Source: Ignavibacteria bacterium | GTDB taxonomy: Bacteria; Bacteroidota; Ignavibacteria; Tepidaquicellales; OLB5 | Direction: 5' to 3' | DNA: 36,488 nucleotides | Assembly (NCBI GenBank): GCA_014879675.1 | Contig: JACSRQ010000175.1 | Coordinates: 1 to 36,488 of the forward strand | Shown here: positions 1-36,488 of the stretch, one piece after another | How positions within the stretch are numbered: position 1 is the stretch's first letter | How the letters are laid out: every line of letters starts with the position of its first letter | Translations under genes and position numbers: made by a program | Notes under the pieces: generated by a model | What the model was told of the DNA's origin: nothing | Database searches by the model: none | Seen by the model: the letters and a program-made list of their open reading frames with translations, nothing else

Positions 1-21
1 AACAAATCGGAGGTAATATAA

Positions 22-2973
22 ATGAGGCTATTTAACCATTTCTTCTTAGCCCTTCTTCTAGTGTTTACAGTCGCCGCGGTGAACCTGTACTCCCAAACAA
101 CCGGCAAGATTGCCGGAGTTGTAAGGGATGATAAAGGTGAGCTGCTGATCGGTGCCAGAGTCGAAGTTGAGGGAACTCAGCTAAGAAGCGGTACGGATGA
201 AAACGGACAGTATGCAATTCTCAATGTTCCGGTGGGCACTTACTCAGTTAAGTGTACTTACGTAGGATACGATTCCCAGGTTCAGTCGGGTATCGGTGTT
301 AGTGTTGGTATTACATCTACTGTTGACTTTTCATTGTCAACAGGCGGTGTTGTTCTTGATACTACAGTGATAATTGCAAAAAGAAAAACTATCGATAACG
401 GTAGCGGAAAGATCATTGGATCTGAATTTATTGAAAATACCGGTATCAGAGGTATTGAAAATATCGTGGCTAAAACCAGTGGTGTTGTTCAGGATGAAAA
501 AGGCCAGAATATCAACATCAGGGGTGGCAGAACCGGTGAAACTCAGATCATCATTGATGGTATTGTAACTAACAATCCTCTTGACAGAACTTCAACTGCA
601 AATGTATCTAACGGTGCATTGCAGGAATTGGCGGTTCTGACCGGCGGTTTCAGCGCTGAATACGGAAACGTACTTAGCGGTGTTATTAACGTTACAACAC
701 GTTCTGCACAGACAAATTACAGTGGTTCAGTAGAACTCGTTTCAGATGTAATTGCAGGTGACTACATAAAAACGAAATCACAGGGCTACAATATTTACAG
801 CGTAAGCCTTGGTGGTCCGGTTATCCCCACAAAAAAACTCAGCAAATATTGGTCAGTTTATGGCAGTTATGAGAAGACGTTTAACCTCGTCGATCAGCCG
901 GTTACCACCAGTGTTGCAGAGCTTTGGTCAGAAGACGGTATACTTCCTAACTTCTCAAGAAGCGGACAGTCATACACAGGCAAAACAATAATAAGTATCG
1001 ACGAAATGACCAAAGGTAAGTTGAAAATGACACTTACTGCCGGTTTCTTCGGTAATGATGAAACATCAAGGTTGTGGACCGGTTCATTCGGAAAATACAA
1101 TTCATATCATAACCCGCTGGTAAAAGATAAAAATACCCAGGGCTATGTAAAACTTAATCAACTTTTCGGTTCAAAAACTTTTTATGATCTCCAGGCCTCA
1201 TATTTAGAGAGTTCATATAAAAGAGGCGATGGACAGTTCTTTATAGGCGAAGAGATCCCCAGCCTTCCCGGCGAAGACGGATATCTTTATCCTTCAATAC
1301 TTGCATACGGAGATACTAATACAGTACCCGGAATTTCAAGCATGGGTGGAACTGTAAACTCAGCTGCAAATTTCAGAGTTTTCAGGTCACCGGGTACAGT
1401 AAGCGGCCAGGTTACTTTAAAAAATACTCAGGCGTTGTCATTTAACCTGAATGTTACTCACCAGATTCTTACCAAAAAACTTGGCAGCCATGAATTAAAA
1501 TTTGGCGGTGAATACAAACAGTTCAAAGTAAGAAACTATACCGCAAATGTTATTGGATTCGGTTCAATTGCAAATCCAAACAAATATACAAATGTAAGCC
1601 CGGGCGGCGTTATAAACTACCCGGTAATTACAGAAAATGATGCCAATGCAAACTTTATGGATGCATATGGCTATGATGTTTTCGGAAACGAGATCGAAGA
1701 AGATTATTATGTAGATGGATTGAACATTACGGAAGGACCCAAAAAGCCCCGTATAGGTGCATTTTACCTGCAGGATAAAATGGAGTTTAACTACTTCAAT
1801 ACCAATATTGGTGTAAGGGTAGATTATATGGATCCTAATACTCTGGTTCCGATAGATTACAGGGATCTCAAGGGAGCAGACGGTCAGCTTAATGAGGCTG
1901 ATTACCAGAAAGTTGAAAAAACTTTTGAAGTGAGCCCAAGGCTTGGCTTCTCGTTCCCGATAACTGATAAGACGATTTTCCATGCTCAGTATGGAAAGTT
2001 CATTCAGCTTCCGGCGCTCGAGAATCTTTATACAAACCAGAGGGTACTCAGAGACCTTGCAAATGGTGGCGTTGGTTATTTTACCGTATTTAATAACCCG
2101 CTTTTAAAACCAGAGAAAACAACTGCGTATGAGCTTGGTGTTAAACATACAGCAGGTGATTATGTTACAGTAGGCGTTACAGCATATTATAAAGAAACAT
2201 CAGACCTGGTTCAGGCAAAGAACATAAAAGCTTATGATAACTCATACAGCTTTGCTATCTATGATAACGGTGACTTCGGTATAGTAAGAGGTGTTGATCT
2301 TAGCCTTGATCTCAGAAGGATCAACAGGCTGAGGGCTTCAATTTCTTACGGTTTATCATTCTCGTCAGGCACAGGCTCAGATGTAAATTCACAGAGCAAT
2401 ATTGCTTACAATGGTGATGAAACTCCAAAAATTCCATCTGCTCTTGATTACGATCAGAGGCATACAGGTTCAATCGAGCTTGATTACAGGTGGGGCGTAT
2501 CTGATGTTCCCAAAGGATTCTGGGGCGGAGTTCTCTCCAAACTCGGTATTAACGCTCTGTTTAGTTTTAATTCAGGCAGGCCATACACTCCTTCGGATAA
2601 TTCAAGGGATCCCCTGGCAGTAGTTTCTTCAGTTGGAGGCAACAGGCCGATCGCTCCTTTAAACTCGGCTTACTCACCATGGAATATCAGGCTTGATATG
2701 AAAATCGATAAAACATTCAAAATATTTGACAAACTGAATGCCAATCTTTATCTGCTTGCTATTAACGTGCTTGACCAGGAGCTTATCAGCGATGTGTTTG
2801 CCACATCCGGTGAGCCGGGCAGTACAGGCTGGCTTGATAGTTATCCCGGAAAACTCTGGGCACAGCAGAATGGCTCTGAGGCTGTTAATCTTTATGAGAT
2901 CAGGTCACACTCAATCAACAACTACGGTCCTCCAAGGCAGGTAAGGCTCGGATTCAGATTATTCTTTAACTAA
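22..2973 (+). CDS. TonB-dependent outer-membrane receptor with carboxypeptidase-regulatory-like N-terminus
   Basis: A 983-aa outer-membrane receptor. Residues 1-25 are a signal peptide (FFLALLLVFTVAAVNLYSQ). Residues about 28-110 form a CarboxypepD_reg-like beta-sandwich (GKIAGVVRDDKGELLIGARV, then NGQYAILNVPVGTYSV). The plug follows at about 115-235 (NIRGGRTGETQIIIDG, then GGFSAEYGNVLSGVINVTTR), and the rest is a beta-barrel ending in aromatic LGFRLFFN. GGAGG at 10-14 sits correctly before the ATG. Such receptors import ligands with TonB energy or act in surface-protein export; the substrate cannot be read from sequence. It is followed 20 bases later by a sorted giant protein and then by a PorV-like barrel, which suggests a shared surface function. 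It has neither a SusC-type TonB box that I can identify nor a SusD partner nearby. The family call is secure; the function is not. Confidence 0.93.
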   Translation: MRLFNHFFLALLLVFTVAAVNLYSQTTGKIAGVVRDDKGELLIGARVEVEGTQLRSGTDENGQYAILNVPVGTYSVKCTYVGYDSQVQSGIGVSVGITSTVDFSLSTGGVVLDTTVIIAKRKTIDNGSGKIIGSEFIENTGIRGIENIVAKTSGVVQDEKGQNINIRGGRTGETQIIIDGIVTNNPLDRTSTANVSNGALQELAVLTGGFSAEYGNVLSGVINVTTRSAQTNYSGSVELVSDVIAGDYIKTKSQGYNIYSVSLGGPVIPTKKLSKYWSVYGSYEKTFNLVDQPVTTSVAELWSEDGILPNFSRSGQSYTGKTIISIDEMTKGKLKMTLTAGFFGNDETSRLWTGSFGKYNSYHNPLVKDKNTQGYVKLNQLFGSKTFYDLQASYLESSYKRGDGQFFIGEEIPSLPGEDGYLYPSILAYGDTNTVPGISSMGGTVNSAANFRVFRSPGTVSGQVTLKNTQALSFNLNVTHQILTKKLGSHELKFGGEYKQFKVRNYTANVIGFGSIANPNKYTNVSPGGVINYPVITENDANANFMDAYGYDVFGNEIEEDYYVDGLNITEGPKKPRIGAFYLQDKMEFNYFNTNIGVRVDYMDPNTLVPIDYRDLKGADGQLNEADYQKVEKTFEVSPRLGFSFPITDKTIFHAQYGKFIQLPALENLYTNQRVLRDLANGGVGYFTVFNNPLLKPEKTTAYELGVKHTAGDYVTVGVTAYYKETSDLVQAKNIKAYDNSYSFAIYDNGDFGIVRGVDLSLDLRRINRLRASISYGLSFSSGTGSDVNSQSNIAYNGDETPKIPSALDYDQRHTGSIELDYRWGVSDVPKGFWGGVLSKLGINALFSFNSGRPYTPSDNSRDPLAVVSSVGGNRPIAPLNSAYSPWNIRLDMKIDKTFKIFDKLNANLYLLAINVLDQELISDVFATSGEPGSTGWLDSYPGKLWAQQNGSEAVNLYEIRSHSINNYGPPRQVRLGFRLFFN

Positions 2974-2993
2974 ACATCGGAGTGTTAACTAAT

Positions 2994-5900
2994 ATGAAAA
3001 AAATATTAAATATAATGCTTTTAATATTGATTACAGGGGTGGTGTGTTTCGCCCCTGTAAATCAAACATTTTCAAAAGAGCGAAAAGGACATGTTCCAAG
3101 GTTAAATGCCTCGGTTCAGAATAACTTTTTGCAGGTAAATAATATCAATACTGTTTTCAGGAGCGACGGTCTATTCAACTATGACAAGATAACTTTCCCA
3201 AGTGCTTCGCCTGGTATGATTTGGCCGGTAGCATCAAACCAAAGACTTACAATTGATTATTCGTCAGGTATTTGGGTTGGCGGAAAAGTAAACGGTGAAT
3301 TAAGGCTTGCGGCTTCATTTTTTGATTCTCACTTCTCTCCCGGCAATATACCGGTGGTTGGACAGGTCCCAGGTTCATCTGTATGTAATGATCCGAGGCT
3401 AAAAATGTATCAAGTTAGTCTTGTAGATGAGAACCTTGCCAACAATGGAGGTACCAGAACCAAGACAGCCGGTAACAGACAATACACTATGAACTATGAT
3501 ACCTGGGCTTCATGGCCGGTAGATTTGGGTGCTCCTTATGTGGAAGTTAACGGAATTCCAGGATATCAGCCAGCTTTTAATGGAGGAGACAGGCCCGGAA
3601 TCGGTAACAGTGAAGCAAAACCCGATGAAATTATCTGGACAGTCTTCATGGATTATACTAATTGTACAAACGGTGTTCATCAAAGTACACTTTCATTACC
3701 GGGCGGAACCCTTCCCCTGGGAGTAGAGATCCAGATGACTGCATTTGCATTTTTGTCACCCGGTTTAACGGATATGTATTTTGTCAAATGGAAACTTATT
3801 AACAAAAGCAACAATACATGGGATAGCGTATATACTGCTATTGGGAATGATGCTGATATCGGAGATGAATCAGCTGATGATGCTGCAGGATGCGACTCTA
3901 TAAATAATGTTGGCTATATCTACAATTTCGATAACATAGATAATGGCGGTTACGGTTCAGCGCCGCCTGCAATTGGTTTCAAGTATCTCCAGAGTCCGTA
4001 TTACTACACAGGAAATCCAAATGATTCAACTTTACTTCCATATGATACACTAATTGGCTATAAATCACTTGGACTGACCAGTTATAACACATTTTTGAAT
4101 GGTGGAAATGAATGTCTTGGTGACCCCGATGAAGCTTTCAGGGCATACTATTTTATGCAGGGTAAGGATGGATGTGGTAATCAACTAATCAACTGGGCAG
4201 CTACTCCTCCGGGCCCTTCAAAATACAGGTATAATGGGGATGTCTGTGCCAGTCCTCCTCAAGGTTGGTACGATTCAACACAGGGTGATAAACGCTTTCT
4301 GCAGTGCAGCGGCCCGTTCACAATGAACTCACTTGATACACAGGTTATCGTAGTAGGCGCATTTGTTGGCCGTGGATCAGATAATTACAAAAGCGTGTGT
4401 GTGTTGCTGGAAAATGCCAAGAGAGTTCAAACTTTTTACAATTCGAATTTTGCAGCAATTCCTCTTCCTCCTCCACCGCAGGTTTCGGCAGTTGCCGATG
4501 GAGACGGAAAAGTAACGTTGTATTGGGGTAATATTTCCGAAGCATATAATGTTTACGACAATCTTGGACGGACAGGATTCTGGAAATTCCAGGGATACAA
4601 TCTTTATCAAATCAAAGAAGGTACCGCAGGTGAAAACCTGTCAGATAGAGTGCTGCTTGCAACATATGATGTAGTAGACAGCATAACAATCGTGTATGAT
4701 TCTGTAAGGGTAACACAGCCTAACGGAACCACACAGATCCAGTTCCAGCCGACAGCATTTGGAAGCAACAGCGGTGTTTCAAGGAATATTACTTTAACTG
4801 TCAACCAGTTCCCCACTGGAGCGAATAATTTCTTTATAAACGGTACAAACTACAGATTTGCTGTAACCGCATATGGTGTTAACCGAAATGCTCAGCCGCC
4901 GTTTAAGGTTCTTGAAAACCCGGTTTCATCTCAGCTTTTGAATGTTGTTCCTAATTATCCAATGATAGGAACTCAAATTACCAATAAAAAGCTTGATACC
5001 TTAGGGATAAACAAACCGGATAAGGTATTCCTGCCCATAGTACTTGATCCATATAGAGTGGTGAATGCTACCTATAAGATGGTATTTAGGGATGACTCAA
5101 CATATAACATTGTTAGAATGCAAAACAACCAGGCAGATACAGTTCTTGGTTGGGTTAGGAATGTTTCACCTCTTAATAACAACGCATACATAGCGGATGG
5201 TATTTTGTTCAAAGCTGATACCATAAATAAATTAAACTATGGTGTAATTAAGGATCCGGGTCCGGGATCACAGTCTGTTAATGATGGCTGGAATTATTCA
5301 GGCGGGACCAGAAATCTCGCAGGTGCAGATACAGCAAGCCTAAAACTGTTGTTCACAAATTACGCTGCTCCACAAAGCATTTCTATGGGTCTAAGTTGGC
5401 CTTCAGGAAGTGCATACAGAAGCGGTTACAATTCGAAAATTGATCTGGCATTCTTAAAGGTTTCAGCTCTTAAGAATGTTAAGATAACCTTCGGAACAAC
5501 TCAGAAGGCTTACAGGTACAGGGGATCATTAACCAATGCTCCTTACCAGGATTATGTTGATGTTCCGTTCAAAGTTGAGATTGATGATCCGCAGGATACC
5601 AACTCATCAGTACCTAGGCAGGTGAATGTTGCCTTCTATGATGGTGATAGCAGCGGTACATGGAATCCGAAAGCTACCGGTGACGGTGGAGTTGAATTTG
5701 TTTATCTGATGTATTCAACATATGATCCGAATCCGAATACATTCTATACTACAAAGAACTTGCAGTTCACTGCACAGTTCAGACTTATGGATATCCAGTA
5801 TGTTTGGACACCAAAGCTTCTAAGCAATGGAGCGGCATTCAATAATGGAGACGTTCTCGAGATAGTTCCTTATACAAGGCTACAGTATCAGCAGAGCCCC

Positions 5901-6296
5901 GGAACGGTCACGGTAATTGAATCAAATCCAACAACTGCTCCTGTTATTGGCAGTACTGAAATTGCATCACAAAGAGGTGAGCTTTCAGCGGTAAGGGTTG
6001 TGCCAAATCCATATTATGGCGGCCATGCCCAGGAAACAAGCCCGTTTGACAGGTTCGTCAAGTTCATGAATATGCCTAAACAGGCAACGATTTACATATA
6101 TTCATTGAATGGAAATCTTGTGCGGCAAATTAACAAGAATGATAATACGACAACTATTAACTGGGATCTTTTGAATATTGATAGAATTCCTGTAGCGAGC
6201 GGAATATATATCGCGTTCATTGATGCCCCGGGTATTGGAACTAAGACCATTAAACTGGCTATTTTCACACCTGAAGAAAGAATTGACTCATTCTAA
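2994..6296 (+). CDS. Large secreted protein with fibronectin-III-like segment and T9SS type-A-like C-terminal sorting domain
   Basis: An 1100-aa secreted protein. I place the start at ATG 2994 (MKKILNIMLLILITG) because GGAG at 2979-2982 is correctly spaced; the GTG at 2982 would overlap that site. A hydrophobic signal peptide covers residues 1-25. A fibronectin-III-like stretch (VSAVADGDGKVTLYWGN, then GYNLYQI) lies near residue 500. The last 100 residues have the hallmarks of a T9SS type A sorting domain: VRVVPNPYYGG, IYIYSLNGNLVRQI, INWDLLN and PVASGIYIAFI. Such a domain normally directs passage through the T9SS and is removed. Here the domain is followed by an unusual charged tail, FTPEERIDSF. 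The gene sits between a TonB receptor and a PorV-like barrel in an apparent operon. The body of the protein has no family I recognise; its asparagine/glycine/tyrosine-rich composition fits an exported surface protein. Confidence 0.85.
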   Translation: MKKILNIMLLILITGVVCFAPVNQTFSKERKGHVPRLNASVQNNFLQVNNINTVFRSDGLFNYDKITFPSASPGMIWPVASNQRLTIDYSSGIWVGGKVNGELRLAASFFDSHFSPGNIPVVGQVPGSSVCNDPRLKMYQVSLVDENLANNGGTRTKTAGNRQYTMNYDTWASWPVDLGAPYVEVNGIPGYQPAFNGGDRPGIGNSEAKPDEIIWTVFMDYTNCTNGVHQSTLSLPGGTLPLGVEIQMTAFAFLSPGLTDMYFVKWKLINKSNNTWDSVYTAIGNDADIGDESADDAAGCDSINNVGYIYNFDNIDNGGYGSAPPAIGFKYLQSPYYYTGNPNDSTLLPYDTLIGYKSLGLTSYNTFLNGGNECLGDPDEAFRAYYFMQGKDGCGNQLINWAATPPGPSKYRYNGDVCASPPQGWYDSTQGDKRFLQCSGPFTMNSLDTQVIVVGAFVGRGSDNYKSVCVLLENAKRVQTFYNSNFAAIPLPPPPQVSAVADGDGKVTLYWGNISEAYNVYDNLGRTGFWKFQGYNLYQIKEGTAGENLSDRVLLATYDVVDSITIVYDSVRVTQPNGTTQIQFQPTAFGSNSGVSRNITLTVNQFPTGANNFFINGTNYRFAVTAYGVNRNAQPPFKVLENPVSSQLLNVVPNYPMIGTQITNKKLDTLGINKPDKVFLPIVLDPYRVVNATYKMVFRDDSTYNIVRMQNNQADTVLGWVRNVSPLNNNAYIADGILFKADTINKLNYGVIKDPGPGSQSVNDGWNYSGGTRNLAGADTASLKLLFTNYAAPQSISMGLSWPSGSAYRSGYNSKIDLAFLKVSALKNVKITFGTTQKAYRYRGSLTNAPYQDYVDVPFKVEIDDPQDTNSSVPRQVNVAFYDGDSSGTWNPKATGDGGVEFVYLMYSTYDPNPNTFYTTKNLQFTAQFRLMDIQYVWTPKLLSNGAAFNNGDVLEIVPYTRLQYQQSPGTVTVIESNPTTAPVIGSTEIASQRGELSAVRVVPNPYYGGHAQETSPFDRFVKFMNMPKQATIYIYSLNGNLVRQINKNDNTTTINWDLLNIDRIPVASGIYIAFIDAPGIGTKTIKLAIFTPEERIDSF

Positions 6297-6331
6297 ACAG
6301 TATTGTAAAAAAATCAATAAGGAGCTTAAAA

Positions 6332-7399
6332 ATGAAATTATATCATAAGATAAAACAAGCTGCCAAATCAGCATTGATATTTACACTGCTGTTTGGAAGC
6401 ATTAGCTTTGCAGGGGACCGTAGTAAATACGGTACTTCTGCAGCACCGGAATTACTTATTCCGGTTGGATCCAGGGGAACCTCTTTAGGGGGTTCCATGA
6501 TCTCTTCAATTTCAGGAATTGATGCGATGTATTGGAATCCGGCAGGTCTTTCTACGCTGAATTCAAAAACAGAAGTACTTGCCTCGCACATGAAGTACAT
6601 TGCAGATATCAATATTAACTATGTCGCAGGTGCTGTTGATCTTGGCGGCATGGGTGTACTTGGTGCAAGTTTGAAATCTCTGAGTTTCTCTAACAATGAG
6701 CTGGTTACTACATTAGCTAGCCCGGATGGTACTGGAGAAACATGGTCACCAACTTATCTTACTACATCAATTTCTTATGCAAGAAAGATGTCTGACAAGA
6801 TATTATTTGGTGCAACGGTAAAGGTTATTTACGAACAGATATTGACAGTGTCATCAACCGGTTTCGCAGTTGATTTCGGCCTTCAGTATCTGGCCGGGAA
6901 ATCAGGTCTGAAGTTTGGAGTAGCACTAAAGAACTTCGGTCCTTCAATGACTTTTGACGGCAGCGGACTTGACCAGTACTATGAACCTTCAGGCACTCCA
7001 AGCGGTTCAACCCAGGAGCCAAGAAGGGTTACTTTGCAGGACTTTTCGTTACCAACAACTCTTGAACTCGGTATATCATACGATATCCCGATGGGAAAGA
7101 AAAATAACGTACAGCTTTCAACAACGTTCCAGAACAATAACTTCTCAAGTGATGAATACAGGTTCGGCTTGGAATACAATTACAGCAACTACGTATTCTT
7201 AAGAGGCGCTTATGCATTCATGCCTGATTATAAAACTGAAGATGGTATTACCAAAAAAGACCAGAGCTTGTTCGGTCCTTCATTTGGTGTTGGTCTCCAA
7301 TATCCGTTCGGAACAGTAAGGCTTGGACTGGATTACTCATACAGGATTACCGAGAAATTCAACGGTAACCAGTGGTTCTCATTCACTATGGGCTTCTAA
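6332..7399 (+). CDS. PorV/PorQ-like (UPF0164) outer-membrane beta-barrel protein
   Basis: A 355-aa protein with signal peptide (ALIFTLLFGSISFAG, cleavage near residue 27). The mature start, followed by LLIPVGSRGTSLGGS and then DAMYWNPAGL, is the hallmark of the PorV/UPF0164 family, a FadL-like barrel. Alternating beta strands run to the end, which is aromatic (WFSFTMGF). AAGGAG at 6319-6324 precedes ATG 6332. In the T9SS, PorV binds the C-terminal sorting domain of cargo and shuttles it to the attachment complex. Its position directly after a protein carrying such a domain suggests a dedicated shuttle, but genomes of this group usually carry many PorV paralogs, so this is inference. It is the last gene of the triad; a strong terminator follows 27 bases later. 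Confidence 0.88.
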   Translation: MKLYHKIKQAAKSALIFTLLFGSISFAGDRSKYGTSAAPELLIPVGSRGTSLGGSMISSISGIDAMYWNPAGLSTLNSKTEVLASHMKYIADININYVAGAVDLGGMGVLGASLKSLSFSNNELVTTLASPDGTGETWSPTYLTTSISYARKMSDKILFGATVKVIYEQILTVSSTGFAVDFGLQYLAGKSGLKFGVALKNFGPSMTFDGSGLDQYYEPSGTPSGSTQEPRRVTLQDFSLPTTLELGISYDIPMGKKNNVQLSTTFQNNNFSSDEYRFGLEYNYSNYVFLRGAYAFMPDYKTEDGITKKDQSLFGPSFGVGLQYPFGTVRLGLDYSYRITEKFNGNQWFSFTMGF

Positions 7400-7425
7400 T
7401 TCAGTATTTTTATTAATTTATTATG

Positions 7426-7466
7426 AAAATGCCATTTACTTTCCGGTAAATGGCATTTTCTTTTTA
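7426..7466 (+). terminator. Rho-independent terminator after PorV-like gene
   Basis: Perfect 14-bp inverted repeat: AAAATGCCATTTAC (7426-7439), six-base loop, GTAAATGGCATTTT (7446-7459), followed by a C and a run of T. The A-rich left flank makes it potentially bidirectional. It separates the TonB/sorted-protein/PorV unit from the GWxTD gene, whose start lies only about 15 bases further on. Confidence 0.9.
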
Positions 7467-7480
7467 TCAATAATGTGACC

Positions 7481-8845
7481 ATGTTAAAGATATTAAGACC
7501 CGCTCTCTTTTTGTTTCTTATTGTTTCTTCAATCCATTCACAGGATAACCTGACTTTTGATTTTGATTATGCGATATTCAGGGATGAATCCTCAAAAGTG
7601 TTTCTCGAATTCTATTACTCATTTACTGCCGATGAATTGCTGTTCAAAAAAGAAGCGGCAGGTTATGAGGCAGGCGGCAAGCTTGAGCTGGAAGTTGTTA
7701 ATAAATCCCTGGCTAAAACAGTAGTACTAAAAGATTTCAGGATACCGGTAACATTAAACGATACATCCGGTGCTAACAAAGATTTTAAGCTGACGGGCCA
7801 GCTGAATATTCTGCTGGATCCGGGAACATATGTTATAAAAATGAAGGCCAGTGACTTCAACAATCCGTCTAAATCACGCTCGGCGGAAGAAGAAGTGTTA
7901 CTTAAGCCATTTGTTTCCAATGAGCTTAACCTCAGCACCATTCAGCTCGGCACCGCTATTGTTAAAAGTGCTGATGAGAATAATATCTTTTATAAAAATA
8001 CACTTGAAGTAACTCCCAACCCATCGGGACTGTTCGGAAAAAACCTCTCAAAGCTGTACTACTATCTCGAGCTTTACGGACTGAGTAAAGAGAAGCTTGG
8101 CGATAACTACACAGTTGCATTCACAATTGCAAATTCTGATGGCAGCGAGATCAAAAATACATCAAAAAAATACGAAGTTAAGTCTGAATCAAAAGTAGAG
8201 TATGGCTCTATCGATGTTTCCGAGCTTGGGTCAAACAAATACCTGCTCTTTGTTAAACTGATGGATTCAAAAGATGCTGAGCTTTTTCGCTCTTTTAAGT
8301 ATTTCTATATTTTTAATGATGACGTAAACAGTAACAATCAATCGCTTACTGACATCGAAAATGAGTACCTGCTGAGTGAATACCCCAAAATGGCGGAAAA
8401 ACAGGTTGATGATGAGTTCAAAAAAGCTATTTATCTAATGTCTGATAAGCAGAAAGAGCAATATGAAGCATTAAGTGATTTAGACCAGAAAAGAATGTAC
8501 ATGTTCAAATACTGGAAAGGTATTGCACCTTATATTCCGAAGAAAGAGTATTTCTCAAGGATCGATTTTGCAAACAAGAACTTTAAAAGCGATTTCAGGG
8601 AAGGTTGGAAAACTGATAGGGGCAGGGTTTACGCAATCTACGGCAAGTACAGCGAAATTGAACGATTCCCATACGAGGGTTCAACCAGGGCATATGAAAT
8701 TTGGACTTACAATAATATACAGGGAGGTGCCATTTTTGTATTTATTGATAACAGTTCGGGATATGGCGACTACATTCTGGCACACTCAACCGCACAAAAT
8801 GAGCAGAGAGATGATGATTGGAAAGAGCGCTTGAACATAAGGTAG
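7481..8845 (+). CDS. GWxTD domain-containing secreted protein
   Basis: A 454-aa exported protein from ATG 7481 (MLKILRPALFLFLIVSSIHSQ, signal peptide); GTG 7475 would add two residues and has no better ribosome site. No Shine-Dalgarno is visible, which is common in this lineage. The N-terminal two thirds are predicted beta-rich, with an Asp/Glu/Lys-rich helical link before the end. The name-giving motif is at residues 375-379, in FREGWKTDRGRVYAIYGKY, followed by AYEIWTY and GGAIFVFID. GWxTD proteins occur widely in Bacteroidota, Ignavibacteria and Acidobacteriota; the role is unknown. The gene is closed by its own terminator, so it is probably transcribed apart from the YbbR operon downstream. 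Confidence 0.9.
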   Translation: MLKILRPALFLFLIVSSIHSQDNLTFDFDYAIFRDESSKVFLEFYYSFTADELLFKKEAAGYEAGGKLELEVVNKSLAKTVVLKDFRIPVTLNDTSGANKDFKLTGQLNILLDPGTYVIKMKASDFNNPSKSRSAEEEVLLKPFVSNELNLSTIQLGTAIVKSADENNIFYKNTLEVTPNPSGLFGKNLSKLYYYLELYGLSKEKLGDNYTVAFTIANSDGSEIKNTSKKYEVKSESKVEYGSIDVSELGSNKYLLFVKLMDSKDAELFRSFKYFYIFNDDVNSNNQSLTDIENEYLLSEYPKMAEKQVDDEFKKAIYLMSDKQKEQYEALSDLDQKRMYMFKYWKGIAPYIPKKEYFSRIDFANKNFKSDFREGWKTDRGRVYAIYGKYSEIERFPYEGSTRAYEIWTYNNIQGGAIFVFIDNSSGYGDYILAHSTAQNEQRDDDWKERLNIR

Positions 8846-8853
8846 AATTTTAT

Positions 8854-8880
8854 AAAACCGGCTTGATTGCCGGTTTTTTT
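8854..8880 (+). terminator. Rho-independent terminator after GWxTD gene
   Basis: AAAACCGGC (8854-8862), loop TTGATT, GCCGGTTTT (8869-8877) within a run of seven T. It begins nine bases after the TAG stop codon. Confidence 0.92.
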
Positions 8881-8953
8881 ATGTCATCGCGTTTAGGATT
8901 TAAACAATTAAATTTATTTAAGATATTTGCACTTCGTCATAAATATATAAATA

Positions 8954-9874
8954 GTGTTCAAATTCAGATATCATATTGTAATTGCGTCGTTTATGCTTTC
9001 GGTAGTCCTGTGGCTATCATTGAATTTTAACCAGGTGTACGAAATTGAAAAAACTGTACCTGTTAATTTTCGCGTAAGCAAGCCATATTCGGTTTCCGGA
9101 AATATACCATTGAATCTTGAAGTGAAATTCAGGGGTGTAGGATGGAACCTGATGCGATTGTTTACTTCTCTGAATCTGGAATTTAACTATGAAGTATCCG
9201 CTAAGAAGAAAGAGAATTTCACGATCCTGACAAAAGATTACCTTCGTGCTAATCTTGATCTTTCCCAGAATCTAGATATTATATCTGTTTACCCTGAAAC
9301 CCTGTTCGTCAAAGTTGATACGTACGAGGAAAAGTATGTTAAGCTTCTGCCCCACATGCAGATAAATTGCCGCGAAGGTTACCAGGTAGTGGGTCAGCCC
9401 ACTTTACAGCCGGATAGCTTAAAGATCGGCGGCTCGATCGAACTGCTAAGGAATATAAATCATCTCAACACAAAGCATATTGTTTTTGATAATGTGAATG
9501 CCGGAATTTCAAGGAATATCTTTGTTTCGGATAGTCTCTCGAATTTATTGTGGCTTTCGCAAAATGAAGTTAAGCTGAATGTTAACATAGAGCTGACTGC
9601 GGAAAAAGATTTCGAAAATATCGAGATCAAAGTACCCAATGTACCGGATGATAAAGAAGTACTGCTTATCCCTCAAAATGTAACAGTTCAGCTAAAAGGC
9701 GGTGTAAACCAGCTTGCGCAAATTGAAAATTCACGCATTATAGCTAAGGTAGATTACTTTAAGATTCTTTCCGATACCACCGGTTCTGTAGCGCCATATT
9801 TCGAAATTCCGCCCGGCTGTGTGGTAATTGCAGTGAAACCTGATATCATTCAATACGTAATTAAGAAGAAATAG
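8954..9874 (+). CDS. YbbR/CdaR-like membrane-anchored protein
   Basis: A 306-aa protein with one N-terminal membrane anchor (IVIASFMLSVVLWLSLNF, residues about 8-25) and an extracytoplasmic part of roughly three YbbR-type beta modules: VPVNFRVSKPYSVSGNIPLNLEV near 35, LLPHMQINCREGYQVVG near 130, and LNVNIELTAEKDFENIEIKV near 213. In Firmicutes the YbbR protein CdaR binds and tunes the diadenylate cyclase CdaA. No cyclase gene is visible in this window, so that role is only a possibility. The start is taken as GTG 8954 because it keeps the short basic leader before the anchor; an ATG at 8993 would cut into the anchor. It heads an operon, with the next gene 10 bases downstream. Confidence 0.72.
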   Translation: MFKFRYHIVIASFMLSVVLWLSLNFNQVYEIEKTVPVNFRVSKPYSVSGNIPLNLEVKFRGVGWNLMRLFTSLNLEFNYEVSAKKKENFTILTKDYLRANLDLSQNLDIISVYPETLFVKVDTYEEKYVKLLPHMQINCREGYQVVGQPTLQPDSLKIGGSIELLRNINHLNTKHIVFDNVNAGISRNIFVSDSLSNLLWLSQNEVKLNVNIELTAEKDFENIEIKVPNVPDDKEVLLIPQNVTVQLKGGVNQLAQIENSRIIAKVDYFKILSDTTGSVAPYFEIPPGCVVIAVKPDIIQYVIKKK

Positions 9875-9884
9875 AATAATAGAA

Positions 9885-10655
9885 TTGATAAAGACTTTCA
9901 AAGAAGAAATTTCATCGCTTTTCGCTGCAATAAAGACTCTTAGCTTCAAAGAGACTTTTATATTCATGTCAGTTGCGGTGATAACTTTCCTTTCAATGCA
10001 TTACGCATCTCCAAACTTCTTCCGCAAGGTTTTCGATACCAGCGATGATAAATTCTACTCCGCTCTTTATTGGTTTTCGGCAGATGGATTCCTGATGTTT
10101 GTTTTACCCATCATTCTGATACCGCTTGTATTGAAGGGCAAACCTGCCGATTATGGCTTCAGGATCGGTGACTACAAGTTCGGCCTTAAATCCACAGCAC
10201 TTTTTGTTGGAGTAATGCTGCCATTCTTATGGATAGCTTCCGGGAACGAAAGCTTCGCACGTACATATCCGCAGGGCGGGCCATTCGTAAGGGAAAATAT
10301 CTCGGTTCTGCTCTATTATGAGCTTTTTGTGGGCTTCTATATGTTTGCATGGGAGTTCTTCTGGAGAGGTTACATGATGTTCGGGCTTAAACAAAGGTTT
10401 GGCTACTACGCAATTTTTATACAGATGATTCCGTTTTTTATATTACACAGGGGTAAGCCGGATATTGAGACATTTTCTTCTATATTCGCGGGCCTGATAC
10501 TGGGTGTCCAGGCATGGAGATCAAATTCCTTCATATACTGTTTCCTTGTTCACTGGAGCGTTATGATCTTTATCGACGTGATATCAGTTCTTCGCTACAA
10601 ATCTCAATCCTATGGAATCGGGATAGATGCATTTTTAAAACTTTTTACAAACTAA
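9885..10655 (+). CDS. CPBP (Rce1/Abi-like) family membrane protein with degenerate active site
   Basis: A 256-aa polytopic membrane protein with about six to seven hydrophobic segments. The CPBP core is recognisable: WEFFWRG at 156-162 (usual motif EExxxR), FFILH ending at H188, and VHWSVM with H223. The first glutamate of EExxxR is a tryptophan here, and the asparagine normally four residues after the last histidine is M227. Two of the residues held essential for Rce1-type proteolysis are therefore missing, and it may be a non-catalytic membrane protein. The start is TTG 9885, the only start before the first helix; ATG 9966 lies inside that helix. It lies between a YbbR-like gene (10-base gap) and pdxJ (13-base gap). 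Family membership is fairly sure, activity doubtful. Confidence 0.72.
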   Translation: MIKTFKEEISSLFAAIKTLSFKETFIFMSVAVITFLSMHYASPNFFRKVFDTSDDKFYSALYWFSADGFLMFVLPIILIPLVLKGKPADYGFRIGDYKFGLKSTALFVGVMLPFLWIASGNESFARTYPQGGPFVRENISVLLYYELFVGFYMFAWEFFWRGYMMFGLKQRFGYYAIFIQMIPFFILHRGKPDIETFSSIFAGLILGVQAWRSNSFIYCFLVHWSVMIFIDVISVLRYKSQSYGIGIDAFLKLFTN

Positions 10656-10668
10656 CAAATTTACTACA

Positions 10669-11391
10669 ATGAGACTCTGCATTAATATAGATCATATCGC
10701 AACTCTGCGCCAGGCAAGAATGGAAAGCGAACCGGATCCTGTGCTGGCAGCTGGCATCTGTGAATTAGCAGGCGCTGATGGTATTGTGTGCCATTTACGG
10801 GAAGACCGGAGGCATATTACAGATAGGGATGTGAACATACTCAAGCAAACTGTGAAAACAAAGCTTGATCTCGAAATGGCCGCAACCGATGAAATGGTTA
10901 AGATCGCCATTGAAACAATGCCATACATGGCAACACTGGTTCCTGAAAAAAGACAGGAACTCACCACCGAAGGCGGACTGGACCTTTCGGCAACAGAGTT
11001 TAAGGTTAGCCCTGCAATTGATTCTTTAAAAGAAGCAGGGATCAAGACCAGCGTATTTATAGAGCCAAGCCCGGAAATGGTTGACTTAGCTCTCGAGATG
11101 GGTGCAGATATGATCGAGATACATACCGGCAAATATGCGAGATTGACTGCTCCCGAAGATATTGTCACTGAACTTGAAAAGATCAGGCAAACTGCGCTTA
11201 CTGCTAAAGAGCTTGGAATGGGTGTAAATGCAGGGCATGGACTGAATTACCAGAATATAACAGCTATTGCAAATATTGCAGAAATAGATGAAGTAAGCAT
11301 AGGGCACTCGATAATTGCCAGGGCTGCTTTTACAGGACTTGAAAATGCCGTAAGGGAAATGCTCACCATAATCAGAAGGATACGCCAATAG
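10669..11391 (+). CDS. pdxJ: Pyridoxine 5'-phosphate synthase
   Basis: A 240-aa cytoplasmic TIM-barrel enzyme that condenses 3-amino-2-oxopropyl phosphate with 1-deoxyxylulose 5-phosphate to form pyridoxine 5'-phosphate, the last ring-forming step of the DXP-dependent vitamin B6 pathway. Diagnostic stretches are LCINIDHIATLRQAR at the N-terminus, HLREDRRHI, KRQELTTEGGLDL, MIEIHTGKYA and VNAGHGLNY. Length matches the family (about 240). Its TAG stop shares its last base with the GTG start of the sirtuin gene, so the two are translationally coupled. It lies in the YbbR-to-metallopeptidase operon with no obvious pathway partner nearby. Confidence 0.97.
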   Translation: MRLCINIDHIATLRQARMESEPDPVLAAGICELAGADGIVCHLREDRRHITDRDVNILKQTVKTKLDLEMAATDEMVKIAIETMPYMATLVPEKRQELTTEGGLDLSATEFKVSPAIDSLKEAGIKTSVFIEPSPEMVDLALEMGADMIEIHTGKYARLTAPEDIVTELEKIRQTALTAKELGMGVNAGHGLNYQNITAIANIAEIDEVSIGHSIIARAAFTGLENAVREMLTIIRRIRQ

Positions 11392-12131
11392 TGAATTTTT
11401 CCTCAGAGCTAATAAGCAGGCTTAGAGATGCCAAAGTTGTCTCCGTGTTGACTGGTGCGGGAGTATCAGCCGAAAGCGGTGTTCCTACTTTCAGGGATCC
11501 GGGCGGCATATGGGAAAAATTTCGTCCCGAGCAGCTTGCTAACTTTGAAGCATTTATGAGCGATCCTGATTTTGTTTGGAGTTGGTACCAGCATAGAAGA
11601 GAAATTATGCGCGACGTGAAGCCAAACCCGGGACATTTCGCGCTTGCTGAAATGGAAAGTATTTTCCCTGAATTCAACCTGATCACACAAAATATTGATA
11701 ACCTGCATTTCCGCGCCGGCAGCAAACGGGTGACAGAACTGCATGGAAACATCGAAAGGAATTACTGCATAAAGTGCAGAATTTTTGTTGATGAGGTAGA
11801 TGTGAAGGAAAAGAAAGTTCTGAAATGCGCAGAGTGTGGCGGGCTTATCCGGCCCGATGTTGTTTGGTTCGGGGAAATGCTGCCGCGCAAAGCACTTGTA
11901 TTCGCTGAAGACCGTGCTGCAAATTCTGATGTATTTCTATCAATAGGTACATCCGCCGAAGTGTATCCTGCTGCAATGCTTCCGGTTATTGCGAAACGCT
12001 CAGGGGCGTACACTGCAGAGATCAATCCGCATCCTACATCAATTACTCCCGAACTGGATGAGCTTCTGATGGGCAAAAGCGGAGAAGTTCTGGCAGAATT
12101 GGTTTCACGGCTGAAAGGGGCATTGAAGTAG
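11391..12131 (+). CDS. cobB: NAD-dependent protein deacylase, SIR2 family, class III type
   Basis: A 246-aa sirtuin. NAD-binding motifs are GAGVSAESGVPTFRD (22-36) and QNID (100-103); the catalytic histidine is H118 in ELHGN. A structural zinc site is formed by C126/C129 and C146/C149. Y66 and R69 in WYQHRRE form the YxxR pair that in SIRT5 and CobB binds acidic acyl groups, so removal of succinyl or malonyl groups from lysine is likely as well as deacetylation. VVWFGE at 157-162 is typical of this class. The GTG start overlaps the pdxJ stop by one base; lptB follows after three bases. Confidence 0.95.
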   Translation: MNFSSELISRLRDAKVVSVLTGAGVSAESGVPTFRDPGGIWEKFRPEQLANFEAFMSDPDFVWSWYQHRREIMRDVKPNPGHFALAEMESIFPEFNLITQNIDNLHFRAGSKRVTELHGNIERNYCIKCRIFVDEVDVKEKKVLKCAECGGLIRPDVVWFGEMLPRKALVFAEDRAANSDVFLSIGTSAEVYPAAMLPVIAKRSGAYTAEINPHPTSITPELDELLMGKSGEVLAELVSRLKGALK

Positions 12132-12134
12132 GCG

Positions 12135-12878
12135 ATGGCATCAATTCTGAAAGCAAATAACCTTGTGAAGCAGTACAGCAAAAGAAATGTTGTTGATACC
12201 GTTTCTGTTTCAGTAAAGCAGGGTGAAATAGTAGGCTTGCTTGGACCAAACGGTGCAGGCAAAACTACAACATTTTACATGATAACCGGGATGATAAAAC
12301 CTAATTCAGGTGAAATACTACTTGATGGTCAGGATATATCCGGTGAGCCTATGTATAAAAGAGCCCGGCTTGGTATTGGTTATCTCCCGCAGGAAGCATC
12401 TATATTCAGGAAAATGACTGTGTACCAGAATATTTACGCTGTGCTGGAGTTTATGGCTTTAGATAAATCGGAGCGGCAGGATAAAGCCGAGCAGCTGCTT
12501 AAAGAGTTTGGTATTTCTCATATCTCAGGCAGCAAAGGGTATGTGCTATCCGGCGGCGAAAGACGCAGAACTGAAATTGCGCGTGCAATTGCTACCGATC
12601 CGAAATTCATCCTTCTTGATGAGCCTTTTGCCGGCATTGACCCTATTGCAGTGGAAGAAATAATGAAAATTGTTGCGAAGCTGAAAAATAAGGGTATTGG
12701 CGTTCTCATCACCGACCATAATGTCCACGAAACACTTTCTATTGTTGATAGGGGTTATATACTGATCGAAGGCAAGATATTCAGGCAGGGAACTTCGGAA
12801 GAACTTGCCGGAGATGAAATGGTGAGAAAACTATACCTCGGCGAAACTTTTAAGCTGGATAGATACCATGCAAAATAA
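12135..12878 (+). CDS. lptB: LPS export ABC transporter ATP-binding protein LptB
   Basis: A 247-aa ABC ATPase that powers extraction of lipopolysaccharide from the inner membrane together with LptF/LptG. Walker A is GPNGAGKTT (37-45), the Q-loop is YLPQEASIF (Q86), the signature is LSGGERRR (138-145), Walker B is [13 protein letters not shown] (158-170) and the switch histidine is H195 in TDHNVHET. The FAGIDP form and the C-terminal extension [13 protein letters not shown] are characteristic of LptB rather than of general ABC proteins. It starts three bases after the sirtuin stop and overlaps the next gene by 11 bases. LptF/G/A/C are not in the window. Confidence 0.95.
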
Positions 12879-13566
12879 GGTTTTACTTGCAATATCAGCA
12901 CACCCTGATGATATTGAATTTTCCTGCGGCGGTACTATGTTCAAATTTGCGGAGCAAGGTTACGATATATATTTCGTAGTTGCTACAAACGGTGAAAATG
13001 GCTTCAAAATTGATCATAAGCCAAAATCACTAAGAATTAAAACACGCCACAAAGAACAGCTTGCTGCAGCGAAGCTGCTGGGAGTTAAGAAGGTATTTTT
13101 CCTCAATTATAGGGATTGCCTGCTGCCAAATGATGACGGCCTTAGAGTTAAGCTTGCCAAAATAATCAAGAAAGTTAAGCCCGCAATTGTTTTCACATTC
13201 GATCCTGCAAACAGGTCGTTTGAAAGTGTAAATCTGCTCCACCGTGATCACCGGGCAATATCAGAAGCATCGTTTGACGCAGTTTTTGCTGCACGGAACA
13301 GGTACCTGCTGCCGGGCGAGCCTCATTCAGTAAAGCAATTCTGGTTTTTCGGGCCGGATAAACCTAATCACTTTGAGAACATTACAAAATACATAGATAA
13401 AAAGATCAGCCTCATCGAAAAACATAATTCACAATTCAGCGATCATAAGTTAATGAGCGATTGGGTTAAAACGCACCTTTCATGTTATACTAAAAAATAT
13501 AAATTCAGCGAAAAATTCAGGATAGTGGATATTACGGTCCCGTTCGTACTGGAGGGCAGAAAATGA
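12868..13566 (+). CDS. PIG-L (LmbE) family deacetylase
   Basis: A 232-aa zinc-dependent N-deacetylase. The motif [14 protein letters not shown] (11-24) carries the metal ligands H12 and D15, with the third histidine supplied by LLHRDHRAI further on. Family members remove acetyl from N-acetylglucosaminyl conjugates, for example BshB in bacillithiol synthesis and MshB in mycothiol synthesis. No bshA or bshC is in the window, and the sequence is only loosely like BshB1, so I give no symbol. The start ATG 12868 overlaps lptB by 11 bases and the stop overlaps the next ATG (ATGA), indicating translational coupling. The lptB neighbour leaves a cell-envelope glycan substrate open as an alternative. 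Confidence 0.87.
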
Positions 13567-13937
13567 TCTCAGTTTCAGAAGAAGAGTTTACATCGTTAAT
13601 GGAAGATGCCCTGCATACCATTCCCGAACCGTTCAAAGAGAAAATTGAAAACCTGGTGTTCATGGCAGAACCGTATCCAACTGAAGCAGATCTTGGCAGG
13701 GTTGGGCTTTCGGATAAGTACATGCTGCTTGGTATCTATTCAGGTGTTCCTTATACTTACCGGAATACTTATTATATGAATACCACCCCGGACAGGATAA
13801 TACTTTTCCAGAGAAATATTGAAAGAGTTTGTAACACCATGGATGAGCTGAAAGAAAAAGTGAGGGAAGTACTTGTTCATGAAATTGCGCACTACTTTGG
13901 AATGGATGAAGATGAAGTGCGTGCTGCCGGCTACTAG
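13563..13937 (+). CDS. Small zincin-like metallopeptidase (DUF1025/Zincin_1)
   Basis: A 124-aa cytoplasmic protein with the zinc-protease motif HEIAHYFG (106-113, HExxHxxG) followed by acidic residues (DEDEV). The N-terminal half includes LVFMAEPYPT and LLGIYSGVPY, typical of the family, whose fold is that of a minimal zincin. Substrates are unknown. The ATG overlaps the preceding stop by four bases (ATGA), making it the last gene of the YbbR-pdxJ-cobB-lptB operon. It converges with kup, whose stop lies only 15 bases beyond; no terminator hairpin is visible between the two. Confidence 0.9.
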   Translation: MISVSEEEFTSLMEDALHTIPEPFKEKIENLVFMAEPYPTEADLGRVGLSDKYMLLGIYSGVPYTYRNTYYMNTTPDRIILFQRNIERVCNTMDELKEKVREVLVHEIAHYFGMDEDEVRAAGY

Positions 13938-13952
13938 ATTAATTTCGTAAGG

Positions 13953-15863
13953 TCAGATCTCTATTTGCGAACCAACTTCAAAAACCCTGTCATTTGGAAT
14001 ATTAAAGAATTCTGTTACTCTTTGAGAATTACGTGAAAGCAGGATGAATAGTTTTTTGCGAAGCCGGGTTAATCCGTATTTCTCTTTTGCAACTATTAGC
14101 TCACGGCCGAGGAAAAACGTAGTTTTGTTGATATTTATGGAAAGCCCTTTTGTGTTCAGGACATCAATTATCTGATGAATATTGGCATTATCCATGAAAC
14201 CGTATGGTGCGATCACCCGGTAGAAACCATCAGTGGGATTTTCTACTTCGATGGATTCTTCAATCACTGTATGGGGTATCTTCTTGAAGATGATACTCAA
14301 AACAATTATCTGTTTGTGCAATACTCTGTTGTGTTTCATGTTCTTTACAAGCGCAGGCGGTGTTCCTTTAGGGTTACTTGACATATAAATAGCTGTGCCG
14401 GGAGTCGTAACCAGCCTTACACTCATCACTTCATCAATGAATTTTTCTATCGGCTGTGTTTCTTCCTCAATCTTTGCAAGAAGCATTTTTCTGCCCCAAT
14501 GCCACGTTGTCATTATCAGGTAGATGAATGAACCGATCACCAGCGGAACCCATCCTCCGTGCAGTACTTTCAGAAGGTTTGCACCCCAGAATGCGAGGTC
14601 AATCACAATAAAGAATAATGAGAGCATCAGCGCTAACGGCAGAGACCATTTCCAGAGCTTTCTCATGGCAACAAATGCCAGTATTGTTGTTATAACCATT
14701 GTTGATGTAACTGCGATACCGTAAGCGGCAGCCAGGTTGCTTGAACTCTTGAAGCTAAGTACCAGCATTATGGTTCCTATAAAAAGCAGCCAGTTGAGTT
14801 GGGGTATATATATCTGACCGCGCTCTTCCTGCGATGTGTGTATTATTCTAACTCTTGGTAGGTAACCCAGTTGTATTGCCTGCTGTGTTATCGAAAACGC
14901 TCCGGATATCAATGCCTGCGATGCTATTACCGTAGCTAATGTAGATATAACTACCATCGGATATAATGCCCATTCAGGTGCAAGGTAATAGAACGGGTTG
15001 GCAGCGGCCTGCGGATTCTGAAGCATCATTGCGCCCTGACCGAAATAATTCATAAGCAGGCACGGCAAAACTAATGTAAACCATGCATACTTTATCGGGC
15101 GTGCCCCAAAATGACCCATATCAGCGTATAATGCCTCGCCGCCGGTAACTACCAGGAATACTGAGCCAAGTATCACAAACCCGTGAAATCCGTTATGTAT
15201 GAAAAAACTATATGCGTAAACAGGGTTTACGGCATTTAATACTTCTGGGTTCTTCACAATTGCCGAAACGCCTAATACTGCAATGGTGAGAAACCAAATT
15301 ATCATTATAGGACCAAACACAGCGCCAACCTTACCGGTACCGCGCTTCTGGAAATAAAACAGAAGAAATAAAATAAATATAGTAATGGGTATTATGTAGT
15401 GTTCAAAAAAAGGCGTAGCGATTTTCAAACCTTCAACGGCACTCAGTACTGAAATTGCCGGCGTAATGATGCCATCGCCGTAAAGTAAAGCAGCGCCAAA
15501 CAAACCCATACTTATTACTACAACAAATCCCCAGCCATATTTTTTCGGCCGCACAAGCTCCATAAGAGCAAGTATCCCGCCTTCACCCTCGTTATCCGCT
15601 CTCATCACAATGATAAGATACTTGATACAGATAACAAGTATTAATGCCCAGAATACAAGCGATAGTACACCAAGCACATTATCGTGAGTAGGTTTTACTC
15701 CATGCAGCTCTGAAAAACATTCCTTAAGGGCATAAAGCGGACTTGTACCAATATCGCCGTAAACAACACCTAAAGCTCCAACTGAAAGATAAAGAAGGTA
15801 TTTAAGATTCTTCTTTCCTGGAGAATTGTCCTCTGATGGAGTATTTATTGTCTCTGTACTTAT
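13953..15863 (-). CDS. kup: Kup-type low-affinity potassium transporter (non-canonical ATA start)
   Basis: A 12-helix potassium uptake protein, about 636 aa if translated from ATA 15863, close to the usual 620-640. The family signature VGALGVVYGDIGTSPLYALKE of helix 1 is encoded at about 15720-15785, upstream of the first canonical start (GTG 15677). A GTG start would therefore delete most of helix 1 and the key YGDIGTSPLY segment. Between the in-frame stop at 15876-15878 and that motif there is no ATG, GTG or TTG. Translation from ATA 15863 would give (M)STETINTPSEDNSPGKK, a normal-looking leader. Either ATA is used, or the base differs from ATG by sequence error or mutation. The C-terminal cytoplasmic domain runs to VFEVGSQIEI. 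A candidate promoter lies at 15922-15957. Confidence 0.9.
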   Translation of the reverse strand: MSTETINTPSEDNSPGKKNLKYLLYLSVGALGVVYGDIGTSPLYALKECFSELHGVKPTHDNVLGVLSLVFWALILVICIKYLIIVMRADNEGEGGILALMELVRPKKYGWGFVVVISMGLFGAALLYGDGIITPAISVLSAVEGLKIATPFFEHYIIPITIFILFLLFYFQKRGTGKVGAVFGPIMIIWFLTIAVLGVSAIVKNPEVLNAVNPVYAYSFFIHNGFHGFVILGSVFLVVTGGEALYADMGHFGARPIKYAWFTLVLPCLLMNYFGQGAMMLQNPQAAANPFYYLAPEWALYPMVVISTLATVIASQALISGAFSITQQAIQLGYLPRVRIIHTSQEERGQIYIPQLNWLLFIGTIMLVLSFKSSSNLAAAYGIAVTSTMVITTILAFVAMRKLWKWSLPLALMLSLFFIVIDLAFWGANLLKVLHGGWVPLVIGSFIYLIMTTWHWGRKMLLAKIEEETQPIEKFIDEVMSVRLVTTPGTAIYMSSNPKGTPPALVKNMKHNRVLHKQIIVLSIIFKKIPHTVIEESIEVENPTDGFYRVIAPYGFMDNANIHQIIDVLNTKGLSININKTTFFLGRELIVAKEKYGLTRLRKKLFILLSRNSQRVTEFFNIPNDRVFEVGSQIEI

Positions 15864-15921
15864 GCCGTGATCAAATTAGTTTTAAAAAAGCAAAACTCTA
15901 ACAATTTTATCGCTTTTGCTA

Positions 15922-15957
15922 CAAATTTAGCTAAAAGCTAATAGATAGTAAAACCAA
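15922..15957 (-). promoter_or_regulatory. Candidate Bacteroidota-type promoter for kup
   Basis: On the minus strand TAAATTTG (15929-15922) matches the -7 consensus TAnnTTTG. The nearest TTG (15957-15955) is 25 bases upstream, longer than the 20 bases seen at the better sites in this window, so support is moderate. A transcript from here would have a leader of about 50 bases before ATA 15863. The rest of the 15864-16079 gap is AT-rich, with no gene. Confidence 0.35.
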
Positions 15958-16079
15958 ATAAAATACCATTAGTTGCTTCTTTCCAATCTTCTACAAATAC
16001 ATTTCAGGAAATTGCAAACTAAAAACGACTTAAAAATTGCACTTTCAATTAAAATTGCTTAAAATTATATTAGCAGGGT

Positions 16080-16382
16080 ATGAATAGAATATTATTTCAA
16101 ATCAGTTATGACGTGTATCCCGAAAAAAGGGATGAATATCTTGCTTCTGCAACCGAGCTTGTAACATACATTAAATCCAATACTAAACATGATTACATGA
16201 TAGTTGAGGATAAGAACAGGAAAAACAGCTTTTCTGAGGTTTATGTACTCAAAGATGAGGCTGAATTTGATGGTTTGGAAGATGAAATGGATGATACCAT
16301 TTACGGTCTGACCACAAAAATTCTTGGCGAGTTTGTTGTTGACGGAAAAACCAAGTACTCTACGTTTTATGCAATAGGCTGA
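16080..16382 (+). CDS. Small protein, possible dimeric alpha/beta-barrel fold
   Basis: A 100-aa cytoplasmic protein I do not recognise by name. It has a predicted beta-alpha-beta-beta-alpha-beta order: ILFQISYDVYPEKRDEYL, then ATELVTYIKSN, YMIVEDKNRKNSFSEVYVL, DEMDDTIYGLTTKI and KYSTFYAIG. This arrangement and length resemble antibiotic-biosynthesis-monooxygenase-like (ABM/ferredoxin-like) barrels, but no catalytic residue can be named. GCAGGG close to ATG 16080 may act as a ribosome site. It is divergent from kup and 129 bases upstream of the PgpH-like gene. A hairpin overlapping its stop codon suggests it is monocistronic. Confidence 0.75.
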   Translation: MNRILFQISYDVYPEKRDEYLASATELVTYIKSNTKHDYMIVEDKNRKNSFSEVYVLKDEAEFDGLEDEMDDTIYGLTTKILGEFVVDGKTKYSTFYAIG

Positions 16383-16398
16383 AAATCAGCCTATTTCA
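16373..16398 (+). terminator. Hairpin overlapping a stop codon
   Basis: Perfect 10-bp inverted repeat AATAGGCTGA (16373-16382), loop AAA, TCAGCCTATT (16386-16395), followed by only a short T stretch. The left arm contains the last codons and the TGA stop of the preceding gene, so a terminating ribosome would compete with its folding. Confidence 0.6.
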
Positions 16399-16479
16399 TC
16401 ATTTAGCTTTAAAATTGCGATTGTTTTTGCACTGCGCCTGTCCCTTTATATCTGGACACTTAAAAAACAATTTTATTGT

Positions 16480-16487
16480 TAATTTTG
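16480..16487 (+). promoter_or_regulatory. Candidate -7 element upstream of the PgpH-like gene
   Basis: TAATTTTG matches TAnnTTTG, 24 bases before the TTG start; a GAGG (16495-16498) lies between. No TTG is found at the 20-base spacing, so this is a weak call. Confidence 0.25.
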
Positions 16488-16510
16488 CCTGAACGAGGTA
16501 AATAACTTTA

Positions 16511-18739
16511 TTGGCTAAATCAGGAAAAAACAAGACAGATTTCAAAAGCGATAAGACCGTTAAGTTCTTTATTGCCCTTATTACAGTTATTCTGATCACG
16601 GCTATGTTTCCCAAGTATGAAACCATTGAAACCGATTATGTTGTCGGGATGGTTTGGAGCAAAGAAGATCTTATCGCCTCTTTCAGTTTTCCTATATATA
16701 AAAGCGAATCGGTTTACCTGAACGAAGTGGAAGCTGCGCGGGAGCAGGTATTCCCGGTGTTCGATATTAACTCGGCTTCTACAACAAATTCCAATTGGCT
16801 GGATTCACTCAATGCAGAACTCTTACGGATCGAGAAGATCGTTGATTACGATATCGGCATGGAAAAAGAAAAATCACTGCCGGAAGAAAAACGCACTTTA
16901 AGTGAGCAGGGGCTTAACAACCTTAAGGCAGGGCTGCGTGTTTCGCTTACCGAAGCTGAATGGAACAGCCTGAAATCAGTTTTCGGTTCACAGGTTTCCC
17001 TTGATGCATTCAGGAAAAAGATTATACAATCCCTTAACCAGGTCTCCGATAAAAGGATCATAGATCTTCCGAAAAGCAAAATTACCTCCAAAAAAATTTC
17101 ATATATCAAGAACAGGGTTGAAGAATCGATTGAGCTTTCTGAAGTAAGAGATATTGCCGAAGTTGAGCGAATACTTAATAACGATTTTGCCGGCTATTAT
17201 AAGAGCCTTGAACTGGCAGGCGTTTCATATAAGATCGCAAGGCTGTATATATTACCGGATTATATCTACAATGAACAGGAAACACAGAAGATTCTTGCCG
17301 CTGTGACTGATGCAGTGCCTAAAACATTCGGGCTGGTGCGTGAGAATGAGAGAATAGTAAGCAAACATGAGCCTATCAATGGTGCAACAATGCTTAAGCT
17401 CGAATCTTACAAACGCATCCGGAATGAACAAATGGGCTCACAGGATTTTTACCTTCAGCAGCTCGGTAGGTTCCTGTTCGTCTCACTTATGATCTTCCTG
17501 CTCGGCATTTTCCTTTATAAGATGAGGCATCGTATATTTGAGGATAACATGAAGCTTATCCTTATCTCAACAATTTTACTGCTTCAGTGCGTTTTTTCGT
17601 ATGTCAGCCTTCAGCTTAAGATCGCCTACCCGATCGAGTATATGATATTTGTGCCTGTTGCGGCAATGCTGCTTACAATAATATTTGATTCGCGTGTTGC
17701 GGTTTACGCAATTATAGTAATATGTATCCTGGTTTCGGCTGTCCGAGGCGGCGATTATGATATTCTCGTCCCTAACTTCTGTGCATCCGTACTGGTTGTT
17801 TACTCTGTTCGCGATATCAAGAACCGCTCGCAGATATTTGTTTCGATGATTTACATTTTGCTTGGTTATGTTGTTGCAATTGTGGCAGTAGGCCTGGAGC
17901 GTTATGATGATTTCAGCATGATAAAAGCGCAGTTGTACTCTGCAGCATTGAATGCAATACTATCACCTATACTCGCTTACGGATTGCTGATTTTCTACGA
18001 AAGAGTTTTTCGTGTGGCTACAGATCTTGTTTTCCTTGAACTGAGCGATTTCAACAATCCGCTTCTGCGGGATCTCTCAAACAAGGCACCCGGTACTTTC
18101 CATCATTCTATCATAATGGGCAACCTTTCCGAGCAGGCTGCTAAAGAGATTGGCGCGAACCAGATCCTTGCCAGAGTTGGCTGCTATTACCATGATATCG
18201 GCAAGATCGTTAACCCGGATTATTTTGTGGAAAATCAGCTGGATTCAAACAAACATGAAGAACTGAACCCTTCGCTCAGCGCAAAAATGATAATTGCGCA
18301 CGTGAAAAATGGAATTAAGTTGGCCGAAAAATACAGGCTGCCAAAAGAGATCATTGATTTTATCCCAATGCATCACGGAACTAACCTTGTTTCATATTTT
18401 TATGAAAAAGCCAGGACAGAAGAGGGCGAAATTGATACCACACACGAGTATATTTACAGGTATCCCGGTCCCAAGCCGCAAACCAAGGAAACAGGCATTG
18501 TAATGCTTGCGGATTCCGTTGAAGCTGCAACAAGATCGATCGAAGACCCTACGCCTGCAAAGCTTGAAACTCAGATAAGCGAGATTATTAAGGCCAGATT
18601 CCTCGATGGCGAGCTTGATGAATGTGACCTTACACTCAAAGATCTCATTAAGATAAGGCAAAGCTTCCTCAAAACAATTGTCGGAATTCATCATCACAGA
18701 ATTAAGTACCCTGAGACTGCTGATGAAGAAGAAGACTGA
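16511..18739 (+). CDS. PgpH/YqfF-type 7TM-HD phosphohydrolase, probable c-di-AMP phosphodiesterase
   Basis: A 742-aa membrane protein with the PgpH architecture. One N-terminal helix (17-35, VKFFIALITVILITAMF) leads to an extracytoplasmic 7TMR-HDED sensor (about 45-310). Seven helices follow (about 317-497), then a cytoplasmic HD domain. HD residues include H531 in FHHSIIMGNLSEQA, H561-D562 in YYHDIGKI, and HHGTNLVSYFYEKA. In Listeria, PgpH hydrolyses cyclic di-AMP to pApA; this is the best-known function of the family, applied here by inference. The start is TTG 16511, with GAGG 12 bases before it; no ATG gives the full first helix. The downstream recombinase overlaps it by 17 bases. Kup, a transporter class linked elsewhere to c-di-AMP, is close by. 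Confidence 0.9.
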   Translation: MAKSGKNKTDFKSDKTVKFFIALITVILITAMFPKYETIETDYVVGMVWSKEDLIASFSFPIYKSESVYLNEVEAAREQVFPVFDINSASTTNSNWLDSLNAELLRIEKIVDYDIGMEKEKSLPEEKRTLSEQGLNNLKAGLRVSLTEAEWNSLKSVFGSQVSLDAFRKKIIQSLNQVSDKRIIDLPKSKITSKKISYIKNRVEESIELSEVRDIAEVERILNNDFAGYYKSLELAGVSYKIARLYILPDYIYNEQETQKILAAVTDAVPKTFGLVRENERIVSKHEPINGATMLKLESYKRIRNEQMGSQDFYLQQLGRFLFVSLMIFLLGIFLYKMRHRIFEDNMKLILISTILLLQCVFSYVSLQLKIAYPIEYMIFVPVAAMLLTIIFDSRVAVYAIIVICILVSAVRGGDYDILVPNFCASVLVVYSVRDIKNRSQIFVSMIYILLGYVVAIVAVGLERYDDFSMIKAQLYSAALNAILSPILAYGLLIFYERVFRVATDLVFLELSDFNNPLLRDLSNKAPGTFHHSIIMGNLSEQAAKEIGANQILARVGCYYHDIGKIVNPDYFVENQLDSNKHEELNPSLSAKMIIAHVKNGIKLAEKYRLPKEIIDFIPMHHGTNLVSYFYEKARTEEGEIDTTHEYIYRYPGPKPQTKETGIVMLADSVEAATRSIEDPTPAKLETQISEIIKARFLDGELDECDLTLKDLIKIRQSFLKTIVGIHHHRIKYPETADEEED

Positions 18740-19679
18740 GCCGCTTGAAACACCAATAGATAACAAGGAAAAGCAGGTTAGCTCTTTCCTGTTATACGCA
18801 GAGCTTGAAAGATCCCTTTCTCCGAACACAATAAATTCATACCGCTTTGATCTGGAGAAATTCAGCGAGTTTCTGAATTCACAGGGTGTAACCGGATTTG
18901 AGGATGTGAAGGAAGAGCACCTGGATAAATTTCTTGCAGAGCTTAAAAAAGAGCATCGTGCTTCTTCGATGGCGAGAATGCTTTCATCCTTAAGGCAATT
19001 ATATATTCACTTAATGGATTCCGGCCTGTACAAAATATCAGTAAATCCGCTGCAATACTTCGATTCTCCCAAGCTTGGCAGGAATCTGCCGGCTGTGCTG
19101 ACGGTTGAAGAGATTAATAAAATTCTGGCTCAGCCTGATGAGACTTCTGTATTGGGATTGAGAGATAAAGCCATCCTGGAAATAATGTATGCATGCGGAC
19201 TCCGTGTAAGTGAAGTGCTGGATCTCAAAACATCGAATGTTTTGTTTAATGATGAAGTACTCAGGGTGTTTGGTAAAGGATCAAAGGAACGTATCGTTCC
19301 TGCCGCGGCATCATCGCTGGAATGGCTGAAAATCTATATTGATAGATCCCGTTCTGCTATAAAGAAACCATATTCCGAAGACTACCTGTTCCTCAATTGG
19401 CGGGGCAGGAGGCTATCGAGAATGGCGATTTGGGATATTATACACAAGTACTCTAAGAAAGCAGGCATTACAAAGCAAATTCATCCCCATATCTTCAGAC
19501 ATTCTTTTGCTACGCACTTGCTTGAAGGCGGGGCAGACCTGCGCTCAATACAGGAAATGCTTGGCCACGCAGATATTAGCACAACGCAAATTTACACGCA
19601 TGTCGATATTTCTTACTTAAAACAGGTTCATAAACAATTTCATCCCCGCTCGTATTCTAAAAACGTTCAATCTGAATAA
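18723..19679 (+). CDS. xerD: Tyrosine site-specific recombinase, XerD-like
   Basis: A 318-aa recombinase of the Xer type that resolves chromosome dimers at dif. The N-terminal SAM-like DNA-binding domain is at about 25-115 (RSLSPNTINSYRFDLEKF). Catalytic residues are the arginine in ACGLRVSEV, the lysine in GKGSKERI, HIFRHSFATHLL (HxxR), GHADISTTQIYTHV (second His and nucleophilic Tyr). The ending LKQVHKQFHPR resembles XerD more than XerC, but the assignment between the two is not certain. I prefer ATG 18723 over the upstream TTG 18678 because it leaves a 17-base overlap with the PgpH-like gene and removes a non-conserved leader. It converges with the nucleotidyltransferase gene, whose stop is 31 bases away. 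Confidence 0.93.
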   Translation: MKKKTEPLETPIDNKEKQVSSFLLYAELERSLSPNTINSYRFDLEKFSEFLNSQGVTGFEDVKEEHLDKFLAELKKEHRASSMARMLSSLRQLYIHLMDSGLYKISVNPLQYFDSPKLGRNLPAVLTVEEINKILAQPDETSVLGLRDKAILEIMYACGLRVSEVLDLKTSNVLFNDEVLRVFGKGSKERIVPAAASSLEWLKIYIDRSRSAIKKPYSEDYLFLNWRGRRLSRMAIWDIIHKYSKKAGITKQIHPHIFRHSFATHLLEGGADLRSIQEMLGHADISTTQIYTHVDISYLKQVHKQFHPRSYSKNVQSE

Positions 19680-19710
19680 CGTATTTGTTTAATTGTTGTA
19701 AGGATAAATC

Positions 19711-21141
19711 CTATTTACGGATATTGTTTTGTCCGAGGATATCATCTTTGATCTTGTAAAGATATTCCAGCGCAGCATCATATTCATTCGGGATTATACC
19801 ATCCAGAATTGCCTCTTCAATTGCTTTCTTCAGCATCCCCACCTGGCGTGAAGGCTCCAATCCGCATATCTGCATTATCTCTTCACCTTTAACCGGTGAC
19901 TGGAAGTTACGGATTCTGTCGCGCTCTTCAACTTCCGCAACCATTGATTCAACTCTATCGAAATTCTCAAGATACTTCTTCACTTTAGAAGGATCCTTGG
20001 ATGTAATATCAGCTCTGCAAAGTGTGAAAAGATCGTTAATATCATCTCCTGCATCAAATATCAGGCGGCGTATTGCTGAATCAGTGACACCTTCATTCGC
20101 CAAAGCGATTGGGCGCAAATGCAGCCGCACAAGCTTTTCCACGTATGGCAGCTTATCAAGCGGAAGCTTTAGGCGATTAAATATCTTTTTCTGCCACCTC
20201 GCCCCCAGATCTTCATGTCCGTGGAAAGTCCACCCGGTTCCTTCAACAAATCTTTTGGTGGGCGGTTTGGCAATATCATGCATCAATGCCGCAAACCTCA
20301 GCCACAAGTTTTCTGTATTAGCGGAAATATTATCAAGTACCTGCAATGTATGGTAGAAAACATCTTTGTGATGAAAATCCTTTCGCTGGTCAACGCCCTG
20401 CAGGTTATGAACTTCAGGGAAGATCACTTCCATTATGCCTGATTTGAAAAGCAGCGTCAATCCAATAGAAGGCTTAGGCGATGCGATTATCTTAAGGAAT
20501 TCATCCGTTATTCTCTCTTGTGAAACCACGCTGCTTCCGCTGGATTTCAGCCTGAGTCTTTCACGCATTTCCTTCATCGCGTGGAAAGTATCGCCCGCTA
20601 TCTCAAATCCAAGTTGCGAGGCGAACCTGCAAGCGCGCATCATTCTAAGCGGGTCATCGCTGAATGTTGTGGCAGGGTCAAGCGGTGTTCGGAGAATTTT
20701 TTCTTTCAGGTCATCCATACCGCCGAAAAGGTCAATTACACTTTCGCTGCTGTCAGTCAGTGATACAGCCATAGCGTTTACTGTAAAATCGCGCCTCGCG
20801 AGATCTTCTTCAAGGCTTGCATTCTCAACCAGCGGCTTGCGGGAGTCTTCGGTGTAGCTTTCCTTACGCGCGGTAACAAACTCTATCTTATTTTCGCCTA
20901 ACATCAGCATGGCTGTGCCGAATCTTTTATACACTGCGGCAGGCTTTACCTTGAACTCCTTTGCAACAGCTTCTGCAAATGCTATGGAGTCACCCGTTAC
21001 GGTAATATCAATATCAGTTTTATCGAGTCCGAGCAGTCTATCCCTAACATAGCCGCCTACTACGCAAGCATCAGCTTTTTGTGTTGCTGCAATTTCAGCT
21101 ATCCTGCTTAGGATGGTATTTGATCTTATGAATGTGGTCAA
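19711..21141 (-). CDS. cca: CCA-adding-type tRNA nucleotidyltransferase with HD domain
   Basis: A 476-aa class II nucleotidyltransferase. The head domain has GGYVRDRLLG (29-38) and the metal-binding pair D43/D45 in TDIDITV. RRDFTVNAMA follows, then the motif DPLRMMRACRFA that positions the incoming nucleotide. An HD domain with LMHDIAKPP (about 285) comes next. These proteins add or repair the 3' CCA of tRNA. Some genomes split A-adding and CC-adding enzymes, and poly(A) polymerases share the head, so the exact specificity is not proven. The start is TTG 21141, five bases after the oxidoreductase stop; it is the last gene of the long minus-strand run. Confidence 0.92.
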   Translation of the reverse strand: MTTFIRSNTILSRIAEIAATQKADACVVGGYVRDRLLGLDKTDIDITVTGDSIAFAEAVAKEFKVKPAAVYKRFGTAMLMLGENKIEFVTARKESYTEDSRKPLVENASLEEDLARRDFTVNAMAVSLTDSSESVIDLFGGMDDLKEKILRTPLDPATTFSDDPLRMMRACRFASQLGFEIAGDTFHAMKEMRERLRLKSSGSSVVSQERITDEFLKIIASPKPSIGLTLLFKSGIMEVIFPEVHNLQGVDQRKDFHHKDVFYHTLQVLDNISANTENLWLRFAALMHDIAKPPTKRFVEGTGWTFHGHEDLGARWQKKIFNRLKLPLDKLPYVEKLVRLHLRPIALANEGVTDSAIRRLIFDAGDDINDLFTLCRADITSKDPSKVKKYLENFDRVESMVAEVEERDRIRNFQSPVKGEEIMQICGLEPSRQVGMLKKAIEEAILDGIIPNEYDAALEYLYKIKDDILGQNNIRK

Positions 21142-21146
21142 TTCTG

Positions 21147-22157
21147 CTATTTGGATGTGTTCTGTTTCTGAGTTTCTTTAATGATCTCAATGATCTTATC
21201 CGCAACTTCCACTGCTTCCTTGCCTGATTCAAGCGTAACCTTAACGGGAGTATCACTCTGTATGCTCGTGAAGAAGCTCGAGAGCTCGCTCCTTATGGGA
21301 TTAGCGCTTTCCGGACTATCAGCCTTAGCTTCGCTGTAAACTATTTTCTTCTCATCCGAGATAGGAAACGACATTCCGTCATCGGGCGAATCTTTAGCCG
21401 TAAGCCGGAATATTTCTGATTTATTATTAAGGAAATCAACAGAGATATACGCGTTATTCTGGAAGATGCGCATCTTGCGCATTTTCTTTAATGATATCCT
21501 GCTTGCGGTCAGGTTTGCCACGCAGCCATTTTTAAGCTTAAGCCGCGCATTTGCAATATCGATTTCATCTGAAATAACTGCTACGCCGTTTGCATCGATC
21601 TTTTCTACCGGAGAACCTGCAAGGTGTAAGATTATATCAATATCGTGTATCATTAGGTCCTGTATAACCGAAACATCGGTTCCGCGCGGATTGAATTGCG
21701 AAAGCCTGTGTGACTCTATAAACATCGGCTTCATTTCAAATTTCTCAAGCGCTGTAAGCGCGGGATTGAACCTCTCAACATGCCCAACCTGTATCTTAAC
21801 CGGATGTTTGCGGGCGAGCTCTATTAGCTGCTCCGCCTGATGCAGCGAGCTTGTTACAGGCTTTTCGATAAATACATTGATTCCCTTCTTTATTGCGGCA
21901 CAGGCGATCTCAAAATGTGTTGTTGTTGGGGTTACGATCACCAGAGTATTAACCGAGCTTAAAAGCTCTTCAATGGAAGCAAAACTCTGAACACCGTATA
22001 ACGCGGCAATTTCTTCCGCTGAAGCTTTGTTTATATCGAATACACCGGCAAATTCAAGCGATGTATTTTCAGCGGTAAGCGCGCTTATCAGCTTGCAGTG
22101 TATCCTGCCAAGATGTCCGCAGCCGGCAAGCCCTATTTTAAGTACTGTATTTTCCAA
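21147..22157 (-). CDS. Gfo/Idh/MocA family NAD(P)-dependent oxidoreductase
   Basis: A 336-aa two-domain dehydrogenase. The Rossmann motif GLAGCGHLGRIH lies at about 9-20. VIVTPTTTHFEIA and the catalytic-lysine motif EKPV (about 100) follow. The C-terminal alpha/beta domain has MIHDIDIILHLAGSP, with the usual aspartate/histidine positions. Such enzymes act on sugars or sugar nucleotides; the substrate cannot be read. Its neighbours (EamA transporter, nucleotidyltransferase) give no clue. LPS sugar modification is one possibility, since GnnA-type enzymes belong to this family. The start is TTG 22157, one base beyond the EamA stop. Confidence 0.92.
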   Translation of the reverse strand: MENTVLKIGLAGCGHLGRIHCKLISALTAENTSLEFAGVFDINKASAEEIAALYGVQSFASIEELLSSVNTLVIVTPTTTHFEIACAAIKKGINVFIEKPVTSSLHQAEQLIELARKHPVKIQVGHVERFNPALTALEKFEMKPMFIESHRLSQFNPRGTDVSVIQDLMIHDIDIILHLAGSPVEKIDANGVAVISDEIDIANARLKLKNGCVANLTASRISLKKMRKMRIFQNNAYISVDFLNNKSEIFRLTAKDSPDDGMSFPISDEKKIVYSEAKADSPESANPIRSELSSFFTSIQSDTPVKVTLESGKEAVEVADKIIEIIKETQKQNTSK

Positions 22158-22158
22158 T

Positions 22159-23040
22159 TTATGAAATATCTATGCTCACCCTGTGCATTATAAATACACC
22201 GATAAGCGTTATTAATGATCCTATAACAAAGAATAAAGAGATCTGTTCACTCAGAAATATAATTGAAAATAAAACCGTAAGCAGTGGAGAAATATTCGAA
22301 AGCGTGGTAAGCTTGCTGACGGCAATGTGCTTTAATGCGTAATACCAAACAAAATACGCAAGGTAAGCCACTACAACGGAAAGATATATGTAACCTATAA
22401 CTCCCATATATGTAACTTTCTCGAACGAAAGATTGGGCAGGTCATATATAAAGAGGGGAATGTATAATACGCTGCCTACGAGGAATACAAACGTAGATGT
22501 CTTTAATGCGCCGTATTTTTCGATGGTTGTTTTACCAAGTGTTAAATACATTGAAAACGTGAGTACAGCAAACAGCAGAAGTATATCGCCGTTTACAACC
22601 GTGTTGTTGACCGTTGTACCCGAAAAGCTTTCCCAAAAAATAAAAAATATTCCCACAACTGTCAGCAGTATTGAAAACAGCTTTGAAACATAGAACTTTT
22701 CGTATTTGAACAGAACTGCGACTATGTATGCATAAACCGGGTTAAGCGAATAGATTATACCCGAGTGTGATGCAAAAGACATTTTTATTCCCGTCAGAAA
22801 GAAAAATTGGTTTAAAGGTATGCAAAGCAGTGCAAGGAGGAACAGCCTGGGATAATCTTTTCTTTCAAACTTAAGGTCAAGCTTACGGATCCTGAGAGTA
22901 ATATAAAAAAGAATTGCAGCAGTTCCGAACCTGAAAAAACCGAATGAAAGCGGGGATATTTCAGCAACCGTGAGCTTCGCGAATATGGGTGTAAATGTAG
23001 CTGCCAGTGTTATGAACACCAGCAGCATAACATTCTTCAT
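22159..23040 (-). CDS. EamA/DMT family transporter
   Basis: A 293-aa inner-membrane protein with ten hydrophobic helices arranged as two EamA repeats of about 140 residues. The first begins at VMLLVFITLAATFTPIF and the second near GDILLLFAVLTFSMYLTLG; the end is the short cytoplasmic MHRVSIDIS. DMT transporters export or exchange metabolites such as amino acids, but the substrate cannot be predicted. The ATG at 23040 overlaps the stop of the upstream lysine-rich micro-ORF by one base, which suggests coupled translation. The oxidoreductase follows directly. Confidence 0.92.
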   Translation of the reverse strand: MKNVMLLVFITLAATFTPIFAKLTVAEISPLSFGFFRFGTAAILFYITLRIRKLDLKFERKDYPRLFLLALLCIPLNQFFFLTGIKMSFASHSGIIYSLNPVYAYIVAVLFKYEKFYVSKLFSILLTVVGIFFIFWESFSGTTVNNTVVNGDILLLFAVLTFSMYLTLGKTTIEKYGALKTSTFVFLVGSVLYIPLFIYDLPNLSFEKVTYMGVIGYIYLSVVVAYLAYFVWYYALKHIAVSKLTTLSNISPLLTVLFSIIFLSEQISLFFVIGSLITLIGVFIMHRVSIDIS

Positions 23041-23141
23041 TACTTCTTGGTTGCTTTGGCTTTTGATTCCTTGATCTTTGCTTTAACTTTAGCCTGCTTT
23101 TTTCTGTGCTTGCCTGCTACCTTTTTTAATTTTTTATTCAT
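23040..23141 (-). CDS. 33-aa lysine-rich micro-protein
   Basis: A small gene read as MNKKLKKVAGKHRKKQAKVK followed by AKIKESKAKATKK. It has 15 lysines plus one arginine and one histidine in 33 residues, with a heptad-like alternation of A, K and I that predicts one basic helix. Its TAA stop overlaps the EamA ATG by one base (TAATG), and it lies 45 bases after fbaB in the same direction, a typical operon position. Composition suggests nucleic-acid or ribosome binding (compare small ribosomal proteins of the THX/COX24 type), but I recognise no family. No clear Shine-Dalgarno is seen. The tight junction with EamA is the main evidence that it is real. Confidence 0.65.
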   Translation of the reverse strand: MNKKLKKVAGKHRKKQAKVKAKIKESKAKATKK

Positions 23142-23186
23142 TTTGTTTGTTTGGTTTATTCAATTATGATTATGATATTCAATTTA

Positions 23187-24242
23187 CTAAGCTATAGTTA
23201 CTTTTTTATCAAGGTAAACTTCCTGTATTGCATTCAGAATTTCTACGCCATCTTTCATCGGCCTCTGGAAAGCTTTTCTGCCTGAAATGAGTCCCATACC
23301 ACCGGCACGTTTGTTGATAACCGCAGTTTTAACTGCTTCCTTAAGATCAGATTCACCCGAAGAAGCGCCGCCGGAATTGATAAGCCCGCATCTGCCCATG
23401 TAGCAGTTTGCTACCTGGTAACGCGTCAAGTCGATCGGGTTATCTGTTGTTAGCTTCTCATAAACAAGCTTGCTTGTCTTACCGTGTTTAGTTGCAAGGT
23501 AACCGCCATTATTTTCGGGCAGTTTCTGCTTTATAATGTCGGCTTCGATGGTTACACCTAAATGATTTGCCTGACCGGTAAGATCGGCTGAAAGATGGTA
23601 ATCTTTATCGCCTTTTACATTGAATGCCGGGTTCCTAAGATAGCACCACAGAATAGTTGTCATACCCATTTCGTGGGCATACTGGAATGCCTGCGAAATT
23701 TCCTGTATCTGCCTTGCAGATTCATCGCTTCCGAAGTATATGGTAGCTCCGATACCTGCTGCGCCGAGATCGAATGCCTGCTCAACACTTGCAAACAAAA
23801 GCTGGTCGTACTTGTTCGGATATGAAAGGAATTCATTGTGATTTATTTTCAGAATAAACGGTATCTTATGCGCATATTTTCTTGAAACCGCGCCAAGTAC
23901 ACCAAGAGTAGTTGCAACTGCGTTGCACTGGCCTTCAATTGCTAGCTTTACGATGTTTTCGGGATCGAAATATATAGGGTTTGGTGCAAATGATGCTCCG
24001 GCCGCATGCTCAATACCCTGGTCAACCGGCAATATTGAAAGATAGCCGGTTCCTCCAAGCTTTCCATGATTAAATATCGCCTGCATGTTCCTTAAAACCT
24101 GCGGATTGCGGTCAGAATCTTTCCAGATCCGGTCAACAAAATCGGGACCCGGTAAATGGAGGTCATCTTTTGAAATGGTTTTACATTCGTGATCCAAAAG
24201 TGCAGCATCGCTGCCAAGTAATTCTTTAATATTTACTGCCAT
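23187..24242 (-). CDS. fbaB: Class I fructose-bisphosphate aldolase, FbaB/DhnA type
   Basis: A 351-aa cytoplasmic TIM-barrel aldolase cleaving fructose 1,6-bisphosphate into dihydroxyacetone phosphate and glyceraldehyde 3-phosphate by a lysine Schiff base. Family stretches are LPVDQGIEH (72-79), [42 protein letters not shown], and the phosphate-binding region [12 protein letters not shown] with [12 protein letters not shown]. Length equals that of E. coli FbaB (350). AGGAG at 24254-24250 is well placed before ATG 24242. The ygfZ gene ends 47 bases upstream; both probably share a transcript. Confidence 0.95.
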
Positions 24243-24289
24243 TTTATATCTCCTGTAATTTCTGTTATAATTTGTCTTGTACTTCTTAT

Positions 24290-25252
24290 TCAGTGCGCCA
24301 ACTTGTTAAACGGAAGTTTAACCAAACTGCACTCTATTAATGTATCATTATGTTTTACTGCGTACTCTTTACTGTGATCTAAAAAAATTGTCTTTACAAA
24401 TCCCAAGGCAATGGGTCCGTGTTTTTCTGAAACAATTGCACTGGTAACAAATCCGCACTCCTTGCCTTCAAGTGTTATCTTATCGCCATAAGCGGGCAGA
24501 GTATCTTTTGTGCTTTCAAGCTTAATGCCAACCATATGTTTGCTTATCTTATCATATGCATCCAGCCTTGCAATAACTTCCTGCCCAATGTAGCAGCCCT
24601 TAGTGAAGCTAACATATTTATTCAGGCCGCACTCCAGTGGATTTGTCAGGTCGGTCATTTCTTTGCCAATTTTCGGGATGCCTGATTCAATCCGCATTAC
24701 TTCAAATTGCTCTGGAGAAAATTCTGTAATGCCAAACTCAGATCTATTCTCTTCTGAAAAAATTGCATTTATCCAGAAGTCCCTATCATTTACGCTATAA
24801 GTAAACTCTATTCCGCCGTTAATATCATCGCTTCTGAAAGCGATGGCATCGTGCTCAGAGGTTAAGATGAAACCACTTTCGTTTAACGCTGCAATATCTA
24901 CTCCCGTAAGTTTTGAAATAAACTCCTCCACATTTTCGCCAAAGAACAGAATGGTTTCATGCGTACCGCTTAAATTGGTAATAGTAAAATCATCCATGAT
25001 AGTATATTTATCAAGGTGTGCTGTTACATTTGCCGCATTATTGAAAGAACACTCAACAAAAACAAAATCACCAAAGTTGAAAAGAGTCAAAAGGTCAACG
25101 AACCTGCCCTTATCACTGGTTAAAATAGTTTTTACACCTTTGTAAGATTCAAGGGGTATAACCTGGTTAGTTGAAAGCCTGTTCACGAGGTCAAGCCTGT
25201 CAGTGCCTTCAAACTTTAAATAATCTTTTGGTAACTTATAAAAATTAAGCAT
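24290..25252 (-). CDS. ygfZ: Folate-binding YgfZ-like protein (Fe-S cluster assembly/repair)
   Basis: A 320-aa protein of the GcvT/YgfZ fold. It carries the diagnostic motif KGCYIGQE (around residue 218), with the cysteine needed for YgfZ function, then [18 protein letters not shown]. It lacks glycine-cleavage partners around it, as expected of YgfZ rather than GcvT. YgfZ binds tetrahydrofolate and helps make or repair [4Fe-4S] clusters of some enzymes. The N-terminus [20 protein letters not shown] fits ATG 25252. The predicted promoter ends only eight bases before this ATG, so the message would have almost no leader; no Shine-Dalgarno is present. Confidence 0.92.
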
Positions 25253-25259
25253 TAATCAA

Positions 25260-25290
25260 CAAATATACCCATTTTTGCTAAGTTATTCAA
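25260..25290 (-). promoter_or_regulatory. Bacteroidota-type promoter of ygfZ operon
   Basis: On the minus strand TTG (25290-25288), 20 bases, TATATTTG (25267-25260). It matches the -33 TTG / -7 TAnnTTTG pattern with the same 20-base spacing as two other sites in this window. Transcription would begin about 25253-25256, next to ATG 25252. Confidence 0.65.
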
Positions 25291-25393
25291 AGCATTAATC
25301 GGTGAACGAAAAGTTTACTTAGTACACGACAGTAATTAAAAATACACCCAAAGCTATGTTCGATGAAGTTCTTGGCCGAAAATCTCAATATAC

Positions 25394-25501
25394 TTGACCT
25401 CACCCCCTAACCCCCTCTCTTGATAGGAGAGGGGGAACTGAGAAACCCTTGAGTTTTCTCTCCCCTCTCCCTTTGGGAGAGGGGCTGGGGGTGAGGGTCA
25501 A
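25394..25501. repeat. 108-bp GC-rich palindromic element with two inner hairpins
   Basis: An outer stem pairs TTGACCTCACCCCC (25394-25407) with GGGGGTGAGGGTCAA (25487-25501), with one bulged base. Inside are two hairpins. The first is CCCCCTCTC (25411-25419) / GAGAGGGGG (25427-25435) and the second CCCCTCTCCC (25462-25471) / GGGAGAGGGG (25475-25484), both perfect. The three-stem form, high GC and location in an AT-rich gap mark it as a mobile palindromic repeat (REP/MITE-like). Similar CCCTCACCCCCTAACCCC strings are known to me as dispersed repeats in unrelated genomes. It may also work as a bidirectional transcription stop. Confidence 0.8.
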
Positions 25502-25716
25502 AAGCAAAATTTCTAAGTAGATGTTTTACTCTGATGTACTAAGATGAGTTTACCGCAACCGGAATTCTCTCTGAGCCCATTTGCATTTTATCTGCGGCCA
25601 GCAAAGAAATCGTACAAATAGTTCTCATTTTACGCTGAATTCAATTGAAATTCTTGATAAGTTCGGTTATTTTTACAAAATCGATATTATTCTTGAATCT
25701 CCATCAATGTAAATGA
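25502..25716. other. Gene-free gap upstream of the RodZ-like gene
   Basis: AT-rich, with no supported gene, RNA or clear promoter. Near matches to TAnnTTTG with one mismatch occur (for example TATTCTTG at 25688-25695) but without a partner TTG at the right distance. A 25-codon frame from ATG 25544 has no support. Confidence 0.5.
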
Positions 25717-26634
25717 ATGCTTAAGGAATTTGGCTCAGATCTGAAGAAACTCCGGGAATTGAAGGGGATATCTATTGCGGAAATTTCTGCGGAGAGCAGG
25801 ATCAATATCAAATTCTTGCAAAATATCGAAAACGGCATTTTTGATTTCCAGCCTGAAACATACATCCGCTCATTCATAAAAGCCTATGCACGCGCCCTTA
25901 ATGAAAATGAAAACCAGATATTAAACGACTACGATAAGGCTAAATCCGGATTCTACGCACGGCGAAAATTTTCCTCGGAAGATAACAAGGAGATCATTTC
26001 ACCCGACTCCAAGTTGAGGATATCTGTGCTTGATCACCCCGTAAAAAAAGAGGAAGAGCCTGAGCAGGTTTATTCAAAAAGTATTGAAGAAGATAAGCCT
26101 GATTACATGAAACCCCGCCGCGATGAAGATGATTCAAAGGCGGAATTTTCAAACAGGTCGGTAACTCAGAAGGTGCTGCTCGTTATTCTGATACTTGCTA
26201 TTGGAGCCGGTATTTATTTCCTGGTTGATTACCTCAACAGTTCCAAGGAAAAGAAAAGTGATGTTAAGCCCAAAACCTTTAACGAGATATCCAGCGAATA
26301 CGAAAACAAGATAACGAACAAAATTGATTCAACCCGCATCAAAGATTCACTCAATGCAATCGTGGTTGATTCCCTTAAGCTTACAGTTAAAGCCATCAAA
26401 GATATTAAGATCAAAGTGTATATCGATGACCAGGCCGAACCGATTGATGAACAAATTACTGCTAAGGATTCACTGATACTCAGCGCCAGGGAGAAATTCC
26501 GTTTCAGCGCCAATACAAGCCAAAATGTTGATATTTACCTGAATGGCAGATATCTTAAAAAAACCAATATGTCCAGCGGGGCAACTTCTATAAAGAACCT
26601 GATAATTACAAAAGACGGTATCGCTCCTCAATAA
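25717..26634 (+). CDS. RodZ-like helix-turn-helix membrane protein with DUF4115 domain
   Basis: A 305-aa bitopic protein. The cytoplasmic HTH_25 domain covers about 1-75 (LKKLRELKGISIAEISAESR, then FLQNIENGIF and YIRSFIKAYARAL). A charged linker leads to one membrane helix at about 151-172 (VLLVILILAIGAGIYFLVDYL). The periplasmic end has a second beta domain of DUF4115 type (IKVYIDDQAEPIDEQ, then VDIYLNGRYLKK). RodZ in rod-shaped bacteria links MreB to the cell-wall elongation machine; in this lineage the family is less studied. ATG 25717 is chosen because it starts the HTH domain. ligA follows 21 bases downstream, probably in the same transcript. Confidence 0.88.
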   Translation: MLKEFGSDLKKLRELKGISIAEISAESRINIKFLQNIENGIFDFQPETYIRSFIKAYARALNENENQILNDYDKAKSGFYARRKFSSEDNKEIISPDSKLRISVLDHPVKKEEEPEQVYSKSIEEDKPDYMKPRRDEDDSKAEFSNRSVTQKVLLVILILAIGAGIYFLVDYLNSSKEKKSDVKPKTFNEISSEYENKITNKIDSTRIKDSLNAIVVDSLKLTVKAIKDIKIKVYIDDQAEPIDEQITAKDSLILSAREKFRFSANTSQNVDIYLNGRYLKKTNMSSGATSIKNLIITKDGIAPQ

Positions 26635-26655
26635 GCTTCAAAATAATAATTCTAA

Positions 26656-28671
<2,016 letters not shown>

Positions 28672-28676
28672 AATTT

Positions 28677-28700
28677 GTCATTCCTGCGAAGGCAGGAATC
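28677..28700. repeat. REP-like palindrome directly after ligA
   Basis: The sequence GTCATTCCTGCGAAGGCAGG, continuing AATC, contains ATTCCTGC (28680-28687), a four-base loop and GCAGGAAT (28692-28699). The GTCATTCC..GGAATC palindrome is known to me as a dispersed intergenic repeat in many bacteria. There is no T run after it, so it is a poor terminator by itself. Confidence 0.7.
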
Positions 28701-28723
28701 TAGACCCATATCAAACCAGAAAA

Positions 28724-28828
28724 TCAGATATCAAGCACCGGAATGTTTTTAAAATGATCATGGTGTTTTTTCAGCCAAAAATCCCCATCCGCATTTTTCA
28801 CCCGCTTGTCATTCCAGCCATAGCCCAT
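28724..28828 (-). other. Possible 34-aa micro-ORF or coding remnant
   Basis: An open frame from ATG 28828 to TGA 28724 reads MGYGWNDKRVKNADGDFWLK followed by KHHDHFKNIPVLDI. The residue mix looks protein-like (three aromatic-glycine pairs, a histidine cluster) and the frame stays open upstream for about eight further codons. It has no ribosome site, lies between a REP-like repeat and a terminator, and may be a decayed gene end or part of a repeat unit. I do not recognise it. Confidence 0.2.
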
Positions 28829-28837
28829 CAAACTATA

Positions 28838-28870
28838 AAATAGCAAAACCCCGGCTTAAAAACCGGGGTT
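28838..28870 (-). terminator. Rho-independent terminator of the outer-membrane barrel gene
   Basis: On the minus strand AACCCCGG (28870-28863), loop of eight, CCGGGGTT (28854-28847), then TTGCTATTTT. It lies 68 bases downstream of the minus-strand gene ending at 28939. The plus-strand reading lacks a T run. Confidence 0.75.
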
Positions 28871-28938
28871 AATAGTTATGTTTAGTGGTTATAGTAGCGA
28901 TCAGTAAAAGCAAGTCTAAGTCTATAGGTATTTATATC

Positions 28939-29595
28939 CTACCTTGTAAAATTATAACTGAATATAAAGTACATCCCGCCGAACTGTTTCTTTTCAGCAG
29001 TCGAAATGCTGTTAATACCTTCACCAAACAAATTGATATAGTAATAACGCAGATTAAAACTTAACCCAGAAGTGCGAGTTGTAATGTAATCCAAACCAAT
29101 GCCCGCATAGCCGCCGACGGTATATCTTGCCTTGGCGTATTTAAAGCTCGAAAAAAAACTTTCATTAAATGGAGTATATACTATCGCTGTTGGTGTTACA
29201 CCGAAATTCACAAAAGGCCTCATGTCATCGGTTACATCCTCACGGAAGAGCCTTATCTGCATGCCTAAATTTATCATCGGCATCATAAACAACCTGTTTA
29301 CTTTGTACGGAGTTATCGAGTTACCGAAAATATCCGTTTGGTCAAACTCTCTGTCATCCTTCGCCCCCGAAAACATGATACCTGCATTCAGGGAAACGTC
29401 TTTCGAAAGATTAAAAAATTTCGTTGCGCCAAATCCGAACCCGTTATCTGAAAAGCTCAGGTTCAAAGACCAGACGTTCTTTACCTCGCTTTTCTGCTTA
29501 AGCTTGGTGGTAACCGTTTTGTTGGAATCAGGTGTCTGTGCCTCAACGCTTCCGAGGCAAAAAAGAAAGGCTGTTAGTATTATTAGTTGTTTCAT
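28939..29595 (-). CDS. Small outer-membrane beta-barrel protein
   Basis: A 218-aa exported protein: signal peptide MKQLIILTAFLFCLGSVEAQ with cleavage near residue 19. Then come alternating amphipathic strands (NVWSLNLSFSDNGFGFGATK, KVNRLFMMPMINLGMQIRL, RYTVGGYAGIGLDYIT) and a C-terminal strand ending MYFIFSYNFTR. The pattern fits an eight-stranded OmpA/OmpX-like barrel (outer-membrane beta-barrel superfamily). No function can be read. It stands alone between two plus-strand transcription units, with a terminator downstream. Confidence 0.82.
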   Translation of the reverse strand: MKQLIILTAFLFCLGSVEAQTPDSNKTVTTKLKQKSEVKNVWSLNLSFSDNGFGFGATKFFNLSKDVSLNAGIMFSGAKDDREFDQTDIFGNSITPYKVNRLFMMPMINLGMQIRLFREDVTDDMRPFVNFGVTPTAIVYTPFNESFFSSFKYAKARYTVGGYAGIGLDYITTRTSGLSFNLRYYYINLFGEGINSISTAEKKQFGGMYFIFSYNFTR

Positions 29596-29748
29596 GTTAG
29601 TTGTTTTGGCAATTCTGTATTATTTTACTTAACTATGTTTGCAAAATCAATCCCTATATATAGTGTAACAGTAGTGATTATGGGCCATTTATAGGTCCCT
29701 CTCCGCAATAGCCTTCAGTTGAGTTAACAGGAATTAATTAATTTTGCG

Positions 29749-29779
29749 TTGTTAAAATAGCTAATAATCTTTAATTTTG
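29749..29779 (+). promoter_or_regulatory. Bacteroidota-type promoter of kdsA
   Basis: TTG (29749-29751), 20 bases, TAATTTTG (29772-29779). Transcription would begin near 29784, which rules out the TTG start at 29777 for kdsA and supports GTG 29798 with a leader of about 14 bases. The rest of the gap 29596-29797 shows no gene. Confidence 0.65.
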
Positions 29780-29797
29780 TGGCTAAATCCATGTAAA

Positions 29798-30646
29798 GTG
29801 ATAAATAAAAAGGCATCTAAAGAAATAATTATCAGCATTTCAGGCAGAACCCTTAATCTAAGTAACAACCCAAATCTTTTTTTAATTGCAGGCCCGTGCG
29901 TGGTAGAGTCGGAAAAGATCTCCATGGAGATCGCCAAACGCCTCATCGATATAACCTCACGGCTGAAAATTCCGTTCATATTCAAAGCTTCATACAAAAA
30001 GGCTAACCGCACCAGCGGCTCATCATTCAGATCAATTGGAGTTATTGAGTCACTTGGTATATTAGGTAATATCCGCGAGAAGCTTGGAGTTCCCGTTCTG
30101 ACTGATATTCATTCAGAAGTTGAAGCGGAGATAGCAGCTGAGTATGTTGATATACTGCAGATCCCTGCCTTCCTATGCAGGCAAACAGAGCTTTTGGAAT
30201 CAGCCGCCGAAACAGGCAAGATCGTAAATATCAAAAAAGGGCAGTTCCTTGCGCCGGAAGATATGATATACCAGGTAAATAAAGTCAGGGAAGCAGGTAA
30301 TCACAAAGTTATGGTCACAGAGCGCGGCTCGACCTTCGGATACCAAAACCTTGTTGTTGACATGCGCGCGCTGGAGATTATGCGTAACACTGGCTGCCCC
30401 GTTATCTTCGATGCAACGCACTCCGTGCAGATGCCATCACGCGATAAAGGGGTATCGGGCGGCAATCCGGAATTTATTGAGCCGCTATCAAAGGCAGCGG
30501 TGGCAGTTGGCATAAACGGGCTGTTCATAGAAACACATCCAAATCCCGCCAAAGCTTTGAGCGATGCAAGCTCAATGCTGAATATCAAAAAGATCGAACC
30601 CCTGCTTAAGAAGCTGCAGGCTATCCATAAGCTAAACCGCATCTGA
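29798..30646 (+). CDS. kdsA: 3-deoxy-D-manno-octulosonate 8-phosphate synthase
   Basis: A 282-aa TIM-barrel enzyme joining phosphoenolpyruvate and arabinose 5-phosphate to give KDO 8-phosphate for the LPS inner core. Motifs are LIAGPCVVESEK, FKASYKKANRTSGSSFRS, LQIPAFLCRQTELL, KKGQFLAPEDM, TERGSTFGYQNLVVDMR, FDATHSVQMPS and ETHPNPAKA. The cysteine in AGPC, replaced by asparagine in E. coli KdsA, marks the metal-dependent class. GTG 29798 is chosen because a TTG start at 29777 would overlap the promoter's -7 element; the resulting length fits E. coli KdsA (284). A GlcD-type gene follows after 40 bases. Confidence 0.95.
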   Translation: MINKKASKEIIISISGRTLNLSNNPNLFLIAGPCVVESEKISMEIAKRLIDITSRLKIPFIFKASYKKANRTSGSSFRSIGVIESLGILGNIREKLGVPVLTDIHSEVEAEIAAEYVDILQIPAFLCRQTELLESAAETGKIVNIKKGQFLAPEDMIYQVNKVREAGNHKVMVTERGSTFGYQNLVVDMRALEIMRNTGCPVIFDATHSVQMPSRDKGVSGGNPEFIEPLSKAAVAVGINGLFIETHPNPAKALSDASSMLNIKKIEPLLKKLQAIHKLNRI

Positions 30647-30686
30647 AGAATAAACTAATAATACAGCTTAAGCACAACATAAGATA

Positions 30687-32078
30687 ATGTATAATAAAGT
30701 TACGCCGGAAATATTAGAAGAGCTTGCTGCTGTTGTTGGCAGTGAGTATGTGCTATATGATATTGAAACGCTGCATCTTCATTCCGAAGATGAAACCGAG
30801 GACCTGAACTTCCCGCCCGAAGTTGTAGTTAAGCCGGCAACCGCCGAAGAAATATCCGCGATATTCAAAATTGCTAATGAACATAAAGTACCGGTTACAC
30901 CGCGTGGCGGCGGTACTGGACTCTCCGGCGGAGCGCTCGCCGTTCACGGCGGCATTTGCCTATCGATGGCGCGATTCAATAAGATCATCGAAATTGATGA
31001 AAAGAATTTTCAGGCTATTGTTCAACCGGGTGTAATTACGCAGGTGTTCCAGGAAGAAGTTGAAAAGCTTGGATTGTTTTATCCGCCCGATCCTGCTTCA
31101 CGCGGCTCCTGTCACCTTGGCGGTAACCTTGCAGAGTGCTCGGGCGGCCCCAGGGCTGTTAAATACGGCGTTACTAAAGATTATGTCCTTGGACTTGAAG
31201 CTGTTCTGCCAACCGGCGAGATAATTAACACCGGCGGCAGGGTGCTCAAGAATGTAACCGGCTATAACTTAACACAGTTAATAGTGGGCAGTGAAGGCAC
31301 GCTTGCGGTTATAACCAAAATTAATTTCAGGCTCATACCGCTGCCCAGGTTTAAGAAAGTAATACTCGCGGCGTTCGGCACGCTTGAAGATGCGACTGAT
31401 GCTGTCGCGAAGATCTTCCAGAAGGGGATAACTCCATCGGCGATAGAGTTCATGGAAAGAGCCGCTGTGAAGGCGGCAGAAGAAAGACAGAATAAAAAAT
31501 TTCCCAACAGCGAAGCCGAAGCGCAATTGTTTATTGAAGTTGACGGCAATTACCCTGAACAGCTTGATCGTGATATTGAACTGATTGCAGAAGTTGTGGA
31601 AGAGTTCAATCCGCTTGATATGGTGCTTGCCGAAGATGAACAGAAGGTGCAGGATGTTTGGTCGCTCAGGCGGGGGATAGGCGAGGCGGTTAAATCAATT
31701 TCACCGTATAAGGAAGAAGATACTGTAGTCCCCAGGGCTAATATGACGAAGCTCATCCGCGGCGTGAAGGAAATCTCCGCAAAGTACGGAATTACTACAA
31801 TATGTTACGGCCATTCGGGCGATGGCAATATTCACGTTAACATACTGAAGGATAAGCTTGATGAAAAAAGCTGGGAGGAGAATCTGGATACCGCCATACG
31901 CGAAATATTTGAGCTGACCGTTTCGCTTGACGGGATGATATCCGGTGAGCATGGAATAGGCTACTCACAGAAAGCATACCTGCCCATCGCGATATCCGAA
32001 GCCGAGCTTGAGCTCATGCGGAAAATTAAGGGTGTGTTTGATCCGAATAATATATTGAATCCGGGCAAGATATTTTGA
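30687..32078 (+). CDS. glcD: FAD-binding oxidoreductase, glycolate/D-lactate dehydrogenase (GlcD) type
   Basis: A 463-aa flavoprotein. The PP-loop FAD-binding domain has TPRGGGTGLSGGALA (about 70-85), PPDPASRGSCHLGGNLAECS and VTGYNLTQLIVGSEGTLAVI. The C-terminal FAD-oxidase domain carries CYGHSGDGNIHVNI, a metal/substrate site, and MISGEHGIGYSQKAYL. The family oxidises 2-hydroxy acids such as glycolate or D-lactate and passes electrons to a carrier. Partner subunits GlcE/GlcF are not in the window, so it may act alone as a D-lactate or D-2-hydroxyglutarate dehydrogenase. The symbol describes the family, not proven substrate. Confidence 0.9.
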   Translation: MYNKVTPEILEELAAVVGSEYVLYDIETLHLHSEDETEDLNFPPEVVVKPATAEEISAIFKIANEHKVPVTPRGGGTGLSGGALAVHGGICLSMARFNKIIEIDEKNFQAIVQPGVITQVFQEEVEKLGLFYPPDPASRGSCHLGGNLAECSGGPRAVKYGVTKDYVLGLEAVLPTGEIINTGGRVLKNVTGYNLTQLIVGSEGTLAVITKINFRLIPLPRFKKVILAAFGTLEDATDAVAKIFQKGITPSAIEFMERAAVKAAEERQNKKFPNSEAEAQLFIEVDGNYPEQLDRDIELIAEVVEEFNPLDMVLAEDEQKVQDVWSLRRGIGEAVKSISPYKEEDTVVPRANMTKLIRGVKEISAKYGITTICYGHSGDGNIHVNILKDKLDEKSWEENLDTAIREIFELTVSLDGMISGEHGIGYSQKAYLPIAISEAELELMRKIKGVFDPNNILNPGKIF

Positions 32079-32138
32079 TTTATGTTTTAGAAGCAACAAC
32101 AGAGACGCAGATATCACAGATAACACTGATCCGTAAAA

Positions 32139-32320
32139 GCTTTTGACTCCGCTTCTGCTTTTGATTCTGCTTTTTGCATTTGACTTTGCTTTTTAACTTA
32201 TTATATATAATCTGGACAGTAGCATGATTTACGAGTTGCAGCTTTCTGTCCTCCGTTCACTCTGTGTTCTCTGTGTTGAAGGCTTTTGACTCTGCTTTTG
32301 CTTTTGACTTTGCTTCTAAT
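32139..32320. repeat. Interrupted array of 18-bp imperfect repeats (TTTTGACTCTGCTTTTGC-like)
   Basis: Three units stand at 32141-32158, 32159-32177 and 32178-32196, and two more at 32284-32301 and 32302-32320, separated by 87 bases. The consensus is TTTTGACTCTGCTTTTGC. The spacer holds CACTCTGTGTTCTCTGTGTT, and CAGAGACGCAG occurs just before the array. The whole gap 32079-32331 lacks a gene and a clear promoter. Pyrimidine-rich composition on the plus strand could mark a duplicated or mobile intergenic repeat. Confidence 0.7.
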
Positions 32321-32331
32321 TTTTATACAAT

Positions 32332-32733
32332 ATGATAAGATCTGAAACACAAGTACGAGTTTTATACGCGCATACCGATAACATGGGTATCGTTAACAAT
32401 GGCCGCTACCTTGAGTACTTCGAAGCAGGAAGGAATACACTGCTGCGCGAAATAGGATATCCATACACGGAGCTCGAAAAGCTGCAATACGGACTCCCCG
32501 TTATCGAGGCGCACGCTAACTATATCAGTACAGCAAAGTATGATGATATTGTGATCATCCGCGCCAGCCTTGACGAAATGCCTGGCGTACGCGTGCACAT
32601 AAACTACGAGCTGTTTGTAGGCGAAAGGCTCATCGTAAAGGGCTACACCGTTCATTCATTTATTAATCTGAACACAATGAAGCCCGTGCGCCCGCCAATG
32701 GATTTCGTTGAAATCATGAAGAAAAATCTATGA
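32332..32733 (+). CDS. Acyl-CoA thioesterase of the hotdog (4HBT) fold
   Basis: A 133-aa hotdog-fold protein. The N-terminal motif VLYAHTDNMGIVNNGRYLEY (10-29) is the 4-hydroxybenzoyl-CoA thioesterase/YbgC signature with catalytic D16. It is followed by FEAGRNTLLREIGYPYTELE on the central helix. These enzymes hydrolyse acyl-CoA thioesters; chain-length preference cannot be read. The stop overlaps the next start (ATGA at 32730), so it is coupled to the Trm112-like gene, and nadC follows. The start follows the repeat-containing gap with no visible ribosome site. Confidence 0.92.
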   Translation: MIRSETQVRVLYAHTDNMGIVNNGRYLEYFEAGRNTLLREIGYPYTELEKLQYGLPVIEAHANYISTAKYDDIVIIRASLDEMPGVRVHINYELFVGERLIVKGYTVHSFINLNTMKPVRPPMDFVEIMKKNL

Positions 32734-32954
32734 CGGACGATCAAACAATGGAAGCACAAAAATTTGCTGATGCCGGATTAGTTTGTCCATTAGGTAAATA
32801 TCCGCTCACAGCCGAAGGCAGTTACCTTGTTTGCCCGAATTGCGGCGCAAAATATCCCGTGCGTGATGGCATCGCAATGATGCTTGCCGAAGATGCCGCT
32901 CTGCCTGCTGGTATAAATTCAGTAAGTGAGCTTAAATGCAGCAAAGAGAAATAA
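32730..32954 (+). CDS. Trm112-like small zinc-ribbon protein
   Basis: A 74-aa protein of the Trm112/UPF0434 type: LVCPLGKYPL, then LVCPNCGAKYPVRDGIAMML. The bacterial family usually has two CxxC knuckles; here the first is CPLG (C19, with G22 in place of cysteine) while the second, C35/C38, is intact, so zinc binding may be weakened. Eukaryotic and archaeal Trm112 activates methyltransferases; the bacterial role is unclear. It overlaps the thioesterase by four bases and precedes nadC by 15. Confidence 0.85.
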   Translation: MTDDQTMEAQKFADAGLVCPLGKYPLTAEGSYLVCPNCGAKYPVRDGIAMMLAEDAALPAGINSVSELKCSKEK

Positions 32955-32969
32955 AACTACTTTCACAAT

Positions 32970-33851
32970 ATGACGCTTAAAGAATATTACAGGCTTTACG
33001 ATAAAGAAATAGCAAAAGCGATCACATCTGCTCTAAAAGAAGACCGCATAAATAAAGATATAACCACAAAACTTACGCTTTCAGGCGCAGCGGGAAAAGA
33101 GAAGCTGAAAGCAGTTCTTCTATGCAAAGAAGACTGCATTTTAGCCGGGCTGGATATATTCAAACGGGTTTACAAGCAGCTTGATCCGAAAGCGAAGTTC
33201 ACAGCTTACGTTGCCGATGGCAGCAAAGTAAGGAAGGGCAGGAAGGTGCTTGAAGTGACTTCATCGCGCGATATACTCCTGAAAGGAGAGCGCACCGCGC
33301 TGAATTTCCTGCAGCGGATGAGCGGCATTGCAACATTAACCGGCTATTTCGTAAAACAGCTGCGTTATAAGGACGCGAAGATTCTGCATACACGCAAAAC
33401 TACTCCCAACTTCCGTGTGTTTGAAGCAGCTGCGGTCAAAACGGGCGGGGGTGATTTCCACAGGCTAAGCCTGGGCTCTGCGGTTATGATAAAAGATAAC
33501 CATATCGAGGCGGCAGGGGGAATGGCAGAGCTTCTGGATAAACTGCTGCGGAAAAATATCAGTTACAATTTGAAACAAAAGTTCGAAATTGAAGTAAAAT
33601 CATTTGAAGAGATAGATTTGGTGAACAGGTATGCCACGGGATTCGCAGAGATAATTATGCTTGATAATTTCCCGCCTCGCAGCATAGATAAGGCAATTAA
33701 ACTGCTAAAAATCAATGGTTTCAAGATCGAAATTTCCGGCGGGGTAAATATGGCGAATTATGACAAATACCAGAGAAAAGGCATAGATTTCTATTCAATA
33801 GGCATGCTGACTCATTCATACAAAAGCTGCGATTTTTCTTTGGAATTCTGA
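32970..33851 (+). CDS. nadC: Nicotinate-nucleotide pyrophosphorylase (quinolinate phosphoribosyltransferase)
   Basis: A 293-aa enzyme making nicotinate mononucleotide from quinolinate and PRPP in de novo NAD synthesis. Motifs are LKGERTALNFLQRMSGIAT, ILHTRKTTPNFRVFEAAAVK, TGGGDFHRLSLGSAVMIKDN, EVKSFEEID, EIIMLDNF and EISGGVN. Length fits the family (about 280-295). It is the third gene after the thioesterase and the Trm112-like gene; nadA and nadB are not in the window. The gap downstream begins with a promoter for the next gene; no terminator hairpin is evident. Confidence 0.96.
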   Translation: MTLKEYYRLYDKEIAKAITSALKEDRINKDITTKLTLSGAAGKEKLKAVLLCKEDCILAGLDIFKRVYKQLDPKAKFTAYVADGSKVRKGRKVLEVTSSRDILLKGERTALNFLQRMSGIATLTGYFVKQLRYKDAKILHTRKTTPNFRVFEAAAVKTGGGDFHRLSLGSAVMIKDNHIEAAGGMAELLDKLLRKNISYNLKQKFEIEVKSFEEIDLVNRYATGFAEIIMLDNFPPRSIDKAIKLLKINGFKIEISGGVNMANYDKYQRKGIDFYSIGMLTHSYKSCDFSLEF

Positions 33852-33870
33852 TAAACGGGATATTGTATTA

Positions 33871-33901
33871 TTGATTTTTACTTAAAAAATGCATAAGTTT
33901 G
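33871..33901 (+). promoter_or_regulatory. Bacteroidota-type promoter upstream of the secreted paralog pair
   Basis: TTG (33871-33873), 20 bases, TAAGTTTG (33894-33901). Transcription would start near 33906, giving a leader of about 100 bases that ends in a strong AAGGAG (33995-34000) before ATG 34008. Confidence 0.65.
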
Positions 33902-34007
33902 ATGTAAATATTCAGGAATTTCGGGTTTTAGACTTCACCGGCACACGCATGGAACAAATCTATAAATAATTTACAATACTAAATAACTTTTCTTAAGGAG
34001 AAAACAC

Positions 34008-34553
34008 ATGTTATTAAACAACCACAAATTAAAATTCATCATTGCCTTATTGGTAGTGTTTGCGGTTGGCTATGTATGCAGCTCAAACAAAGACGAAAAG
34101 AAGGAAGACAAGAAAGAAGATACTAAGAAGGAAGATACAAAGAAGGAAGAGACTACAAAAAGCGATGAAAAGAAATCTGACGACACCAAAAAAGAGTCTT
34201 CAGGCAGCGAAGATGTAAGGTTGTATTTCTGCGAAGAGTATAAAGATGGCAAAGAAGTCGGCAAATCAAGTGAGTTCATTATCGGGAAAAACGGCGGTTA
34301 CTTCACCTGTATGATAGATCTCAGGGATAGCGGCAAGAAGATCGGCGTTGGAAAGCTTGAGCTAAGGATCACAAAGCTTGGTAACACCGAGAAGATCATC
34401 GCTACCGAGAAATTTGACGTTCAGCCTGATTGGGATTACATCTTCTTTGATAAATTCCATACATTCTATTCAGCAGGCGATTACAAAGTAACTGCAATGA
34501 AACCGGATGGCACACCTGTAGCTACAGGCGAAGTTAAAATTTCAATGAAATAA
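34008..34553 (+). CDS. Secreted protein with Lys/Glu-rich linker, unknown family, paralog of the next gene
   Basis: A 181-aa protein with an N-terminal hydrophobic segment (FIIALLVVFAVGYVC, residues 10-24). C24 looks lipoprotein-like, but GYVC is a poor lipobox, so it may be anchored by the helix instead. Residues 28-66 are a Lys/Glu/Asp/Thr/Ser low-complexity spacer built on a KKEDT repeat. The C-terminal domain (about 70-181) is a beta-rich module: VRLYFCEEYKDGKEVGKSSE, FIIGKNGGYFT, WDYIFFDKFHTFYSAGDYKV and GEVKI. The same module makes up the next gene. It has a strong Shine-Dalgarno, rare here, and its own promoter and hairpin, suggesting high expression. I recognise no family. Confidence 0.85.
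   Translation: MLLNNHKLKFIIALLVVFAVGYVCSSNKDEKKEDKKEDTKKEDTKKEETTKSDEKKSDDTKKESSGSEDVRLYFCEEYKDGKEVGKSSEFIIGKNGGYFTCMIDLRDSGKKIGVGKLELRITKLGNTEKIIATEKFDVQPDWDYIFFDKFHTFYSAGDYKVTAMKPDGTPVATGEVKISMK
34098..34154 (+). repeat. 15-bp tandem repeat encoding KKEDT units
   Basis: In-frame units at 34110-34124, 34125-34139 and 34140-34154, preceded by a 12-base partial unit at 34098-34109, encode K-K-E-D/E-T. Unit number may vary by slippage, changing spacer length between the membrane segment and the folded domain. Confidence 0.75.
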
Positions 34554-34573
34554 GTTTTAAATGGGGTAAAAAT

Positions 34574-34606
34574 AAAGAGCGCTCTCTCAGGGAGTGCTCT
34601 TTAAAA
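34574..34606 (+). terminator. Hairpin between the two paralogs
   Basis: AAAGAGCGCTC (34574-34584), seven-base loop, GAGTGCTCTTT (34592-34602), fully paired with one G-T pair, followed by AAAATTTATAA. Without a long T run it may reduce rather than stop transcription into the second paralog. Confidence 0.7.
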
Positions 34607-34644
34607 TTTATAAGTATAAAATAATATAGGAAGGTCACCAAAAA

Positions 34645-35034
34645 ATGTTAAAAAAACTTACAGTTGTTTCTCTGTTCCTCCTGGCTTTGTTTGCTGTAAC
34701 GGGGAACACCAGTTCACAAACTATGTATTTCTGCGAAGGCGTTACCGATGACGGTTACCCGATCACAGAAAGCTCAACATTCAACATCGGTTCAGGCGGC
34801 GGATATGTTTACGCGCTTGTAAGGCTGCCGTATGAAATAGCATGCCGTTCCGTAAGGTTTGAGGTTTACCGCAATGGCGCATACGATAACACGATCTATG
34901 TTGATACCGAAAAGAACTGGGTTTGGTTCTGGAAAAAGATCACATTTTATGATTCAGGCAACTTCACAGTTTATGCTTACGACTGCTTTGATTACCAGCT
35001 TTGCTCAGGCAGTGTAAGGATCAATTTCAGATAG
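34645..35034 (+). CDS. Small secreted protein, unknown family, paralog of the previous gene
   Basis: A 129-aa exported protein: signal peptide MLKKLTVVSLFLLALFAVTG with likely cleavage near residues 22-25. The mature part is almost only the beta-rich module shared with the previous gene: MYFCEGVTDDGYPITESSTF, NIGSGGGYVYALVRL, WVWFWKKITFYDSGNFTVYA and CSGSVRINF. Matching positions include YFCE, the IG..GGY turn, the aromatic W..F.K..FY.(A/S)G strand and the final G.V.I. It has four cysteines in the mature part. AGGAAGG at 34628-34634 precedes ATG 34645, and a strong terminator follows. Function is unknown. Confidence 0.87.
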   Translation: MLKKLTVVSLFLLALFAVTGNTSSQTMYFCEGVTDDGYPITESSTFNIGSGGGYVYALVRLPYEIACRSVRFEVYRNGAYDNTIYVDTEKNWVWFWKKITFYDSGNFTVYAYDCFDYQLCSGSVRINFR

Positions 35035-35063
35035 TCAGTTCTGGAGAAATTAAGTCTTAACTG

Positions 35064-35090
35064 AAGGCAGCCGTTTGGCTGCCTTTTTTT
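35064..35090 (+). terminator. Rho-independent terminator after the paralog pair
   Basis: AAGGCAGCC (35064-35072), loop GTTT, GGCTGCCTT (35077-35085), in a run of seven T (35084-35090). Confidence 0.93.
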
Positions 35091-35149
35091 ATCAACATAT
35101 TCTGTTAAGTCAGAAAGTAAAATCATCAGTAAAATTTGCAATTTTTGGC

Positions 35150-35157
35150 TATATTTG
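35150..35157 (+). promoter_or_regulatory. Candidate -7 element of the flippase gene
   Basis: TATATTTG matches TAnnTTTG and ends only seven bases before ATG 35165, so the transcript would be leaderless or nearly so. No TTG stands at the 20-base spacing, which lowers confidence. Confidence 0.4.
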
Positions 35158-35164
35158 TAGCTGA

Positions 35165-36469
35165 ATGATTGAAAAAATCAAAAGTCTCTCGAAACAAACC
35201 CTGATCTATGGTACCAGTACCATTGTAGGCAGATTTCTCAACTTTATACTCGTCCCTTTTTACACAAATGTATTCCCCCCATCTGAATACGGCGTTGTAG
35301 CGGTAGTTTTCGCGTATATAGCTTTCCTCAACATTGTATATTCATTTGGCTTTGAAGCCGGCTATTTCCGCTTCGCATCCGCTAAAGAAGTTGGCGACGA
35401 AAAACAGAACTTCACGCATCCTTTCATTTTTATTGCCGCAAACAGCCTTGTAATATCCGGGGTGATACTGGCTTTCCACAGCAGCATCGCTGAAATTATC
35501 GGGGTTAAAGATGGCTCAATAATCATCTATTCGGCATTCATCCTTTTCTTCGATGCACTTGCACTCATACCTTTCGCTTATTTACGACTCAAGAATAAAG
35601 CAAAACTGTTCGCTTCTATCAAGCTTGTTAATATCACGGTTAATGTGAGCCTTAACCTGGTGCTGATACTTGTGTTCAGGCTCGGACTTGAAGCGGTGTT
35701 TATAAGTAATCTCGCCGCCAGTATTGTAACGGTGATACTGCTGGTGCCGCATATATTCAGGAATATTTCATTCAGCTATCACAAACAGCTGTTTAATGAG
35801 CTGTGGAAGTTCTCTATTCCATACCTGCCGGCTGCGCTGGCTTCTATGGTGGTGCAGACCTTAAACATTATCATACTCAGATACCTTGTGGATGTAAAGA
35901 CCGTTGGTGTATACAACGCAAACTATAAGCTTGGCATATTTATGATGCTGGTAGTATCGATGTTCGAGTACGCATGGCGGCCGTTCTTTTTGAATAACGC
36001 TAAAGATCCCGGTGCGAAGGCTTTGTTCGCGAAAATACTAACATTGTTTACCGGCGGCGCTTCTGTGGTGCTGATATTCCTGACCTTCACTATACAGGAT
36101 ATTATCAGAATACCGTTGCCATTCCGGAATAAAAGTTATATCATAGGCGCGCAGTATTGGGATGGCGTTGTAATTGTACCGATTGTACTTTTCGCATACC
36201 TGTTCCTCGGCATTTACACAAACCTTATTGCAGGCATATATATTGAAAAGAAAACCAGGTACCTGCCTTTGATAACCGGACTTGGCGCGGTGCTGAATAT
36301 CGCAACGGCGTTTTTACTTATACCTGTGTGGGGAATAGTTGGCGGGGCAATTTCAACGCTGGTAAGCTACGTTGCTATGGCAGCGTATATATATGTAGTT
36401 TCACAGAAATTTTACCCTGTAAAATATGAGATCGGCAAGATCTCCGCAATACTCGGCGTTAACGTATTC
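35165..36469 (+). CDS. Polysaccharide flippase (Wzx/MOP superfamily), 3' end missing
   Basis: At least 435 residues of a MOP-superfamily oligosaccharide flippase, open at the contig end. The N-terminus TLIYGTSTIVGRFLNFILVP, followed by FPPSEYGVVAVVFAYIAFLN, is typical of Polysacc_synt proteins, and about a dozen hydrophobic helices follow (for example FSIPYLPAALASMVVQTLNI, LGAVLNIATAFLLIPVWGIV). Such proteins move lipid-linked glycans across the inner membrane for O-antigen, capsule or exopolysaccharide. The last genomic codon is TTC 36467-36469; the bases after it are adapter and give the false residues LSLIHI. A complete protein would be about 480-500 aa. Confidence 0.92.
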
Positions 36470-36488
36470 CTGTCTCTTATACACATCT
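36470..36488. other. Illumina Nextera/Tn5 mosaic-end adapter at the contig end
   Basis: The final 19 bases, CTGTCTCTTATACACATCT, are identical to the Tn5 mosaic-end sequence used in Nextera tagmentation libraries. They are not genomic and should be trimmed. Confidence 0.97.

Follow-up and report, generated by a model that had tools for sequence, protein, structure and literature searches.

The last 19 bases of the window, which is the whole of contig C253 (36488 bases) in an assembly that totals 3,787,316 bases in 255 contigs, are a leftover of the sequencing kit and not bacterial DNA, and we regard this artefact as confirmed with hardly any room for doubt. They match the Tn5 mosaic end CTGTCTCTTATACACATCT on the forward strand with 0 mismatches, the sole match in the window when up to 3 mismatches were allowed, and because the window is the entire contig they are its final bases. 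None of 100 dinucleotide shuffles of the window gave any match to the 19-mer. The sequence is identical to the Tn5MErev oligonucleotide as printed in PMC4248319. The initial annotation had read the terminal bases as exactly the Tn5 mosaic-end read-through sequence, and the exact match at the contig terminus bears it out. Compared with Illumina Nextera/Nextera XT read-through, no difference was seen: 19/19 bases are alike, sibling contigs add an index and one of the two arms, i5 or i7, and the 68 cuts found in the assembly show the target motif. The window's own adapter end carries no tail and keeps only the 19 bases common to both arms. The significance is one of data quality only; this is an ordinary artefact, with no biological novelty.

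Table 1. Features at the 3' end of contig C253.
Feature	Position	Strand	Remarks
Polysaccharide flippase gene, truncated at its 3' end (435 genuine residues)	35165..36469	+	PF13440/PF01943; relatives 477-479 aa
Last nine genomic bases AACGTATTC, presumed tagmentation target site	36461..36469	+	position implied by adapter
Tn5/Nextera mosaic-end adapter read-through CTGTCTCTTATACACATCT	36470..36488	+	19/19 bases; artefact

The same 19-mer is widespread at the other contig ends of the assembly, where the initial annotation had suggested looking for it. A whole-genome search allowing up to 2 mismatches returned 68 copies, all exact, and the reversed control pattern gave 0 matches in the whole genome. 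Every copy points outward and lies 0-36 bases from a contig end; 26 of them are at distance 0, and 19 have precisely 18 further bases beyond them. The copies are distributed over 64 contigs, 4 of which are marked at both ends. With a 14-base remnant of the 19-mer at the start of C77, which makes one further marked end, 69/510 contig ends are marked (remnants of at least 13 bases covered). No reverse-complementary 9-mer was common to two ends among the 68, so no pair of ends deriving from one insertion event was found.

The bases past the 19-mer were classified for all 68 copies. In 26 there are none, 37 continue into the i5 arm (GACGCTGCCGACGA...), 5 into the i7 arm (CCGAGCCCACGAGA), and 0 into anything else, that is, 42 of the 68 copies have a tail and 42/42 tails fit a Nextera arm. 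The statement that the assembly was not fully adapter-trimmed is upheld by these outward-pointing copies and their tails. Read as reverse complements, the i5 and i7 arms equal portions of the Tn5ME-A and Tn5ME-B oligonucleotides given in PMC4248319. The excess of i5 over i7 tails (37 versus 5, p 4e-7) suggests that read 2 is the source of most traceable tails, if the layout is standard. The 8-base index CGGAGAGA was present in 8/8 tails of at least 22 bases, and longer tails run past it into the start of GTGTAGATCTCGGT. We take CGGAGAGA to be the reverse complement of the Nextera XT index S511, and GTGTAGATCTCGGT is presumably the P5 end. Since one index occurs in all 8 tails that are long enough, such ends could trace the contigs of a metagenome bin to their library and expose contigs from a foreign library; on whether the adapter tails left on contigs mark their provenance in this way, our judgement is evenly balanced. 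A stop exactly after the 19 bases falls where i5 and i7 part, which would be a natural halt for the assembly graph. The 18-base tails end four bases into the index; this peak may reflect how the assembler handles k-mers or forks.

Taken as a set, the genomic side of the junctions fits the target preference of the transposase. The target motif of Nextera XT and DNA Prep is given as 5'-GTNYWRNAC in PMC8224930. The 68 junctions fit on average 3.81 of the 7 motif positions, whereas 79 control positions obtained by shifting averaged 2.62 (sd 0.15, max 3.06); this corresponds to a z of about 8, with the reservation that the shifted positions overlap and are not independent. Among the 68 ends, enrichment was seen at positions -1 (C in 24/68, p 2e-4 for the position), -2 (A in 40/68, p 2e-6), -5 (A/T in 59/68), and -6 (C/T in 48/68); A/G stood at -4 in 44/68. 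The left end of the motif was not significantly enriched in the 68 ends (T at -8 in 24/68, p 0.95; G at -9 in 20/68, p 0.15). The window's own nine bases fit the motif weakly, at 3 of the 7 specified positions, so the motif supports the set of 68 more than the window's own site.

The adapter lies within a reading frame. The ORF starting at 35165 was matched by PF13440 (E 5.9e-17) and PF01943 (E 1.7e-15) in Pfam, which places its product in the polysaccharide-biosynthesis/flippase family, and NCBIfam gave only a sub-threshold HfsF match (46 bits versus a cut-off of 700). The frame stays open through the adapter bases, which are translated as LSLIHI (codons 436-441) and leave 1 spare base. The initial annotation had counted six false residues inside the flippase frame, in agreement with this translation. 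As the terminal 19 bases are adapter, the gene at the contig end is incomplete: flippase residues 1-435 are genuine, and the six apparent residues after them are false. The last gene of C253 should accordingly be annotated as 3'-truncated, with its end at 36469, and LSLIHI left out of the protein. A search of the assembly for the continuation of the gene did not find it: the window itself was the sole good match (E 4.9e-9), and the other three matches had E values of at least 0.18. The flippase end (270 bases) had no match among phages.

Related genomes were compared at the flippase locus, keeping the best 80 of 151 related loci, many of them labelled Ignavibacteria or Bacteroidota. The 19-mer occurred in 0/80 of these loci. 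The seven closest relatives among the loci kept are 72-88% identical to the window in the best segment, and they read on with a different sequence to a stop at 477-479 residues, their gene extending about 42-44 codons past the window's breakpoint. In ungapped comparison, 3-8 of the 19 bases at the junction are equal to the 19-mer in these seven genomes. The case named in advance as speaking against an adapter, the 19 bases inside an intact flippase gene of a related genome, is therefore absent from the 80 loci, and the seven closest differ. Immediately before the junction, 7-11 of 24 bases are identical to the seven relatives (ungapped), and the residues encoded there are similar in kind among the relatives when judged by eye. 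Because these 24 bases are poorly conserved, it is the adapter and not the relatives that sets the boundary at single-base precision.

These comparisons bear on two readings in which the 19 bases would belong to the organism. The flippase gene of this species might happen to contain them by chance, as the reading frame that is open through them would allow. About 3e-5 copies of the 19-mer are expected in a 3.79 Mb genome (equal base frequencies), against 68 found, all at ends, and 7/7 closest relatives differ at the site. Chance was rejected on these two grounds, and its probability is practically negligible. Alternatively, a natural or laboratory Tn5-type transposon end could truly lie within the flippase gene, the 19-mer being described in PMC4248319 as a working Tn5 transposase end. 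A transposon end should not be confined to contig borders, yet none of the 68 copies lies inside continuous genomic DNA; whatever follows the 19-mer is adapter arm, and the relatives kept lack it. The same source reports that in vitro the mosaic end took the place of the wild-type ends, which also argues against a natural element. Given the copies at contig ends only, the adapter arms in all tails, and relatives without the 19-mer, a natural transposon end was rejected, and a Tn5-type end of either origin is extremely unlikely. The Dimer_Tnp_Tn5 domain (PF02281) had no match in the genome and none in 14 control genomes either, so this result says little.

An untrimmed Nextera adapter is, in our judgement, virtually certain to explain the contig end. 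During library making, Tn5 transposase would have cut the DNA at 36469 and attached the 19-base mosaic end. An insert shorter than the read would then have led to read-through into the adapter, which was probably trimmed incompletely, and the assembler would have retained the adapter bases. Past the mosaic end, the sequence should fork into the i5 and i7 arms, which would be common to all fragments. An assembly graph that meets arms of this kind presumably cannot extend, and the contig would end there. The earlier claim that the contig stops for technical reasons was right, although, as the neighbouring contig indicates, the adapter may not be the only cause.

In the relative L041, the sequence downstream of the flippase matches contig C76 of this assembly, and in 7/7 close relatives the window sequence is followed by C76 sequence in conserved order. 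This synteny suggests that the chromosome continues in C76, which probably adjoins C253. The final bases of C76, up to its end at 25102, are precisely the palindrome CCTCTCCTCGAGGAGAGG (C76:25085-25102). The pattern CCTCTCC-N(0-8)-GGAGAGG has 80 sites genome-wide and its reversed control 0; the window holds one copy (25464-25482). The palindrome is possibly a REP-like repeat, dispersed through the genome and interrupting its assembly; if so, it would have broken C76. Among the matches listed, palindromes near contig ends were seen at C17:29, C35:30170-30188 (of 30191), C82:6, and C107:23, as well as at the end of C76.

Since C76 stops at a dispersed palindrome, C253 might have broken near 36469 anyway, in which case the repeat would have stopped the contig nearby and the adapter would be a passenger on a thin end and not the cause. 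Besides the exact end of C76 at one of about 80 such palindromes, two palindromes start 20 and 73 bases past the flippase stop in the relative L032, and the stretch at the flippase end of L041 matches several places in this genome. Against it, the window ends within the gene, about 130 bases or more short of any repeat downstream of the gene, and it ends exactly at the mosaic end; moreover, the patterns used found no palindrome beside the gene end in 6/7 close relatives, L032 being the only exception. We consider this a serious possibility, but one that falls somewhat short of an even chance. No flippase end was found by eye in the three forward frames of the first 330 bases of C76, read in the direction that continues the window. 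As the flippase end was found neither there nor elsewhere in the assembly, a stretch of about 130 bases or more would be absent between C253 and C76, provided that the gene matches that of the relatives in length. The stretch from the gene to C76 differs too much from the relatives to give an exact gap length.

The artefact is not confined to this assembly. Counting the genome studied here, the 19-mer was present in 2/15 genomes of the family and in 3/149 sampled genomes of the class; the other genomes that hold it are G002 (27 copies), G052 (2), and G099 (1). In G052 and G099, each of the three copies sits at a contig end. In G002, 11/12 reverse copies start no more than 6 bases from a contig start, and the twelfth adjoins a run of N; the forward copies number 15, and the one examined for position is at a contig end. 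The run of N is a 10-N scaffold gap beside an adapter remnant in contig C112 of G002 (L155, 22500-23300), with GTACAGAAAC on both sides. The same 10 bases flanking the gap may represent two contigs meeting at a Tn5 cut with its 9-base duplication, although this single case is perhaps a plain overlap.

Public phage and plasmid records show the artefact as well. The mosaic end followed by the i5 arm was present in 26/50,697 phage records, among which some phages recur as RefSeq copies, and the mosaic end with the i7 arm in 9/72,556 plasmid records. Unlike the adapter of C253, which is at a contig end, several of those in the matches listed are internal to the record, some under annotated genes. 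The latter were seen in phage records H5, H7, H15, and H16 (the RefSeq copy of H7) and in plasmid records H22 and H27, and the genes overlapped in phage and plasmid records include tail fibre, terminase, recombinase, replication initiation, and ThiF family genes. A 19-mer screen is cheap and would flag phage and plasmid records with adapter under annotated genes. In the open-licence literature, searched by title and the start of the abstract, no earlier paper on this artefact was found, which is not a claim that it is unpublished.

In the present assembly, the 67 other marked ends need trimming too. To the initial annotation we add the neighbouring contig C76, with the nearby repeat as a possible co-cause of the break, as well as further cases of the artefact in 3 related genomes and among phage and plasmid records. 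Upstream of the flippase gene, the neighbouring ORFs at 34008-34553 and 34645-35034 are diverged copies of each other (28% identity across about 110 residues, E 1e-10). With NCBIfam, the ORF at 34645-35034 had no match and that at 34008-34553 had only sub-threshold matches.
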